NCBI GenBank assembly: GCA_023954475.1
Contig: JAMLHW010000015.1
Span: 62,001-126,000, forward strand
Origin: Anaerolineae bacterium
GTDB taxonomy: Bacteria > Chloroflexota > Anaerolineae > Promineifilales > Promineifilaceae
Length of the DNA: 64,000 nt
Direction of reading: 5' to 3'
The position numbers and the translations under genes are program-made. Each line of letters begins with the position of its first letter. Positions within the stretch are counted from its first letter, which is position 1. Below are positions 1 to 64,000 of the stretch, in pieces. The notes under the pieces were generated by a model that did no database searches, had not been told where the DNA came from, and worked only from the letters and a program-made list of their open reading frames with translations.

Positions 1-1
1 G

Positions 2-58
2 CGTCAGGGGAAAGCAATAATCGAAGATTACAGCAACCTGTTTGTGGCAACACAGTAA
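2..58 (+). CDS. C-terminal end of an unidentified protein (partial)
   Basis: The second plus-strand frame stays open from the window edge to a TAA at 56-58 and encodes a protein-like tail ending NLFVATQ. A strong palindromic hairpin follows immediately at 59-88, and the next gene is convergent, which is what the end of a plus-strand gene would look like. Only 18 residues are visible, so no family can be assigned, and an accidental open frame of this length is quite possible. Confidence 0.35.
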   Translation, partial: RQGKAIIEDYSNLFVATQ

Positions 59-88
59 GCGACAACTCAGTTACAACTGACTTGTCGC
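59..88. terminator. Bidirectional hairpin between convergent genes
   Basis: GCGACAA at 59-65 pairs with TTGTCGC at 82-88, and TCAGTT at 67-72 pairs with AACTGA at 75-80, with a C:C mismatch between the two arms. This gives a nearly perfect 30-bp palindrome with a 2-nt loop. It lies between the partial plus-strand gene and the minus-strand gene ending at 140. There is no long T-tract on either side, so it may act as a weak terminator or as a 3'-end stabiliser. Confidence 0.5.
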
Positions 89-139
89 GGTCTTTGTGCT
101 ATGGCCTGCGCCTTTCCAGGGCATGTGGCACAAGAAAAT

Positions 140-1024
140 CTACTTGCGTGCTGACTGCTCCGCAGCAAACATTTCCGGCCACATGAGATAAGAACTGACG
201 AAAAAGCAAACCGCCCCCAACAAGGTAGTAAGCGTCGCCCAAAAGAAAAGGTTATTGCCAATCGGATTAGGCCGTGAAAAGGCGGTAAAAGCAGAGATCA
301 TAAAGAAAACACATCCCAAAAAGTTGCTGACCACAATCCACCAGGTAACATTTTTTAGCTGCCAGCACCAAAAATGATGACAGAATTCCAGCACACCGGC
401 TATGCCGGCAATCAGGAAGAGAATTGAGCCGATGAAGTTAGGAATCCAGGTAAAAATGTCGTAAGCGTACCACTGGAGAGCAAAGAAGCCCATAAAGGTC
501 AAGACGTTAAAGAACAACGTCCCGATAAAAAGGGGAAAAGTAACCCAGAAATCAATGCGATGAGGCTGCCAGGCAAAGTAACGTCGTTTTTTTGTCGGTG
601 ACACACGGCCATTTTCATCCAACGTCTCTGGCGCATTGATTGACTGATAATACGAACAATATCCGGCCGACGTGAAAAATATCGACCCAGAAAAATAGAT
701 AAAGTCGATCAAGTAACTATAAGAAACCCCAACCAAAAGCAGCAAACTGGCAAAGAAAAAATGCCAGGAACCGATCATAAACAATATGGCGATCCACCAG
801 TTTAAAACATGTGGACGCCAAATAAGCAGAGGAGCTCGTTTCTTGTCCTCTGCCCCACTCAATGGGCCAAAGTGCTTGCGGTGCCGCCGTGATGTACGTA
901 CATCCGTCATACCATCGGGCCGCCGATGCGTGATCTTGGTAACAAACGGACCTACATGCTGTGACTCAATATGCTCCCATTCGTCAGAAAAGTGAATGTA
1001 ACCTCGTTTTATCGTTGTCGTCAT
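140..1024 (-). CDS. Multi-pass membrane protein, possibly YrhK-like
   Basis: This 294-residue protein has a polar N-terminal region of about 65 residues containing a basic patch (SRRHRKH), followed by six or more hydrophobic segments grouped in pairs between about residues 70 and 285. The paired short helices rich in Phe and Trp, with repeated LFxxGS/FIGS-type motifs, resemble the YrhK-like two-helix unit used several times. I do not recognise the family with certainty, and no catalytic motif is seen. The start codon of this gene lies 7 bases after the stop of the TRIC-like gene on the same strand, so the two are probably co-transcribed, with this gene last. It ends before a convergent hairpin. 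Base composition looks lower in GC than the genes after 14 kb. Confidence 0.7.
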   Translation of the reverse strand: MTTTIKRGYIHFSDEWEHIESQHVGPFVTKITHRRPDGMTDVRTSRRHRKHFGPLSGAEDKKRAPLLIWRPHVLNWWIAILFMIGSWHFFFASLLLLVGVSYSYLIDFIYFSGSIFFTSAGYCSYYQSINAPETLDENGRVSPTKKRRYFAWQPHRIDFWVTFPLFIGTLFFNVLTFMGFFALQWYAYDIFTWIPNFIGSILFLIAGIAGVLEFCHHFWCWQLKNVTWWIVVSNFLGCVFFMISAFTAFSRPNPIGNNLFFWATLTTLLGAVCFFVSSYLMWPEMFAAEQSARK

Positions 1025-1031
1025 AACGTTA

Positions 1032-1652
1032 TCATCCTACCGGCTTTGTAGTGAGCCAACCCGGCATTCGTAAATCCCAATAGATAGCCGCAGCTCTTAA
1101 ACCAAATATGATAATCATTGCTATCAGCCAGGCAAGCTCAAAGGTCGGTGCAAAAGTTAGCAATACTAGATAGACAAGACTGCCCAGCAAAATAGGCGTT
1201 GCATACAAATCTCTAGTCATCAATAACGTCGGCCTGTCCGTCATAATGTCACGTACCAAACCACCTCCGATACCCGTAATAATCCCCATTATGACAGCAA
1301 TGACCGGCGCATAGCCAAGTCCCAACACTTTGTCAATCGCCTGTATCGTAAATAGTGCAACACCGACCGCATCCAGATACAACAACAATTTCTGAACTTG
1401 AAAAAACGCGCGATAAACAAAAAAAGCAATGAAAGATGCAGCCAATGCCACCCATACATAAATCAATTCACTGACCCAAAAAACAGGGATATTGAGCATC
1501 ATGTCGCGGATCGTGCCGCCCCCGAGCGCTGTCACCACCCCAAACACCATCAGACTGAAAATATCTGCATCTTCACGCAGACCAGCCAACACACCGGTAA
1601 CGGCAAATACGCCAATAGCGGTTAATGTAATCGCATCGCCAAATTCGGTCAT
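1032..1652 (-). CDS. TRIC/UPF0126-family cation channel (YicG-like)
   Basis: This 206-residue integral membrane protein has about seven transmembrane helices. It carries the two diagnostic glycine-rich repeats of the family, ALGGGTIRDM near residue 45 and GIGGGLVRDI near residue 130, which form the internal twofold repeat. Bacterial members of this family (PF03458) are related to trimeric intracellular cation channels that conduct potassium. The frame is open further upstream to 1811, but that extension has no family similarity and runs into the glutamate decarboxylase gene and its terminator. The ATG at 1652, encoding MTEFGDA, is therefore chosen. It lies downstream of gadB on the same strand but is separated from it by a terminator, so it probably has its own promoter or depends on read-through. 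Confidence 0.88.
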   Translation of the reverse strand: MTEFGDAITLTAIGVFAVTGVLAGLREDADIFSLMVFGVVTALGGGTIRDMMLNIPVFWVSELIYVWVALAASFIAFFVYRAFFQVQKLLLYLDAVGVALFTIQAIDKVLGLGYAPVIAVIMGIITGIGGGLVRDIMTDRPTLLMTRDLYATPILLGSLVYLVLLTFAPTFELAWLIAMIIIFGLRAAAIYWDLRMPGWLTTKPVG

Positions 1653-1686
1653 TTTTGGGAGCCAATTCCGATCAAGTTGAATGCCC

Positions 1687-1727
1687 GAAAAAGGTATGGG
1701 GACGCAACATAAAGCGCCCCCACACCT
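1687..1727 (-). terminator. Rho-independent terminator after gadB
   Basis: On the minus strand AGGTGTGGGG pairs with CCCCATACCT (one G:T wobble) around an inner GCG/TGC-containing loop, and TTTTT follows directly. It begins 8 bases after the glutamate decarboxylase stop codon. It lies between gadB and the TRIC-like gene, whose start is at 1652. Confidence 0.8.
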
Positions 1728-1734
1728 CTCTAAT

Positions 1735-3123
1735 TTAATGCTTAAAGCCGCCGCTTTCCTCTTCGGTGAGCGGCACAGAGACCGGGTGCTTGGTGAAGTG
1801 ATTGACCGCATCGACGTAGTCGTTCATCATCAATTGGGCTAAATCCTTACTGAAGCCATGCTTTACCAGGATGCGCTGGATAGCCAGGTCTTGCCGGTTA
1901 GCGGGTAAGGTATAGGCAGGCACCAACCAACCCCTTGTGCGCAGCCGGTCGGCCAGGTCAAACAGGGTGAAGTTGTGATCGACTCCTTCCTTTAGCTTCC
2001 AGGCCAGAGCCGGGATGCCGCCACGGCCGTCATAGATGATCTCAAACGGGCCCAGCTTGCCGATCTCATCGGCCAGCCACTGAGCAACGTCATAGCATGC
2101 CTGATGTATCTTGCGGTAGCCTTCCTTGCCCAAGCGCAAGAAGTTGTAGTACTGGGCGACGATTTGACCACCCGGCCGGGAGAAGTTAAGGGCGAAAGTG
2201 GGCATATTGCCGCCCAGATAATTCACCCAGAAGATCAGGTCCTCAGGCAGGTCTTCCTTGTCGCGCCAGATAACCCAGCCTACGCCCAGTGGCGCCAGGC
2301 CGAATTTGTGGCCGGAGGTGTTGATCGATTTTACCCGCGGCAAGCGGAAATCCCACTCCAAATCGGGATCGACGAACGGGGCCAGGAATCCGCCACTGGC
2401 ACCGTCCACATGAATGTGAATGTCGAGTCCTGTTTCAGCTTGCAGTTTATCCAGAGCGTCGCTCACTTCTTTAACCGGCTCATATTCACAAGTGAATGTG
2501 ACACCTAACGTGGGCACGACGCCGATGGTGTTTTCATCGACCCGTTTCAGGACTTCTTCGGCATTCATGATCAGCCGGTCGCCTTCCATCGGAATCTCAC
2601 GATGCTCGACATCCCAATAGCGGGTGAACTTGTGCCAGCAGATTTGCACCGGCCCGGTGACCAGGTTGGGCTTGTCAATCGGCTTGCCGGCCGCTTTTTG
2701 TCTTTCACGCCATTTCCAGAGCAGGGCCATGCCACCCAGCATGGCCGCTTCGCTGGAACCAGTGGTTGAGGTACCCAACGTGTTTTGGGCATCGGGCGAA
2801 TTCCACAGGCTGGCGAGCATATGCACACAGCGCGATTCCAATTCGGCCGTCTGTGGATACTCGTCCTTATCGATCATGTTCTTGTCAATAGTCAAGTTCA
2901 TGATGTCGTGGATTTCCGGCTCCAGCCAAGTTTGGCAAAACGTCGCCAGGTTTTGTCGGGAGTTGCCATCCAGCATCAACTCATCCTGAATGACCTGGTA
3001 GGCATGGCGCGGGGAGTGTTCCTTTAGCGGAAATGTGTACTTCGGCATGGCGATGGACAAATCGGCCGAAGAATAAATCGAATCCCCTAAAGCTTCTCTA
3101 ACTAATTCTTTTTCGTGTAACAT
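1735..3123 (-). CDS. gadB: Glutamate decarboxylase (PLP-dependent)
   Basis: This 462-residue enzyme converts L-glutamate to 4-aminobutyrate and CO2, consuming a proton, and in many bacteria supports acid resistance or GABA metabolism. The PLP-binding lysine lies in the group II decarboxylase motif NTSGHKFG near residue 275, and the preceding HVDGASGGF supplies the PLP-contacting Asp and Ala. Length fits the GadA/GadB family. The C-terminus ends GGFKH, echoing the E. coli GadB tail whose penultimate His closes the active site at neutral pH, so pH gating may be conserved. The ATG at 3123 is preceded by AAGGAGAA. The longer frame to 3183 has no Shine-Dalgarno sequence and no homologous content. 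No glutamate/GABA antiporter lies beside it, so the acid-resistance role is inferred. Confidence 0.95.
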
Positions 3124-3296
3124 TTTGTTCTCCTTAACAACGCTATTCCCTAACAAACTCAACAGCCAGACCAATGGCATCATCCGTATTGAATTGTACT
3201 CAGCGGATGTGCAGATTGGCGATGAGCTTGCCAGGAAATACGTTACAACTTAGTCGATTTTTGACTTCACAACACACAGTACGCGGATGTTTAAGC

Positions 3297-3977
3297 TCAG
3301 CTACCTGATCCGCTCAGCAAGGCAGGGATGGTGGGAATATACTCATTCAGAACCCCGTCCATTCCGCCCAGGAATATCTGGACACCAATCGTCAACAAAA
3401 TCAGGCCCATGATCTTCGTCAGTGCCACGAGTCCAGCCGCACCAATCTTGTTTTCGATTGCATCGCCAGACAGAAAGAAGAAGTAGGTCATGACCATGAT
3501 AATCCCAAAACCGACGATCACAGCAGCCAACCCTTCAATTCCATCTGTAGCCGAAAAGGCAATGGCAGTAGATATAACGCCACCACCAGCCAGAATAGGT
3601 GTACCCAGCGGGGATATGGCTTTTTCAAGCTCCTTCTCGCGCGATTTATCAATTTCCTCAGGACTGGCTGACTGTGCGCCATGAGGCTTGCCCATTACCA
3701 TGTGGTAACCGATCACGAAAACCAGGATTCCGGCTCCAAGTTTGAAAGCCGGCAGCGTAACGCCAAACAATTCACCAATGAGTTTACCTGCGGCGGCCAT
3801 GACAACCGCAATTGCAAAGGCAAAAATAGTAGCCCGCCTGGCTACCGCCTTTTTGGTGTCCGCGTCATCACCGGCAGTCATACTCATAAAGATAGGCGTA
3901 TTCGCGAACGGGTTACACATCGCAAAAAACGTGGCTATTGAAGTCGTCAATATCGTCAGAAATGCTGTTGCATCCAT
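3297..3977 (-). CDS. marC: MarC-family integral membrane protein (UPF0056)
   Basis: This 226-residue protein has six predicted transmembrane helices and the MarC-family signature near the N-terminus (FFAMCNPFANTPIF, matching the family xxNPxGxxPxF pattern). A second helix triplet with GTPILAGGG at about residue 125 is the repeat of the same motif (family PLxxPxxxGPG). Despite the historical name, no role in multiple antibiotic resistance is established for the family, and the transported substrate is unknown. The ATG at 3977 follows GGGAGAA at good spacing. The 391-bp region upstream carries a 32-bp element that recurs upstream of the DUF1269 gene at 11034. The gene lies upstream of gadB on the same strand with a 173-bp gap. 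Confidence 0.88.
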   Translation of the reverse strand: MDATAFLTILTTSIATFFAMCNPFANTPIFMSMTAGDDADTKKAVARRATIFAFAIAVVMAAAGKLIGELFGVTLPAFKLGAGILVFVIGYHMVMGKPHGAQSASPEEIDKSREKELEKAISPLGTPILAGGGVISTAIAFSATDGIEGLAAVIVGFGIIMVMTYFFFLSGDAIENKIGAAGLVALTKIMGLILLTIGVQIFLGGMDGVLNEYIPTIPALLSGSGS

Positions 3978-4212
3978 TTTGTTTTTCTCCCTAGTGTACT
4001 TTATGAAATGGCGACATTTTGAGACTGTGTGAATGGCTTACATCAATTTTGATTTGACCATTTTCCTCCTGGTGGGCACTAGGCTGTTCTGCTTCATCGC
4101 TTGCAGTTCGTACCGATTCTTACCTAGCAGTACTCTCTAGAGTCATCGTTTTGTTGAGCAATAAGCTTACAATTCTCTAACGATACTTTATACTTTTACA
4201 CCAACGACATCT

Positions 4213-4246
4213 AGTATCAAAAGTATGTAGAAAAGTTGTATCTATC
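4213..4246 (-). promoter_or_regulatory. Conserved upstream element, copy 1
   Basis: The stretch AGTATCAAAAGTATGTAG followed by AAAAGTTGTATCTATC is nearly identical to 11144-11175. The copies differ at only a few positions over about 32 bp, although the flanking DNA is unrelated. Each copy lies upstream of a minus-strand gene for a membrane or glycine-zipper protein (marC here, 236 bp away). A shared regulator site or unusual promoter is inferred. The rest of the 3978-4368 interval is AT-rich and contains no gene that I can see. Confidence 0.5.
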
Positions 4247-4296
4247 TTCTGAAACACGTTGGGGGACGATTGGCACCGGTTGCATTTCGAGCAACT

Positions 4297-4328
4297 GAAA
4301 AAAAAGAGCCAATCACGATGATTGGCTC
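4297..4328 (-). terminator. Rho-independent terminator of the sulfatase operon
   Basis: A perfect 10-bp stem GAGCCAATCA/TGATTGGCTC with a 3-nt loop is followed on the minus strand by eight T residues. It lies 40 bases after the stop codon of the fused sulfatase and is one of the clearest terminators in the window. Confidence 0.92.
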
Positions 4329-4368
4329 AGTTTCTACAAACGCGAACATGATTTACTCAACAATACTT

Positions 4369-7275
4369 CTACCCTGCGACACCTGCAGCTACTGCGTGAA
4401 TAGCGCCATGTTCATGAAGGCCTATCTCTGCTTCATGGTGGGCAGGTTTCAGGTCAAAGACCACATTCTTAAGTTTTCCAGTGAAAGCATAAGGCGCTTT
4501 GTCCTCATAATCCAGATCAACTACGCCACCATTATCACGACCCATATCCATACCAGCATAGGTAGTGAACAGCATGGCCACGGAATGCGGCATTCGACCT
4601 TCGCCGATTTGCTTATCATTGGCCCATAATGTGACATTGCCCCCAGCCCCCGGTTTTGGCTCGTCAATCTCAAACAGCATTTTCACAGTTACTTCACCAG
4701 TCGGAATTGGCTCAGTAGAGATCTGTCGATAAGTATCAATGCCGAGGAACTGGTATGTGTGAATAAGGTGACCATTCTCATCAACCCACAGTGAAAAGCC
4801 ACCAATAAAGTCAGCGAAGGCGCATAGTACGCCCTCAGCTCCATCCTCTGGTACTTCCAGTTCAGCCTCGATGGCGTAAGAACGGCCATAAATGCGCGGG
4901 ATTACTGTCGTAGACACATTCTGCACATCACCAGCAAAATTGAAGCGCGTTGTTGTATCCATCGGTGGCAGGATGCCAAAGAAAACACACAGACCACCGA
5001 GCAGTGGCAATGCGCGGTTGCGTTCCGCCTCTTGCCAGAATAGATCCTTCAATTCAGCCAGTTTTTCCGGGTTATCGGCCGACAGATTTTTAGCCTGGCT
5101 GAAGTCATCGGGCAGATAGTAGAGTTCCCAGGGATCGTCGTCAGGGTTGTAGCCGCTGCCCGGTTTGAAGCGAGCCAGTGTGGCCGGGGAGAAATCCCAT
5201 GGCAGCTTGTCAAGCCGGGCACAAGCCCACCAACCATCCTTGTAAATGGCGCGGCTGCCATACATTTCAAAGTACTGCACCGTGTGACGTTCCTCTGCAT
5301 CTGCATCACCAAAGGAATAGACAAAGCTGGTGCCGTCCATCGGTTCTTGCTCAATACCGTCAACCACTTTTGGCTCAGGAATTCCGATAGCTTCCAGAAT
5401 GGTCGGCGCGACATCTATGCAGTGCGTAAACTGACTGCGAATTTGACTATCCGGTTTAATGCGGCCTGGCCAAGCGACGACCATCGGATCGCGTGTGCCT
5501 CCCAGGTGGCTGGCCATTTGCTTGCCCCATTGGAAAGGCGTGTTATTGGCATGCGCCCAGGCTGCCGCAAAATGCGGTGCCGTGTATTCACCGCCAAGCT
5601 CCTCAATACCGCCCCACTTCTCGATCAGCGCCAACTGCTCTTCAGCATTGAGCACGATACCATTGAAAAAGGTGGTCTCGTTGAAAGAACCGGTCGTCGT
5701 GCCTTCCATGCTGGCACCGTTGTCACCCCAAATATAGACAATCAGGGTGTTATCCAACTCACCCATCGCTTCGATTTCGTCTATCAACCGGTTTACATTC
5801 CAGTCAGCATTTTCGGAGAAGCCGGCAAAGACTTCCATCTGACGTGCGTATACCTTCTTTTCTGTATCGCTGAGGGTATTCCATGCCGGGTAGGGATCGG
5901 GGCGAGGGGCCAGTTCGGTATCCGGTGGAACAACGCCTAGCTTCTTCTGGCGTTCAAGCGTTCTTTCACGATAAGCATCCCAGCCATCGTCAAATTGGCC
6001 TTTGTACTTGTCTGCCCATTCCCTGCCTACATGATGTGGCGCATGGGTGGCACCAGTGGAGTAATAGAGAAACCAGGGCTTGTTGGCATTGTGAGCGCGG
6101 ACACCGTGGAGCCATTCAATGCTCTTGTCTGTAATGTCGTCGGGGAAGTAATAGAGCTTCCCGTCTTTGCCTTGAGGAACGCCGAGGACGGAGTTATCCT
6201 GGGTAATAATAGGATCATACTGGCCGGCTGCGCCGGTCAGGAATCCCCACCAGTGGTCAAAACCCCATGCCTGCGGCCAATGTTCAAAGGGACCAGATGG
6301 CCCCATTTCGTGGCCCGGGGTCATGTGCCACTTGCCAAAACCAGCAGTGACATAGCCGTTTTCCTTCAAAATGCGGGGGAGTGCTGTGCAACTGCGTGGT
6401 CGGGTACCAGTGTAACCGGGGAATGGCCCAGGGAATTCAGCGATGCCGCCCATGCCGACACGATGATGGTTGCGTCCGGTCAGCATAGCTGCACGAGTTG
6501 GAGAACAAACGGCTGTCACATGGAATGCATTGTACGTCAAGCCCATCTCTTGCACCCGCTCTAAAGCCGGTGTATGAATCTCACCACCGAACGGCTCCGG
6601 ACCGCCGAAACCGGCGTCATCAATGAGAACAAGAAGCACATTGGGTGCGCCGTCGGGGGCCTGCGGCCCTGGGATAAAACTGTAGTCAGCCACTGCTTCG
6701 TCCATGGTACGGGCAATCGCCCCACCAAATTTGCGATCAGGGATAGGCAGTATCGTACGGTCAGGATTAAATTTACCCCGTGCTTCATTCAAAGCCGCTT
6801 TCAACCCTTTAGCGCCACCTTCATCCATTGCAGCCAATGACTTCGCCAATGAGTCATCTAACGCTTGTTGTGCGGAAAGGAGATATTCCTCTTCGACGAT
6901 AGCCAGGATAACAGCTTGGCCTGGTTTGAGGTTATCACCCAGCCCACCTTCCAGACTATCCACAACCTTATGCTTAGCAAACTTGCCCACCACGGCGCCG
7001 GCAGCGGCGCCAACCACCACCGAAGCCAAGAGCGATGGTGCGGCAAGCCCAACAAGCAAGCCAACGCCTCCACCCCAACCAGCGCCTTTCCGACCCAGGT
7101 GATCACCTGTTTCTCTAACAATTATCTGGCCGTTCTGGTCTTTCTGGACAAGGATCATGCCATCGCTTTTGATTACTTTCTGCTTAACCAACTTTGTCAG
7201 TTGGTCGAAATTCTTTTCAGCCGGATCAATCGACTGATAAGCAGCAACGATCACGATATTTTTCTCTTTGCTCAC
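4369..7275 (-). CDS. DUF1269 (glycine-zipper) domain fused to arylsulfatase
   Basis: This 968-residue protein starts with a DUF1269-type stress domain (about residues 1-165) containing a glycine-rich hydrophobic stretch (GWGGGVGLLVGLAAP, then AAAGAVVG). A full type I sulfatase follows from about residue 205 (NVLLVLIDDAGFG metal site). The formylglycine motif is CSPTR, within AVCSPTRAAMLTGR, near residue 257. A C-terminal jelly-roll-like region follows (from about 780). Type I sulfatases hydrolyse sulfate esters, with the Cys matured by a formylglycine-generating enzyme or anaerobic sulfatase-maturating enzyme, neither of which is in this window. There is no signal peptide, whereas most bacterial sulfatases are exported. 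The start is GTG at 7275, preceded by GGAG. It lies 35 bp after the second sulfatase on the same strand, to which it is clearly paralogous. Confidence 0.88.
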   Translation of the reverse strand: MSKEKNIVIVAAYQSIDPAEKNFDQLTKLVKQKVIKSDGMILVQKDQNGQIIVRETGDHLGRKGAGWGGGVGLLVGLAAPSLLASVVVGAAAGAVVGKFAKHKVVDSLEGGLGDNLKPGQAVILAIVEEEYLLSAQQALDDSLAKSLAAMDEGGAKGLKAALNEARGKFNPDRTILPIPDRKFGGAIARTMDEAVADYSFIPGPQAPDGAPNVLLVLIDDAGFGGPEPFGGEIHTPALERVQEMGLTYNAFHVTAVCSPTRAAMLTGRNHHRVGMGGIAEFPGPFPGYTGTRPRSCTALPRILKENGYVTAGFGKWHMTPGHEMGPSGPFEHWPQAWGFDHWWGFLTGAAGQYDPIITQDNSVLGVPQGKDGKLYYFPDDITDKSIEWLHGVRAHNANKPWFLYYSTGATHAPHHVGREWADKYKGQFDDGWDAYRERTLERQKKLGVVPPDTELAPRPDPYPAWNTLSDTEKKVYARQMEVFAGFSENADWNVNRLIDEIEAMGELDNTLIVYIWGDNGASMEGTTTGSFNETTFFNGIVLNAEEQLALIEKWGGIEELGGEYTAPHFAAAWAHANNTPFQWGKQMASHLGGTRDPMVVAWPGRIKPDSQIRSQFTHCIDVAPTILEAIGIPEPKVVDGIEQEPMDGTSFVYSFGDADAEERHTVQYFEMYGSRAIYKDGWWACARLDKLPWDFSPATLARFKPGSGYNPDDDPWELYYLPDDFSQAKNLSADNPEKLAELKDLFWQEAERNRALPLLGGLCVFFGILPPMDTTTRFNFAGDVQNVSTTVIPRIYGRSYAIEAELEVPEDGAEGVLCAFADFIGGFSLWVDENGHLIHTYQFLGIDTYRQISTEPIPTGEVTVKMLFEIDEPKPGAGGNVTLWANDKQIGEGRMPHSVAMLFTTYAGMDMGRDNGGVVDLDYEDKAPYAFTGKLKNVVFDLKPAHHEAEIGLHEHGAIHAVAAGVAG

Positions 7276-7310
7276 TTTGGTTCTCCATTATGCTCACGCA
7301 TCTCTTTAGT

Positions 7311-9677
7311 TTACTGCCGTGCCATTGCCACCCGCAGGCGTTCTTCCGGACTGATCAAGTGATCGTGGTCATCTGCTCCCTGGTCAAGTTGCACCCAGTT
7401 AATGATCCCGTTGAACTTGCTTGTCTCGCTCCGGTAGTCCGGTGTTACCGGTGAGCCGGCTTCGTATCCGACATCACATGTCTCATCCCCCGAGAAGATC
7501 ATCGGTTGGGTGGCAGCCACCTGCCCTTCACCCACTTTCTGCCCGTCAACATAGAGTGTGACATCCCCACCTTTGGCAAGCCCACCGCCTTCGTATTCAA
7601 ACTCCATGCGCAATTGATGTTTGCCGGATGGTAGCTGCGAAGTGGATTCAGTTGTGAACAACTGCACACCAAACAAATTGTAGCAATACTTGAGCTTGCC
7701 CTTCTTGGCATAAAAAGACCAGCCGCCAAATTCGCCACCTTGGGCAATGATGACACCGTTTGCATCTTCAGCGGGCAAGACTACTTCGGCCGTGATCGAG
7801 TGTGATTTATTTTTCAGATTCAAGACGACGTTTTCCCCTAGTCGTCCCATGCCGCTGAAGAGCAACTGCGACGTACCCTGGATCAAGGTCGGACGTCCGG
7901 CCAGATCAGAGTTGAAGCGCTCAACTCGTCGGTCGTCGAGGGGCAATACGTTGTATTTGATACATTCAATCAGAAACTGTCGTTGAAGATCTTCAAGCAT
8001 CTTGGGGTTTTCGCCGGCGATATTATGAGCTTGTGTCCAATCGTCAGGCCCATAAAGTTCCCAAACATCATCCTCAATGGCGGGCAGTTCAGTACCCATC
8101 ATCCAGGGAATGCTGTGACGTGTGACCGCTGTCCAGCCCTTGTGGTAAATACCGCGATTGACGAACATCTCAAAGTACTGAGTCTCGCGTTTTTCCGCTG
8201 CCCCGGCATCATTGAAGCTATAAGCCATGCTCACGCCTTCGTAAGGCTTTTGCTGAATGCCATGTACAAAGGTTGGTTCGGGGAGTCCTGCCGTTTCCAG
8301 TACAGTGGGAGCTATGTCGATCACATGATGGAATTGCGTACGCAATTCGCCTTTTGCATTGATACCGCGTGGCCAGTGGACAATGGTGCCGTTGCGCGTC
8401 CCACCCCAGTGCGACGCCACCTGTTTCGTCCATTGGTATGGCGTGTCCATCGCGTGCGCCCAACCAACCGCATAGTGATTGTACGACGTGGGACTACCGA
8501 ACTCGTTCATCTTGGAGGCCATGAATTCTACTGATTCCATGGCTGAAGCACCATTGAGAGAAAAACTTTCGTTGAAGGTGCCGTTGATTGTTCCCTCGGC
8601 GCTAGCACCATTGTCGCCGATGATGTAATAGATCAACGTATCATCAAGAAGCTCTAAATCTTCTATCGCATCAATAAGGCGTCCTATATGATGATCAGTA
8701 TGCTCCAAGAATGCCGCATAGACTTCCATCTGCCGCACAAGCACGGGCTTTAGATGAGAATCCATCTCATCCCACGCAGGAATCTCTTTAGGACGTGCTG
8801 TCAATTCAGCATCCGGAGGAATCACACCGAGTTCTTTTTGCTGCTCAAAGCTTGCCTCACGCAATTTGTCCCAGCCCTCGTCAAATTTTCCTTTGTACTT
8901 TTCTATCCATTCGGCCGACACGTGATGGGGAGCGTGGGTAGCGCCCGGAGCAAAGTAGACAAAGAAAGGCTTGTCGGGCATGAGGGCTTTCTGCTGCCGA
9001 ATATAGCCGATAGCTTTATCCGCTATGTCTTCAGTAAGGTGGTAGCCTTCTGCAGGCGTTTTGGGTGGTTCAATCGGTGTAGTTCCTTCATACAGTGCAG
9101 GGTACCATTGATTCGTTTCTCCAGCAATGAAACCATAAAAGTACTCAAAGCCGTTGCCGCCGGCCGGCCAGCGATCAAAAGGCCCCATGGGACTGGTTTC
9201 CCAGACAGGCACTTCGTGGCATTTACCAAAGTGAGCTGTGCTATAACCGTTGAGTTTTAGCGTCTCCGCCAACGGGGCACAAGAGTCTGGGCGCATTGAG
9301 TTGTAACCGGGTGCGGACGTGGCCAGCTCAGTGATACCGCCCATGCCGACGGTGTGATGGTTACGTCCAGTGAGCATCGCTGCTCGCGTCGGTGAGCAGA
9401 GCGCGGTCGTGTGGAAGCGGTTGTATTTGAGTCCGTTCTCGGCCAGTTTTTCCGCAGTTGGTGTGTAGCATGGACCACCGAAGGCACTAGATGCACCAAA
9501 ACCGACATCGTCCAGCAAGATGATAAGCACATTTGGAGCGCCCTGCGGTGGCCGAAGTGGCTCGATGGGTGGAAATTTCGACTCAGGGTCTTTGGCATCG
9601 TACTTGACCAGTCCAGTATATGGTCGTTTGGGAATGGGCAATACGGATCGGGTGTGTTTATCGGGTCGGTTGGTCAT
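7311..9677 (-). CDS. Arylsulfatase (type I, formylglycine-dependent)
   Basis: This 788-residue sulfatase has the Asp-Asp metal-binding start NVLIILLDDVGFG near residue 50, the maturation motif CSPTRAAMLTGR near residue 95, and the later metal and active-site segments typical of the family (GKCHEVPVWE, YIIGDNGASAEG, KQVASHWGGTRN). The C-terminal 180 residues form a beta-rich jelly-roll-like domain shared with the neighbouring fused sulfatase. No signal peptide is evident, so the product is predicted to be cytosolic unless exported by another route. The ATG at 9677 follows AAAGGAG. It is the first gene of a two-gene sulfatase operon ending at the terminator at 4297-4328. The pair probably arose by tandem duplication, after which the downstream copy gained the DUF1269 domain. 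The substrate cannot be read from sequence. Confidence 0.92.
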   Translation of the reverse strand: MTNRPDKHTRSVLPIPKRPYTGLVKYDAKDPESKFPPIEPLRPPQGAPNVLIILLDDVGFGASSAFGGPCYTPTAEKLAENGLKYNRFHTTALCSPTRAAMLTGRNHHTVGMGGITELATSAPGYNSMRPDSCAPLAETLKLNGYSTAHFGKCHEVPVWETSPMGPFDRWPAGGNGFEYFYGFIAGETNQWYPALYEGTTPIEPPKTPAEGYHLTEDIADKAIGYIRQQKALMPDKPFFVYFAPGATHAPHHVSAEWIEKYKGKFDEGWDKLREASFEQQKELGVIPPDAELTARPKEIPAWDEMDSHLKPVLVRQMEVYAAFLEHTDHHIGRLIDAIEDLELLDDTLIYYIIGDNGASAEGTINGTFNESFSLNGASAMESVEFMASKMNEFGSPTSYNHYAVGWAHAMDTPYQWTKQVASHWGGTRNGTIVHWPRGINAKGELRTQFHHVIDIAPTVLETAGLPEPTFVHGIQQKPYEGVSMAYSFNDAGAAEKRETQYFEMFVNRGIYHKGWTAVTRHSIPWMMGTELPAIEDDVWELYGPDDWTQAHNIAGENPKMLEDLQRQFLIECIKYNVLPLDDRRVERFNSDLAGRPTLIQGTSQLLFSGMGRLGENVVLNLKNKSHSITAEVVLPAEDANGVIIAQGGEFGGWSFYAKKGKLKYCYNLFGVQLFTTESTSQLPSGKHQLRMEFEYEGGGLAKGGDVTLYVDGQKVGEGQVAATQPMIFSGDETCDVGYEAGSPVTPDYRSETSKFNGIINWVQLDQGADDHDHLISPEERLRVAMARQ

Positions 9678-9896
9678 CGCACAGCTCCTTTGACTGCAAG
9701 TACTTTCCTACAACGATTTCGGCCGATATGATAACTGATATAAATGTCATTGCCCACATCGACAAACATCCGGAATTATGGATGCTTGCCAATGCGGGCA
9801 ATGATTTACTACTTTACCTCGTTGGTCAGTAGCTGCATGCATACCTACGATATGCTCCTGATCGAAAACCAGAAGCATGGGCATGGCTTTCTTTTG

Positions 9897-10376
9897 CTAC
9901 CGCCGTCTGTCGCGTCTGTCCTCGCGCCGGTCGCGTCGGTGCATACCGGCTACAGATACAGGGGAAAGCGGACGACCGACCGTGTCGATAAAGAGTGCGC
10001 TGGGGCCACCGCTGGCGGGCATCTCACCGTCGAGAATCTCGATTGTGTAGGCGATTTGGCTCCCACTCAACTCTACGTCCAGCAGTTCCACGACCACATC
10101 ACTCACACTGTCTGTGTGGAAGATCGACAACACGGCATTGGGCGGATTGGAAGCAAAGCTATCCGTACCCTGATCCCATGAATCAACAAATTCCTGCGAT
10201 GTAATATGCCCTGTGACTCGATCAGGTCGATCGGAAAAGAACAAGGTAGTTGGGGCCAGTGCATGGAGCGTGAGCTTACCGTTCTCAAAGCTCATGCCGT
10301 GCGCGGTCTGAACAAACAGTGCTTCGATTTCGTCAGCCTCGACAATTGATGTCACGTCTTTATGTTTTGGTTCCAT
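9897..10376 (-). CDS. Hypothetical protein with Arg/Asp-rich tail
   Basis: This is a roughly 160-residue soluble protein with no signal peptide or membrane segment. The body (about residues 1-140) looks like a compact mixed alpha/beta domain, with the recognisable but unassigned stretch FENGKLTLHALAPTTLFFSD. The last 15 residues are a strongly charged Arg/Asp repeat (RRDRREDRRDRRR). I do not recognise the family. A similar charged tract stands at the N-terminus of the LURP-one protein at 11433, which hints at a shared binding partner or a nucleic-acid or membrane surface. The ATG at 10376 (MEPKHKD) is preferred over the ATG at 10403 because the extension is not protein-like, although no strong ribosome-binding site is seen. 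Confidence 0.65.
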   Translation of the reverse strand: MEPKHKDVTSIVEADEIEALFVQTAHGMSFENGKLTLHALAPTTLFFSDRPDRVTGHITSQEFVDSWDQGTDSFASNPPNAVLSIFHTDSVSDVVVELLDVELSGSQIAYTIEILDGEMPASGGPSALFIDTVGRPLSPVSVAGMHRRDRREDRRDRRR

Positions 10377-10491
10377 TTTGTTATTCCTGTAATGCAAATG
10401 CAATCGGCCGAAAGTCGTTAACTATATGTCGAACACTATCGGCCGAATTGCCTATTGTGAAGTATGCTCTCTCAAATCGCCAACCGGCAAG

Positions 10492-11034
10492 TTAGTCTTC
10501 TTGGTCAGTTGCAGGCTCAGCATCCTCTTCTTCTTCAGAAGCGTCTTCTTCCGGCGCGGCAGCAGCAACTTCCTCTGCATCAGCAACAGCCTCATCCGAC
10601 AGTTCAAATGTTTCCGGTTCGCTGCCCAGCTCGGCCAGCTTGGCGGTCACATCAGCTACCGCATCAGCACCGGTCATAACACCTACCGCTGCTTTGCCAT
10701 TGTCCAGTTCCTTATTGAGGCGTTCTCTATCCTCATCAGACATCTTCAGTCCCTTATGAAACAGTGAACCGATAATGCCACCAACAACAGCGCCACCTAG
10801 CACCATGCCACCGGTCAGCAAAGCGGCAAGAGCGAAAAGGACAGCACCACCCCCTGTTCTCCGCGAACCCAGCTTGTGGGTTTTAATCTTGCCCTTGTCG
10901 TTCTTCACCAAAACGCCAATGGCTCCGAGTTTTACATCGTGATTATCTTTGTCCCACTTTTTGATTGCCTTCACCGCATCGTCTGCTGCGGCTTCATTTT
11001 CAAACAGGGCGAGTACGAGTTGTTTTTTGGACAT
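10492..11034 (-). CDS. DUF1269-family glycine-zipper protein
   Basis: This 180-residue protein begins MSKKQLVLALFENEAAADDAV, the ferredoxin-like fold start seen in DUF1269 proteins. It continues with a K/R-rich strand (KIKTHKLGSRR) and a glycine-alanine hydrophobic segment (about residues 70-100), then a helical region. It ends with about 40 residues rich in Glu and Asp. DUF1269 proteins are found in many stress loci but have no established activity. Interaction with membranes through the glycine zipper is plausible. The ATG at 11034 follows TAGGAGAAAAA. The conserved 32-bp element at 11144-11175 lies 110 bp upstream, shared with marC. Paralogous domains occur at 4369-7275 (fused) and 46370-46939. 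Confidence 0.8.
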   Translation of the reverse strand: MSKKQLVLALFENEAAADDAVKAIKKWDKDNHDVKLGAIGVLVKNDKGKIKTHKLGSRRTGGGAVLFALAALLTGGMVLGGAVVGGIIGSLFHKGLKMSDEDRERLNKELDNGKAAVGVMTGADAVADVTAKLAELGSEPETFELSDEAVADAEEVAAAAPEEDASEEEEDAEPATDQED

Positions 11035-11143
11035 TTTTTCTCCTAAATTGGGTCACGTTAGCAGTTGTGCTCAATGGTTTCAGACAAGGAAAACAACTGA
11101 TTTGTCTCATTGTGATTATAGGTCAATTGTAGGATGCGTTTAC

Positions 11144-11175
11144 AGTACCAAAAGTATGTAGTAAAGTTGTATTCA
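11144..11175 (-). promoter_or_regulatory. Conserved upstream element, copy 2
   Basis: AGTACCAAAAGTATGTAG followed by TAAAGTTGTATTCATC repeats the element at 4213-4246 with few changes. It lies 110 bp upstream of the DUF1269 start and about 260 bp upstream of the divergent LURP-one gene, so direction is uncertain; the minus orientation is chosen because both copies precede minus-strand genes. The remainder of the 11035-11432 intergenic region contains one TCGGCCGA palindrome and no gene that I can support. Confidence 0.5.
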
Positions 11176-11432
11176 TCGTGCATCAATCGTCTGGTAACTA
11201 TCGGCCGAATTACACTTTCTCGCCACCAAATGACTTCTGACGCGGCTACCTCAACAGCTAAACGCAAAATGACAAAACATCGAAAACGCATATAAACCGA
11301 GGCTGGCAGTCAATTTTCACGTGCGTTTTTTCAATTTTCAAGCTACAAATGAGTACACTCTAGCAAGAAAATGTGAAGTTGATCGACGTTAAAGTCAACG
11401 TATCAAACAACAATTATATGGGAGACAAGATC

Positions 11433-11978
11433 ATGAGACGTGGAGCAGAACGACGCGAAGAGAGACGGGATGATCGCGGATTAGGCAACCGGGGCAGTGA
11501 CAAAAACCGGTATCAAATGCGCGAAAAGTTGGCTTCGATTGGAGATGATTTCTGGATCGAAAATGAACACGGTCAAAAAATGTATAAAGTTGATGGAAAA
11601 GCATTGCGAGTTCGCGACACTTTGAAATTCAAAGATGCGCACGGCAATGAAATGTACCAGATCCAGGAAAAGAAACTCCATATCAAAGACAGCATGGAAG
11701 TTGAAGACGCTCACGGCAATCGCGTAGCCATGGTCAAGAAAGCGATGATCACACCGGTCCGTGATCGCTTCACCGTTAACATCAAAGGTGGTGCCGACCT
11801 GGAAGTAAAAGGCAACATCCTTGACCACGAGTACACCATCGGTGAAGGACGCGACAAAGTAGCCGAATCATCCAAAAAATGGTTCCGTGTACGTGACACC
11901 TACGGTGTCGAGATTGAACCCGGGCAAGATGATTTGCTCATTTTAGCCGTCACAGTATGCATTGACCAAATGGCATAG
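11433..11978 (+). CDS. LURP-one-related / tubby C-terminal-like protein
   Basis: This 181-residue protein starts with a charged Arg/Glu/Asp tract (RRGAERREERRDDRG). A LURP-one/YxjI-type domain (PF04525) follows from about residue 30: repeated beta-strand units of the pattern 'hydrophobic-x-D-x-x-G-x-x-M-Y' (GQKMYKVDGKAL, GNEMYQIQEKKL, GNRVAMVKKAM) build the 12-stranded barrel known from tubby-like proteins. The molecular role of bacterial members is unknown; lipid or membrane association has been proposed for the fold. The ATG at 11433 is preceded by GGGAGA. The frame opens earlier at 11373 but without a ribosome-binding site. A strong terminator follows at 12010. Confidence 0.82.
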   Translation: MRRGAERREERRDDRGLGNRGSDKNRYQMREKLASIGDDFWIENEHGQKMYKVDGKALRVRDTLKFKDAHGNEMYQIQEKKLHIKDSMEVEDAHGNRVAMVKKAMITPVRDRFTVNIKGGADLEVKGNILDHEYTIGEGRDKVAESSKKWFRVRDTYGVEIEPGQDDLLILAVTVCIDQMA

Positions 11979-12009
11979 CTTTTAAACTGTACCATTTAGA
12001 TTTACGAGA

Positions 12010-12046
12010 GACATCCGGTTTCACAAAGAAGTCGGATGTCTTTTTT
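12010..12046 (+). terminator. Rho-independent terminator after the LURP-one gene
   Basis: GACATCCG (12010-12017) pairs with CGGATGTC (12033-12040) and is followed by six T residues. It lies 32 bp after the stop codon, between this gene and the convergent fabH. Confidence 0.9.
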
Positions 12047-12089
12047 ATTGAATCGATCATCCGCTTCGTATTCGTGCTTTCCGGCAAAT

Positions 12090-13166
12090 TCAACGTTCAC
12101 TGAGAACGACCGATTCAAACCTTTCATGCCAATGCGATGACGTAACAGGCTCAGGCTGTACAACAGCGGCTGCCCAGGTCAATCCCGCCCCAAACGCCAC
12201 GAGCAGTAACTTATCGTAGGGTTGTATTTGACCGCTATCAAGCGCTTCCGCCAACGCAATGGCAACAGAAGCGGCAGACGTATTGCCGTACCACTCTATA
12301 TTTACGACAAAACGATCTTCGGGTATACCCATCGACCGTGCAGCAGATTCAATAATGCGCTTATTGGCTTGATGGGGGATCACCCAGTCGACCGCGTCGA
12401 ATGTCAGACCCGCCGCTACAACTGCATTTTGCCCCGCCATTGCCAGAATGCGCGTTGCAAACTTAAAAACCGCGCGTCCATTCATGCGAATCGTGTGTTG
12501 TTCCGATGCAACGCTCATAACCGTCGCAGGTTCAACACTGCCGCCGGCCGGAATCTTGATCTCATCTGCGCCGCTCCCGTCAGAACCCATGACGAAGCCG
12601 TGCAATCCACACGCTCCGTCTGTTGCTTCGAGCACAACAGCACCTGCACCATCGCCAAAAAGAATACAAGTAGAGCGATCTTCCCAGTCCACGAAACGAC
12701 TTAATGTCTCTGCACCAATGACTAACGCATTGGGAAATGCGCCGCTATTGATAAATTGGTAAGCCGTGATCAGTGCGGTCACAAATCCGGTGCAGGCTGT
12801 CTGCACAACCAATGCAGCGGCGTTAGTTGCACCCAAACCATACTGTACACGGCTGGAAACAGGTGGACAAAGTTCATCCGGCGTCGTCGTGGCCACGATG
12901 ATTAACTGCAAATCAGCAACGCTCAAACCTGCCTGGTCTAGTGCGCGTTTGCCCGCCTCAATCGCCATACTGGATGTGGTTTCTCCAGTTGCGGCGATGC
13001 GCCGCTCGCGAATGCCGGTTCGACGTACGATCCAGTCATCAGTCGTATCGACAGTCGCTTCGATTTCAGCATTTGTAACAACCCGTTCAGGAAGATAGGT
13101 GCCCCATCCGGTGAGGGCCGCGTTGCGTGTGGTCATGTTGGAAACATTGTTCGTTTTGGCTGGCAT
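12090..13166 (-). CDS. fabH: 3-oxoacyl-ACP synthase III (FabH-type)
   Basis: This 358-residue thiolase-fold enzyme condenses an acyl-CoA starter with malonyl-ACP. The catalytic triad is visible: Cys in VVQTACTGF near residue 121, His in DWVIPHQANKR near residue 265, and Asn in WYGNTSAAS near residue 295. Length is slightly above the usual 310-340 because of about 20 extra C-terminal residues and a short N-terminal lead. The ATG at 13166 has a weak GAGA upstream. An internal ATG at 13136 (MTTRNAAL) is possible but lacks a Shine-Dalgarno sequence. Only 33 bases separate this start from a perfect terminator ending the Met-Pro peptide gene, so transcription by read-through from that unit, or a very compact promoter, is implied. 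No other fatty-acid genes are nearby, so a specialised product is possible. Confidence 0.92.
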   Translation of the reverse strand: MPAKTNNVSNMTTRNAALTGWGTYLPERVVTNAEIEATVDTTDDWIVRRTGIRERRIAATGETTSSMAIEAGKRALDQAGLSVADLQLIIVATTTPDELCPPVSSRVQYGLGATNAAALVVQTACTGFVTALITAYQFINSGAFPNALVIGAETLSRFVDWEDRSTCILFGDGAGAVVLEATDGACGLHGFVMGSDGSGADEIKIPAGGSVEPATVMSVASEQHTIRMNGRAVFKFATRILAMAGQNAVVAAGLTFDAVDWVIPHQANKRIIESAARSMGIPEDRFVVNIEWYGNTSAASVAIALAEALDSGQIQPYDKLLLVAFGAGLTWAAAVVQPEPVTSSHWHERFESVVLSER

Positions 13167-13198
13167 GGTGTTTTCTCGTGCTACTGGCTTGGGTTTAC

Positions 13199-13232
13199 AA
13201 AAAGCCCGCCGGTTTTATAAGAATCGGCGGGC
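13199..13232 (-). terminator. Rho-independent terminator / possible attenuator between Met-Pro peptide and fabH
   Basis: On the minus strand GCCCGCCG pairs perfectly with CGGCGGGC around a 13-nt loop and is followed by TTTTT. It begins 12 nt after the tandem stop codons of the small peptide gene and lies 33 nt upstream of the fabH start. It therefore either closes a monocistronic peptide transcript or works as an attenuator controlling fabH. Confidence 0.9.
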
Positions 13233-13243
13233 TGGTGAAGTCA

Positions 13244-13357
13244 CTACGGGATGGTAGGCAAGGGCATTGGCATGGCTGGCATTGGCAATGGGATGGCCGG
13301 TATCGGCACGGGCATTGGGATGGGCATGGGCATGGGCATGGGGATTGAATGGTTCAT
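13244..13357 (-). CDS. 37-residue Met-Pro repeat peptide (novel small gene)
   Basis: The minus strand reads ATG at 13357, then 36 codons alternating Pro with Met, Ile, Leu, Val or Ala (MNHSIPMPMPMP... ending PMPLPTIP), then tandem stops TAG TGA. A canonical ribosome-binding site AAGGAG lies 7 bases before the ATG. A SARP-type promoter lies at 13400-13431 and a perfect terminator at 13199-13232, so every element of a complete gene is present. The sequence has 16 prolines and 8 methionines, no charged residue and only one His. It cannot form a normal helix and would be an extended apolar strand. Options are a leader peptide whose translation governs fabH, a secreted or membrane-associated peptide, or a metal (Cu) binding Met-rich peptide. 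No family is recognised. The opposite-strand frame is rejected because it has none of these signals. Confidence 0.8.
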   Translation of the reverse strand: MNHSIPMPMPMPIPMPVPIPAIPLPMPAMPMPLPTIP

Positions 13358-13399
13358 CGTAAATCTCCTTGTTCTGAATGGGTTTTGATTGACAATCTA

Positions 13400-13431
13400 A
13401 CTATACAATCTGGTTGTGACCAGTTTGTGAC
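13400..13431 (-). promoter_or_regulatory. SARP-type promoter A (Met-Pro peptide gene)
   Basis: On the minus strand two identical heptamers GTCACAA (13431-13425 and 13420-13414) stand on an 11-bp period. The second is followed after exactly 8 bp by TATAGT (13405-13400), with no -35 hexamer. This is the geometry known for SARP/BTAD activators, where tandem heptamers replace the -35 box. The same arrangement occurs at 14006-14037 and 24818-24849. It lies directly after the GNAT stop codon and 43 bp upstream of the Met-Pro peptide start. Confidence 0.8.
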
Positions 13432-13434
13432 AGC

Positions 13435-13974
13435 TTAAAAAGCAGGGGCCCGGGCCGGAACGGATTGACTCTTTCGGCTGCGACGGGCGAGGCAACTCAG
13501 CGCTGTGGTAATGGAGCCGCCATAAGTATTAACCGGCACACCGCGCAATGTTTTACTGGCATACAGATAGTTGGCGAAGCGTGCGTATAGTTTGTTTGTA
13601 TACGGATTAGCAGCTTCAGCCTGCAGACGGATTTCGCTTTTTCCCATCTGCTTGAATTGGCGCAGGGCAAAGAGCAATCCTTTGTGAAAAACACGGCTCA
13701 GGCGGTATTCGTCTGCAATGGCAGCAACGTAGAGAAAAACAATTTCCTTGTTATCGTAGTCATGTGTTGGCTCACCGTAAAAGAAACCCATCATGCCACA
13801 CAACGTCTCGCCATCGTAGGCACCGACAACACCGCCCTGCTCGCAAATCAACGTCATCATTGCTTCGATTGCAGCCCTATCGGGCAAGTAGAGTTCATCT
13901 TTGACTGTCATAAGAAAGTCGATGATTGTCGCGGTGTCATTCTCTGAACACAGTTTGAAGTTGTAGCTGGTCAT
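13435..13974 (-). CDS. GNAT-like N-acetyltransferase domain protein
   Basis: This protein of about 179 residues fits a GCN5-related acetyltransferase fold: an N-terminal alpha segment, the central strands GGVVGAYDGETLCGMMGFFYG and EIVFLYVAAIADEYR, and a helix region with YTNKLYARFANYLYA near residue 140. The acetyl-CoA loop is poorly matched to the Q/R-x-x-G-x-G/A consensus, so enzymatic activity is uncertain. The last 20 residues are basic and disordered-looking. The ATG at 13974 (MTSYNFKL) follows GGAGAAAACGAA. The frame upstream to 14016 is not chosen because it would begin inside the promoter. SARP-type promoter B (14006-14037) puts the transcription start about 25-30 bases before the ATG. 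The stop codon abuts promoter A of the Met-Pro peptide gene. Confidence 0.7.
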   Translation of the reverse strand: MTSYNFKLCSENDTATIIDFLMTVKDELYLPDRAAIEAMMTLICEQGGVVGAYDGETLCGMMGFFYGEPTHDYDNKEIVFLYVAAIADEYRLSRVFHKGLLFALRQFKQMGKSEIRLQAEAANPYTNKLYARFANYLYASKTLRGVPVNTYGGSITTALSCLARRSRKSQSVPARAPAF

Positions 13975-14005
13975 TTCGTTTTCTCCGTTTGTCTGTGATG
14001 TCAGT

Positions 14006-14037
14006 AGCATATACAAGCGTCGTGACCAGTTTGTGAC
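14006..14037 (-). promoter_or_regulatory. SARP-type promoter B (GNAT gene)
   Basis: On the minus strand GTCACAA (14037-14031), four bases, GTCACGA (14026-14020), eight bases, then TATGCT (14011-14006). The heptamer period is 11 bp and the total geometry is identical to sites A and C. The linker ACTG between heptamers is the same as in site A. It lies about 105 bp from the divergent start of the BTAD regulator, so it may also affect that gene. Confidence 0.78.
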
Positions 14038-14141
14038 AGTGTGTTTCGGCCGAAACTAAATCAGCCATTTGCGTGACACTTGGTACACCGGGCAAGCATC
14101 CATCTATTGATTGTTTCGGCCGAATCCTCTACCATTCAGCC

Positions 14142-17100
14142 ATGCATCTCCAAGTAACCACGCTGGGAACGCTGGCCGTCACGGCAAATGGCCAGCCGAT
14201 CAAGGGATTTCGGTCGGCCAAAGTACAGGCACTGCTCGTCTATCTCGCCGTCGAAAGTGGCTACCCACACCGGCGTGAGGCGTTGATCGACCTGCTCTGG
14301 TCGGAACAAGACCCCAGGAGCGCCAACACCAACTTCCGCCAAACGTTGAGCCGCCTGCAGAAAGCGATCAACAACAAAGTGGCCGATCCACCCTACCTGA
14401 TCATCACCCGCCAAACTGTGCAGTGGAATCGTGACAGCGACTACACGCTCGACATTGACGCCACGCAGGCTGACCTGGAATCGGCCGAAACATTGCAACG
14501 CGCCATCGATCGCTATCAAGGCGACTTTTTGACCGGTTTCTTCGTAGCCAATGCCCCTGAATTTGAGGATTGGGCCGCCACCACGCGCGAAAACCTGCAT
14601 CAACTGCTGTTGTCCGGTTTGAAACACGCAACAGAGTCAGCCGCTGAACGTGGTGACTTTGATCTGATCGATGAACTGGCGCGCCGCCAATTGAATCTGA
14701 CGCCGTGGGATGAAGCTGCACACCGCGCGCTGATGCAGGCGTTGGCGATGCAAGGGCGGCGCAACGAAGCGCTGGCGCAATTTGATCGCTGCTACGAGGT
14801 GCTGGAGCAGGAACTGGGCGTCGAGCCGAGTGATGCAACAGTTGCGCTGTACGAACAGATTGCCACCGGCGTGGTTGCGCCGGAAGCAGAAGATACGCCC
14901 GGTCTGCCGCAACCTGTCACGCCATTTGTCGGCCGAATTGCCGAAATCAACCATATCATCCGCAACCTCTCCCAACCAGATTGCCGGATTTTGACGCTGA
15001 CCGGGGCTGGCGGGACGGGCAAAACGCGCCTGGCGCTGGCCGTCGCACAACAAGTGATCGACCGACTGGCCCGAGAGGTTGCCTTCGTTTCTTTGGTGGG
15101 TGTGACGTCAGTCGAACAAGCGCAGGCGGCACTGGCAAAGGTTCTGGGCGTTACGCTGCTCGACCCAACACGGGTAGAGCAGCAACTCAGTCAAACCGCT
15201 AATGAACGTGACCCCTTGTTGATTTTTGACAACGCAGAACCGTTGCTCGCGGCGGACGGCACTCGTCTGGTCAGTTGGCTCAACGCGCTCATTGAAGACG
15301 TGCCCGACGCGCGCATCCTCGTCACATCGCGTCAGCCGCTGCACTCGCAGATAGAACGGGTGTTGCCGGTAGGTGGCTTGGCCGTGCCTCATTCGGCCGA
15401 AACGCTGTCTCCCGCACAATGGCGGCAATTTGACGCCATCGCCCTGTTTGAACAACGGGCGCGACATGCGCGTGTGACGTTTGCGCTGACCAACGACAAC
15501 ATCAATGCAGTCGTGCGCTTATGCCAACTGCTCAACGGGTTGCCGCTGGGGATCGAGCTGGCAGCGGCACAGATGCGCACCCGTTCCGTTGCGGGCCTGG
15601 TTGCTGAACTCGAGCAGCAACCCGATCTGCTGGACGCCGATTTACGCGACCTGCCGCTGCGCCATCGCAGTCTGCACGCCGTTTTTGAGCATTCTTGGCA
15701 GCTACTCGATGAGGCGCAAGCCGACACACTCACACAATGTGCCGTATTTCGCGATGGCTTTACGCGGTCTGCAGCACGGGCCGTTCTAGGTGACGGCGCA
15801 GCATTGTTGGACAGCCTGGTTGACCACGCCCTGCTCTACCGCCGCGAAACGCACGACGGGACGGCTCGCATCCGCTTCAATTTGTCGGATGCGTTGCGTT
15901 CGTGGTTGTTGTCAACGCATGGGATAACAACAGATACGGCAGATCGGCATGCGGCGTATTACTTGCAGTGGGCCACCGATCATCGCGCTTTGCTGAACGC
16001 AGAGCGCAACAACATTGCAGCGGCCTGGGCATGGGCGCAGAAAAGCAATGCCGTCCGCGCGCCATTTGGGTGGGATCCGCTTTGGCTCGCCCAGGCAGAC
16101 CGCGTAAGCCGGTCGATTGAACGCACTGAACGTCAACCGAGATCAATTTTAGTAGGGCGTGATACGGAAATGGCGCAGTTGCGCGAGGCCATTCGGCCGA
16201 TTTTGACTGACAAACGCAACGGTGGCCTCGTCACGATCAGCGGTGAAGCCGGCATCGGCAAGAGTCATCTCGTCGACCAGTTGCGTGCCGATTATCAGCA
16301 TGGTGCTTGGTTTGATTGCCCGACGGACGAAGCCAGTGCACAAGCGCTGCTGCCGTTTCGCACCTGGCTGCACAATTACTTTGGTCAACACGAAGGCATT
16401 GCGCAAGATGAAAATCTGCAGGCGTTTGGCGCAAGATTTGACGATCTCGTGCAGGCGACGCCTGACCGCGAGGCAGCATCTGAATTGGATCGACTGTACT
16501 CGTTTCTGGCGGCCCTGGTCGATCTCATCTTGCCCGACACGCTGTACAGTCGTCTACGACCGGAACAGCGACGCGAGAACTTCCAGCAGGCAATCAAAGC
16601 GTTGATCAAAGCGGAAAGCGCGTTGCAGCCGGTGATCGTGCACATTGAAGACGGCCACTGGTTGGACACTGATTCGGCCGAATTGGTCGCCCACTTGTTG
16701 CGCAACGTGGCCGACTATCCTTTTGCCGTAATCGTGACCGCCCGTCCCAATCAATTTAAGCCACCGTTGCTACTCGATACGCCCCAGCACACACTGCGGC
16801 TGGAGCCGCTGTCGGCCGAATCGATCGCCCAACTGGCCGCTTTCCATCTGGATCAAGCGCCGGATAGCGCACTGGTCGATTGGCTGCAGCGACGCGGCGC
16901 GGGCAACCCGTTTTTCACTGAACAACTCTTGCACTATCTCGATGATTACGGCCTGATCGCCAACGGCAAACTGCGCCACACCGGCGTGACGCTGGCCGAT
17001 TCGCGACTGCCGCTCGATGTGCACAATGTGTTGGCCGCCCGACTCACACATTTGGAGCCTGCTACACGAAAAATCGTAGCACAAGCTGCTGTCTTGGGTC

Positions 17101-18782
17101 GTGAGTTTTCGCTGCCTGTGTTACAGCAACTTGTGGAACAAGATGATGTGTTGCGCGCCGGATTATCCGCCGGTGAAGATGCAGCAATCTGGCATCCTGT
17201 TTCGGCCGAACGCTATGCCTTCAACCACGCCCTGCTCCACGACACAGCCTACGACATCCAATTTGAGGCCGAACGCAATGAATTGCACGGTGAGGCAGCG
17301 CGTGCCGTGGCGGCCGTCGCGACAGCGGAACAACCCCAGTACGCAACGATTGCCCACCATCTCGAAGCAGCAGCAGAGTCGCGTCGGGCGGCCCACTACT
17401 ATTTGAAAGCTGGAGACGAAGCGCGTGACAACTACTTCATCCGCGAGGCACACAACCATTACTCACGCGGATTGCGCTTGGCAGAAACAGACGAGCAGCG
17501 TCTCGCCCTTTATCTGGGGCGGGAGCAGGTCAATTATTGGCTGGGTAATCGGGAGCAGCAAAAGGAGGATTTGCGCCAGTTGGTAGGGTTGACAGCGGAT
17601 TCGGCCGATAAACATCTGCTGGCCAACATCACCCTGCGCCGCGCCACATTTGCCCTGGCTACCACCGCATATGATCAGGCGATCCAGTATGCGCAGCGAG
17701 CGACGGCGCTGGCTGCCGCCATTCCGGATCGGTTGCTGGAAGCACGAGCGTATCGGAGTTGGGGACGTGCTCAATGGCAGAAAGGGCTGGCAAAATCGGC
17801 CGAACCATTGCTCAAACGTGCCAACCGGCTAGCCCAACTGTCTGGTGAAATGGCGGAAATGGCGTTGTGTACTTTTGATCTCGCAACAGTCGCATTTTAT
17901 ACATCTCAATACGAAGCGGCTCGAACCGGGTATCAACAGGCGCGAATGCAGTTTGAAGCGATTGACGACCGACACAACTACATTCGCTGCACTGACGCAC
18001 TGGGGCAGGTCGCGATCAACCAACATCAATTCGAAGCGGCCATCGAACAATTCAATCGTGTGATTGCCCTGAGTCAAAATATCAGTTGGACCTATCACGA
18101 GATGTACGGTTACGCACACCTTGGCGACTGTTACTTTGAACTGGGAGATTTTGCGCGCTGCCGTGCACTGCATCGCAAGGCGGTTGCTCTGGCGCGACTG
18201 CTCGACGAACCGCGCGCAGAAGCGGTCAGCTTTGACACGATTGGCCTGTCATACTTCTGCGAAAATCGTTTGCGCGAAGCACGAAGCCAACTAGACAAGG
18301 CTGTAGCGCTTTTCGAGCAGCACAACTTCGTTGCGGATAAAGCTTTCGCGCTGACCCATCTTGGCCTAACACTTGCCAATATGGAAGAAATCGAACTGGC
18401 CGGTGTTCGCCTCTATGATGCCTTATCGATTCGAACGCAGTCGGGCGTACAAGCTACGACCATCGACACTGAAGCGGCCCTGGCCTGGTTGGACATGGCG
18501 CGGGGAGACACAGAATTGGCCGTCGAACGCGCGCGTGACGTCGCAACATGGCTAGCCGCCAACGGTATAACAGGCGTTGAGTTGCCGTTTTTGGTCTACC
18601 ACCAATGCTACACAATTCTGCGTGCCGCTGGATTGTCCGAGGAATCAGAGCGGGTGCTGGGGTCCGCTTATACCTTGCTACAAGAACTGGCACAAGGAAT
18701 CGCGGACGATTCCCTGCGCCACTCGTTTCTCAACAACGTTCCTTACAACAAGCAAATCGTTGCTACGTGGTCAGTTCTCTAG
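14142..18782 (+). CDS. Giant SARP-like regulator: BTAD, two NTPase modules, TPR repeats
   Basis: This 1546-residue protein has, in order: a winged-helix DNA-binding domain (1-95, VTTLGTLAV...FRSAKVQALLVYLAV), a BTAD domain (about 105-250, ending ELGVEPSDATVALYEQI), a first STAND-type NTPase with P-loop GAGGTGKTR near residue 287, and a second AAA_16-type NTPase introduced by a GRDTEMAQLREA segment with P-loop GEAGIGKSHL near 700. TPR-like repeats run from about 1090 to the end. The N-terminus is the Streptomyces SARP/AfsR architecture. Two consecutive NTPase modules in one chain are unusual. The ATG at 14142 starts the conserved domain; the longer frame to 14073 adds unrelated residues. Three promoters with SARP-type tandem heptamers lie within 11 kb on the minus strand, and these are its predicted targets. 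Its last 12 bp overlap the convergent FG-GAP gene. Confidence 0.92.
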   Translation: MHLQVTTLGTLAVTANGQPIKGFRSAKVQALLVYLAVESGYPHRREALIDLLWSEQDPRSANTNFRQTLSRLQKAINNKVADPPYLIITRQTVQWNRDSDYTLDIDATQADLESAETLQRAIDRYQGDFLTGFFVANAPEFEDWAATTRENLHQLLLSGLKHATESAAERGDFDLIDELARRQLNLTPWDEAAHRALMQALAMQGRRNEALAQFDRCYEVLEQELGVEPSDATVALYEQIATGVVAPEAEDTPGLPQPVTPFVGRIAEINHIIRNLSQPDCRILTLTGAGGTGKTRLALAVAQQVIDRLAREVAFVSLVGVTSVEQAQAALAKVLGVTLLDPTRVEQQLSQTANERDPLLIFDNAEPLLAADGTRLVSWLNALIEDVPDARILVTSRQPLHSQIERVLPVGGLAVPHSAETLSPAQWRQFDAIALFEQRARHARVTFALTNDNINAVVRLCQLLNGLPLGIELAAAQMRTRSVAGLVAELEQQPDLLDADLRDLPLRHRSLHAVFEHSWQLLDEAQADTLTQCAVFRDGFTRSAARAVLGDGAALLDSLVDHALLYRRETHDGTARIRFNLSDALRSWLLSTHGITTDTADRHAAYYLQWATDHRALLNAERNNIAAAWAWAQKSNAVRAPFGWDPLWLAQADRVSRSIERTERQPRSILVGRDTEMAQLREAIRPILTDKRNGGLVTISGEAGIGKSHLVDQLRADYQHGAWFDCPTDEASAQALLPFRTWLHNYFGQHEGIAQDENLQAFGARFDDLVQATPDREAASELDRLYSFLAALVDLILPDTLYSRLRPEQRRENFQQAIKALIKAESALQPVIVHIEDGHWLDTDSAELVAHLLRNVADYPFAVIVTARPNQFKPPLLLDTPQHTLRLEPLSAESIAQLAAFHLDQAPDSALVDWLQRRGAGNPFFTEQLLHYLDDYGLIANGKLRHTGVTLADSRLPLDVHNVLAARLTHLEPATRKIVAQAAVLGREFSLPVLQQLVEQDDVLRAGLSAGEDAAIWHPVSAERYAFNHALLHDTAYDIQFEAERNELHGEAARAVAAVATAEQPQYATIAHHLEAAAESRRAAHYYLKAGDEARDNYFIREAHNHYSRGLRLAETDEQRLALYLGREQVNYWLGNREQQKEDLRQLVGLTADSADKHLLANITLRRATFALATTAYDQAIQYAQRATALAAAIPDRLLEARAYRSWGRAQWQKGLAKSAEPLLKRANRLAQLSGEMAEMALCTFDLATVAFYTSQYEAARTGYQQARMQFEAIDDRHNYIRCTDALGQVAINQHQFEAAIEQFNRVIALSQNISWTYHEMYGYAHLGDCYFELGDFARCRALHRKAVALARLLDEPRAEAVSFDTIGLSYFCENRLREARSQLDKAVALFEQHNFVADKAFALTHLGLTLANMEEIELAGVRLYDALSIRTQSGVQATTIDTEAALAWLDMARGDTELAVERARDVATWLAANGITGVELPFLVYHQCYTILRAAGLSEESERVLGSAYTLLQELAQGIADDSLRHSFLNNVPYNKQIVATWSVL

Positions 18783-21700
18783 CGTGCCATCTGCGCCGCG
18801 CACCGGGGGCGCCAGGTAAAGCGTGTGCGCGCCTTCCACTTTTACGTAGATGAAATAGGTTTGGCCGAATTCGAACACCGTTACAGGGTCATCTGTCGAC
18901 GTTGCAACTGGCTGAACCGGCGTTGTGTAGCGGCTCGATATCCAACACATTCCTACCGCTTCCCCGGGACACGCGATCTCCCACCAGCCATTTTGCAAAC
19001 GCAATACGCTCACAGTTGTGCCGAGTGGCAACTGGCCAACGATCCGCGCGCGCAGAGATTGCCCACTGCGCACATTGAGAGGACCGGCCGTGACGGAAAC
19101 CTGCGCGAACAAGTCGTTGGCAACGAGGATGCGGGCCGGATCGTATTTATCTTCAATTGACAAGAGGGTTTGTGTGATCGTTCGTGTAACCGGCAGCGGG
19201 TACGAAAACAGGTTCCAGCCTTCGGTCAGCGAAATCGGTATCGTTACAAAGAGACCATACGTGCCATTTTCCTGCTGCAACTCTGCGACAATCAGGTTCT
19301 CAACCTGGCTTTCGCTATTGGCGACAGGTCGCCACGGTTCGTCACAATTTTCTACGGCGCTCTCTGGCAGAAAATAGAGACCCAGTGCGTATTCGTAGCC
19401 CGGAGGAACATCGCGCTGCAGGTAGGAGAGTGCGATGAAGCGATTCAGCTCGAACTCTTCCAGAACAACGCGGTATGACTGTCCGACTGCAACAAGTCCA
19501 GCCGGTGCACACGGTGCCGCGGTCACGGACTGAACGCTGGCAACGCCGTTTTCGTCGAATATGTTGGGGGAGTTGTAGATGATCAGCTGCGCATCGGCCG
19601 AACTAATCGGTGCGCCCGCTGTACGATTGCCACCCCCGACAATGGTGCTGTTGGGTCCGCCGACGATGGTACTATTAGGACCACCCACGATGATGCTGTT
19701 TGGATTGCCCAGAATGGCTCGCCCGGCTCCGCCGACAATCGTGCTGTTGGGCCCGCCAACGATGGTACTGTTGGGTCCGCCAACAATCGTGCTGTTCGGC
19801 CCACCGACGATGGTGCTGTTTGGACCGGCTATCAACGGCGCGAATTTCAGATTGATTTCACCACTTTCCTGAGCACCGCTCGCATCCCAATCCGGCGGGT
19901 TGAGAAGCAGTATGTCGATCAGTTCGCGGCCATCTTGCGGATTCACCAACTCGCAATCGCTTGTTGCGTTATCTTGCCCCTGCCAGACGCGAACGGCAAT
20001 CTCATATGCGGGCAACGGCAAAGAAAACGTTGCTCGATATGTCCCGGCATTATCTGATGGCTCAGCTCGCTGAATCGGAGCATTGCCGACCGTTGACCTG
20101 TAATGCATCGGGAAGAGTTGCACACACACGGCAGCGTCACGCGTCGCCCCATCGATAGTCACGGCGACAGTGCGTCCATCATCAGATTGCGCCCCAATTT
20201 CGGGGTGCCACTCATCATCATGCTTCACCACGGGAATCGTGACGGTATTGCGACTCATCTCATCGATACACCCGCTGTATTCTGCGCCAAACAGGCACAG
20301 CCGGTCGCCTTCTTCCGCACCGCGCACCGCAATGCGATCACCGCCACCTGTCGGCGTGCCGAGCGGAATCAGTACATCGTCGGTCGCAATCGTTGGCGAG
20401 TAAGTCTTGAAAAGGAACACCTGGGCATTGGGCAGTCGCTGACGTTGCTGCTCACTGTTGCGAATGTCGAAGTTGCGATCTGCAAATGGCAGGCTTGCTT
20501 TATCATCTGGTCCCCACGGCAGCAGGTAGGTCACGGCAAGTGGTAGATCAGATGGTCCATCAACTGTCTCCGATTTCTCTGGATCACGTAGCATCGGATA
20601 GAATTCAAGGACAGTTTGCCAATCATTGCGGCCCAGCAGTTCCTGGGCCAATGTCAGTGGGCACTCTCCTACGTCCCAACGATCTCCATACAGTAGTTCA
20701 CTAACGGCAGGATTGTTCGTGGTGGTCATGAAACTGTCAGGACAGTAGATGCGCCGCAGAATGCCGTTTTCGATACCCAGATAATTGTCCGGGAGGAATA
20801 GCAGGTAGTGAGCAAGTTCGTGCGCCAATGCGCGCGACCAATCGACTCCTAAATCGGCTGTATGCTCTCCATATGGATCCCACGACGTTCCCATCCTGAT
20901 CTGACCAGGGAAATAGGCATCCTCGTAGGGTTGGCGCTTCTGTTCATCCGGTATGTCTGCTAAATTCACATTGCCGGGATCATCGACTGGTGCGTTAACG
21001 ACGCCACCAATGGCGGCAGATGGACGCAAGCTGTTGTCGGCGCGGATGACAATATCGGCCGAACCCCAATACGCCTTATCGTGGAAGAGATTGATCTGCC
21101 CCAGCGCCACCTGACCATCTGTGATGTCATAGAGCAGGGCAGACGCATCCTGAAAACTGTCTTCCAACTGCTGTAAGAAGAGCAGATCGTTGCGAGCATC
21201 CCATTCGAGGGAGACATCAAGATCAAATAGGATGAGTGGGTTGTCGGCCGAAACTGTTAGCGTTTGAACGCCACCTGCCGTTACCGGTGTGAACATCACG
21301 CCATTTGTCGCACTTGTGACAACCGTGCTCGTGATAGCGCCGCTCGTATGGTACAGGGTGTAGAGCGGTTTGAAAGCGACGGTGACATCAGTCGACAGTT
21401 GCAGATCGTTGCCATTGCCACTGTGATCTTTGACTGTTCGCCCGTCTTCCTCGGTTATCGGCCAGTAGCCGATGAGGTGGGTTGCATCCTCTTGCGACAT
21501 TTCCCCTGATGCTAACAAGGTGTCACCAGATGTTGCGAAAATACGGCTGCCTGCAAAAATAGTTTCTGTTATCGGCCGACGCACCGTATCCCACAGCCGG
21601 ATTTCGTCCAGCGTGCCTTCGAATCCATCGCCGATCACGGCCCTCGTGATCGAGACAGTAGCGGTCATTGCTGTCGTATTGGTGACGACCGGTTCACCAT

Positions 21701-24700
21701 CCGCGTAGAGGATCACTTCGCCTGATTCGGCCGACCACGAAAATGCAAGGTGATGGGGCGAGCCGTCGCGCAGCGGTACGGCGTCTGTGCTGGTGGTTTC
21801 TCCGGCAACAGTCAGTGAAATTGTGGTCGTGTCGGAGATGGTCTGATACGACAAGTGTGTATTGTCGCCGAGCGCGATCAGGGTTGCGGCGTCGCCGGTG
21901 GGATAGAGCCACATTTCGGCCGAAAATGCATCTAGCGCTTTACTTGGCGCCGTCAGCGAATTTATCGCAATGGTCCCGGAATTGGCGTCAAAGATCAATT
22001 GTGGCGGAATGCGATACGCTTGGGTGACGGGCAACATGGCTAATAGCTTGTCCCCTTCCACTATACGACCACGCCCGCTCAGGAAACCGGAAGCGTTGGT
22101 CGTGAAGGGTTGTCCGGTCAGTGTGTTGCCCATCAGCAAGGCAGTTTGGCTATTGTCAGACAGCAAATAAGCAACGGCATTCTCGATGCCAGCCTCCCCT
22201 GTGTCGGCTGCTGCGACGACTCGAATCTGTTTACCGAATACGCGGAACGGCATTGTCTCTGCCTGAACGTGCGGTTGTTGAAACGTACCGGGAACTGTAT
22301 TGGGCATGGGTTCGATTGACGAACGCGGCTGCAGTTGAAGGCGAAAACGTACGTCGTCATTGCGACCTGTGAGGCCATCGGCGGCAATGTTCCAGGTAAA
22401 GACGTGCTGCCCGGGCTGCAATTGTTGCCAAACAGTCTCTGCGGTTGGTGTTGCGGACAGCCAATTCATACCACCGTCAATTGAGTAGAATCCGACAGCG
22501 TCATAGGCGTGTTCCCCGGGGCCAGTGAATTCGTAGAAAAATGTCACGAATCCGTCATCATAGTAGCGGTTCAGGGACGGTGGGTCGGTGGGCGCCACAT
22601 AGATGTTTTCCGCCCCGGTCAGCGGCGTCGTGACCAGGTTGCGATCGATAATCGTAATGCGTAGCGGCGATGCGCCAGTGAAATCGGGGTTGGCCGGAGA
22701 GTAGATCAATTGCTCGACGCCGTCTGGTATCGGCCGATACAGTTCCACATCACCGTTCAAGTTGACAGCAGCATGTGGCCGGACAAAACGCGATTGCAGC
22801 GTCAGCGGTGTCTCGGCCAGATCACCATCATCGTTGAGATAGATGCGCTCCAGCGGGCTGGCGCTGTCGCGTGCGACGAGATCGAGATCGCCGTCCTGAT
22901 CAAAATCGATCCAGCGCACTGCCGCCGTCGGGGAAATATCAGACGCCTGCCACCAGGGCAATTTGTCCAGCAAACCTGTCGCCGGGTTGAATCGATACAC
23001 AAGATCACGACCGCTAGCTTTATCAAGGGTGAAAGCACTGTTCGTGCCAATTGCCAAGTCGAGGTAACCATCAGCATCGACATCGCCCCACGCGAAATCT
23101 GCTGCCGGCACATCGTTGTCACTGAACCAAAGCGGCTCCGGCAAGAAGCTGCCTTGTCCGTCGTTTTGATACAGTTGCACCGCTTGGCCGTACGTGCCGA
23201 TCACAATGTCGATAAATGCATCATCGTTGACGTCTCCCCAGGCAAATGTACGCACGACGGGCGCCGTGTCGGCCGAAACGTTCAACAGGCCACGAAACGG
23301 ACTGGTACTGACAAATTCACCATTTTCATTTGTATCCAGCAACACCCCGCGTGACAGGCCGCCCGAGGCGGCTTCGGGTGCGCGCACGCGATCGAGATCA
23401 CCGTCGTTGTCGATGTCGCCCCAAAGAACGTTGTCATTTGAACTGGCGTATGCCAGATCAGGTACAGGTTGCCACTGGTTCTGTTCATTGTAGAAAAGGC
23501 GCAGTGGTTGGCGCTGCTCTGCCACGATTACGTCGAGGTCGCCGTCGCCGTCCACGTCGGCCCATGACGCGATAGCTGAGTTCATGACGGGAAACGGTAG
23601 TTTGGCCTGAATGAACTCGGCCGAATCATCTTGTTGCAGGAAAACACGCATAGCGGTTGCAATGTCAAGCAGACCATCGCCGTCGACATCGGCCCATGCC
23701 GATGGAAATGAGTTGAAGTTAGCGAAGTGCAAAAGCCGACGCGACTCGACGTCGAGGTCGCAAGCCGTCAGTTCAGGGAATGCGTAGGGAGCTACATGCG
23801 TATAGGCGCCACCAAATAACGGATCCGACCCGCCCAGCGCGAGCTGTTGCGCTGAGCCGTCGCCGGTTGGCCCCCACTGAGCGTGCCTCAGTCCAAAGAA
23901 GACCGGGCATGTGATCACGTGGTTCAATCCGGCAGTTCCGTCGGCGCGATAGAGCCGCAGCGCATTCCCGCTGACCGTAACCAGGTCCAGAAACTGGTCG
24001 CCGTCGGCATCAGCCAATGTCAGATCAAGCGTGTTGCCCTCGCTGTCTGCAAGCGGCACACCGTCGTCCGGATAGAACGGCTCAGTGTCCCGGCCCGTGT
24101 GGAGATAGACGACATCCGTGCCGGCGCTTTCGTCCGTGGCCAGATGTGCGGCCACAAGGTCGTACCAGCCGTCGCCATTGACATCGCCCACGACGATGCG
24201 ACTGGTCGGCGACACGTGCCCAGACTGCCATATCGGCGTTGTCGCCAGCTCACCCTGCTCATTCAAGTAAAGTTCGTCTGCCCCATCGTTGCCGACAACC
24301 AGGTCAAGCCAACCGTCACGATTGATATCGGCCCAGACGACTGAGTTGGTCTGGCCGGGACGGCTGAACCAATCGGCCGATACACCAAACTGGCCCTCAT
24401 CGTTCAGATAGAGGCGATTGGGTTGCGGATTATCTGCTTCGGTCGAAGATGTACCGACGATGAGGTCGAGATCGCCGTCATTATCCACATCTCCCCAGGC
24501 TAAATCGGTTACCTGATCCACACGCGCTGCTATCCAAACCGGTTCTGAGGACATGGGCAATGTGACGGGAGCATCTGGCTCGCTACCCTGAGCATTAATC
24601 GGCCGAATTACACTCTTGCCCTGCAAGAGTAACAGGATCAACACACCGATAGGAACGGCACACACAAGAAAAAGGGTACGAACTCTGCGGGGTTTCGGCC

Positions 24701-24710
24701 GAATGGTCAT
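18771..24710 (-). CDS. Giant secreted FG-GAP/VCBS protein with LamG, HExxH, octapeptide and SH3b regions
   Basis: This protein of about 1979 residues begins with a basic N-region (MTIRPKPRRVR) and a hydrophobic signal segment ending near INAQG at about residue 40. About a dozen FG-GAP/VCBS-type repeats (WGDVDNDGDLDL and variants) fill residues 55-680 and should form a calcium-binding beta-propeller. A LamG/concanavalin-like domain is at about 915-1045. A zinc-protease-like HELAHYLLFLPD motif stands near residue 1295, and eight octapeptide repeats at about 1628-1693. A bacterial SH3 domain is at about 1870-1940 (GPLNVRSG...WWEIACPG). It is likely an exported adhesin or protease. The ATG at 24710 has AGGAG 9 bases upstream; the frame upstream to 24890 overlaps SARP-type promoter C and is rejected. 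Its 3' end overlaps the regulator gene by 12 bp. Confidence 0.88.
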   Translation of the reverse strand: MTIRPKPRRVRTLFLVCAVPIGVLILLLLQGKSVIRPINAQGSEPDAPVTLPMSSEPVWIAARVDQVTDLAWGDVDNDGDLDLIVGTSSTEADNPQPNRLYLNDEGQFGVSADWFSRPGQTNSVVWADINRDGWLDLVVGNDGADELYLNEQGELATTPIWQSGHVSPTSRIVVGDVNGDGWYDLVAAHLATDESAGTDVVYLHTGRDTEPFYPDDGVPLADSEGNTLDLTLADADGDQFLDLVTVSGNALRLYRADGTAGLNHVITCPVFFGLRHAQWGPTGDGSAQQLALGGSDPLFGGAYTHVAPYAFPELTACDLDVESRRLLHFANFNSFPSAWADVDGDGLLDIATAMRVFLQQDDSAEFIQAKLPFPVMNSAIASWADVDGDGDLDVIVAEQRQPLRLFYNEQNQWQPVPDLAYASSNDNVLWGDIDNDGDLDRVRAPEAASGGLSRGVLLDTNENGEFVSTSPFRGLLNVSADTAPVVRTFAWGDVNDDAFIDIVIGTYGQAVQLYQNDGQGSFLPEPLWFSDNDVPAADFAWGDVDADGYLDLAIGTNSAFTLDKASGRDLVYRFNPATGLLDKLPWWQASDISPTAAVRWIDFDQDGDLDLVARDSASPLERIYLNDDGDLAETPLTLQSRFVRPHAAVNLNGDVELYRPIPDGVEQLIYSPANPDFTGASPLRITIIDRNLVTTPLTGAENIYVAPTDPPSLNRYYDDGFVTFFYEFTGPGEHAYDAVGFYSIDGGMNWLSATPTAETVWQQLQPGQHVFTWNIAADGLTGRNDDVRFRLQLQPRSSIEPMPNTVPGTFQQPHVQAETMPFRVFGKQIRVVAAADTGEAGIENAVAYLLSDNSQTALLMGNTLTGQPFTTNASGFLSGRGRIVEGDKLLAMLPVTQAYRIPPQLIFDANSGTIAINSLTAPSKALDAFSAEMWLYPTGDAATLIALGDNTHLSYQTISDTTTISLTVAGETTSTDAVPLRDGSPHHLAFSWSAESGEVILYADGEPVVTNTTAMTATVSITRAVIGDGFEGTLDEIRLWDTVRRPITETIFAGSRIFATSGDTLLASGEMSQEDATHLIGYWPITEEDGRTVKDHSGNGNDLQLSTDVTVAFKPLYTLYHTSGAITSTVVTSATNGVMFTPVTAGGVQTLTVSADNPLILFDLDVSLEWDARNDLLFLQQLEDSFQDASALLYDITDGQVALGQINLFHDKAYWGSADIVIRADNSLRPSAAIGGVVNAPVDDPGNVNLADIPDEQKRQPYEDAYFPGQIRMGTSWDPYGEHTADLGVDWSRALAHELAHYLLFLPDNYLGIENGILRRIYCPDSFMTTTNNPAVSELLYGDRWDVGECPLTLAQELLGRNDWQTVLEFYPMLRDPEKSETVDGPSDLPLAVTYLLPWGPDDKASLPFADRNFDIRNSEQQRQRLPNAQVFLFKTYSPTIATDDVLIPLGTPTGGGDRIAVRGAEEGDRLCLFGAEYSGCIDEMSRNTVTIPVVKHDDEWHPEIGAQSDDGRTVAVTIDGATRDAAVCVQLFPMHYRSTVGNAPIQRAEPSDNAGTYRATFSLPLPAYEIAVRVWQGQDNATSDCELVNPQDGRELIDILLLNPPDWDASGAQESGEINLKFAPLIAGPNSTIVGGPNSTIVGGPNSTIVGGPNSTIVGGAGRAILGNPNSIIVGGPNSTIVGGPNSTIVGGGNRTAGAPISSADAQLIIYNSPNIFDENGVASVQSVTAAPCAPAGLVAVGQSYRVVLEEFELNRFIALSYLQRDVPPGYEYALGLYFLPESAVENCDEPWRPVANSESQVENLIVAELQQENGTYGLFVTIPISLTEGWNLFSYPLPVTRTITQTLLSIEDKYDPARILVANDLFAQVSVTAGPLNVRSGQSLRARIVGQLPLGTTVSVLRLQNGWWEIACPGEAVGMCWISSRYTTPVQPVATSTDDPVTVFEFGQTYFIYVKVEGAHTLYLAPPVRGADGTLEN
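19630..19826 (-). repeat. Tandem 24-bp repeat encoding GPNSTIVG octapeptides
   Basis: Within the giant secreted protein, eight consecutive 24-bp units encode GPNSTIVG four times, then GAGRAILG and NPNSIIVG, then GPNSTIVG twice, before decaying into GGNRTAGA. DNA units differ mainly at third codon positions, so the peptide is under selection rather than freshly duplicated. An eight-residue period with Gly, Asn and beta-branched residues suits a narrow beta-solenoid or stacked-turn stalk. It is in frame and uninterrupted, so it is not a CRISPR array. Confidence 0.9.
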
Positions 24711-24817
24711 TCTAACATACTCCTGCAAACGATGATAACTTGCCACATGATAGCATACTTGATAGGACACAGGCCTTTGCCGCATCGCATTAGCCCCAGA
24801 ACATGTTTGCAGACAAG

Positions 24818-24849
24818 ATGATAACGACGAGGTGTGACTAATTTGTGAC
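24818..24849 (-). promoter_or_regulatory. SARP-type promoter C (giant FG-GAP gene)
   Basis: On the minus strand GTCACAA (24849-24843), four bases, GTCACAC (24838-24832), eight bases, then TATCAT (24823-24818). The heptamers are on an 11-bp period and the 8-bp gap to the -10 is the same as at sites A and B, although the intervening bases differ, so the geometry is conserved independently of sequence context. The predicted transcript leader before the ATG at 24710 is about 100 nt. Confidence 0.8.
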
Positions 24850-24909
24850 AGAGCGGGTTCGGCCGAAAATCCATGCACTGTCAGAAACAAAGGTAACGTT
24901 CACCATACA

Positions 24910-24937
24910 AAAACCGGGTTTGATCAAACCCGGTTTT
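24910..24937 (-). terminator. Terminator after the GH1 gene
   Basis: A perfect 28-bp palindrome with 12-bp arms (AAAACCGGGTTT/AAACCCGGTTTT) and a 4-nt loop, with a T-run on the minus strand. It lies 60 bases after the beta-glucosidase stop codon and separates the sugar operon from SARP-type promoter C. Confidence 0.9.
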
Positions 24938-24997
24938 CCTGAACGCCGGCCAATGACATGATGGTGGCGTAGCCGATTTTCCAAATACACAGCCCCA

Positions 24998-26377
24998 CTA
25001 AACCAGATCAAACCCGCGAGCCGCGATGACATCCCGATACCAATACGCGCTGTCCTTAATCGTGCGTTTCTGGGTCTCATAATCGACATGAATGTTTCCG
25101 AAACGCTGAAGGTAGCCAAAAGCCCACTCAAAGTTATCCAACAGCGACCACGAAAAATAGCCCTGCAACGGCACACCATTGCGAATCGCCTGATTGCACA
25201 CAAACAGATGCTCGCGCAGGTAACGTTGCCGCAGCACATCGCGCACACGACCCGATTCGTCGAGGTCATCGTCGTAGCTGCTGCCGTTTTCCGTAATGTA
25301 AATCGCCGGCACATTGTAATCGGTGTGCAAGCGATTGAGCATATCGTACAAACCCTGCGGCGCGACTTCCCAGCCCATATTGGTGTTATCAGCGGCAGTC
25401 AGGCGAAAGGCCGTTTGCGGCAGCTCTGATTTATCATGTGGATGCGATGAAACTGTGCGGAAATAGTAGTTGAGACCGAGAAAGTCGATGGGAACGGCAA
25501 CCGTCTCCATATCGCCCGGTTGCACACAGTCCATGGCGTCATCGGCAATCATGCCGGTCGGGTTGTCAGGCATGTTGTATAGCGCGAGAATGTCTTGAGG
25601 ATAGCCGCGACCGCATACCGGATCGAGAAACCAGCGATTGTGAAAACCGTCGTAAAATTGCGCGGCCTGAATATCGGCCGAACCCAGCGACGCCGGCACA
25701 GCCGGTGACAAATCCAGCGTAATCCCCACCTTGCTCTCAGGGCTGTTGCCGCGAATAACCGGCACCGCCAAACCATGCGACAACAACAGGTGGTGTGCCA
25801 CCCGCAGCGCTTTCGGGAACTCCTTTTTACCGGGTGCATGGATTCCCCAGGCATTGCCCAGAAATGCGGCGACAAATGGCTCATTGTGCGTAATCCAATG
25901 TTTGACGCGATCTCCTAAATGCCGGCTCATGACGTCTGCGTATTCGACAAATGCTTCCGCAGTTGCGCGCACTTCCCAGCCGCCTTCATCTTGCAAAGCC
26001 TGCGGCAGATCCCAATGGTAAAGCGTGACCCACGGCGCAATGTTGTGTGCCAACAACGCATCGACCAGTCGGCTGTAGAAGTCGAGACCGGCTTGATTGA
26101 GCGCACCGCGCCCGGCAGGCAGTACACGTGACCAGGAAATCGAAAAACGGTACGCATCCAGACCGAGCGCAGCCATCAACGCCACATCTTCTTCATAGCG
26201 ATTGTAATGATCGCAGGCAACATCACCCGTGCTGCCATCCTGAATGGTGCCCGGCGTGTGCGTAAAACGATCCCAGATGGACTCGCCCTTGCCGTCGGCA
26301 TCCCACGCGCCTTCGATTTGATAAGCGGATGTCGCTGTACCCCAAACAAAACTGTCAGCAAATGAAATTCTCGTCAT
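24998..26377 (-). CDS. GH1 beta-glucosidase
   Basis: This 459-residue (beta/alpha)8 enzyme hydrolyses beta-linked glucosides, and often galactosides, with retention. The acid/base Glu lies in THNEP near residue 165 and the nucleophile Glu in [11 protein letters not shown] near residue 363. The N-terminus has the family start [16 protein letters not shown]. There is no signal peptide, so it acts in the cytosol on imported oligosaccharides. The ATG at 26377 has AGGAG about 12 bases upstream. It is the last gene of the minus-strand lacI-glycosidase operon, 69 bp after the cellobiose phosphorylase, and ends at the terminator at 24910-24937. Confidence 0.97.
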
Positions 26378-26446
26378 CGTTCACAAAAGCTCCTCAAGTC
26401 GATTGATGCAAAGCATTCGGCCGAATTAGCAGTTGATCGATGCTAC

Positions 26447-28918
26447 TTAACTGAGCGTAACATCGACTGAAACCGTCTCACCGGCCGACGCCACAGGCAC
26501 AACGGTGCCGGCGACGGGTTGGCCATTGACGCTGAGCGCAACCGTATTTCCCGGACCAGCGCGGCGCACGCTGATATTGTAAACCGCGCCCCTGAATTCG
26601 CGACGGGCAGTGAAGCCGTCCCAAGCGGCCGGGATGACGGGCTGGATTTGCAGGCCATCGTAATTCGGCCGAATGCCGAGAATCCAATGCGTAATCGCGC
26701 TGTAATTCCATGCCGCTGTCCCGGTCAGCCACGAATTCTTGGCTTCGCCATGCGTCGGCGCATCCTTACCCGCAATCATCTGTGCGTAGACATATGGTTC
26801 ACAGCGATGCACATCGCTGATCGCTTCACGCGCTGACGGGCTGATGCGTTTGTAATAATCGAACGCTTTATCGCCACGCCCAACCAATGTTTCGGCCACC
26901 ATGATCCACGGATTGGAATGACAGAAAATACCGGCGTTCTCTTTGTATCCCGGCGGATAAGAAGAGATTTCGCCCAGGTGAACGTAGTATTGGCTGAAAG
27001 GCGGCTGCTGTAAAACGATACCGTGCGGCGTCGCCAGATGCTCGCTGACCGAGTCGAGCGCCTGAACAGCGCGACCATCGGCAACGCCCATGCCGGCCAT
27101 CACACACATGCCCTGTGGTTCGATGAAAATACTGCCTTCCTCATTTTCGGCCGAACCCAATACACGGCCAAAATCGTCATACGCACGCCGGAACCATTTT
27201 CCGTCCCAGCCGTGCGCCCACACCGTCGCTTCCATTGCAGCGGCAGCATCGCGGTAGCCCGTTGCAGCACGTGACGCGATCAGGGCAGACAGCTCCGGTT
27301 CGTGCGCCGCGACAAAGTCCGTCAGATCGGCCATTTCGCGTGCCGCAACACCAAACAGACCGGCAATGAACACGCTTTCGGCCGTATTGCCGTCTTTGTT
27401 CGTCGTTGTCTGGAAACTTTGGCCTGGCGTATCCGAAAAACAGTTCAGATTGAGACAGTCGTTCCAGTCAGCACGACCGATTAGCGGCAAGCCATGCGGT
27501 CCAAGACGGTCCAGTGTGTATTGAACAGCGCGTTGTAGATGTTCGTAAAGCGGTGTTTCGCTGCCGATCTCGTTCTCGTATTGCACCGGCTCGATAAGAA
27601 TCGACCAATCTCCGGTTTCTTTGACGTAAGCTGACACACCGACGACCAGCCACAGCGGATCGTCGGTGAAGCCGGAGCCAACGCCGTCGTTGCCGCGTTT
27701 GGTCAGCGGCTGATATTGGTGGAATGCGCCGCCGTTCTTCAACTGTGTAGCAGCCAGGTCGAGAATGCGTTCGCGTGCACGCGCAGGAATCATGTGGACA
27801 ACGCCGAGCAAATCCTGATTGGAGTCGCGGAAACCCATGCCGCGGCCAACGCCACTCTCAAAATAGGATGCAGAGCGCGACATGTTGAAAGTCGTCATAT
27901 TCTGGTAGGCGTTCCAGATGTTGACCATGCGGTTTGTGTCATCGTCAGGTGTCGCCACGTGCAGTTTGCCGAGCAATTTTGACCAGCCGTCGGCAAGCGC
28001 AGTAAACGCGGCATCGGCGTTTTCAGGTCGGAGATAGCGATCAATAACGGGTTTTACAGTGCGCTTGTTGATCGTCTGCGTTCCGGGCAGATCAAATTTG
28101 TCGTCGTTGTCGTTCTCGTGATAGCCCAGCAAATAGATGATCTGACGCGCTTCGCCGGGCTGAAGTGACAGGCGTACGTGGTGCGAGCCGATTGGTTGCC
28201 AGCCATGTGCAATCGATTCGGCCGATTTTCCCCGTGCGACAACCAACGGCTCGTGCCAGCCGCGATACGCGCCTAAAAATGCATCGCGCTGCGTGTCAAA
28301 ACCGGCAAGCGGGTCAGAACAGGCAAAATAAGCGAAATGATTGCGCCGCTCGCGGTATTCGGTTTTGTGATAAATCACACCGTCTTCGACCTCGACCTGG
28401 CCGGTGTTGAAGTTGCGCTGGAAGTTAGTCGCATCGTCGTACGCATCCCAAAGGCAGAATTCGATGGCGGAAAACAGGCTTAAATTGGCTGGATTCGGCC
28501 GATTGTTGACTACCGTCGCCTGCCAGATTTCCACATGCTCATTCGGTGGCACAAAGTAGCGAATCTCATTGCCAATACCGTCTACTGCGGAGGAGATGAT
28601 GGTGTAACCCATGCCGTGACGGCATTCGTACGCATCGAATCGGCTGCGCACCGGCATCCACGTCGGCGACCAAAACGAACCATTGTCGTTATCGCGCACA
28701 TAGAGATAGCGCCCACCCATGTCGAGCGGCACATTGTTGTAGCGATAACGCGTCAGGCGACGCAACCGGGCATCTTCATAAAACGTGTAACCACCCGCTG
28801 TGTTGGAAATCAGCCCGTAAAATCCCTGGCTGCCGAGATAATTGATCCACGGCAGCGGGGTATCAGGTTGTGTGATGACATATTCGTGATGGGTATCGTC
28901 AAAGTATCCGTATTTCAT
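26447..28918 (-). CDS. GH94 cellobiose phosphorylase
   Basis: This 823-residue enzyme phosphorolyses cellobiose to glucose 1-phosphate and glucose, saving ATP compared with hydrolysis. The N-terminus MKYGYFDDTHHEYVITQPDT, the motif GMGFRDSNQDLLG and the catalytic Asp segment GRADWNDCLNLNCFSDTPG agree closely with characterised cellobiose phosphorylases, as does HKTEYRERRNHFAYF. There is no signal peptide, so it is cytosolic. The ATG at 28918 is chosen because it begins the conserved domain; the open frame continues 56 codons upstream inside the GH3 gene. The gap to the upstream GH3 stop is 10 bases, so translation is probably coupled. Together with GH1 and GH3 it gives parallel hydrolytic and phosphorolytic routes. 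A second, more divergent GH94 is at 40498-42903. Confidence 0.95.
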   Translation of the reverse strand: MKYGYFDDTHHEYVITQPDTPLPWINYLGSQGFYGLISNTAGGYTFYEDARLRRLTRYRYNNVPLDMGGRYLYVRDNDNGSFWSPTWMPVRSRFDAYECRHGMGYTIISSAVDGIGNEIRYFVPPNEHVEIWQATVVNNRPNPANLSLFSAIEFCLWDAYDDATNFQRNFNTGQVEVEDGVIYHKTEYRERRNHFAYFACSDPLAGFDTQRDAFLGAYRGWHEPLVVARGKSAESIAHGWQPIGSHHVRLSLQPGEARQIIYLLGYHENDNDDKFDLPGTQTINKRTVKPVIDRYLRPENADAAFTALADGWSKLLGKLHVATPDDDTNRMVNIWNAYQNMTTFNMSRSASYFESGVGRGMGFRDSNQDLLGVVHMIPARARERILDLAATQLKNGGAFHQYQPLTKRGNDGVGSGFTDDPLWLVVGVSAYVKETGDWSILIEPVQYENEIGSETPLYEHLQRAVQYTLDRLGPHGLPLIGRADWNDCLNLNCFSDTPGQSFQTTTNKDGNTAESVFIAGLFGVAAREMADLTDFVAAHEPELSALIASRAATGYRDAAAAMEATVWAHGWDGKWFRRAYDDFGRVLGSAENEEGSIFIEPQGMCVMAGMGVADGRAVQALDSVSEHLATPHGIVLQQPPFSQYYVHLGEISSYPPGYKENAGIFCHSNPWIMVAETLVGRGDKAFDYYKRISPSAREAISDVHRCEPYVYAQMIAGKDAPTHGEAKNSWLTGTAAWNYSAITHWILGIRPNYDGLQIQPVIPAAWDGFTARREFRGAVYNISVRRAGPGNTVALSVNGQPVAGTVVPVASAGETVSVDVTLS

Positions 28919-28928
28919 GTTGTTTTGC

Positions 28929-31625
28929 TCAGTTCCCGGCACCGGGAAAGACGTCGGCAAATCCCTTCGGCACGTCGTCTTTCTGCGCCAGTTCGTCATT
29001 GATGGCGGCCAGTTTTGCAGCATTGAGCATGTCGGGATCAGGTGCCATTTTTGCCAACTGTTCCGGTGAATAATCCATGACGCCAAAAGATTCGATCATT
29101 TCCAGCATATCGCCAAAATGGCGTTCGATGACGACTCTGCCGCGCGGATGGGCCAGCAGAGCACGCATGGTCATGCCGGTGTGCAAACTCTCTGTCCCGT
29201 CTACCACGAGCAATACCGTTGTTTGCAGATGAAGGTCGCGACTGGATGAACCGATCACAATATCGAATGCGCCCGGCTCAGTCGTCCACCCGCCCCGGGC
29301 AGAATCGTAATACCAAAAAGCCTGTTGACCGAGTTCGAATGCAACCGTTTGTGTTGCGCCCGGCGCAAGGCTGACTTTGGCAAATGCTTTGAGCTCTTTT
29401 TCCGGACGCGCCACGGCTGCATGATGGTCGTGGACATAGAGCTGCACAATTTCTTTGCCGGCAACGGTGCCCGTGTTTGTGATGTCACAACTGATTGTGA
29501 TGGTCGATTCGGCCGAAAATGACTCTTTACTCACACGTAAATTACTATACGAAAACCGCGTATACGACAAACCATGCCCAAACGGGAACAATGGCGCCAT
29601 GTCCTTCTTATCATAGTAGCGATACCCGACAAACAACCCTTCACCGTAGTAGACCTTGCCGTTTTCGCCCGGATAATTGATGTAGGTGGGGTTGTCCTGT
29701 AACCGTTTGGGAAACGTCGTCGGCAGCTTGCCGCTGGGGCTGACTGCGCCAAACAACACATCAGCCAGCGCATTGCCGACTTCAAGGCCGTTGTACCACT
29801 GGTCAACGACAGCAGCGACATCATCAACCCAGGGCATTTCGAGGGCGGAACCGGCATTGAGCACGACAACGGTGTTGGGATTGACAGCAGCGATACGGGT
29901 GATGAGTTCATTTTGCCGACCGGGCAGCTTCATATCGACGCGATCAAATCCCTCGGCTTCCCATTCATGCGTCAAACCGGCGACGACAATGACGACATCA
30001 GACCGTTCTGCTAACGCAACGGCATCCTCAAACATCGTGTCGCTATGCGGTGGCAGATGGCCGAGCTTGAAGGAACGCCAGCGTGGGTCACCTTCCCAGA
30101 GAAACTCAATGCTGATGGCGACCGTTTGCGCGGCTGTCATAGAGAGTGTGACGGTCTTTTCGGCATGATGCTGCCCCCCGTCCCAGTTGTCGATCTGCAC
30201 AGCACCATCGACGAAGAAACGGCTTTTGCCAAAACTCGACAGACCAAACGTATGGTCGCCGTCTACTTGTGCTGTAAAGAACCCACTGAGTCGTGCCGTG
30301 AAACGCTCCTGAGAGACAGCTGGGACGCTGTCGGCAAACCAACCCATGAATGTCTGGCCGACCACACTGTTGTAAGCAGGATCACCACTGAAATCGAGGT
30401 TGTCGAATAGGTGCAGATCGAGGCCGGGTTTGTTTTCGGCCGAATGCAAACAGCTCACATCGAGCACCGGCATCGTCTTGTGAATGAAACAACCTGATTC
30501 AAATTCGACATTGGCCCGATCACCGGCGTGAACGCGAATGCCGTCCAATGGCGACACAATCGGATGCGCCTTGAGTTGTGAACTACCACCACCCATAATG
30601 TTGGGACGCAATGCCAGCTCACCAATGACGGCAATCGTCTTTGTCTGGCTCAGATCGATTGGCAATACACCGCTGTTGGTCAACAGCACGATTGACTCTT
30701 GCGCCGCTTCGCGCAGCAAGGCGCGATGTTCCGGACGATCCACGCCGATCTCCTCTCGCAACTCCGGATTTTCAAACGCACCGACACGCTCAATCGTACG
30801 CAAAATGCGGCGCACTTTTTCGTCGAGGGCTTCCATTATCAACGAACCATTTTCCAGCGCCGCGATGACATGCTTCGCACTCATCCAACGTGCCGGGCCC
30901 GGCATTTCAATCTCAAGATGGCCGGCCGGGACATTGGACGTGTATGTGCCGAACCAGTCAGACATCACCAATCCGTCAAAGCCCCACGCATCCTTGAGCA
31001 CATCTTTGAGAATTGGATCATTTTCGCTGGCAAAGGTGCCGTTGACGCGATTGTAGGCTGACATAAACGTCCACGGTTTTGCATGCTGCTGCGCCAGCCG
31101 GAATGGCTCCAAATAGATTTCGTGCAGTGGCCGCTCCTGCACCTCCGCACTGATCGACGTGCGTTGATATTCCTGATCGTTGGCGACAAAATGCTTGATA
31201 CACGCACCAATGCCGTTGTTTTGAAGACCATTGACATAGGCAGATGCTATCATCCCGCTGAGATACGGGTCTTCAGAAAAACACTCGAAGTTGCGACCCG
31301 CAATCGGAGTGCGGTGAATGTTAACGGTTGGCGCGAGTAAAATATGCGCCCCTTTCGCCTTAACTTCGTCGGCTAAGAGACCGCCTAATCGCTCAACCAA
31401 CTCGGTGTTCCAAGTTGCGCCGAGAGCTGTGCCGACGGGCAAGCAAACGGCAGCGGGACCAGTGTCTCGTCCGGAACCGCGCACGCCATTGGGGCCGTCG
31501 GTCACTTTGATTGAAGGGATGCCGAGTCGTTCAACAGGCATCGTATGCCACAAATCCCTGCCAGCCAGCAGGGATATTTTTTCGTCTATGGTCAATTGTG
31601 AGATCAGGTTTTCGATGTTTGTCAT
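28929..31625 (-). CDS. GH3 beta-glucosidase with PA14 insert
   Basis: This 898-residue enzyme has: a GH3 N-terminal barrel (about 1-300) with the nucleophile Asp in GLVMSDWFG near residue 222, the first part of the C-terminal alpha/beta domain, an inserted PA14 carbohydrate-binding domain at about 385-510 (FTAQVDGDHTFGLSSFGKSRFFVDG), the rest of the C-terminal domain, and a fibronectin type III-like domain at about 680-780. About 80 extra C-terminal residues of unknown role follow. The architecture is that of PA14-bearing beta-glucosidases such as the Kluyveromyces type. No signal peptide is seen. It is the third gene of the minus-strand operon, 51 bp after the lipoprotein glycosidase, and that gap is largely filled by a palindromic repeat unit. 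Confidence 0.95.
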   Translation of the reverse strand: MTNIENLISQLTIDEKISLLAGRDLWHTMPVERLGIPSIKVTDGPNGVRGSGRDTGPAAVCLPVGTALGATWNTELVERLGGLLADEVKAKGAHILLAPTVNIHRTPIAGRNFECFSEDPYLSGMIASAYVNGLQNNGIGACIKHFVANDQEYQRTSISAEVQERPLHEIYLEPFRLAQQHAKPWTFMSAYNRVNGTFASENDPILKDVLKDAWGFDGLVMSDWFGTYTSNVPAGHLEIEMPGPARWMSAKHVIAALENGSLIMEALDEKVRRILRTIERVGAFENPELREEIGVDRPEHRALLREAAQESIVLLTNSGVLPIDLSQTKTIAVIGELALRPNIMGGGSSQLKAHPIVSPLDGIRVHAGDRANVEFESGCFIHKTMPVLDVSCLHSAENKPGLDLHLFDNLDFSGDPAYNSVVGQTFMGWFADSVPAVSQERFTARLSGFFTAQVDGDHTFGLSSFGKSRFFVDGAVQIDNWDGGQHHAEKTVTLSMTAAQTVAISIEFLWEGDPRWRSFKLGHLPPHSDTMFEDAVALAERSDVVIVVAGLTHEWEAEGFDRVDMKLPGRQNELITRIAAVNPNTVVVLNAGSALEMPWVDDVAAVVDQWYNGLEVGNALADVLFGAVSPSGKLPTTFPKRLQDNPTYINYPGENGKVYYGEGLFVGYRYYDKKDMAPLFPFGHGLSYTRFSYSNLRVSKESFSAESTITISCDITNTGTVAGKEIVQLYVHDHHAAVARPEKELKAFAKVSLAPGATQTVAFELGQQAFWYYDSARGGWTTEPGAFDIVIGSSSRDLHLQTTVLLVVDGTESLHTGMTMRALLAHPRGRVVIERHFGDMLEMIESFGVMDYSPEQLAKMAPDPDMLNAAKLAAINDELAQKDDVPKGFADVFPGAGN

Positions 31626-31642
31626 GATGGATGTGAACTGTC

Positions 31643-31670
31643 GTAGGGCCGACCCATAGGTCGTCCGTAC
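31643..31670. repeat. 28-bp palindromic repeat unit 1 (GTAG...GTAC)
   Basis: GTAGGGCCGACC and GGTCGTCCGTAC form 12-bp arms with 10 of 12 positions paired around the loop CATA. Size and arrangement (12+4+12, GTAG at the left end) match units at 40452-40479 and 56161-56188. It lies in the short gap between the lipoprotein glycosidase and GH3 genes, like a REP-type dispersed palindrome. Confidence 0.6.
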
Positions 31671-31676
31671 ATGAGA

Positions 31677-33074
31677 TTATTCGAAGATCAAGAGGGATAC
31701 AGACTGGGCGGGAAATGTGAGTGTATCGCCATCGGGTATGGTGATGATTTCGGCCGAATCAGGATCGTTTGCCATATCCAACCGCCACAACGCCGCTTGC
31801 CTGGAGATACCGTCCGGCAAGAGCAACGGAACAGTCTGTGCCTCGTTATTCAGGTTGATTACGACAACCGTCAACGCGCCGTCTTCACGCTGCGCAGCGT
31901 AAACGGACAAACCCTCTACACCCGATTCAGCATACACTTGTTCAGACCCGAAGCGACGGAACAATTGAAATACATGATAGCTGGGTCGTACATCTGACCT
32001 GTCGATCATGCCATGGCCAGTACCGGCCTGCGCCAGTAGCCAATGATTAACCATAAACAAATCACTGTCTATCGCCTGCCCCAATAACTCCGCAAACCAA
32101 ATCGCCGCATAATGAGAGTCAGGTGTAACTTCGCCCTGCGTTGCCGGCGACCAGTACGAATTGACTTCCGTAATCGCGATCGGAATGTCGCGACCAGTGT
32201 ATTCGGCAATTAAGGCATTCAGATAAGCAAAAGTATGTTCCCATTCATACGATTGACGCTGTAAATCCTCAAATGTAAAAACACCATTCGGATTACTGCC
32301 GGGCAACGGATAGCGGTGAAACGATACGACATCGACGATGTCCCCATTGGCTTTGAGAAACTCAATCATCCAGTCGCGACCTGCGGAATCTTTCGGATTG
32401 CTGTTTTCAACCGGACCAAACTGATGTAATTCCGGGCCAATGAGTTTTATGGAGGGATCGACAGCGCGCATTGCTTCGGCAAATACGCGAAATTCCCGAT
32501 TGAATTGCTCCGTATCGTAATCATCGGCACGGCCTGTGATTTCCAATTCTGCGGCAAACAAGGTCGGCTCGTTGCCAATTGCCCAATATTCAACACCGTA
32601 CTTTTTCTCGATATTGACGTAGCGGACAAGTTCAGCTGCTTGCTCCGGGGTGCCGTCGCGTAAATTGACATTGATGGTCACACCAGCCCCGTCCGGGCCA
32701 ATTTGATTGACAAAATTGAAAAAGGCGTCGATCTGATACGGCTTTAGTTCGTTGCGGTCGCCCCACGCACCACCGGGAAAACGAACGACTTTGATGCCAG
32801 AATCAAATGCCGCATCGAGCATACCGGCTGGAACAGCTGTCCAAGGGCCGTAATTAGACCCTACGATGTATGGGTTGATAGGACCACGCTTCGCTTCAGG
32901 GACAACAACGAGCGTACCCGGTGCAGGTGGCTGAATAACAGTAGGTGTCGGCTGAATCGTTGGAATTGTGGTGGACAGTTCGGTCTTTTCTTGCGCTGGC
33001 TTGTCAGTATTGCTACACGCCGCCAAAGTCAAGAAGAGTAACAAAATGGCAATCAGAATTCTACTTTGTGACAT
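31677..33074 (-). CDS. Lipoprotein, GH-A clan glycoside hydrolase
   Basis: This 465-residue protein has a lipobox signal peptide (LLLFLTLAAC, Cys at about residue 20) and a Thr/Pro-rich linker to about residue 55. A (beta/alpha)8 domain follows with acid/base Glu in YWAIGNEPTLF near residue 170 and a candidate nucleophile Glu in IAITEVNSYWSP near residue 300. A C-terminal beta-sandwich (LSVYAAQREDGALTVVVINLNN) ends the chain. The double-Glu arrangement with NEP places it in clan GH-A near GH51, GH39, GH44 and GH79, but the exact family and substrate are not resolved by eye. It would act at the outer face of the cell membrane, releasing oligosaccharides for the adjacent transporter. It lies 28 bp after lacI on the same strand. 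Confidence 0.8.
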   Translation of the reverse strand: MSQSRILIAILLLFLTLAACSNTDKPAQEKTELSTTIPTIQPTPTVIQPPAPGTLVVVPEAKRGPINPYIVGSNYGPWTAVPAGMLDAAFDSGIKVVRFPGGAWGDRNELKPYQIDAFFNFVNQIGPDGAGVTINVNLRDGTPEQAAELVRYVNIEKKYGVEYWAIGNEPTLFAAELEITGRADDYDTEQFNREFRVFAEAMRAVDPSIKLIGPELHQFGPVENSNPKDSAGRDWMIEFLKANGDIVDVVSFHRYPLPGSNPNGVFTFEDLQRQSYEWEHTFAYLNALIAEYTGRDIPIAITEVNSYWSPATQGEVTPDSHYAAIWFAELLGQAIDSDLFMVNHWLLAQAGTGHGMIDRSDVRPSYHVFQLFRRFGSEQVYAESGVEGLSVYAAQREDGALTVVVINLNNEAQTVPLLLPDGISRQAALWRLDMANDPDSAEIITIPDGDTLTFPAQSVSLLIFE

Positions 33075-33102
33075 GGCTAATTGCCTTTTCTCATTGGGGA
33101 AT

Positions 33103-34158
33103 CTAGGAGTGGGTTGTCACGGAGTCACGGACAATCAATTGAGGCCGGACAATTGCTTTGATTACAGCCGCATTGGGATATTCAATGCGGTTGAAGAGCA
33201 GTTGTGCCGCCATACGTCCCATGCCTGATTTATCAATGCGCATGGTGGTAAGCGCCGGCGTCACGTGCTGAGCCAGCACGATGTTGTCAAAACCTATAAC
33301 AGATATGTCTCCCGGCACACGGCGACCAGATTCTTTGATAGCTTTCATGACGCCAATGGCAACTTCGTCATTGGCGACAACCAGCGCCGTGATCGCAGGC
33401 TTTGATTCGATCAATGCCATTGTCGATGCGACCGCGGCTTCTGCAAATAATCGGGAATCGGCGAAGTATGTCTGCAATCGATGTTGCTGGACAGCCTCAA
33501 TGTAACCGCGCCGGCGTTCGAGAATGCTTGGGTAGGAATCAGGCTCTGTGCCAACCATACCGATGTGAACGTGACCGCGCTCTATCAGGTAATCGGTCGC
33601 TTCAAACGCACCGCGCTCGTTGTCTGTTACGACTGCGTCAAAGCCATTACCTGGCGCGTATGCATCGACCAGAACGGTAGGCGTGCCGATCTGCTTTAAG
33701 TGCGCCTGCAACTGCACGTTGAGCTGCATACCGACCAATAGGAGGCCGTCAACCGTGTCGTCGGTTATGAGGCGGGGGATGTCAATCGGCCGATTAAATT
33801 TATCGACCTGCATGCTGGCATACAACAAATGACTTTGCTGGCTGCGGCATACTTGTTCGATTCCGGCTAAAACTTGGGAATAGAAAAGATTGGCATTGGG
33901 ACGCACATCATCAGGGTTGAATTTAATGACGAGGCCGATATGTCGCATTTCGGCCGAAACTTCCATGCGGTTGCGGCTGGCGGGTGGTACATATCCCATG
34001 ATACGCGCCGTTTCCCAAACCCGTTTGCGTGTGTCAGTTCCCACGCCTGGTTTGTCACGCAAGACAAGAGAAACCGTTGCGGGTGAGACGTTGCTCTCAC
34101 GGGCAACATCGGCAATCGTTACTTTATTCCGGCCATCACGCTCGTGCTTGTTTGTCAT
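33103..34158 (-). CDS. LacI-family transcriptional regulator (island regulator)
   Basis: This 351-residue repressor has an N-terminal helix-turn-helix (KVTIADVARESNVSPATVSLVLRDKPGV, about residues 12-40) with the hinge region after it, and a periplasmic-binding-protein-like effector domain from about residue 70. It likely senses a beta-glucan or manno-oligosaccharide derived sugar. It is the first gene of the minus-strand glycosidase operon and is divergent from the GH130-transporter series, so it is placed to control both. Three palindromic sites lie in the 369-bp intergenic region at 34191, 34259 and 34286. AGGCG precedes the ATG at 34158. Confidence 0.95.
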   Translation of the reverse strand: MTNKHERDGRNKVTIADVARESNVSPATVSLVLRDKPGVGTDTRKRVWETARIMGYVPPASRNRMEVSAEMRHIGLVIKFNPDDVRPNANLFYSQVLAGIEQVCRSQQSHLLYASMQVDKFNRPIDIPRLITDDTVDGLLLVGMQLNVQLQAHLKQIGTPTVLVDAYAPGNGFDAVVTDNERGAFEATDYLIERGHVHIGMVGTEPDSYPSILERRRGYIEAVQQHRLQTYFADSRLFAEAAVASTMALIESKPAITALVVANDEVAIGVMKAIKESGRRVPGDISVIGFDNIVLAQHVTPALTTMRIDKSGMGRMAAQLLFNRIEYPNAAVIKAIVRPQLIVRDSVTTHS

Positions 34159-34190
34159 AAATCGCCTTGTCGCATCACAATTACTATATT

Positions 34191-34205
34191 ACTAAAAAGT
34201 TTAGT
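34191..34205. promoter_or_regulatory. Operator candidate O1 near lacI start
   Basis: ACTAAA and TTTAGT half-sites separated by AAG, about 35 bp upstream of the lacI start codon. The half-sites are identical to those of O3 (34286-34301), which supports autoregulation by the same protein. Confidence 0.55.
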
Positions 34206-34258
34206 GATTAGTCAATGGCAATTCGGCCGAAATGCCATCACGAACTCTAATTTTAGCG

Positions 34259-34278
34259 ATTGTTGACTAGTCAACAAT
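34259..34278. promoter_or_regulatory. Operator candidate O2, 20-bp perfect palindrome
   Basis: A perfect 20-bp inverted repeat centred on CTAG (half-site ATTGTTGACT). It lies in the middle of the divergent lacI/GH130 intergenic region, about 45-65 bp upstream of the -35 box at 34322. It could be a LacI-family operator or the site of a second factor, because its half-site differs from O1 and O3. Confidence 0.6.
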
Positions 34279-34285
34279 GTGTTTG

Positions 34286-34301
34286 TACTAAAATTTTAGT
34301 A
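34286..34301. promoter_or_regulatory. Operator candidate O3, 16-bp perfect palindrome
   Basis: TACTAAAA/TTTTAGTA, perfectly symmetric, ending 20 bp before the -35 hexamer of the GH130 promoter. It shares the ACTAAA/TTTAGT half-sites with O1, with a 2-bp rather than 3-bp spacer. Confidence 0.6.
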
Positions 34302-34321
34302 ACGAATTCAGCAAATTGCCG

Positions 34322-34350
34322 TTGACACGGCCAAAAAAGTGCATTATGAT
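34322..34350 (+). promoter_or_regulatory. Sigma70-type promoter for the GH130-transporter operon
   Basis: TTGACA (34322-34327), a 17-bp spacer, then TATGAT (34345-34350): one mismatch to the overall consensus. Transcription would begin near 34357, giving a leader of about 170 nt before the GTG at 34528. The leader has no obvious riboswitch fold by eye. Confidence 0.8.
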
Positions 34351-34527
34351 TGTTAGCAGTTCGTAAACAGAACGTCAACAAAACATTAGCGGACGCACGA
34401 TTTGCACTAACCTATCCACTCATTTCACCGTTCGCTGTGTGATTCAGTACCATTTTCAGTGACATGACATACCACTTATCGAACGATTTCGAATCAAAAA
34501 TCCTCAAGTGGCATCGTTATTAATCAC

Positions 34528-35523
34528 GTGGTCGCACGTAGCAGATTAGTGTCGCAGCAAGTTACAGCAATTCCCTGGGAAGCACGCACCACTACATCAC
34601 AAGATGTGATTTGGCGCTATTCTCAAAACCCAATCATTCCCCACAACGCAATCCCAACCAGCAACAGCATTTTTAACAGTGCCGTCGTCCCGTACAACGG
34701 TGAGTTTGCCGGTGTTTTTCGCTGCGACAGCAAAACCCGACAGATGCAATTGCATGCAGGACACAGTGCAGATGGCATCAATTGGGTACTCAATCCGGAC
34801 CGCATCGAGTTCATCGCTCACGCTGATCGCACTGAAGAAATTAGTGCCTTTCAATACGGATATGATCCTCGTGTCGTCTGGATTGAAGATCGCTATTACG
34901 TCACGTGGTGCAATGGGTATCATGGCCCCACCATAGGCGTAGGCTACACCAATAATTTTGAAACGTTTTACCAGATGGAAAATGCGTTTCTGCCTTTTAA
35001 TCGCAATGGTGTGTTGTTTCCGCGCAAGATCAACGGCGCATTTGCCATGGTTAGTCGTCCTAGTGACAACGGCCACACGCCATTCGGCGATATTTATTAC
35101 AGTGAAAGTCCTGATATGACCTATTGGGGTCGTCACCGCTTTGTGATGGGTGCAGGCAACGGCTGGGAATCGACAAAAATTGGTGCCGGGCCCATCCCAA
35201 TAGAAACGGATGAAGGCTGGCTGCTGATCTATCACGGTGTGTTGACCTCGTGCAACGGCTTCGTCTACAGTTTTGGCGCTGCACTGCTCGATCTCGACCG
35301 GCCGTGGCAAGTGATCGCCCGTGGTGCACCCTATCTGTTGGCCCCACAGGCACCCTATGAGCGCGTCGGTGATGTACCGAATGTCGCTTTCCCCTGTGCC
35401 GCATTGACGGATGCAGATGGACGTATCGCCATCTATTATGGTGGTGCGGATACAGTCGTTTGTCTCGCATTCGGCTATGTGAATGAAATCGTAGATTTTG
35501 TGAAGAGGAATTCAAGCGTTTGA
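34528..35523 (+). CDS. GH130 glycoside phosphorylase (mannosyl-N-acetylglucosamine-type)
   Basis: This 331-residue five-bladed beta-propeller enzyme phosphorolyses beta-mannosides to mannose 1-phosphate. Characteristic segments are [12 protein letters not shown] near residue 30, [27 protein letters not shown] near 110-135 (with the catalytic Asp), [13 protein letters not shown] near 178, and [15 protein letters not shown] near 230. The combination resembles GH130 enzymes acting on beta-1,4-mannosyl-GlcNAc or manno-oligosaccharides more than mannosylglucose phosphorylases. Exact specificity is inferred. The start is GTG at 34528 with no clear Shine-Dalgarno sequence; an in-frame GTG at 34549 is an alternative. 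It is the first gene of the plus-strand series, downstream of a strong promoter with LacI-type operators, and is followed by the sugar-binding lipoprotein gene. Confidence 0.9.
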
Positions 35524-35615
35524 CGCGAACTGGAGGTACCAGGGTATTGATAGAATTCTAGCCGTCTGTTTCAACATATAGAACAAACCTTAAATCTAAA
35601 CATGGAGAGAAGAAA

Positions 35616-37154
35616 ATGAGTAAAACTCGTTATTTAGCATTAGTATTGGCATTGCTGCTGGGTCTGTTCCTGGTGGCTTGTGGTAGCAGTGACAGTGATT
35701 CGGCCGATGAGCCTGCCTCGACGTCGGAAGAAGCGGAAGCACCGGCCGAAGAAGCTGCTGCAGACGAAGAAATGGCAGCAGACGAAGAAGCCGCCATGGA
35801 AGAAGACACCGCTGCGTCTGAAGACATGGCTGACGAAGCAATGGGCGATCGAGTTCAGATTCGCTGGTTTGTCGGTCTGGGTACAGGCACTGATCCGGTA
35901 CAAATCGAAATCCAGGAAGAAGTCGTCGCTGATTTCAACGCTTCACAAGACAACATTGAACTCGTCTTGGAAGTTGTTCCTTTTGACGCAGCCAAAGACA
36001 CATTGTCAACCCAAATCGCTTCCGGCTCAGGCCCAGACATCATTGGCCCGGTTGGTTGGGGTGGCTCCAACGCGTACTTCGGCCAATATCTTGACCTGGC
36101 TCCTTACATCGAGGCATCCGGCTTCGACACATCCATTTTTGACCCGGAACTGATTAAGTTCTACCAGACAGAAGAAGGCCAGGTTGGCCTGCCTTTCGCC
36201 GTTTTCCCTGGTGCAATGTACTACGTACCAGCTATGTTTGACGAAGTCGGTCTGGCTTATCCCCCACAAGTTTATGGCGAAAAGTATGAACTGGATGGCG
36301 AAATGGTCGATTGGACCTGGGACGTCGTCACTGAAATAGCTCGCCGCTTGACGATCGACGCCAATGGTTACACCGCTCTTGATGAAGAATTCGATCCCGA
36401 ACAAATCGTGCAGGTTGGCTATGAGCCGCAGTGGCAAGGTATCTCCTCCATCGGTACATTCTACGGTGGCCCGTCATACTACTACACAGGTGAAGCACAG
36501 GGCGAATACGAGGCTGCCATTCCTGAAGAATGGATCGAAGCATGGCGTTGGTACTATGACGGTATGTATGGCGATCAACCGTTTATCGCTACTGGTCCGC
36601 TGGCAGGTGCTCCAGAGTTTGGCAACGGCAACCCGTTTAACTCCGGCAAAGCAGCGATGGGCCTGACCCAGACCTGGTATACCTGCTGCCTGGGCGATTT
36701 ACGCGATGCCGGCGTTGAGTTCCAGATGGGCATTCAACCGATTAGCGCCGATGGTGAAACCCATGGCCGCATCGATGCCGACACCTTCCGTGTCTGGAAA
36801 GGGACGCAACACCCACAAGAAGCATTTGACGTTTTGGCTTACCTGATCACCACAGGTGGCGACAAACTGTTGCCGACCTATGGTGCCATGCCGGCAATTG
36901 CAGAAAAGACCGATGCCTTCTTTGAAGCGAAAGGCGCCGACTACCCAAGCGTAACGCCAGAAAGTTGGGACGTCTTCATTCAGGGCCTGGCCTATCCTGA
37001 CATTCCGAGTGCAGAATCCTATACGCCCAATTGGGTTGAAGGGTTTGCACGCCTTGAAACCTTCAAAGGTTTGTTGGCAAACACGCCGGACCTTGACTTT
37101 GATGCTGAGGTACAAAAGCTGTCTGACGACTTAACGGTCATCTTCAACAAATAA
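35616..37154 (+). CDS. ABC sugar transporter substrate-binding lipoprotein
   Basis: This 512-residue protein has a lipobox signal (LLLGLFLVACGSS, Cys near residue 22) and an acidic Ala/Glu linker of about 55 residues (repeats of AEEAAADEE type) that spaces it from the membrane. A solute-binding domain of the family 1 (MalE-like) fold follows (from about residue 80, IASGSGPDIIGP, then WDVVTEIARRL). It delivers oligosaccharides to the permeases encoded downstream. The ATG at 35616 follows GGAGAGAAG. Two strong hairpins lie between its stop and the first permease, which usually allows higher expression of the binding protein than of the membrane subunits. Confidence 0.93.
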   Translation: MSKTRYLALVLALLLGLFLVACGSSDSDSADEPASTSEEAEAPAEEAAADEEMAADEEAAMEEDTAASEDMADEAMGDRVQIRWFVGLGTGTDPVQIEIQEEVVADFNASQDNIELVLEVVPFDAAKDTLSTQIASGSGPDIIGPVGWGGSNAYFGQYLDLAPYIEASGFDTSIFDPELIKFYQTEEGQVGLPFAVFPGAMYYVPAMFDEVGLAYPPQVYGEKYELDGEMVDWTWDVVTEIARRLTIDANGYTALDEEFDPEQIVQVGYEPQWQGISSIGTFYGGPSYYYTGEAQGEYEAAIPEEWIEAWRWYYDGMYGDQPFIATGPLAGAPEFGNGNPFNSGKAAMGLTQTWYTCCLGDLRDAGVEFQMGIQPISADGETHGRIDADTFRVWKGTQHPQEAFDVLAYLITTGGDKLLPTYGAMPAIAEKTDAFFEAKGADYPSVTPESWDVFIQGLAYPDIPSAESYTPNWVEGFARLETFKGLLANTPDLDFDAEVQKLSDDLTVIFNK

Positions 37155-37172
37155 CTGTATAGTTGACAGCAT

Positions 37173-37250
37173 GATGAGAAGAAGCGTCGCAAAGTAAACT
37201 TCTTCTCATCGAATATATCTGGCAGGTGATGCACTAATGCATCACCTGCC
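37173..37250 (+). other. Two tandem intercistronic hairpins
   Basis: Hairpin 1 pairs GATGAGAAGAAG (37173-37184) with CTTCTTCTCATC (37199-37210), 12 bp perfect with a 14-nt loop. Hairpin 2 pairs GGCAGGTGATGCA (37221-37233) with TGCATCACCTGCC (37238-37250), 13 bp perfect with a 4-nt loop. Neither has a T-tract, so they most likely protect the upstream binding-protein mRNA from 3' decay or cause partial termination. They leave a ribosome-binding site AGAGGAG just upstream of the permease start at 37276. Confidence 0.8.
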
Positions 37251-37275
37251 AAGTGGCTGGAGAGGAGAAAAGCAC

Positions 37276-38277
37276 ATGTTTGAAGAACTGAATAAAGGTT
37301 TACCAAGCATTCCTTCTTTGGGCTCATACCGCAGATTGTCTCCAATTAAGAAACATGAAATGCGTCAGGGCCTGCTCTTCATATCCCCCTGGCTCCTGGG
37401 ATTTGTCCTGTTTACCGTATTGCCCATTATTGCCAGTCTCATCTTCAGTTTTCTGGACCTAAGTATTACAGATGGTATCTTGAGCACACCGCAATGGGCT
37501 GGACTGGACAATTACATCCAGATGTTCCAGGATCCTCAGATCTGGACGGCGTCAGGTGGCACTATCGGCTCAATTTGGATCACCATACGCTTCGGATTGA
37601 TTGCGTTACCCGTAGGCATCCTCCTCCCACTGGGGATTGCCATATTGATGAACAGTCCTTATCTAAAAGGGTCTATGTTCTTTCGTAGTGCCTATTACAT
37701 GCCCTACATCGTCCCGTTTGTTGCAGCCATTTTCCTGTGGGGCGGTATGCTCAATCCGGAGACCGGCTGGATCAACAGAGGGTTGCTCTGGTTGGGCCTG
37801 CCACGTGACATGCTTCCGGGTTGGGCAAACGATATCAACTGGGTTTATCCAGCATATGTCATCATGGGAATTTGGGGGATCGGCAATGCCATGCTGATCA
37901 TGTTGGCCGGTCTGCAAGGCGTACCCACGGAGTTGTACGACGCAGCCAAGGTAGATGGTGCCAACATCTGGCATACTTTTAGAAATGTCACCTTCCCAAT
38001 GATTTCACCAGTCTTATTCTACAATCTTGTGTTAGGCGTCGTCGGTATTTTCCAGTTTTTCCTGGTACCTCTTGTCGTCAATAACGGCACCGGGCGTCCC
38101 GGAGGTGCGACCATGTTCTTTAACTTGTATTTGTACAAGACGTTCTTTACTTTCCAGAACATGTCGTACGGCTCAGCTATGGCATGGTTGCTGTTTGCCA
38201 TGATTATGATCGTCACTGTTTTCCTGTTTGGGACTGCCCGCTATTGGGTATATTATGCCGGTGAAGGTCGTTCGTAG
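37276..38277 (+). CDS. ABC sugar transporter permease (MalF-type), pair 1
   Basis: This 333-residue inner-membrane protein has six transmembrane helices. The ABC permease EAA-type loop is ELYDAAKVDGANIWHTFRNVTFPMISP at about residues 218-245, the contact site for the ATPase. The ATG at 37276 follows GAGGAG; the frame upstream to 37237 overlaps a hairpin and is rejected. The stop is 11 bases before the next permease start, so the two are translationally linked. No ATPase subunit gene lies in the island, so a shared MsmX-type ATPase encoded elsewhere is inferred. Confidence 0.94.
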   Translation: MFEELNKGLPSIPSLGSYRRLSPIKKHEMRQGLLFISPWLLGFVLFTVLPIIASLIFSFLDLSITDGILSTPQWAGLDNYIQMFQDPQIWTASGGTIGSIWITIRFGLIALPVGILLPLGIAILMNSPYLKGSMFFRSAYYMPYIVPFVAAIFLWGGMLNPETGWINRGLLWLGLPRDMLPGWANDINWVYPAYVIMGIWGIGNAMLIMLAGLQGVPTELYDAAKVDGANIWHTFRNVTFPMISPVLFYNLVLGVVGIFQFFLVPLVVNNGTGRPGGATMFFNLYLYKTFFTFQNMSYGSAMAWLLFAMIMIVTVFLFGTARYWVYYAGEGRS

Positions 38278-38288
38278 AAGGTGCAATC

Positions 38289-39356
38289 ATGGAAGAAAAA
38301 GAACTCTACAATCCACGTTCTACTGCAAAAACCTTATTGGTCACCGGAGTTACAGCATTCTTTCTGATCCTGTTTCTGTCACCGTTTGCTTTCATGGTGT
38401 CAACGTCTTTGAAAGATGATGATCAAATCACTGCATTGGGCGCACCGATCTGGCCGGCACGTGTAGCTACCTATGAGTACAATGGCGCGGAATTAGAAGC
38501 GTTTACAGTCCCCCTGAACAGTTGTGAAGGCAGCGAAGACAGCAACGACAACAAAACGCTGGCAATTGTCAAAAAGGGGTTGAGAGAGAGCACATTCATC
38601 GATCCCGATAATCGTGAGCGGGGTGAATTTGTTTGTGCTGTGGCGTGGCGCTCTTTAGAACGTCCGTGGCAATTCTCGGCTACGCTTGACAATTTCAAGG
38701 AAACCTGGAGCCTAATCGACTATCCCAACTTGTTGTGGAATACGACAATGTACGCGATTGTGTCGACAATTGGCGTCCTGTTTTCTTGCACTTTGGTTGC
38801 CTACGGTTTTTCGCGGTTTGATTTTCCGGGGCGAGATTTATTGTTCATTGTTTTGATTGCGACGATCTTTTTACCGGCGTTTGTCACGGTGATACCGACA
38901 TACACGTTCTTTCAAAAGATTGGATGGGTGGGCACCTGGCTGCCGATTCTTGTGCCGACATTCTTTGCCAATGCGTTTGACGTGTTTTTGCTGCGGCAAT
39001 ACTTTATGACGATACCACGCGCGTTGGACGAAGCTGCGTCGATTGATGGTGCAAGCCGCTTTCGAATTTTGTGGTCGGTGATTTTGCCGCAATCGTATCC
39101 GGCTCTGCTGGCGATTACGGTGTTCCACATCGTTTATGCATGGAACGACTATTTCGGGCCACTGATTTATCTTTCGACCAATCGCGATGCGTGGCCGATA
39201 TCGGTAGCGCTGAGTACATTCAATGGTATTTATGGGTCGGATCCGGCTTTGATTCAAGCCGGCGCGTTGATGGCACTGGTTTTGCCATTGCTGCTGTTCA
39301 TTTTTGCACAGCGCTTCTTTGTCCGTGGCATTGTCATTACGGGTGTAGATAAATAG
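38289..39356 (+). CDS. ABC sugar transporter permease (MalG-type) with enlarged periplasmic loop, pair 1
   Basis: This 355-residue protein has six transmembrane helices and the EAA loop ALDEAASIDGASRFRILWSVILPQSYP near residues 250-275. Between the first and second helices there is an extracytoplasmic segment of roughly 85 residues (about 45-130) containing two Cys and the stretch STFIDPDNRERGEFVCAVAWR. Standard MalG proteins of about 280 residues lack it. The paralogue at 43858 carries a similar insert, so it is a family trait, probably docking the binding protein. A terminator follows at 39415. Confidence 0.93.
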   Translation: MEEKELYNPRSTAKTLLVTGVTAFFLILFLSPFAFMVSTSLKDDDQITALGAPIWPARVATYEYNGAELEAFTVPLNSCEGSEDSNDNKTLAIVKKGLRESTFIDPDNRERGEFVCAVAWRSLERPWQFSATLDNFKETWSLIDYPNLLWNTTMYAIVSTIGVLFSCTLVAYGFSRFDFPGRDLLFIVLIATIFLPAFVTVIPTYTFFQKIGWVGTWLPILVPTFFANAFDVFLLRQYFMTIPRALDEAASIDGASRFRILWSVILPQSYPALLAITVFHIVYAWNDYFGPLIYLSTNRDAWPISVALSTFNGIYGSDPALIQAGALMALVLPLLLFIFAQRFFVRGIVITGVDK

Positions 39357-39414
39357 TTGGATGGTTGGATAGTTTGTAGACGACCGTCCCACGATACGAG
39401 TTACAACGTCTTTG

Positions 39415-39450
39415 ACTGGCAGCCACGACCTGGTTGCCAGTTTTGTTTTG
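39415..39450 (+). terminator. Rho-independent terminator after permease pair 1
   Basis: ACTGGCAGCC (39415-39424) pairs with GGTTGCCAGT (39432-39441), nine of ten positions, and TTTTGTTTTG follows. It divides the GH130-transporter genes from the GH18-GH94 genes, although the T-tract is interrupted and read-through is possible. Confidence 0.75.
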
Positions 39451-39462
39451 AGAGTAGAGACA

Positions 39463-40446
39463 ATGACACAATTTTCACGAATGAAACCGCTCATTGTTTT
39501 GTTGGTTGCGTTTGCTCTAGTCGGATGTAGCAGTAAACCGGATTCGGCCGAAAACACGCCCCCACCCTTGCCAACTCTACAACCAACGGACACGCCAATG
39601 CCCGAAACTCCATTCCGCGTTATTGCCTATGTCACATCGGCCGTCGTTCCCGAAGTCATCCCTTATGACAAGTTGACCCACATCAACTATTCCTTCCTGA
39701 TTCCCAACGCGGACGGCACATTTGTGACGCTGCCCAATGCCTGGAAGCTGGACAAAATTATCGACGAAGCCCATGTAGCCGGCGTCGCAGTGCTGATTTC
39801 CGTCGGTGGCTGGGGCTGGGATGCTGAGTTCGAGGCATTGGCTGCTGATCCGGCGACGAGGGCGGTGTTCATCGACAATCTGAAAGCGTTTGTCGAGGAG
39901 CACGATCTCGATGGAGCAGACATCGATTGGGAGTATCCTGATCCGGGCATTTCGGCCGAAAACTTCCTGCTACTCATCGACGAACTACGCACAGCGATGC
40001 CCGACAAACTGCTGACAACGGCCGTTGTCAACGATGGGCCAACCGCATCCGGCGTCGATGCGCGCACATTTCCGCTGCTCGATTTTATCAACGTGATGGC
40101 CTATGAGGGTCACGACCACGGTACGATGGCGCAGTTTGACAATGGCATCAAATACTGGCGCGAACGCGGTGTGCCGCCGGAAAAACTGATTATAGGCGTG
40201 CCGTTTTATGCCGAACCGTCTGGTGCCCCTTACCGCAAACTGGTAGAAGCGGATCCGGGATTGGCGCAGACAGATTCGGCCGAATGGAATGGTCAAACCG
40301 TCCACTTCAACGGCATTCCCACCATTCAGGAAAAGACTCAAATCGCGCTGGAAAGTGCCGGTGGCATCATGTTCTGGACACTCGAACACGACACGCTTGA
40401 TGATTTATCGCTATTGAAGGCAATTGATGAAACAATAAACAAATAA
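39463..40446 (+). CDS. GH18 lipoprotein (chitinase or endo-N-acetylglucosaminidase-like)
   Basis: This protein of about 327 residues has a lipobox (LLVAFALVGCSS, Cys about residue 21) followed by a Pro/Thr linker. A GH18 barrel with the catalytic motif DGADIDWEYP (DxxDxDxE) near residue 160 follows. The N-terminal strand FRVIAYVTSAVVPEVIPYDKLTHINYSF and the later MAYEGHD and TLEHDT segments are typical GH18 elements. It would cleave beta-1,4 GlcNAc linkages outside the membrane. Single-domain GH18 of this size includes chitinases, spore-germination hydrolases and N-glycan endoglycosidases, and sequence alone does not decide. The ATG at 39463 lies about 6 bases after a GAGTAGAGA purine stretch; MKPLIV at 39481 is an alternative start. 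The next gene is a chitobiose-phosphorylase-like GH94. Confidence 0.9.
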   Translation: MTQFSRMKPLIVLLVAFALVGCSSKPDSAENTPPPLPTLQPTDTPMPETPFRVIAYVTSAVVPEVIPYDKLTHINYSFLIPNADGTFVTLPNAWKLDKIIDEAHVAGVAVLISVGGWGWDAEFEALAADPATRAVFIDNLKAFVEEHDLDGADIDWEYPDPGISAENFLLLIDELRTAMPDKLLTTAVVNDGPTASGVDARTFPLLDFINVMAYEGHDHGTMAQFDNGIKYWRERGVPPEKLIIGVPFYAEPSGAPYRKLVEADPGLAQTDSAEWNGQTVHFNGIPTIQEKTQIALESAGGIMFWTLEHDTLDDLSLLKAIDETINK

Positions 40447-40451
40447 CCATT

Positions 40452-40479
40452 GTAGGTGCGACCGATGGGTCGCCACTAC
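40452..40479. repeat. 28-bp palindromic repeat unit 2 (GTAG...CTAC)
   Basis: GTAGGTGCGACC and GGTCGCCACTAC form 12-bp arms with 10 of 12 positions paired around GATG. It occupies the gap between the GH18 stop and the GH94 start, and shares ends, size and the GCGACC core with unit 1. Confidence 0.65.
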
Positions 40480-40497
40480 GCCAGAAATCACAATATC

Positions 40498-42903
40498 ATG
40501 CAATACGGACATTTCGACGACAACGCCAAAGAATACGTCATCACCCGCCCCGACACACCGCGCTCGTGGAGCAACTACCTCGGTTCAACCGAATACGGCG
40601 CATTGATCACCAACAATGCCGGTGGCTATGGTTTCTACAAGTCAGGTGCACGCGGTCGCTTTCTCAGACTGCGCTTTAACAGCATCCCAATGGATCAGCC
40701 GGGTCGTTATTTCTATCTGCGCGACAATACCGACGGCGATTTCTGGTCAGGATCATGGCAGCCCGTCGGTAAGCCGCTGGACGCATATCAATCCATTTGT
40801 CGGCACGGCACAGCCTACACGACCATCGAATCACGGTACAGCGGCATCCACACTGAAGCGACCTATTTTGTACCGTTAGGACAGACATTTGAATACTGGC
40901 GCCTAAAAGTGACCAACGAAAGTGACCAACCTCGCGATTTGTCGGCGTTTTCGTATTGCGAATTCACCAATCAGTGGAATACACAACAGGATCAGGTCAA
41001 TCTGCAATACTCGATTTTTATTGTCAAAGGCAACCTCACGGACGACGGGTTGTTGCGCATCGCAATCCACGACAACCTGACGCCGGAGCCAGAGGTACCG
41101 CAAGGCGATGATATCGGCATGCACTCGTGGCTGGCTCTGGTCGGCGCATCGCTTGACGGTTATGACACAGATCGCGAGGCGTTTCTGGGGACGTACGGCG
41201 GCTATCATCGGCCGAAAACAGTGGTCAACGGCCAATGTAGCAACAGCAACGCCTATGGCGACAATGCGTGTGGCGTCGTGCAAACCAACATGATTTTGCA
41301 ACCGGGTGAATCACGCGAATTGCTCGTCATGCTGGGCATCGGCGACGCACGGACAACCGGGGCAAAAACAGTTGCCGAGTTTGGTTCATTGGAACGCGCA
41401 TCGGCCGAATTGGAAACGCTCAAAGCCCACTGGCACACCAAATTGGGCAGTCTGATCGTCGAGACGCCCGATCCGGAACTCAACAGCACCCTCAACATGT
41501 GGGGACTCTACAATTGCCTGATTACGTTTGCCTGGTCACGAGCCGCCAGCCTCGTCTACAATGGCGAACGGGACGGACTCGGTTTCCGCGATTCGGTACA
41601 AGACATCCTCGGTGTTGCGGCAGCCATTCCCACAGAAGCACAGGCACGACTCGAATTGATGCTGACGGGACAACTTTCAAACGGCGGCGCTATTCCTGTG
41701 ATCAAACCGTTTGAGCACAATCCCGGTCACGAATTACCGCCTGCCGACGAAGAATACCGCTCGGATGATTGTCTCTGGTTCTTCAACGCAGTTCCGGCCA
41801 TGGTCGGCGAGACCGGCGATTTCGCTTTCTACAACAAGGTATTGCCGTACGCTGACGAGGGTGAGGATACCGTTTTGGGACATTTGCGGCGGGCGCTCGA
41901 CTTTAACCTGGAGCGCATAGGTCGCAATGATTTACCGTGCGGCTTATCGGCCGATTGGAATGATTGTCTGCGTCTCGGCTACTTCGGTGAGAGCTTATTC
42001 GTCGCCTTTCAGTTGCGGCTGGGTTTGACTGTTTACAGTGAAATTGCAGAGAAATTGGGTGAATCGGCCGAAGCGACCTGGGCCCTTGCTGAACGCGACA
42101 AACTCGATGCAGCCATTCAAGCACAGGCATGGGACGGCAATTGGTTTATCTGGGCGATTACTGAAGACGGAACTGTCTACGGGACGAAGGATTATGAAGA
42201 AGGCCAGGTTTATCTCAACACGCAACTGTGGGCAGTGATCAGCGGGGCAGCCACATCAGAACAAGCCACCAAATGCATGCAAACGGTCAAGGACAAACTG
42301 GCAACACCCTACGGCCTCATGCTCTGTGCACCCCCACTCATCAAAACATCCATCGACGTGATGCGCGCCGTCGTCTTCAATCCCGGCATCAAGGAAAACG
42401 CCGGCATTTTCAACCACACACAAGGTTGGGGCGTGATGGCTGAAAGCATCTTAGGTAACGGCGATCGCGCTTACGAATACTACCGCGCCGCGATGCCGGC
42501 GGCATACAACGACCGCGCTGAAGTGCGTCAGTTAGAGCCATACGTGCAGGGGCAGACGACATATTCGACTTACTCGCCACGTCCGGGCAACACGCGAGTT
42601 TCCTGGCTGACCGGAGCGGCAGCATGGGCCTATTACAGCGGCACGCAATACATACTCGGCATTCGGCCGGAAGTGGACGGTTTGCGCATCGATCCGTGCA
42701 TTCCGAGTAGTTGGCACGGCTTCAAAGCGATGCGCCGTTTTCGCGGCAAATCAGTTGAAATTTCGGTGCGTAATCCGCAAGGCGTCTGCCGTGGTGTTGC
42801 TTCGTTGGTACTGAACGGGCAAGCGATTGAAGGCAATCTGATTTCGGCCGAATTGCTGCAAGAAAACAACACCGTCGCCGTCATACTGGGCAGAGAACAG
42901 TAG
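40498..42903 (+). CDS. GH94 disaccharide phosphorylase, probably N,N'-diacetylchitobiose-type
   Basis: This 801-residue cytosolic enzyme has the GH94 start MQYGHFDDNAKEYVITRPDT and the catalytic Asp segment GLSADWNDCLRLGYFGES near residue 490. It lacks the cellobiose-phosphorylase hallmark HKTEYRERR and GMGFRDSNQDLL strings present in the 26447-28918 paralogue. Instead it has a Cys-containing segment GQCSNSNAYGDNACG near residue 257, which resembles chitobiose phosphorylases (RCSNS...C). Phosphorolysis of chitobiose to GlcNAc 1-phosphate would fit the GH18 gene just upstream and the BadF-type amino-sugar kinase downstream, but cellobionic acid or another disaccharide cannot be excluded. The ATG at 40498 begins the conserved domain. 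The second permease pair follows 53 bp downstream. Confidence 0.85.
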   Translation: MQYGHFDDNAKEYVITRPDTPRSWSNYLGSTEYGALITNNAGGYGFYKSGARGRFLRLRFNSIPMDQPGRYFYLRDNTDGDFWSGSWQPVGKPLDAYQSICRHGTAYTTIESRYSGIHTEATYFVPLGQTFEYWRLKVTNESDQPRDLSAFSYCEFTNQWNTQQDQVNLQYSIFIVKGNLTDDGLLRIAIHDNLTPEPEVPQGDDIGMHSWLALVGASLDGYDTDREAFLGTYGGYHRPKTVVNGQCSNSNAYGDNACGVVQTNMILQPGESRELLVMLGIGDARTTGAKTVAEFGSLERASAELETLKAHWHTKLGSLIVETPDPELNSTLNMWGLYNCLITFAWSRAASLVYNGERDGLGFRDSVQDILGVAAAIPTEAQARLELMLTGQLSNGGAIPVIKPFEHNPGHELPPADEEYRSDDCLWFFNAVPAMVGETGDFAFYNKVLPYADEGEDTVLGHLRRALDFNLERIGRNDLPCGLSADWNDCLRLGYFGESLFVAFQLRLGLTVYSEIAEKLGESAEATWALAERDKLDAAIQAQAWDGNWFIWAITEDGTVYGTKDYEEGQVYLNTQLWAVISGAATSEQATKCMQTVKDKLATPYGLMLCAPPLIKTSIDVMRAVVFNPGIKENAGIFNHTQGWGVMAESILGNGDRAYEYYRAAMPAAYNDRAEVRQLEPYVQGQTTYSTYSPRPGNTRVSWLTGAAAWAYYSGTQYILGIRPEVDGLRIDPCIPSSWHGFKAMRRFRGKSVEISVRNPQGVCRGVASLVLNGQAIEGNLISAELLQENNTVAVILGREQ

Positions 42904-42956
42904 CACGCAGAGCATGCCGATGCGACAGCGATGCATGGTACACGGCAGGTCAGACA

Positions 42957-43856
42957 ATGCAAACCAAACGCTTCCGACTCCGCTACGATAAAGCGACCGG
43001 ATTGCTCCTCATTTCGCCATGGCTGATCGGCTTCGCATTGTTCAAGCTCATTCCAATCCTGGCGTCACTCGGCTTCTCATTCACCGATTTCCACATGCTC
43101 GAGCCGGATAATATCAACTTCATCGGTCTCGATAACTACGTACGCCTACTGCAAGATGAAGCGATTCCCTACTTGATTTTGGCAACCCTAAGCACCATCA
43201 TCTGGATCATACCGCTGCAACTCGGTGCATCAATCCTGCTTGCCGCCTTGCTCAACAGCCCACGTCTCAAAGCCCGCACCCTGACGCGCACACTGTTTTT
43301 TCTCCCCAGCATCATTCCCAGTGTCGCTATAGCATTTATGTGGTTAGGCTTTCTCGATCCAGGAACAGGTTGGCTCAACCGCTTCATTCTTATGCCACTT
43401 GGACTAGACGGTTTCAACGGCATCTATTCAGATGCAGCGGTAGCCATACTCATTGGCATCAGTTCGCTTTGGGCAATCGGTCCAGGCATGTTGATCATGC
43501 TGGCAGCCATGCAGGGCATTTCACATGAAATCCTCGAAGCAGCGAAAATGGACGGTGCAGGACCGCTCGTCAGTTTCTTCTTCGTCACCATTCCCATGAT
43601 CACCCCGGCCATCTTTTTTTCACTGATCATCAATCTGATTGCACTGTTTGGCGGCGTCATCCTGCTCGACCGTGGCAACACGTTTAGCAATGGCAGTTCG
43701 CCATTTGACGGCTACATCAGTTTCTGGATGTTTGACCGTTGGGATATAGGCTACGCTGCAACATTGGCATGGGTCTTTCTGCTGATCGTCCTCATCGTCA
43801 TTTTGCTCTTATTCTCAACGTCACGCCGCTGGGTTTACTATCCTGACAGAGAGTGA
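42957..43856 (+). CDS. ABC sugar transporter permease (MalF-type), pair 2
   Basis: This 299-residue protein has six transmembrane helices with the EAA loop EILEAAKMDGAGPLVSFFFVTIPMITP near residues 190-215. It is paralogous to the permease at 37276 (shared start GLLLISPWLIGFALF and ending RRWVYYP). No binding-protein gene accompanies this pair, so it may use the lipoprotein at 35616 or one encoded elsewhere. It is separated from its partner permease by one base. Confidence 0.93.
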   Translation: MQTKRFRLRYDKATGLLLISPWLIGFALFKLIPILASLGFSFTDFHMLEPDNINFIGLDNYVRLLQDEAIPYLILATLSTIIWIIPLQLGASILLAALLNSPRLKARTLTRTLFFLPSIIPSVAIAFMWLGFLDPGTGWLNRFILMPLGLDGFNGIYSDAAVAILIGISSLWAIGPGMLIMLAAMQGISHEILEAAKMDGAGPLVSFFFVTIPMITPAIFFSLIINLIALFGGVILLDRGNTFSNGSSPFDGYISFWMFDRWDIGYAATLAWVFLLIVLIVILLLFSTSRRWVYYPDRE

Positions 43857-43857
43857 C

Positions 43858-44937
43858 ATGATCTTGCAATCAAAACGTCGCCATCCTCTCACGCCCAGTT
43901 CTTACCTCAGCCTGCGCCGCTGGGAGTCACTGGGAACTGGTCTGTTCAATCTGCTGGTTTTTAGCCTGTTGATCGTCTACCTGTTTCCAATCGTTTATAT
44001 GATCGCAACATCATTCATGGAGCGTCAGCAACTGGGCGACCGCAACGCGCCGGCTTACCCTGCACGCCAACTACGTTACGAGTATGAAGGCAAAGAGTAC
44101 AAAATTTACAACGTGCCGGTCGATGACACTGAAAGGGAACTGGCACTGGTCGTGCCCGGTCTGCAAGCCAGCGAATTTATCGATCCGCAAAATCCGGAAG
44201 CCGGTCTGATACCCTGGGACGGCAATTGGCGTGGCCTCGTCGGTGTATACGAATTTAAGCCTACACTAGACAATTTCAGCATCATATTTCGGTCGCTGCG
44301 GATCACAGATATGGTGCGCAACACGATCATCTTGGCGATTATCACCGAGATTGGCGTGCTGGCGTCATCTATCGTCGTGGCCTATGGTTTTGCGCGCTTT
44401 CCGTTACCCGGCGGCAATTTACTGTTCTATTTGATGATTGCGACCATTCTGTTGCCGGAAAAAATTACACTAATTCCATCGTATTTCATTTTCGTGCGTG
44501 TGTTGGGCTGGAATGGATCATGGTGGCCGATCATTCTGCCATTTTTCTTTGGCAACGCTGTTTTCATCTTCCTGCTGCGCCAAAACTTTAAGAGCATCCC
44601 CAAAGATTTAGACGAAGCAGCCATGCTCGACGGTGCAGGGCCGATACGCACGTTGATCTCGGTCATCTTGCCGCAATCGTGGCCAGTCGTGATCACGGTG
44701 GCACTGCTACACTTCTTCTATATGTGGAATGAGACGCGTCAGGCGGCACTGTACCTGAGTACACGGCGCGATTTGGTACCGATTTCATTTGGCATTTCCA
44801 ACTTTCAATCACTGGCACCCATGCAAAATCAGCTTCAAGCAAGTGCGCTGCTCATCATGATCGTGCCGGTGCTGGTGCTGCTGTTTTCGCAGCGCCACTT
44901 CATGCGCAATCTTGTTGTTACGGGTGCGGAGAAATAA
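43858..44937 (+). CDS. ABC sugar transporter permease (MalG-type) with enlarged periplasmic loop, pair 2
   Basis: This 359-residue protein has six transmembrane helices, the EAA loop DLDEAAMLDGAGPIRTLISVILPQSWP near residues 254-280, and an insert of about 75 residues after the first helix (about 60-135). That insert matches the pair-1 paralogue in pattern (YPARQLRYEYEGKEYKIYNV, ASEFIDPQNPEAG, then KPTLDNFS). The shared insert suggests both transporters descend from one duplication. Its start follows the upstream stop by one base (TGACATG), so translation is coupled. Confidence 0.93.
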   Translation: MILQSKRRHPLTPSSYLSLRRWESLGTGLFNLLVFSLLIVYLFPIVYMIATSFMERQQLGDRNAPAYPARQLRYEYEGKEYKIYNVPVDDTERELALVVPGLQASEFIDPQNPEAGLIPWDGNWRGLVGVYEFKPTLDNFSIIFRSLRITDMVRNTIILAIITEIGVLASSIVVAYGFARFPLPGGNLLFYLMIATILLPEKITLIPSYFIFVRVLGWNGSWWPIILPFFFGNAVFIFLLRQNFKSIPKDLDEAAMLDGAGPIRTLISVILPQSWPVVITVALLHFFYMWNETRQAALYLSTRRDLVPISFGISNFQSLAPMQNQLQASALLIMIVPVLVLLFSQRHFMRNLVVTGAEK

Positions 44938-44940
44938 GCC

Positions 44941-46257
44941 ATGCGCATCAAACCAACCAAACGAATCATTGTCGCAATTTGGCTGGGCTGGGCGATTATT
45001 ATGCTGCTTTATTTTGCGCTGGTCCCGGCCCGCTTCAAAGTTGAACGCCCTGATAGAGCATTGTTTTGGACTGCCGCAGCCACAGCCGAAGGCGGTGCGC
45101 AAGACAATAAGCATTATTTGCAGGATCCTTTTCTCCAAGCGCATGTTGCCTGGGATTCTGAATATTATCTGGCAATCGCGTTGGACGGTTACGAAGCGCC
45201 CTATATCGAGCGCGTTGGCACATTTGTGGGATCCACTGGCGGGCCACGCTATTGGCCGTTTGTCATTCCCGGAGGTGCCGACGGTGTGGTCAGCGACGGT
45301 TTCTCTCTCAGTTATGCTTTTTTTCCGTTTTATCCACTGCTGATACGGACTCTGTCCGTACCGCTATCACTATTGGGCCTGACCGCGCTTGGCACTGCGG
45401 CATTGGCTGGTGTGATTGTGTCGTTATTGGGTGCGTTGGCTGCCAGCCTCGCAATGTTTGAATTGGGCAAGGATGAGTTGGGAGAATCTGGGGGCTTGAG
45501 AGCTGTTTACTATTTGCTGATATTTCCTTCAGCATTTTTCATGTCAGTTGTCTATACGGAAGGGTTGTTTCTTGGACTGGCTTTTTCCAGTCTTTTGTTG
45601 ACACGTCGTGGGCATCTTGGCTGGGCAGCGTTACTGGCTGTATTGGCAACGTACACGCGGGCAGTCGGTGTCGCGTTGTTTATTCCGTTACTCATTGCAT
45701 GGGTACGAGACGGGGGTTGGTTGGCGCTGGACTTGGAGTGGCGGCAGATTTATTTCTCAGGGCTGCCGTGGAAAGCAATTGGTCGGGCGCTACTTGTCTT
45801 TGCACCTTTGATCGCGTTTGTCTTGTGGAGGGTTTCGTATTATGGGATGGCTTTCAGCCGAGTAGAAGAGGAATTTTTCGGCCGAGGTCTTCTCTCTCTC
45901 GGTGCAACTTATGGGTCGTGGCGCGCTGCGTTTGAGAACCTGTTTGGCACCAATCAGCAAGCGACGACTTATTACTTGATCGAGTTTGGCGCAATTGTGC
46001 TGGCCTTTTGGGCATGCATCCGCGGCTTAAAACGCTACCCTGATCTGGCCTGGTTTGGATTATTAGTCGTCGTGTTGTCGTTTACGAGTGGGCCGGCACA
46101 GGGTATGCACCGCTATATTCTCGCCGCACCGCCAGTTTTTTTGATGCTGAGTGAATTCGGCCGAAAACCACTCTTCGATCGTCTCTGGACATTGGCCAGC
46201 GTCCTGCTGCTAAGCATGATGGCGACGCTCTTCATTTTCGACATGTGGGCAGGATAA
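44941..46257 (+). CDS. PIG-V-type membrane mannosyltransferase
   Basis: This 438-residue polytopic membrane protein has about nine hydrophobic helices. The first extracytoplasmic loop carries AWDSEYYLAIALDGYE, the WD-x-x-x-Y pattern of the PIG-V/GPI mannosyltransferase-2 family (GT-C fold), with SYAFFPFYPLLIRTL following. Bacterial members transfer mannose or other sugars from a polyprenyl-phosphate donor. It lies 3 bases after the permease stop and appears to be the last gene of the plus-strand island. A polyprenol-phosphate mannose synthase-like GT2 gene lies at 52770. Confidence 0.8.
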   Translation: MRIKPTKRIIVAIWLGWAIIMLLYFALVPARFKVERPDRALFWTAAATAEGGAQDNKHYLQDPFLQAHVAWDSEYYLAIALDGYEAPYIERVGTFVGSTGGPRYWPFVIPGGADGVVSDGFSLSYAFFPFYPLLIRTLSVPLSLLGLTALGTAALAGVIVSLLGALAASLAMFELGKDELGESGGLRAVYYLLIFPSAFFMSVVYTEGLFLGLAFSSLLLTRRGHLGWAALLAVLATYTRAVGVALFIPLLIAWVRDGGWLALDLEWRQIYFSGLPWKAIGRALLVFAPLIAFVLWRVSYYGMAFSRVEEEFFGRGLLSLGATYGSWRAAFENLFGTNQQATTYYLIEFGAIVLAFWACIRGLKRYPDLAWFGLLVVVLSFTSGPAQGMHRYILAAPPVFLMLSEFGRKPLFDRLWTLASVLLLSMMATLFIFDMWAG

Positions 46258-46369
46258 CACATGGCTAAGACGGTACATGCATTATGTCGTCAAGTCACAG
46301 CGGCTCATATAGCTCGAAATCTTAGCCTGCTGGTGCACTGCAAGGTGCCAGTGAATCCGTCAAGCGCAC

Positions 46370-46939
46370 CTATTTAGATGCCTCCAACGCTTTCTGCAAT
46401 TTGGCTTGCGCATCCGAATCAACCGTCGTCTGGATAACCTTGCCTTCGTACTTCTCAAACGTCTCAATAACAGTTGGAACATGCTTGGTGGCACCCAAAA
46501 TAAACAAAGCTGTGCGACCACTATCAAGTTCTTCAGCAACTGATTTGACAGTACCGTCGTCTATACCCAGATCGGTGTGCTTGCCGATAAATCGGCCGGC
46601 AATGGCGCCACCGACCAGACCGAGAACCGGTCCACCAACGATAAGACCCACGACAACGCCCACACCCGCACCTTTGAGCATACCGGTCCGTTTCTCGTGA
46701 TGGAATTTCTCGTCAACCTTATACTTCCCTTTAGCATCCTTTTTGACGAAAACAGCATCTTCGAGGCGAATGACACCTTTTTCGTTGAGGGCAAGCAGAT
46801 CAGAATACAGACCTTCAGCTTGCGCACTATCAGCAAAGGAGACGACGATTAACTGGCTAACCGCCTCTTCAGTAATAAATACATTTGATGCTTCGCCACC
46901 TGCACTCCGAACAGATTGGTTTCCGATTTCACTGGGCAT
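46370..46939 (-). CDS. DUF1269-family glycine-zipper protein
   Basis: This protein of about 189 residues has an N-terminal leader (about 1-25) and a DUF1269 domain: SQLIVVSFADSAQAEGLYSDLLALNEKG, a basic strand KYKVDEKFHHEKR, and the glycine-rich hydrophobic segment GAGVGVVVGLIVGGPVLGLVGG near residues 95-117. A C-terminal helical half with GRTALFILGATKHVPTVIETF follows. The ATG at 46939 has AGGAG 7 bases upstream; the frame continues to 47080 but that extension is not protein-like. It is the third DUF1269 domain in the window. It is divergent from the second LacI regulator. Confidence 0.85.
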   Translation of the reverse strand: MPSEIGNQSVRSAGGEASNVFITEEAVSQLIVVSFADSAQAEGLYSDLLALNEKGVIRLEDAVFVKKDAKGKYKVDEKFHHEKRTGMLKGAGVGVVVGLIVGGPVLGLVGGAIAGRFIGKHTDLGIDDGTVKSVAEELDSGRTALFILGATKHVPTVIETFEKYEGKVIQTTVDSDAQAKLQKALEASK

Positions 46940-47091
46940 GACGATCTCCTTTTCTACGTTGCTTGGTGGCGACATTTTATCACAAATGCCGCAATGTGGA
47001 GCGAAAATGATGCCGTTGTTGTGAGCGAAAATTGGCGGCCTGGGAGATTGACTTAGTTTCGGCCGAAGCGACTGCAACAAGCTTCATTTAC

Positions 47092-47120
47092 TTGACTGGA
47101 AAATAGTTATTTCATATAAT
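47092..47120 (+). promoter_or_regulatory. Sigma70-type promoter of the second LacI operon
   Basis: TTGACT (47092-47097), a 17-bp spacer, TATAAT (47115-47120). The ATG at 47119 overlaps the -10 box, so translation must begin downstream; transcription should start near 47127. Confidence 0.85.
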
Positions 47121-47145
47121 GTTAGCGCTAACTGTTAAGGCTAAC
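47121..47145. promoter_or_regulatory. LacI-type operator (GTTAGCGCTAAC) plus imperfect copy
   Basis: GTTAGCGCTAAC at 47121-47132 is a perfect 12-bp palindrome with the central AGCGCT found in many LacI-family operators. GTTAAGGCTAAC at 47134-47145 is an imperfect second copy in tandem. Both lie at and just after the transcription start, where a bound repressor would block the polymerase, so autoregulation is expected. Confidence 0.8.
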
Positions 47146-47163
47146 ACTTCACTGGAACTTACC

Positions 47164-48228
47164 GTGACGTACGCTGGAAATACAAACGCAACAATCGATG
47201 ATGTCGCGAAACGCGCACACGTTTCAGCCATGACCGTCAGCCGCTATCTCAATGACACCGGCCCGGTTGCTGCCAAAACAGCGCAGCGGATTCACGCCGC
47301 AATTGTTGATCTGAACTACATTCCCCACCAGGGCGCGCGCGCCCTTGCTGCCCGCAAGACCAACACGATCGGTCTGATTTTGCCGGAGATGAATGACATC
47401 TTCTTTTTTCAGCTTATTCGCGGCGTGCAGCAGGCAATAGCCGGCCAACAAATCGACTTGCTGCTCTACTCCGCTGCGACACGCGGCAAGCCGGATGTGC
47501 TGAACCTGCCGCTGGGCCCACACAATACGGACGGTCTGCTCGTCTTTACCGATGGTCTGGATGAAACGACGCTGCGCCGTTTACACGCTAAGCAATTCCC
47601 AATAGTGATGCTCTATCGCACGCCGCCGGCCGATCTGGAGATACCGACCGTGCTTATAGAAAACAGGCAAGGCGCATATGACATGGTGACACATCTTGTA
47701 CGCTGCGGTCACAATCGCATCGCGTTTCTGGCAGGTTCGGCCGATAATGAAGATGCAGTCTGGCGTGAAGCCGGCTATCGCGAAGCGCTGGCGGCACATG
47801 AGTTGGCCCTGATATCGCCACTCTGCGCATCGGCCGATTTTGACGAAGCAGCAGCGGCAAATGTCGTCACACACTGGCTTGCTACAGGACAGGAAATGGA
47901 CGCCATTTTTGCCGCTGACGATGTGTCAGCACATGGTGCCATCCGCGCCGTACAGGCGGCCGGTTTGGGCGTGCCGGACGACATCGCCGTCGTTGGATTC
48001 GACGACGCCTTGTTGTCGCAATACATCGATCCGCCGCTAACGACCGTGCGCGCGCCTACTGAAGAAGCAGGCCGACGGGCAGCGGCACAGCTTTTGCGCC
48101 TGATCGAGGGTGATTCGGCCGAATTACTCACCCTGCTCCCAACTGAAATCATCATCAGACAATCTTGCGGCTGGTTGAGCAGCAACGCGGACACGTCACA
48201 GAACCACCCAACAACAAAACCAGATTGA
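47164..48228 (+). CDS. LacI-family transcriptional regulator (GH4 operon)
   Basis: This protein of about 354 residues starts at a GTG (47164) and has the helix-turn-helix ATIDDVAKRAHVSAMTVSRYLNDTG near residues 9-33, a hinge with RALAARKTNTIGLILPE, and a periplasmic-binding-protein-like effector domain. The GTG start is preferred because the upstream ATG at 47119 lies inside the -10 hexamer. It heads an operon with GH4, a BadF-type kinase and a creatininase-family gene. Its stop codon TGA at 48226 is part of the TTGAGGAA that serves as ribosome-binding site for the GH4 gene. Confidence 0.93.
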   Translation: MTYAGNTNATIDDVAKRAHVSAMTVSRYLNDTGPVAAKTAQRIHAAIVDLNYIPHQGARALAARKTNTIGLILPEMNDIFFFQLIRGVQQAIAGQQIDLLLYSAATRGKPDVLNLPLGPHNTDGLLVFTDGLDETTLRRLHAKQFPIVMLYRTPPADLEIPTVLIENRQGAYDMVTHLVRCGHNRIAFLAGSADNEDAVWREAGYREALAAHELALISPLCASADFDEAAAANVVTHWLATGQEMDAIFAADDVSAHGAIRAVQAAGLGVPDDIAVVGFDDALLSQYIDPPLTTVRAPTEEAGRRAAAQLLRLIEGDSAELLTLLPTEIIIRQSCGWLSSNADTSQNHPTTKPD

Positions 48229-48236
48229 GGAATAAC

Positions 48237-49532
48237 ATGAAAGTTGCAGTCATTGGCGGCGGCTCCAGTTACACCCCGGAGCTCATCATCGGATTTTTGA
48301 AACGCATCGACACGTTTCCCGTAACAGAATTGTGGTTGATGGACATTTTGCCCGAGCGACTCGACATTGTCGGCAACTTCGCACGACGCATTGTCGATGC
48401 CAACGGATCACCGTTTCAAGTACATCTGACAACCAATCAACAGGAAGCGGTCAGGGACGCAAGCTACGTTACAACACAGTTGCGCGTGGGTTGGATGCAG
48501 GCACGCCGCGAAGATGAATATCTGGGCAGAAGACACGGGCTGATCGGGCAAGAAACGACCGGTATCGGCGGTATGGCCAAAGCCCTGCGCACGATTCCCG
48601 TCATTCTCAGCATCGCCCATGACATGCAGCGCTTAGCCGAACCGGGCGCACCGCTGGTCAATTTCACTAACCCAGCCGGTCTTGTGACGCAAGCATTGGC
48701 AAACTATGCGCCTGAAATTACGGCTGTTGGTGTCTGCAATGCCCCATTCAACATGAAAATGACCATTTTGCAAGGGTTAGCAGAAGCCGGAATTGAAGTG
48801 GAACCGGAAAGAGCGCAGCTCGACACGTTGGGACTCAATCACCTCACGTGGCACCGCGGCTTCACGGTCGACGGTGAAGATATGTGGCCGCGCGTGCTGG
48901 AAATGTTTATCGCTCGTTTGCACGAACAGAAAGAGCCGGAATGGCCCCCCGCCTTGATCGAATCGCTGCGCATGATTCCCAACTATTACCTGCAATATTT
49001 TTACGCCACAGCGCACAAGCTGGCGGAACAAGAAGCATGGCCGCCTTCGCGGGCTGAACAGGTGATGCAGATCGAAGAGGAGTTGTTTGCACAATACGCT
49101 GATCCGGAGCGCAGTGAACCGCCGGAAGGGCTGATGCAGCGCGGCGGTGCCTACTATTCAACCGTTGCGACGCAACTGCTCAATGCGCATTACAATGATC
49201 TCGGTGAACAACACGTTGTCAACGTACCGCATCGCGGTGCTGTCGCCAGTTGGCCGGATGAATGGGTGCTGGAATTGCCGGCTCTTGTGGCGCGGGACGG
49301 CATTCGGCCGATTTCGGCCGAACCGCTCCCACCGGCCGTTTTCGGTCTGATGCAGCAGGTAAAGCTCTACGAAATGCTCACCGTCGAAGCAGCAGTGCAC
49401 GGCGATCGCAACGCCGCCTACCAGGCCCTGCTGACGCATCCACTCGGCCCCGCCGCCGATCAGGTTGAGGCAGTACTCGAAGATATGTTGAATACACACA
49501 AGCCGTATCTGCCGCAATTCTTCAATGGCTAA
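48237..49532 (+). CDS. GH4 family glycosidase (6-phospho-beta-glucosidase-like)
   Basis: This 431-residue enzyme begins with the Rossmann motif AVIGGGSSYTPELI near residue 4 that binds NAD+. It carries the GH4 signature VGVCNAPFNMK near residue 170 (Cys-Asn metal and substrate site) and the His-containing segment LGLNHLTWHRGF near residue 200. GH4 enzymes cleave glycosidic bonds by an oxidation-elimination route requiring NAD+ and Mn2+. The overall pattern is closest to 6-phospho-beta-glucosidases, although no phosphotransferase system is encoded here, so the substrate may be a non-phosphorylated or kinase-phosphorylated sugar. The downstream kinase could supply the phosphate. Confidence 0.92.
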   Translation: MKVAVIGGGSSYTPELIIGFLKRIDTFPVTELWLMDILPERLDIVGNFARRIVDANGSPFQVHLTTNQQEAVRDASYVTTQLRVGWMQARREDEYLGRRHGLIGQETTGIGGMAKALRTIPVILSIAHDMQRLAEPGAPLVNFTNPAGLVTQALANYAPEITAVGVCNAPFNMKMTILQGLAEAGIEVEPERAQLDTLGLNHLTWHRGFTVDGEDMWPRVLEMFIARLHEQKEPEWPPALIESLRMIPNYYLQYFYATAHKLAEQEAWPPSRAEQVMQIEEELFAQYADPERSEPPEGLMQRGGAYYSTVATQLLNAHYNDLGEQHVVNVPHRGAVASWPDEWVLELPALVARDGIRPISAEPLPPAVFGLMQQVKLYEMLTVEAAVHGDRNAAYQALLTHPLGPAADQVEAVLEDMLNTHKPYLPQFFNG

Positions 49533-49586
49533 AGCTACATGTCCGGGTTGGGGACAGACCTGGAGACCATCACGAGACAGCGCAAC

Positions 49587-50564
49587 ATGACCTATTTCTT
49601 AGGCGTCGATATTGGCAATAGCAAAAGTCATGCGTTGATCGCGGACGAAAACGGCAATGCACTTGGCCTGGGTACGGCCGGCGTCGGCAGTTGGGAAGCG
49701 CTGGGCTGGGCCGGCGCACGACACGTGTTCCATGCGATTCTGGATGAGGCGCTGCAAGAGGCAGGTATCGGCCGAAACGAGATCAGTGGAGCCGGTTTCG
49801 GTATTGCCGGATACGATTGGCCCGAAGATCGCCAAGGCCACATCAATATTATCGAATCATTGGGCATGACAAACTGCCGCTATACAGTCGGCAACGACAC
49901 CTTGGTTGGCCTGGTCGCAGGCGCAGAGCAGGGCTGGGGCGTCGTCGTTTCCGCCGGAACCAGCAACAATTGTTTCGGTCGCGACAGACAGGGCCGTGAG
50001 GGTCGCGTGACCGGCTGTGGCTCGTGGTTTGGCGAATATGGCGGCGCAGCCGAAATCGTCACCAAAGCCATTCAAGCCGTTGCCGCCGCATGGACACAAC
50101 GCGGCCCGGTAACCGCACTGAGCAACCTGTTTGTCGAACAAACCGGTGCGCGCGATGTCACCGATTTGCTGGCCGGTCTGGTACGTGAACGGTATCACCT
50201 CACGCCGGCTGCCGCGCCGGCTGTCTTTGATGCCGCTGCAAACGGCGATTCAGTCGCGCAAGGCATCATCACCTGGGCCGGTCAGGAATTGGGCAGCCTG
50301 GCTGTCGGCGTCATTCGTCAACTCCATTTGCAGCAAGAGGCATTTGACGTCGTCCTTGCCGGGAGCCTGTACAAAGGTGGCACAGCACTGATCGAACCAA
50401 TGCAGCAAACAATTCAAGCAATCGCGCCGGGTGCCAGACTCGTGCGTCTACATGCGCCACCGGTCATCGGGGGCGTTTTGTTGGGCATGGAAGAGGCTGG
50501 ATTGGAAATAACCACCCAGCGCACCGCATTGATTCACTCGACGAACAAGCTGCTGAGTTCTTGA
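49587..50564 (+). CDS. BadF/BcrA-family sugar kinase (N-acetylglucosamine kinase-like)
   Basis: This 325-residue protein has the ASKHA fold: phosphate-1 motif FLGVDIGNSKSHALIADENG near residue 4, phosphate-2 segment GWGVVVSAGTSNNCFG near residue 113, and adenosine motif VLAGSLYKGG near 255. Bacterial members of this PF01869 branch phosphorylate N-acetylglucosamine or muramic acid, as eukaryotic NAGK does. Its place between a GH4 and a creatininase-family gene, and downstream of GH18 and GH94, suggests amino-sugar catabolism or recycling. The ATG at 49587 starts the conserved motif. No strong ribosome-binding site is seen. Confidence 0.85.
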   Translation: MTYFLGVDIGNSKSHALIADENGNALGLGTAGVGSWEALGWAGARHVFHAILDEALQEAGIGRNEISGAGFGIAGYDWPEDRQGHINIIESLGMTNCRYTVGNDTLVGLVAGAEQGWGVVVSAGTSNNCFGRDRQGREGRVTGCGSWFGEYGGAAEIVTKAIQAVAAAWTQRGPVTALSNLFVEQTGARDVTDLLAGLVRERYHLTPAAAPAVFDAAANGDSVAQGIITWAGQELGSLAVGVIRQLHLQQEAFDVVLAGSLYKGGTALIEPMQQTIQAIAPGARLVRLHAPPVIGGVLLGMEEAGLEITTQRTALIHSTNKLLSS

Positions 50565-50619
50565 CAATCACGCGCGCACCTAGTCAACCACATACAATCA
50601 TCTACCATTGGAGTACAAC

Positions 50620-51441
50620 ATGCGTTGGGAAAACTTAACTTCACCCGAATTCGCCCAGGCTGTCATCAATTGTGCCGGCGTCGGCATCATCCCAGTCGGT
50701 GTTTTGGAGGCACATGCTTCCCACATGCCGCTTGGCACTGACATGTTCACGGCGCATTTTGCCGCGTGTCGTGCAGCCGAACAAGAATCGGTCATCGTCT
50801 TTCCGCCCTATCCGTTTACAATAAACCACGAAACGGCTCATCTGCCGGGCGGTCTTGTCATCAAACGCGACCTGGCGTTTGCCTTGTTGGAAAACATCTG
50901 CGACGAAATGTATCGCAACGGGATCGATAAGATCATTCTGATCAGCGGACACGGTGGCAATCGCTTCTTTTTACCTTTGTTTGTGCAAACGCTCCCGGAA
51001 AAAGCCAAACCGTATGTAGTCTATTTTGCCGATTTGCCCGTTGTACCGATTGAAGACCATATCCTCGACGAAGAGGAATTGGGTCATGCCTGTGAAGCGG
51101 AAACCAGTTTGATGCGCTGCATCAACGATGACATTGTCCACATGGATCAGGCGCCGCCGCAGCGCTTCAGCAATGCACACCGCAATCGGCCGATTGCGGC
51201 AGCCGGTGGGTACACACAGGTAGACTGGTATGCGATGTATCCGCACATGTATGTTGGTGATGCACGCAAGGCTACAGCCGAGAAAGGTGAAGCGTTGTTC
51301 GCGTATCGCATTGCTGCGTTGGTGAAGTTGATTCAGGCCGTGAAGGCAGATGAAGTTTCGGCCGAATTGGTCGCTGAGTTTAACCGCCGACAAGCCCACC
51401 CCACCGTGCCGTCATTTTGGACAACCGGGAAAGTCGATTAA
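50620..51441 (+). CDS. Creatininase-family amidohydrolase
   Basis: This 273-residue protein matches the creatininase/MftE/ArfB metal-dependent amidohydrolase family: GVLEAHASHMPLGTDMF near residues 26-42 (the family E-x-H-G/S-xH-LPLGTD metal site), YPFTINHETAHLPGGLVIKR near 70-88, and ILISGHGGNRFFLPLF near 110-125. Substrates in the family include creatinine, formamidopyrimidines and mycofactocin precursor, and this one is not assignable. GGAG precedes the ATG at 50620. It appears to end the LacI-GH4-kinase operon. Confidence 0.9.
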   Translation: MRWENLTSPEFAQAVINCAGVGIIPVGVLEAHASHMPLGTDMFTAHFAACRAAEQESVIVFPPYPFTINHETAHLPGGLVIKRDLAFALLENICDEMYRNGIDKIILISGHGGNRFFLPLFVQTLPEKAKPYVVYFADLPVVPIEDHILDEEELGHACEAETSLMRCINDDIVHMDQAPPQRFSNAHRNRPIAAAGGYTQVDWYAMYPHMYVGDARKATAEKGEALFAYRIAALVKLIQAVKADEVSAELVAEFNRRQAHPTVPSFWTTGKVD

Positions 51442-51560
51442 CAGACAGAACAGATTTCATCGAATTCGATCAGCTACGTATCGTGAACAATGCCGTCGAC
51501 AGCGGATGCATTTAGTCTCACAGGAAGTCGACTGTGGAATAGTGTAAAATGGAGCATATG

Positions 51561-52061
51561 ATGGAACAAGCACGGGACACAAAACATTTACGAACGGCCG
51601 TAGCTTTGCTGCGCATCACGTTAGGCCTGATTATTCTGGCGACGTGGGTAGACAACGTGCGCGGTGGATTGTACACCGCAGACGGTTTGACCACTTTCTT
51701 CAACGAGTTGTTTGACCCTATAAACGGCAACGACAGTAGTCTCACCGTCTATAAAGCCTTTCTCGATGCGGCCATTGTGCCGATGGCAGGCTTGTTTGGC
51801 GGCTTTCAAGCAGTCGCTGAACTGATCATGGGGCTGGCGCTGTTGCTCGGCGCATTGACGCGCTTATTCAGCCTTGCGGCGATGCTGTTCTTCGTCAATC
51901 TGTTCCTCGCCTACTTTGGCGGCCACGAATGGATTTGGACTTACGTGCTGCTGTTCATGTCAGCGCTGACGCTGTTTCTGGGTTACGCCGGTCGCAAATG
52001 GGGTATTGATGCCAGATTGGTCAAAAAACGGGGCGAGCCGCCGATCAACGTCCTCTGGTAA
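51561..52061 (+). CDS. DoxX-family membrane protein
   Basis: This protein of about 166 residues has four transmembrane helices. The DoxX-type segment LLRITLGLIILATWVDNVRGGLYTADGL is near the N-terminus, then GLFGGFQAVAELIMGLALLLGALTRL near residue 80. DoxX proteins are associated with quinone or thiosulfate:quinone redox systems and with oxidative stress complexes, but function here is unknown. Three ATGs in frame (51549, 51558, 51561) are possible; the last is 6 bases after GGAG and is preferred. The next gene starts 6 bases after its stop. Confidence 0.8.
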   Translation: MEQARDTKHLRTAVALLRITLGLIILATWVDNVRGGLYTADGLTTFFNELFDPINGNDSSLTVYKAFLDAAIVPMAGLFGGFQAVAELIMGLALLLGALTRLFSLAAMLFFVNLFLAYFGGHEWIWTYVLLFMSALTLFLGYAGRKWGIDARLVKKRGEPPINVLW

Positions 52062-52067
52062 GCGCTC

Positions 52068-52769
52068 ATGACCGATTGGCTGCCGGTGTCGGTTGCTTCC
52101 GGTTCTGCGCTGATTGTGATGGCGAAGCAGCCGTGTCCCGGTCGGACAAAGACACGCCTGACGCCTCCGCTGACAGTTCAGGATTCGGCCGATTTGTATG
52201 CGTGTTTTTTACGGGATGTCATCGAACTGGCTAGCGGTTTACCGGACGTGACGCCGTTTATCGCGTACACACCGCTGACTGCCGCGCCGTTTTTCCGCCA
52301 ATTTGCGCCTGGTGTGCAGTTGATTCCGCAAGTGGGTAACACCCTGGGCGAACGGCTGGCGTTTGTGCTGACGCGCTTGCTGGATGCGGGTTTTGAGCAT
52401 GTGGCAGCAATGAACAGCGACAGTCCCAATCTGCCACAGCGTTTTCTTGCCGAAGCGTTTTTACTGTTAGGCGAACCGGATACCGATGTTGTTTTGGGGC
52501 CGTGTGACGACGGTGGGTACTATTTGATCGGCTGGAATCGGCCGAATCCCCGCCTCGTCCGCGAGGTCACCATGTCGACACCTCATGTTTTGCAGGACAC
52601 ACTCGCATTGGCCGCCGCAGAGAAGCTATGCTTTCGCTTGCTGCCGTCGTGGTACGATATCGATAGCGTAGCGGAACTACTGCGTTTACGCGCTGATCTC
52701 GAACAACAATCGGCCGCAATACATACACGCGCTTTTCTGCACAACCTTCCCTCGCTGCAAACACCGTAA
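52068..52769 (+). CDS. TIGR04282-type glycosyltransferase (DUF2064)
   Basis: This 233-residue protein has the nucleotide-sugar transferase start ALIVMAKQPCPGRTKTRLTPPL near residues 14-35, AAMNSDSPNLP near 108 (metal-binding Asp), and GPCDDGGYYLIGW near 143. The family is related to the cobalamin and molybdenum-cofactor nucleotidyltransferase-like GT-A fold and often neighbours GT2 genes. The acceptor is unknown. Its stop codon is directly followed by the ATG of the GT2 gene. Confidence 0.88.
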   Translation: MTDWLPVSVASGSALIVMAKQPCPGRTKTRLTPPLTVQDSADLYACFLRDVIELASGLPDVTPFIAYTPLTAAPFFRQFAPGVQLIPQVGNTLGERLAFVLTRLLDAGFEHVAAMNSDSPNLPQRFLAEAFLLLGEPDTDVVLGPCDDGGYYLIGWNRPNPRLVREVTMSTPHVLQDTLALAAAEKLCFRLLPSWYDIDSVAELLRLRADLEQQSAAIHTRAFLHNLPSLQTP

Positions 52770-53459
52770 ATGTCCCGTATTGCCGTCATCATTCCCGCTT
52801 TGAACGAAGCCGACAATATCGGTCCGCTCGTAGCCGCTGTGTGGGCGCAAAATGTGGACAACGTCTACGTCGTCGACAACGGATCGACGGATGCCACAGC
52901 CGACGTTGCCCGCGCGGCAGGAGCAACTGTCATAGCGGAACCGCGCCAGGGTTACGGCTTCGCATGCGCGGCGGGGGTAACGGCTGCCCGCACAAACGGT
53001 GCGGACATACTCGTCTTTATCGACGGCGATTACAGTTCACTGCCGGAAGAAATGCCGCGACTGCTTGAGCCTCTGCAGCAGAATTCGGCCGAATTGGTTC
53101 TGGGATCGCGCAAACTGGGCCATATTGCTGCCGGAGCGATGCTGCCGCATCAGCGCTTCGGCAACTGGCTGTCGTCGCGCCTCATGCAGCAGTTGTACCA
53201 CATCGACGTCACCGATTTGGGGCCATATCGCGCCATTGGTGCCGAGTTACTGTTACAACTAGACATGCAGGAAATGACGTTTGGCTGGCCGACGGAAATG
53301 ATGGTCAAAGTCGCCAGCCGCCAACTGCGCATCGTCGAAGTGCCGGTTAGCTGGCACGTGCGGCGCAGCGGGCAATCAAAAGTCAGCGGCACACTGCGTG
53401 GTTCAATTCTGGCCGCTTACTACATCCTGGGTGTCACCCTACGTTATGCCCGTCGCTAA
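52770..53459 (+). CDS. GT2 glycosyltransferase (dolichyl/polyprenyl-phosphate mannose synthase-like)
   Basis: This 229-residue GT-A enzyme has the N-terminal nucleotide site IAVIIPALNEADNIGPL and DNGSTDATADVARAAGA, the acidic FIDGDYSSLPEE metal motif near residue 88, and LGSRKLGH near 117. It lacks a C-terminal membrane domain, as in soluble Dpm1-type enzymes. It probably charges a polyprenyl phosphate with a sugar for the GT-C enzymes at 53446 and possibly 44941. Its 3' end overlaps the next gene by 14 bp. Confidence 0.92.
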   Translation: MSRIAVIIPALNEADNIGPLVAAVWAQNVDNVYVVDNGSTDATADVARAAGATVIAEPRQGYGFACAAGVTAARTNGADILVFIDGDYSSLPEEMPRLLEPLQQNSAELVLGSRKLGHIAAGAMLPHQRFGNWLSSRLMQQLYHIDVTDLGPYRAIGAELLLQLDMQEMTFGWPTEMMVKVASRQLRIVEVPVSWHVRRSGQSKVSGTLRGSILAAYYILGVTLRYARR

Positions 53460-54858
53460 AACCCGCCACCGGCGCTCGATTGGCTTCTTCATTCTCGTTG
53501 GAATCAGCATCATTGCCTATGCCGGACTCGTCCGGCTGGATTGGCAGTTCGGGACACTGCGCGCCCAAGCCGTGCCGCAAACGATTGGCTGGTATCTGCT
53601 GGCGTTTTTCGCCTTTGTTGGCACCCTTTTTTGGGCGGAACGGCATTCGCTGTCGATGAAATGGGTCTGGGCAGTCGCCATACTGTTTCGCCTGCTGCTA
53701 CTGTTGACGACGCCGACGTTGTCGGATGACATCTATCGCTATTTGTGGGATGGGCATGTTGCCAATAATGGTGTCAGCCCGTATGCCTATGCGATCGATT
53801 CGGCCGAACTCGACTTCCTCGACATCCCGATTCGCGCCCAGGCCAACAACACATGGATGGCCAGCCCCTACTTACCGGCTGCCCAGGTGGTCTTTGCCAC
53901 AATCGCACTGCTGTTCCCGCTGCAACCCCTCTTTCTGCAAATTGCCATGGTCGCTTTCGATTTGCTCAGCGGGGTCGTGATTGCCAAATTACTGGTGCTG
54001 GCGGCGCTGCCTGCGCGACGTCTGCTGATCTATTTGTGGAATCCACTGGTCATCGTCGAAGTTGCCCACGGTGCACACATTGACGCGTGGATGGTGTTGC
54101 TGACGCTGTTGGCCGTCTGGCTGACGTTCAAATCAGAGCTGACGAATGCAAAACGGTCGCGTTGGGCGCAAGCAAGTGCGCCAATGGCGCTGGCGTTGGC
54201 AACGTTGACTAAAATTCTGCCGGTGCTGACCCTGCCCGTTTTGTTCTGGCGCTGGTCGTGGCGACAATGGCTGATCTACGGCACGGCTGTCGTTGCGCTG
54301 CTGCTTCCCGCGGGCATCCGTGCTGGTTGGGGTCTGAGCGGCGAATTGGACGGCACAGGCGTGTTTGGTGCACTGCGCATTTACGGCGGCCGGTGGAAGT
54401 TCAACAGCGGCATTGTATTTTGGCTGGAGCAGTTTTTACAGAAACAAGGGGTTACGGCAGCGTTGCTGGTCAGCAAAGTGATTGTAGCCGTTTTGATGGT
54501 GGCTGTGTTACTGATTGTGTGGCGAGCAGCGCGGAGGAGGACGGGATTTCGGCCGACTTTGCGCCTCATGAGCCTGCCGTTCATGGCATACATTCTGCTC
54601 ACACCCACCGTGCATCCGTGGTATACAGTGATTGTGATTGCCTTTCTGCCGTTTGTGGCACCGGCCGATGGTGAGCATCGCCGGCTGTGGCTACTGGTTT
54701 TGCCATGGCTGTACCTGAGCGGTGCGCTCATTTTCTCTTACCTAGCGTACCTCAATCCGCAGCAGTATGGTGAATTGGAATGGGTGCGGCAACTGGAATG
54801 GCTACCGGTGTTCGCTTTGCTGTTCGTGGCAGGGCTACTGCGTGTCAGGAGCCGTTGA
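53446..54858 (+). CDS. GT87-type polyprenol-phosphate-dependent membrane glycosyltransferase
   Basis: This protein of about 470 residues has ten or so transmembrane helices. The early extracytoplasmic loop has LSDDIYRYLWDGHVANNGVSPYAY near residues 90-115, the acidic DD-x-Y motif of GT-C mannosyltransferases, and the C-terminal half has TPTVHPWYTVI near residue 380. It uses a lipid-linked sugar, likely made by the GT2 enzyme upstream. The ATG at 53446 is chosen because it lies within the end of the previous gene, giving the usual short overlap; the frame extending to 53398 is internal to that gene. Confidence 0.85.
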   Translation: MPVAKTRHRRSIGFFILVGISIIAYAGLVRLDWQFGTLRAQAVPQTIGWYLLAFFAFVGTLFWAERHSLSMKWVWAVAILFRLLLLLTTPTLSDDIYRYLWDGHVANNGVSPYAYAIDSAELDFLDIPIRAQANNTWMASPYLPAAQVVFATIALLFPLQPLFLQIAMVAFDLLSGVVIAKLLVLAALPARRLLIYLWNPLVIVEVAHGAHIDAWMVLLTLLAVWLTFKSELTNAKRSRWAQASAPMALALATLTKILPVLTLPVLFWRWSWRQWLIYGTAVVALLLPAGIRAGWGLSGELDGTGVFGALRIYGGRWKFNSGIVFWLEQFLQKQGVTAALLVSKVIVAVLMVAVLLIVWRAARRRTGFRPTLRLMSLPFMAYILLTPTVHPWYTVIVIAFLPFVAPADGEHRRLWLLVLPWLYLSGALIFSYLAYLNPQQYGELEWVRQLEWLPVFALLFVAGLLRVRSR

Positions 54859-54927
54859 TGCACAACTATGTCACGATTGATCCATCCGTGCAAAGAAGCA
54901 TGGTGATCCAGCGTTGGAGAACAAACT

Positions 54928-55644
54928 TCAAATGTCTCGTCTGGCTGACATCGCAATGCCGGTTTGCCCCAGCCAGTAGGTGATGATGACGATGTAACCG
55001 GACAGCGGCAGATCGACGGCAAAGCGGTTGATCGCCAACACGCTGTCGCTAAATGCAAACAACAGCGCACCGATCAAGCCAATTTGAGCAGAAAATCGGC
55101 CGATTCCCGCCACACCAACCCGACTCGCCGCCCGCCACACCATCGTCATGATGACGAGTACGTAGAACACGACCGGAAAGGTCATGTCGCCCAAGTCACC
55201 CTGCGTATAGAGGAAAGCATAGATAAAAATACCATAGCCGTAAGCCAGGATAGCGCGTCCAGGAAACAACTCACGACTGTCACGCGTGAACATGACGATG
55301 TAAGCAACATGCCCCAGCAGAAACGATACCAGCCCGAACAGAAAATAGCTGTCGTTGTCCCACACCCGTGACGCTTCCAGCAAAATATCGCCAAACATGC
55401 ACAGGATCAGACCAGCGATCAGCCAGATACGATAACTGCTTCTCTGCGGTAGCCAGTACGCCCATAACGCCAGACACAACACTGGGATCGGTTTGGCGAT
55501 CATGCGCACTGCATCCGAATCGACAGCACGCCCGCCAAAAATGAACACGAGCGCGGCAACGATGCCGACAATGGCAACAGTCTTTGTGCGTGTTGAGCTG
55601 TTTTTGTAGTCCAAACTATTCGTGATCATGGAGCAATATTGCAT
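54928..55644 (-). CDS. YhhN/TMEM86-family lysoplasmalogenase-like membrane protein
   Basis: This 238-residue protein has about eight transmembrane helices. Family marks are MIAKPIPVLCLALWAYWLP near residue 47, LILCMFGDILLEA near 78, a LLGHVAYIVMF segment near 106, and FSDSVLAINRF near 205 with the conserved Asp residues. Animal TMEM86B and Legionella homologues hydrolyse the vinyl-ether bond of lysoplasmalogens, and activity of this protein is inferred from the family. It is convergent with the GT87 gene and downstream of the hydrogenase protease. No strong ribosome-binding site precedes the ATG at 55644; ATG 55629 is an alternative. Confidence 0.82.
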   Translation of the reverse strand: MQYCSMITNSLDYKNSSTRTKTVAIVGIVAALVFIFGGRAVDSDAVRMIAKPIPVLCLALWAYWLPQRSSYRIWLIAGLILCMFGDILLEASRVWDNDSYFLFGLVSFLLGHVAYIVMFTRDSRELFPGRAILAYGYGIFIYAFLYTQGDLGDMTFPVVFYVLVIMTMVWRAASRVGVAGIGRFSAQIGLIGALLFAFSDSVLAINRFAVDLPLSGYIVIITYWLGQTGIAMSARRDI

Positions 55645-55673
55645 TCATTCGATTTCAAGCTTTTCCGACTCGA

Positions 55674-56213
55674 TTAGGTCGTACCGTCTCCATTATATTT
55701 CGTGAGGAGCGACATAACCATGGCAGTTGCCCTTGGAATCGCAAGGGCAACGACCGGCGTTAATGCGTCTGAAAAATCGAAATGGGGTTGCGTTTCAATG
55801 GCGACGATTTGGATGTCGGAAGGGAGATCGGCGTTCAGTTTTCGGCCGATTGCCAGCGCCGTCTGCAAACTTGTATCATGCGCCGCCGTCGAGTGACCGG
55901 TTGACGGTTCGGGCAGCGCGTTCAAATCAAACTGATATACATCGCCAACCGCTCCACCCTCCGTCTGAATCGAATCGACAATGATCACCCGCTCGTAACC
56001 GATCAACTGCTCCATCAAGCTCAAGCCGCCCAACGACAAATACGCCACATCGATTTCCGCACCATTTAGCTGCGCCTCAACCGCCTCGACCACACGCCAG
56101 CCAACGCCGTCATCGCCCAAAATCGGATTACCCAAGCCGACAAGTAGGGTTCCATATTGCGTAGAGGCTTGATGCATCAAGCCTCTACAGTCAACAATAC
56201 TGGCGTAGGACAT
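55674..56213 (-). CDS. [NiFe]-hydrogenase maturation protease (HyaD/HycI-type)
   Basis: This 179-residue endopeptidase removes the C-terminal extension of the hydrogenase large subunit after nickel insertion. The family motif LVGLGNPILGDDGVGWRVVEAV is near residues 24-45 (Glu/Asp nickel ligands) and VIIVDSIQTEGGAVGDVY near 77. The ATG at 56213 lies 5 bases after GAGGT and overlaps the mvhA end by 23 bp. A 28-bp palindromic unit (56161-56188) falls inside the first 18 codons. An ATG at 56177 is possible, but no ribosome-binding site precedes it. It is the last gene of the hydrogenase operon and most likely specific for the MvhA-type subunit directly upstream. Confidence 0.9.
   Translation of the reverse strand: MSYASIVDCRGLMHQASTQYGTLLVGLGNPILGDDGVGWRVVEAVEAQLNGAEIDVAYLSLGGLSLMEQLIGYERVIIVDSIQTEGGAVGDVYQFDLNALPEPSTGHSTAAHDTSLQTALAIGRKLNADLPSDIQIVAIETQPHFDFSDALTPVVALAIPRATAMVMSLLTKYNGDGTT
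56161..56188. repeat. 28-bp palindromic repeat unit 3 (GTAG...CTAC), perfect
   Basis: GTAGAGGCTTGA and TCAAGCCTCTAC are fully complementary 12-bp arms around TGCA. Ends, length and layout match units 1 and 2. Unlike those it lies within a reading frame, encoding about ten N-terminal residues of the maturation protease, which suggests insertion into an operon junction and recruitment as coding sequence. Confidence 0.65.
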
Positions 56214-57663
56214 CCATTACCTCACCGTCCACATCCCGAATCGTTACCTGCAGTGGCATCTGACCCGGCAGCGAATGGGTCGCGCAGCCAAAACACGGAT
56301 CGTAGGCGCGAAACGCCATTTCGACCATGTTGAGCAGCCCTGCATTGACGACGGTGCCTTTCTTGATCAAGCTCTGTGCTGCTTTCTTGATCGACATGCT
56401 GATCGGTGCGTAGTTGTTGGTCGTACCGACGATCAGGTTGACTTTGGTCAAAATGCCGCGCTCGTCGGTCCAATAGTGATGTGTCAACGTGCCGCGCGGT
56501 GCTTCGACGGTGCCGACGCCTTCGGTCGGTGTTGCTGTCGGCACCGTGCGAATGTTGTCGGATATGATTTCCGGATCGGTGGCGAGTTCGAGCATGCGTT
56601 CGGCCGAATACAGCAACTCGATCAACCGCGCCCAGTGCGTCGCCAGTCGTTGGTGTACCGGTTTACCCCCCAGCGTGGCGTAGAACTGCTCGTAATGCTC
56701 CTGCGCCAGCGGCGTCGCCATGCCGTCCGCCGCGTTCAGGCGTGACAACGGCGTCGCCATGTACACGCCCGACTCATTGCCGTCGACGAACCCTTTCCAG
56801 CCGACCTTTTTCAGATACGGGAACTTGAGATACGTCCACGGCTCAACATGTTCGGCAATCCAGTCACGGTATTCGTGTGGTGCGTATTTGCCCACGCGCT
56901 TGCCGTCGGGATCGACGATGCTCACCTTGCCGTCGTAGAAATTGACCCGATTCTGTGCATCTACCAGACCCATGTAATATGTCCGGTGCGTGTAAATATC
57001 GCCCAGAATCAAGTCGACGTACTGCTGATTGCCTAAAACCATATCGTTGAACAGGCCGAGACTGAACTGCGCAAACTCAATTGCCCACCGCGCAATCCTC
57101 TCAATCTCAACGCGCTCGCTCTCCGTCAGCCCTTTCAACACGCCGCCCGGCACCGATGTCGCCGGATGCACCTTGCGTGCGCCGAGCATTTCGACGACGC
57201 GATGACCGCTGCGCCGCGCTTCGATCACCTTGCCGCCGATTTCCAGCCCGACTTTGTGAATCACGCCCAGGATATTGCGTTCTGCCACGGGCGCATCCGG
57301 TCCCATGACAAAATCGGGGCCGCCGAGCGCGTAAAAATGTGTCGTGTGATCGGTGAAGTAGAAACCCATGTAGAGCAGTTCGCGCAGCTTTTTGGCTGCC
57401 GACGGTGGATCGACATGGTAGACGGCATCGCCCGCTTTGGCTGCCGCCATGTGGTGCGCCTCAGGACAGACGCCGCAGATGCGATTGGTCAGTAGCGGCA
57501 TTTCTTCGACAGGTCGGCCGATACAGAACCGTTCAAAGCCGCGCAATTCCGGAATCTGGAAATACGTATTGGCGACATCCCCTTCCTCGTCGAGAAAAAT
57601 CTCGATCTTCCCATGTCCTTCAAGCCGTGTAATCGGGTCGATTGTAATGCGTCTGGTTGCCAT
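56191..57663 (-). CDS. mvhA: Group 3c [NiFe]-hydrogenase large subunit (MvhA-type)
   Basis: This 490-residue subunit holds the NiFe active site: N-terminal CxxC in [14 protein letters not shown] near residue 63 and C-terminal DPCFGCATH near residue 455. A further 27-residue tail follows that the adjacent protease should cleave after His. The start [20 protein letters not shown] is typical. It oxidises H2 in the cytosol and passes electrons to the MvhG-type subunit. The ATG at 57663 follows GGAG at 7 bases; a GTG at 57675 is possible but less likely. The gene order and the neighbouring MvhD and HdrABC genes place it in group 3c rather than in the bidirectional Hox type. Confidence 0.93.
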
Positions 57664-57712
57664 GTTTCGCTCCACATATGAAAAGTCGGAAAATTTCCGC
57701 CATCATCCTTTT

Positions 57713-58711
57713 TCATCCCACTTTTCCCGTCCGCAAAAGTGAATGCGCCAGGTTAAAGCGGTAAAACGATCCCGCCGGATCGGGAATACCGTCGAGAATG
57801 CGCTCAATTTCATCGGGATCGCGGCTGTCAATGACTGATGCCAGGGCCGACATGATGCGCGCACCGTAATCGACCACACCTTCGGCCGGACCATAACAGC
57901 CGATGCACGGTGCATTGTGCTGCGGACAAAGTGCACCACAGCCGCTGCGCGTCGCCATGCCGTTGCACAAAATCCCCTGCTCCAACAAACACAAATCGGG
58001 ATCAATGGCATCCATTTCGTGAATGCGGACGAATTTTGTGATCTTTTTGACGTTACGCTGGCGTGGACATTCGTCGCAACAGGTCGAGTCGCCGGCACCG
58101 ATGACGGCGCCTTTGGGGGGCAGTTCGGCTTTGCCTTCAAGCACAGCCAGCACGAGGTCGATAACGGTTGCGATTTGATGTGATTCCGGCGGACACCCAG
58201 GCATGTAGTAGTCGACGTCGACGACTTGATCGAGCGTTTTCAGCACAGGATAGAATTCGGGGATGTGCAGGATACCTTCGGGAACGGTGGTATGGGTTTT
58301 CGGCCGAATTCCCCCCGCATTATCCGTACTCACCGATGCATACACAGCGTCGAAAATCTGATCCTGGCTGCTGAAATTTGCCAAGCCTGGAATGCAGCCT
58401 TCTATCGCACACGACCCGAACGCCACCAGAATCTGCGATTTGCGCCGCAGCAAATTGGCTAAACGCTCATTTTCGTCATTGCGAATGCCACCGTTGAACA
58501 GAGTAAGCAGAATCGAGCCGTCGTCCATAGCTTCGACATCTTTGTATTTGGCATCCATCGCCACCGGCCAGAACACCACATCAAACGCAGCATCGACATC
58601 GAGAATTTTCGGCCCGATGTTGAGCACCGCAATCTCACAACCACCGCACGACGATGCCCAATACATCGCAAACTTTGGCTTTTCAGTTGGTTTACTGCCA
58701 TTGTGACTCAT
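57713..58711 (-). CDS. mvhG: [NiFe]-hydrogenase small subunit (MvhG-type)
   Basis: This 332-residue iron-sulfur subunit has the proximal-cluster motif [12 protein letters not shown] near residue 20, with GSCAIEGC near 98 and [11 protein letters not shown] near 168. The C-terminal half has many Cys (CCDECPRQ near 212, [11 protein letters not shown] near 242, [15 protein letters not shown] near 258) for two further clusters. There is no Tat signal, so it is cytoplasmic, as expected for group 3. The start overlaps the mvhD stop by 4 bases (ATGA). It relays electrons from MvhA to MvhD. Confidence 0.93.
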
Positions 58712-59175
58712 GCCGGAACCTCCTCCATCACGGATGGCTCAGCAACTAGTTGCTGTTTGGAAGGCATCGACCATGCCAATGGACCCAGAGCTCTAATCTC
58801 ATCGACAAAACCGGCGATTTGCTTCGCTAACTGCACGCCTTCCGCTGCGCTGGCCCAGACCAGTTTGACTCGCTCCGGTTCAATGCCAAATCCAATCAAC
58901 GTGCGCCGCAACAGATGATAGCGACGCAATGCCTTGTAATTTTGCTCCAGATAATGACATTCACCGGGATGACAACCCGTGATCAAAACGCCATCAGCAC
59001 CATTCGACAACGCTTTGAGTACAAACGTCGGATCGAGGCGACCGGAACACATCAGCCGTACCAGCCGCACATTGGGCGGATATTTGATCCGCGCCGTGCC
59101 GGCCATGTCAGCCGCGCGATAACTGCACCAGTTACACGTAAAACCGATAATGACCGGTTCGAATTGTTCGCTCAT
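58708..59175 (-). CDS. mvhD: MvhD-type electron-transfer subunit
   Basis: This 155-residue protein has the delta-subunit signature GFTCNWCSYRAADMAG near residue 11, LMCSGRLDP near 41 and ITGCHPGECHYLEQNYKALRR near 64. Together these supply the Cys ligands of the [2Fe-2S] cluster (CxnCxnCxxxxC). MvhD links hydrogenase to the HdrA subunit in the bifurcating complex. It starts 9 bases after the hdrA stop. Confidence 0.93.
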   Translation of the reverse strand: MSEQFEPVIIGFTCNWCSYRAADMAGTARIKYPPNVRLVRLMCSGRLDPTFVLKALSNGADGVLITGCHPGECHYLEQNYKALRRYHLLRRTLIGFGIEPERVKLVWASAAEGVQLAKQIAGFVDEIRALGPLAWSMPSKQQLVAEPSVMEEVPA

Positions 59176-59184
59176 CGTCGCCTC

Positions 59185-61212
59185 CTACACCGCCATCGCC
59201 AGCAGATCGACCGGCTGCTCAAACATCAACAACCCTTCGATCTGCGACATGACCTGCTCATTGCTGAAACCGGTTCCGCTGATTGCACCGGCCGGACACG
59301 CAGCAACACAGGTGCCGCAACCCTGACACAGCGCGTGATTGATTTCCGTGACCATCTCGTCTTCATGCCACACAATCGCGTTAAACGGACACAAATCGTT
59401 GCAAATACGACAGCCCGAACATTTGTGCGCATCGACCGTGGCGCGGATCGGTTCAAGTTCGATTTCGCCCTTGTTAATGCGGCTGATCACCCGCGCCGCC
59501 GCTGCTGCGCCCTGTGCCACGCTGCTCGGAATGTCTTTTGGCCCTTGCACACAGCCGGCGATGTAGACGCCTTCAGTCATCGTGGCAATCGGATCGAGCT
59601 TGGGGTGCTTCTCAATAAACCAGCCGTTTGCGCTACACGAAATACCAAAGGTGTGTGCCACCTGTTTGGCGTCCCGGCGCGGCTCTAGCCCTGCAGAAAG
59701 CACAACCATATCGACCGGTATACGGCGCTGCCGTCCGGCCAAAGTATCTTCAACCTGAATGATCAGCTTGTCTTCTTCGCCGGATCTGCGGGCGGCGTCT
59801 GTCACTTCTGCCACACGCCCGCGCACGAAAATCGTGCCCTCTTCCATGACGTGTTGATAGAACTCGTCATAATCTTTGTACGCCGTACGCATGTCGATGT
59901 AGAAATTGTAGACGGTCGCACCGGTGCGTTCTTTGACAAGATGGGCGAATTTGAGGCTCTGCATGCAGCAGATGACCGAACAGTAGTTGTTGTAGTTGCG
60001 GTCGCGGCTGCCGACACAGTGAATAATGCCGACCGATTCGGGTTTGGTGACGCCGTCGCGCAATACGATTTCGCCGTTAGTTGGCCCCGCGGCATTGCTC
60101 AGCCGTTCAAATTCGAGACTGGTGAAGACGTTCTTCAGCCGTCCGTACCCGTATTGCGGTACGCGCCGGGCGTCGAACAGATCAAACCCGGTTGCCAGAA
60201 TGATGTTGCCGACGGTGACCGTAATGTACTGTTCTGTTTGCTCAAAATCAATCGCACCTGTCGGGCAGAGTAGCTGACACGCCTTGCACTTACCTTTCTC
60301 GAAGTAAGTGCAGTTTTCCGTGTCGAGCACCGGGTATTTCGGCACGGCCTGCGGAAACGGCGTGTAAATCGCTTTGCGGTAGCCCAAACCAGCCTCAAAC
60401 TCGCCGTCGATCACATTGCGCGTGCATTTCTCGACGCAGATACCGCAACCTGTACACAGCTCTTCGTTGACATAACGCGGCTTTTTCTTGATCGTGACGG
60501 TGAAGTTGCCGACGGAGCCGTCGACGCGCTCCACCTCGGACCACGTGTACAGTTCGATATTGGGATGGGATCCCGCATCGACCATCTTCGGCGTCAGAAT
60601 GCAAGCCGCGCAGTCCAGTGTCGGGAACGTCTTGTCGAATTGGGCCATGTGGCCGCCAATCGACGGTTCGCGTTCGACCAAATAGACTAGGCTGCCCGAT
60701 TCGGCGATTTCGAGCGCTGCCTGAATACCGGCGATGCCGCCACCGACTACCAATGTGGCCGGATGAATCGGTACTTTGAGCGGTTCGAGCGCTTCCTGTT
60801 CGATAACGCGCTCAACGCCACCGGCGATCATCGCTTTGGCCTTAGCGGTCGCCTTTTGCTTGTCGGTGTGTACCCACGATACCTGCTCACGAATCGACAC
60901 AAGTTCGCTTAAATACGGATTGAGTCCGGCGCGGGCGCAGGCACCGCGAAATGTTTTTTCGTGCAGATGGGGCGAACAGGCAGCGACAACGACACGGGTT
61001 AGTCCTTGTTCGGCAATGTCCTGCTCGATCATCTCCTGCCCCAGACTGGAGCACATGAATTTGTAATCGCGCGAGACGACGACGCCCTCGTCTGCCAGCT
61101 TATCACCGGCCCAAACAGCGACGTCTTCGACATCGACGACACCGGCGATGTTGCTGCCGCAGTGGCAGACGTAGACGCCGATGCGTTCTTTTTCGTCCTG
61201 AGAAGGGTTCAT
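59185..61212 (-). CDS. hdrA: HdrA-type flavin and iron-sulfur subunit
   Basis: This 675-residue subunit contains, in order: an N-terminal Fe-S domain (YVCHCGSNIAG near residue 13), an FAD-binding Rossmann motif VVGGGIAGIQAALEIAE near 151, and the HdrA-specific LDCAACILTPKM near 199. A ferredoxin domain is at about 240-320 (CTGCGICVEKC, then CKACQLLCPTGAI). A thioredoxin-reductase-like domain follows, then C-terminal ferredoxin motifs CSGCRICNDLCPFNAI near 590 and CQGCGTCVAACPAGAI near 622. HdrA is the site of flavin-based electron bifurcation between ferredoxin and the HdrBC side. It overlaps hdrB by 4 bases. Confidence 0.95.
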   Translation of the reverse strand: MNPSQDEKERIGVYVCHCGSNIAGVVDVEDVAVWAGDKLADEGVVVSRDYKFMCSSLGQEMIEQDIAEQGLTRVVVAACSPHLHEKTFRGACARAGLNPYLSELVSIREQVSWVHTDKQKATAKAKAMIAGGVERVIEQEALEPLKVPIHPATLVVGGGIAGIQAALEIAESGSLVYLVEREPSIGGHMAQFDKTFPTLDCAACILTPKMVDAGSHPNIELYTWSEVERVDGSVGNFTVTIKKKPRYVNEELCTGCGICVEKCTRNVIDGEFEAGLGYRKAIYTPFPQAVPKYPVLDTENCTYFEKGKCKACQLLCPTGAIDFEQTEQYITVTVGNIILATGFDLFDARRVPQYGYGRLKNVFTSLEFERLSNAAGPTNGEIVLRDGVTKPESVGIIHCVGSRDRNYNNYCSVICCMQSLKFAHLVKERTGATVYNFYIDMRTAYKDYDEFYQHVMEEGTIFVRGRVAEVTDAARRSGEEDKLIIQVEDTLAGRQRRIPVDMVVLSAGLEPRRDAKQVAHTFGISCSANGWFIEKHPKLDPIATMTEGVYIAGCVQGPKDIPSSVAQGAAAAARVISRINKGEIELEPIRATVDAHKCSGCRICNDLCPFNAIVWHEDEMVTEINHALCQGCGTCVAACPAGAISGTGFSNEQVMSQIEGLLMFEQPVDLLAMAV

Positions 61213-62219
61213 GAGGCATCCTCCTCCTTGATCAAGGGTTGCGGCATGGGCAGACTGGGATCGTCTTTGCGTCTACGTTGGGAGTGGCGTTTGGTTGATG
61301 TGGTTTCGGCCGAAACCATTCCCTCAACTGCAACCCCGACTTTCGCCAGCGCCGGTCGCGGATCGACCATCTCCTTACCCAATCCCAACTCTTGTGGCTC
61401 GTGCCCAAACGCCAATCCCATTAACTGCGTAAAGTAGACAATCGGCACGCTGTAATCAGTGGCGAAATGTTTATTCATGTCGTCCTGATACGCATCCAGA
61501 TTGAGCTGGCACATCGGGCACAGCGTCGCCAAGATGTCAGCCTGATAGCTGTCAGCGGCGTAAATCAGGCGCCGTATCAGTTCATACGCTACTGGCGGGC
61601 TGATCTGCGTCATGTGACCGCCGCAACAATGCGTTTTTACCGGAAAATCCACCACCGTCGCGCCCAATGCCCGCAGTACTTGGTCGAGCACATCGGGATA
61701 TTCCGGCGAACCGAAGCGGTTTTCATAATCCGGGCGTACGATCATACAGCCGTAATATGGGGCCACACGCAAACCGGTCAGCGGTCGTACTACTTTGCGC
61801 TTGATCGCCTCAATACCAATCTGGTGATAAATGATGTCGAGCAAGTGACGCACCGTCACCGTGCCGGGATCGTAATGCAGACCACCCGCCGCCAGGGCGT
61901 CGTTGACACTGGCGTTCAGGTCAGGATCGATGCGCATATAGCGGTCGGTTTTGGCGAGATTGAGGTAACACGCGCTGCACGGTGCAACAACCGTACTCGT
62001 GCCGTTCGACTGATTAGCCGCCAGCGCCAGATTGCGCCCGTTGAGCGCATAAGCCGGTAGCCGCGCCACAGAAATGTACTCGGTCGCGCCACAGCAGTTC
62101 CAGTCATCGATTTCCAGCAGTTCGATGTCCAAATCGTCCTTGATCGCCACCAGCGAATCGAGATACGGTCGCGCACTGCGCTGCAGCGAACAGCCGGGAT
62201 AAAAGAGGTATTTACTCAT
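61209..62219 (-). CDS. hdrB: HdrB-type subunit (two CCG domains)
   Basis: This 336-residue subunit has two CCG domains: first with YPGCSLQ near residue 8, DWNCCGATEY near 40 and APCSACYLNL near 79; second with YYGCMIVRP near 155, KTHCCGGHMTQ near 195 and LCPMCQLNLDAY near 231. In methanogens these bind the noncubane clusters that reduce CoM-S-S-CoB. A bacterium would use another, unidentified disulfide or acceptor. About 40 extra C-terminal residues rich in Lys, Arg and Ser follow the family end. It overlaps hdrC and hdrA by 4 bases each. Confidence 0.93.
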   Translation of the reverse strand: MSKYLFYPGCSLQRSARPYLDSLVAIKDDLDIELLEIDDWNCCGATEYISVARLPAYALNGRNLALAANQSNGTSTVVAPCSACYLNLAKTDRYMRIDPDLNASVNDALAAGGLHYDPGTVTVRHLLDIIYHQIGIEAIKRKVVRPLTGLRVAPYYGCMIVRPDYENRFGSPEYPDVLDQVLRALGATVVDFPVKTHCCGGHMTQISPPVAYELIRRLIYAADSYQADILATLCPMCQLNLDAYQDDMNKHFATDYSVPIVYFTQLMGLAFGHEPQELGLGKEMVDPRPALAKVGVAVEGMVSAETTSTKRHSQRRRKDDPSLPMPQPLIKEEDAS

Positions 62220-62803
62220 GCAACCGCCTCCATCTTTTGTGACGCTTCAATGGCTTTGGCCCGTTTGAGAATAGCCCGAAGTTGCTTTGTCTGCTTGATT
62301 TTCTCGGGTCGCCAATCCATCCGCCCTTTGCTGAACATTTCCAGTCCCATTGCCGCCGCGCCGACCAGATTCAGGGGCTGGTGTTTGAGATAGTGGCGCG
62401 TTGCCAGACCGAATTCAAAGCTGCGCCCGTTGTTTTCGACGTATGAGACAAATGTATTGGAGAGGTCAGGCGCGGCGCTGTCTCTGTACAGATCGGCTTC
62501 GATAGCCATGTGCTTGAGCGTGTACATGATGTCGGTAATGTGAACTTCCTGCGGGCAACGGATGGTGCAGTAGTAGCAGGAAACGCAGTACCACGGCGAG
62601 TTGCTGCGCAGGACGCGATCTTTCATGTCAGCGCGAATCATGGCAAATATCTGGCGCGGGGAATAATCCATATCTTCGGCCGAAGGGCAAGACCCGCCAC
62701 ACGTACCACATTGGATGCACATCGACAGACGTGAATCACCCGGTGTACCGGCCTCAACCTGTTCGAGAAAACTACGGGGTTTTGTTGGTGCTATCGGTGT
62801 CAA
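62216..62803 (-). CDS. hdrC: HdrC-type iron-sulfur subunit (TTG start)
   Basis: This 195-residue protein has two [4Fe-4S] motifs, MCIQCGTCGGSCPSAEDMD near residue 28 and CVSCYYCTIRCPQEVHI near 72, followed by helices that contact HdrB. The start is TTG at 62803: an ideal TAAGGAGGTG lies 4 bases upstream, and translation then reads MTPIAPTKPRS. The open frame continues to 62851, but that lead includes the ribosome-binding site and a terminator-like hairpin, so it is rejected. It is the first gene of the seven-gene hdrCBA-mvhDGA-protease operon. Confidence 0.92.
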   Translation of the reverse strand: MTPIAPTKPRSFLEQVEAGTPGDSRLSMCIQCGTCGGSCPSAEDMDYSPRQIFAMIRADMKDRVLRSNSPWYCVSCYYCTIRCPQEVHITDIMYTLKHMAIEADLYRDSAAPDLSNTFVSYVENNGRSFEFGLATRHYLKHQPLNLVGAAAMGLEMFSKGRMDWRPEKIKQTKQLRAILKRAKAIEASQKMEAVA

Positions 62804-62828
62804 GGAACACCTCCTTATCCAAAATACA

Positions 62829-62859
62829 AAAAGCCCTCGCGACAGGCGCAAAGGCTTTT
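62829..62859 (-). promoter_or_regulatory. Terminator-like hairpin in the hdr operon leader
   Basis: On the minus strand AAAAGCC (62859-62853) pairs with GGCTTTT (62835-62829) around a 17-nt loop that has some inner complementarity, and is followed by a T-rich run. It stands 18 bases upstream of the hdrC ribosome-binding site, so it is either the end of an upstream transcript or an attenuator for the hydrogenase operon. The stem is short, so confidence is limited. Confidence 0.5.
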
Positions 62860-63104
62860 AACTACCCGAATGGTGGACGTACAATCATCTTGCACCGACG
62901 GATGTCTGGTGCACTACGCCGTGCTGTTGGCAACTCAGAATTTGTGAACACAGCAAACGCCCTTATCGCAATCATTGTTGCTGCCGAAATGTGCCACTGG
63001 CGCGGACACGGATGCTGCGTTGTCGTGAAAATGTAGCCGCCTGAGCGACACATTGGCTCCATAAAGATCGTATCACAGACCCCCATACGGCATGAGTGAC
63101 ATTC

Positions 63105-63137
63105 GTCATGTCCGGCATGGCAGTCTGTCATATCCGG
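63105..63137. promoter_or_regulatory. Direct repeats GTCATRTCCGG, 22-bp period
   Basis: GTCATGTCCGG at 63105-63115 and GTCATATCCGG at 63127-63137 are identical but for one base and lie on the same face of the helix (two turns apart). They are in the divergent region between the hdr operon and the FMN-binding protein gene (62804-63252, otherwise without a supported gene). A regulator site for either gene is inferred. Confidence 0.45.
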
Positions 63138-63252
63138 ATAGCAACAGATCAAAAAGCGCATTCGCCCGCAAACAGCAGTATCTCAAAGTCGTTTGCATCC
63201 CCATCATAATCGACTACGATCCAGCTTCATCCAATGCAAAAAGGGAGTGTCT

Positions 63253-63819
63253 ATGACCAAAGATTACACAACATTGCCCGCAACTCACATGCGCCGCAAC
63301 GACCGTGCCGTAATCGATGAAGCGTGGATTCGCGCTATGTTGCACGGTGCCGCCGTCGGCACGCTGGCCACGGCGCATAACGACCAGCCGTTTCTCAACA
63401 GCAATCTGTTTGTCTATGATGAAGCAGCACATGCTATTTACATTCACACGGCAGCAACCGGCCGCACACGCAGCAATATCGCGCATAACCCGCTGGTTTG
63501 TTTTACCGTATTTGAGATGGGGCGCTTGCTGCCGGCTTCTGTTGCACTTGAATTCAGCGTCGAGTACAGCAGTGTTGTCGTTTTCGGCCGATCAGCCATC
63601 GTTGAAGATGAAAAAGAAGCGACACATGCCTTGCAGCACTTGCTAGACAAATACGCGCCGCATCTCACGGCCGGTGAGGATTACCGCCCACCCGTACCCG
63701 AAGAACTGAAACGCACCGCCGTGTTCAAAATCACTATTGATGACTGGATAGGCAAGCGCAAAGTCGTCGCTGCCGATTTCCCCGGCGCCTTCGGATACGG
63801 CACAACGCCGGGCGCATAA
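63253..63819 (+). CDS. FMN-binding split-barrel protein (pyridoxamine 5'-phosphate oxidase-like)
   Basis: This 188-residue flavoprotein-like domain has MLHGAAVGTLATAHNDQPFLNSNLFVYDE near residues 28-57, IYIHTAATGRTRSNIAHNPLVCFTVFEMGRLLP near 63-95 (FMN phosphate contacts) and YSSVVVFGRSAIVED near 105-120. The layout matches the bacterial 5-nitroimidazole reductase/NimA-like branch of the PNPOx family rather than true PdxH. The ATG at 63253 follows AAGGGAG. It is divergent from the hydrogenase operon and may share its control region. The protein could act as an FMN-dependent reductase, but its substrate is unknown. Confidence 0.85.
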   Translation: MTKDYTTLPATHMRRNDRAVIDEAWIRAMLHGAAVGTLATAHNDQPFLNSNLFVYDEAAHAIYIHTAATGRTRSNIAHNPLVCFTVFEMGRLLPASVALEFSVEYSSVVVFGRSAIVEDEKEATHALQHLLDKYAPHLTAGEDYRPPVPEELKRTAVFKITIDDWIGKRKVVAADFPGAFGYGTTPGA

Positions 63820-64000
63820 GGGAGCAAGGGCCATTCATACCGTATGCGTCGCATAAGCGTCCGTTGGTGGAACGGATGACCGCTTGTACAGCCCACATAA
63901 TGTGGGATACTAGCTGAGACAACGCATAGCCGTAACGCAAGTGTATATTTTTGAAACAATTACAACCGCAGTTGCATGAAGATTCGGCCGAAAAACGGCA
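63820..64000 (+). other. Intergenic end of window with weak promoter-like and hairpin features
   Basis: CCCACA/TGTGGG at 63892-63906 is a small hairpin. TTGTAC at 63884 with a 17-bp spacer to ATACTA at 63907 is only a loose promoter match. An in-frame ATG at 63976 runs to the edge and could be the start of a following gene, but no ribosome-binding site precedes it. Nothing here is well supported. Confidence 0.25.

Follow-up and report, generated by a model that had tools for sequence, protein, structure and literature searches.

A 1546-residue regulator of the large SARP type, encoded in an Anaerolineae genome, very probably activates a candidate regulon of four promoters through tandem GTCAC heptamers. 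It would be one case of a promoter layout, specific to each regulator, that recurs across the class. With their operators, the BTAD regulators of Anaerolineae probably make up a large natural library of pairs that annotate themselves, where residues 92, 88 and 84 (AfsR numbering) would set bases 1, 2 and 3 of the heptamer and SARP operators would be predictable from sequence alone. SARPs switch on many antibiotic clusters, and their operators have usually been found singly.

GTCAC promoters and the regulator gene

The window, that is the whole stretch analysed, comprises 64,000 nt from Anaerolineae bacterium GCA_023954475.1 (contig JAMLHW010000015.1, positions 62,001 to 126,000). It contains three exact matches to GTCACRM-N4-GTCACRM-N8-TANNNT, each 32 bp long and all on the minus strand, which bears out their location in the first-pass annotation. 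Site 1 (GTCACAA-ACTG-GTCACAA-CCAGATTG-TATAGT; 13400..13431, minus strand) is 5' of the gene of a Met-Pro peptide. Site 2 (GTCACAA-ACTG-GTCACGA-CGCTTGTA-TATGCT; 14006..14037, minus strand) is divergent from the regulator gene and 5' of a GNAT-like gene. Site 3 (GTCACAA-ATTA-GTCACAC-CTCGTCGT-TATCAT; 24818..24849, minus strand) is located about 100 bp 5' of the ATG of a giant FG-GAP gene. The pattern was found in none of 100 dinucleotide-preserving shuffles of the window, and the window holds no fourth exact copy, as had been noticed before. A heptamer-agnostic scan, accepting any heptamer pair with at least 6/7 identity, 11 bp apart and followed by 8 bp and TANNNT, returned four places, three of which are sites 1-3. 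Sites 1 and 2 have the same linker, ACTG, and the flanks of the sites differ. The three sites showed no standard -35/-10 pair.

A palindrome, TTTCGGCCGAAA, is present by sites 2 and 3 (window example at 14044-14057). As a real operator it is ruled out by its 2562 counted matches, with at most one mismatch, in the 5.12-Mb genome versus 38 for the reversed control. Its abundance is like that of a HIP1-type highly iterated palindrome.

The regulator gene (14142..18782, plus strand) encodes wHTH, BTAD and STAND NTPase domains, a second AAA_16 module and TPRs. Its start is most likely ATG 14142 rather than GTG 14073, to which the ORF extends. Domain searches matched BTAD (E 3.6e-21), AAA_16, NACHT and TPR. 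The protein is a true SARP, with an N-terminal OmpR-type wHTH followed by BTAD; the STAND/NOD NTPase and TPR parts after BTAD are those of large SARPs of the AfsR type, and the second AAA_16 module is extra. As to the SARP-LAL type, the C-terminal half shows some resemblance to the AAA-TPR part of a TOMM kinase/cyclase fusion model, far below the cut-off of that model. TPR matches aside, AfsR (8hvr) and EmbR (2fez) come nearest in sequence among solved structures. By fold, the regulator model matched AfsR in the transcription initiation complex first (top PDB entries 8k60 and 8hvr) and then EmbR, the match being only moderate because the pLDDT of the model is 64. The recognition helix (residues 58-76; 14313..14369, plus strand) is present in the model. 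For its residues T63, Q67 and R71, equivalent to AfsR 84, 88 and 92, the heptamer bases predicted to be read are C3, T2 and G1, respectively. The protein had been singled out as the sole SARP/BTAD protein of the window; it is in fact the only one on the whole contig, though one of 14 in the genome. Elsewhere its halves are separate genes: in the same genome, two adjacent genes (G000:C5:96518-103154; L077) match its first and second half separately. The regulator thus looks like a fusion, and the comparison suggests a gene fusion in the lineage of the window.

The predicted targets in the window are all on the minus strand. Site 2 precedes the gene of the GNAT-like protein (179 aa; 13435..13974), which has a weak Acetyltransf_1 match below the cut-off. 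The Met-Pro-rich peptide behind site 1 (37 aa, MNHSIPMPMPMPIPMPVPIPAIPLPMPAMPMPLPTIP; 13244..13357) was read from the sequence. It had been described with fabH behind it. The peptide gene is indeed 3' of site 1, but the gene of the fabH-type ketoacyl-ACP synthase III (12090..13166) is preceded by a strong rho-independent terminator (13198..13233, minus strand; 9-bp G+C-rich stem, U5, z -2.7). fabH may therefore fall outside the regulon, to which it would belong only by read-through. From its domain matches, the third target (1979 aa; 18771..24710) is a giant secreted FG-GAP/laminin-G/SH3 protein. It bears a HELAH motif (zinc-peptidase-like) and tandem VGGPNSTI / GGPNSTIV repeats.

Genome-wide, GTCAC-N6-GTCAC-N10-TANNNT has four matches in 5.12 Mb, each on the minus strand of its contig: the three of the window and one on C8. 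The reversed control pattern has none, and simple arithmetic gives a chance expectation of about 0.15 per genome. The search that had been proposed for the whole genome thus shows that the pattern is not common. The fourth site (GTCACAA-CCTG-GTCACAA-CTATCCGC-TATTCT; C8:78597-78566, minus strand) is 5' of the gene of a 71-aa peptide and that of an FAD-dependent oxidoreductase. Across heptamer-linker-heptamer it matches site 1 at 17 of 18 bases. When one mismatch is permitted, just two more genomic sites appear (C2:40862 and C12:25138), both adjoining other BTAD genes. C2:40862 was rejected as a fifth site, since it is apparently the C2 paralogue's own site, GTGACGT-TGTG-GTGACGC, read as the reverse complement. 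C12:379727 and C22:172366 (GTCACAA-N4-GTCAC) were also discarded as regulon members, being inside reading frames and having no -10 at the right distance.

Together, the three local promoters and the distant one plausibly make up a candidate regulon. The first-pass annotation had defined a new regulon by the shared spacing. A regulon is plausible, but spacing alone does not define it because BTAD regulators throughout the class share this geometry; it is the GTC heptamer that does. As to control of a secondary-metabolite cluster, no biosynthetic cluster was recognised among the targets (GNAT-like protein, Met-Pro peptide, C8 FAD enzyme). In two of the four target operons a short peptide gene comes first and that of a biosynthetic-type enzyme (FabH-like or FAD enzyme) second, so the product might, as a guess, be a small modified signal or metabolite.

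Promoter layout and recognition helix across Anaerolineae

SARP repeats follow an 11-bp period, with the 3' repeat 8 bp from the -10 (PMC10936776). We compared 100 BTAD regulators, all from this family and class, together with their upstream DNA. Heptamer repeats with an 11-bp period are present in 65 of 99 upstream regions, versus a mean of 24.9 for other spacings (sd 5.5, maximum 36); in coding DNA of the same genes they are found in 20/100, with no excess. With the heptamer anchored on its ACG core, the divergent strand has TANNNT exactly 8 bp further on in 19.5 of 38 regions, and the strand facing the regulator in none. The full pattern, at 6/7 identity or more, occurs in 40/100 regions versus 7 on the facing strand, whereas control spacings of 9, 10, 12 and 13, with the 8-bp gap kept and on either strand, give 0-3 regions. 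A clear divergent site was seen in only 57/100 regulators. The heptamer consensus is NNN-A-C-G-(A/T), and linkers are T-rich. The gap to the -10 is 8 in 52 of 54 called sites; the site caller prefers an ACG core and a gap of 8, which may sharpen the consensus and the gap count but not the dependence of bases 1-3 on the protein residues. The target promoters thus contain direct repeats of the 11- or 22-bp period of SARPs, and the 3' repeat is 8 bp from the -10. This layout is the usual one for Anaerolineae BTAD regulators, and the first three heptamer bases are its regulator-specific part.

Among 80 genes behind SARP sites, 22 encode one small protein family, mostly of 60-100 aa (YLLRLW...WRASLE...TGER.GF..L..FL). 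These loci (L186, L054, L133, L166 and 18 further) are divergent from BTAD genes. For the four members that were scanned, neither Pfam (above cut-off) nor NCBIfam yielded a match. The family is not present at the window sites.

Covariation was measured in 69 non-redundant regulator/site pairs. Out of 236 alignment columns, the highest mutual information links residue 92 to base 1 (z 7.7), 88 to base 2 (z 9.3) and 84 to base 3 (z 8.3). These residues follow one another at intervals of four along the same side of the recognition helix. The covariation is consistent, indirectly, with reading of the repeat by the residues equivalent to AfsR 88 and 92. Rules drawn from a first set were then checked on a second one of 57 regulators from 44 other genomes, treated with the same fixed site caller. 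R92 goes with G1 in 3/3 cases versus 1/22 for other residues (p 0.0017), and Q88 with T2 in 14/14 versus 3/11 (p 1.5e-4). N92/T1, T84/C3, A84/A3, K84/G3, H84/G3, S88/G2 and D88/C2 did not reach significance in this second set alone, several of them because cases were few. Tree-aware contrasts, on a tree built without the recognition helix, gave 11:0 for R92/G1, 8:0 for T84/C3 and 7:1 for Q88/T2 (p 0.035); of 1950 control tests outside the helix, none did better than 6:0. Among pairs below 35% identity, base 1 is the same in 68% when residue 92 is the same, versus 23%. Q88/T2 is weaker among the most distant pairs, and the G1 rule fails in 2 of 22 R92 regulators. Geometry and covariation together lend strong support to the SARP layout claimed for the three sites and to their assignment to the neighbouring BTAD regulator.

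Two base-specific contacts are seen in the cryo-EM structure of AfsR (PMC10936776): R92 touches T-38, and T88 the base paired with position -36. Alignment of the repeat by the 8-bp rule, which is our own, would place them at positions 1 and 3 of the heptamer. The code that we propose, and hold to be probably right together with the library reading, is Arg=G at residue 92; Gln=T, Ser=G and Asp=C at 88; and Thr=C, Lys/His=G and Ala/Asn=A at 84. Such a SARP recognition code has apparently not been reported before. For the T84-Q88-R92 of the window regulator it predicts GTC, as found in all four sites.

Comparable relatives of this regulator were found in only two of 59 genomes. The one in G031, an Anaerolineae MAG, is full length (42% identity); the one in G029 (49% identity) is cut by a contig end. 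Residues 84/88/92 are T, Q, L in G031, with the divergent site TTCACAA-TCTG-TTCACGG, and T, Q, Q in G029, with ATCACGA-ACTG-CTGACGG, where the second heptamer is degenerate. In both sites the -10 is at 8-9 bp. The three related regulators, the window one included, keep T84-Q88 together with TC, except in the second G029 heptamer, while residue 92 changes as R, Q, L with base 1 as G, A, T. Because the conserved residues go with TC and the changing one with base 1, the sites are tied to the neighbouring regulator far more firmly than by spacing. The target genes are not conserved between the relatives. An FG-GAP orthologue in G031 (41% identity) is likewise convergent to the regulator, but no counterpart of site 3 could be recognised 5' of it. 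Conservation beside orthologues therefore holds for the divergent promoter, in G031 and in degenerate form in G029, and was not found for site 3.

Where the window protein has HELAH, this FG-GAP orthologue carries HELGH, and its repeats read GGPNNAGI. The G029 relative is divergent from a gene (L073:2580-3089) for a transmembrane protein with effector-associated domain EAD7. Exact GTCAC promoters were set aside as conservation evidence: there are just three in 197 relatives, and only that of G028 is beside a BTAD gene. The search was then made with free heptamers instead. In G028 (L074:9022-9731), a GTCACAA site is divergent from a 1187-aa BTAD gene and faces a SnoaL-like gene, a putative target; a second site, GTCACGC-TTCT-GTCACGC, is found 680 bp on, 5' of a small membrane-protein gene.

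Proposed mechanism and alternatives

By analogy with the SARP family, two N-terminal wHTH-BTAD parts would sit next to each other as a dimer, on tandem GTCAC(A/G)A heptamers spaced 11 bp. Placed 8 bp from the -10, this dimer would stand in for the -35 contact that sigma region 4 lacks here, and so activate transcription. The NTPase and TPR parts may gate activation in response to some signal. The regulon would comprise the GNAT-like gene, the Met-Pro peptide, the giant secreted FG-GAP protein, and the C8 71-aa peptide with its FAD enzyme. Across the class, each BTAD regulator would be divergent to a promoter with its own NNN-ACG-W, the NNN being read by the equivalents of AfsR 92, 88 and 84.

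This reading builds on the geometry, orientation, genome-wide rarity and covariation observed above. With 14 BTAD genes in the genome, another paralogue, or several at once, could bind the sites, and the four promoters would then be no private regulon. The C12 paralogue, which has R at position 92 and a divergent site GTAACGT-AGAG-GTCACGA, may read GTC too, or take part in cross-talk. However, three of the four sites flank the window regulator, whose T84-Q88-R92 predicts GTC exactly. In heptamers and linker, site 1 is nearly identical to the C8 site and unlike that of C12, and other paralogues have CAA, GTG and TCG heptamers. We consider this alternative unlikely.

It is less probable still that the repeats serve repression, or autoregulation of the regulator gene, rather than activation of the divergent genes. 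Site 2 does lie 105 bp 5' of the regulator ATG, in the shared intergenic region, but two of the three sites are away from that promoter, only the divergent strand shows a constant distance to the -10 throughout the class, the sites lack a standard -35/-10 pair, and known SARPs activate. Dispersed repeat copies or chance matches with no regulatory role could be imagined from the linker common to sites 1 and 2 and from the richness of the genome in the other palindrome, TTTCGGCCGAAA. This is very improbable given the differing flanks, the empty shuffles and the four matches in 5.12 Mb versus zero for the reversed control. The covariation of helix and heptamer across many genomes, with the orientation statistics, refutes it unless an independent data set overturns them.

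Activation by the window regulator would be an ordinary SARP mechanism, with the four-promoter regulon as a candidate. A search of open-access papers returned no SARP study and no SARP operators in Chloroflexota. If the pairing holds, the SARP mechanism extends to this phylum, and a code from Anaerolineae would make the operators of uncharacterised SARPs predictable from sequence. Uncultured Anaerolineae, rich in such regulators, would gain a way to map regulons.

Comparison with known systems

AfsR, which acts at the afs box in Streptomyces coelicolor, shares with the window regulator the wHTH-BTAD fold and the NOD/STAND and TPR parts. Its operator also consists of two 11-bp direct repeats that replace the -35, 8 bp from the -10. 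Helix residues 92 and 88 are its base readers, as proposed here. The AfsR heptamer is TT(T/C)ATCG, whereas that of the window is GTCAC(A/G)A. The window regulator differs by its second AAA_16-TPR module (1546 aa in all) and its Anaerolineae host, and, where AfsR has afsS, its divergent targets encode peptides, a GNAT-like protein and a secreted protein.

PimR of Streptomyces natalensis, a SARP-LAL, binds as one monomer per heptamer and needs at least two (PMC5930380). As in the window, 4 bp separate its heptamers, and the operator is intergenic and divergent from another gene. In contrast, its heptamer is CGGCAAG, there are three repeats, the operator does not overlap the -35 and the C-terminal half is guanylate-cyclase/LAL-like. 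EmbR of Mycobacterium tuberculosis has the same wHTH-BTAD fold, with an FHA domain in place of the NTPase-TPR part. Other Anaerolineae BTAD paralogues, like the window regulator, have a divergent tandem-heptamer promoter beside the regulator gene. They differ in having their own first three bases and, for 22/80 divergent targets, in facing the small, undescribed 60-100-aa family.
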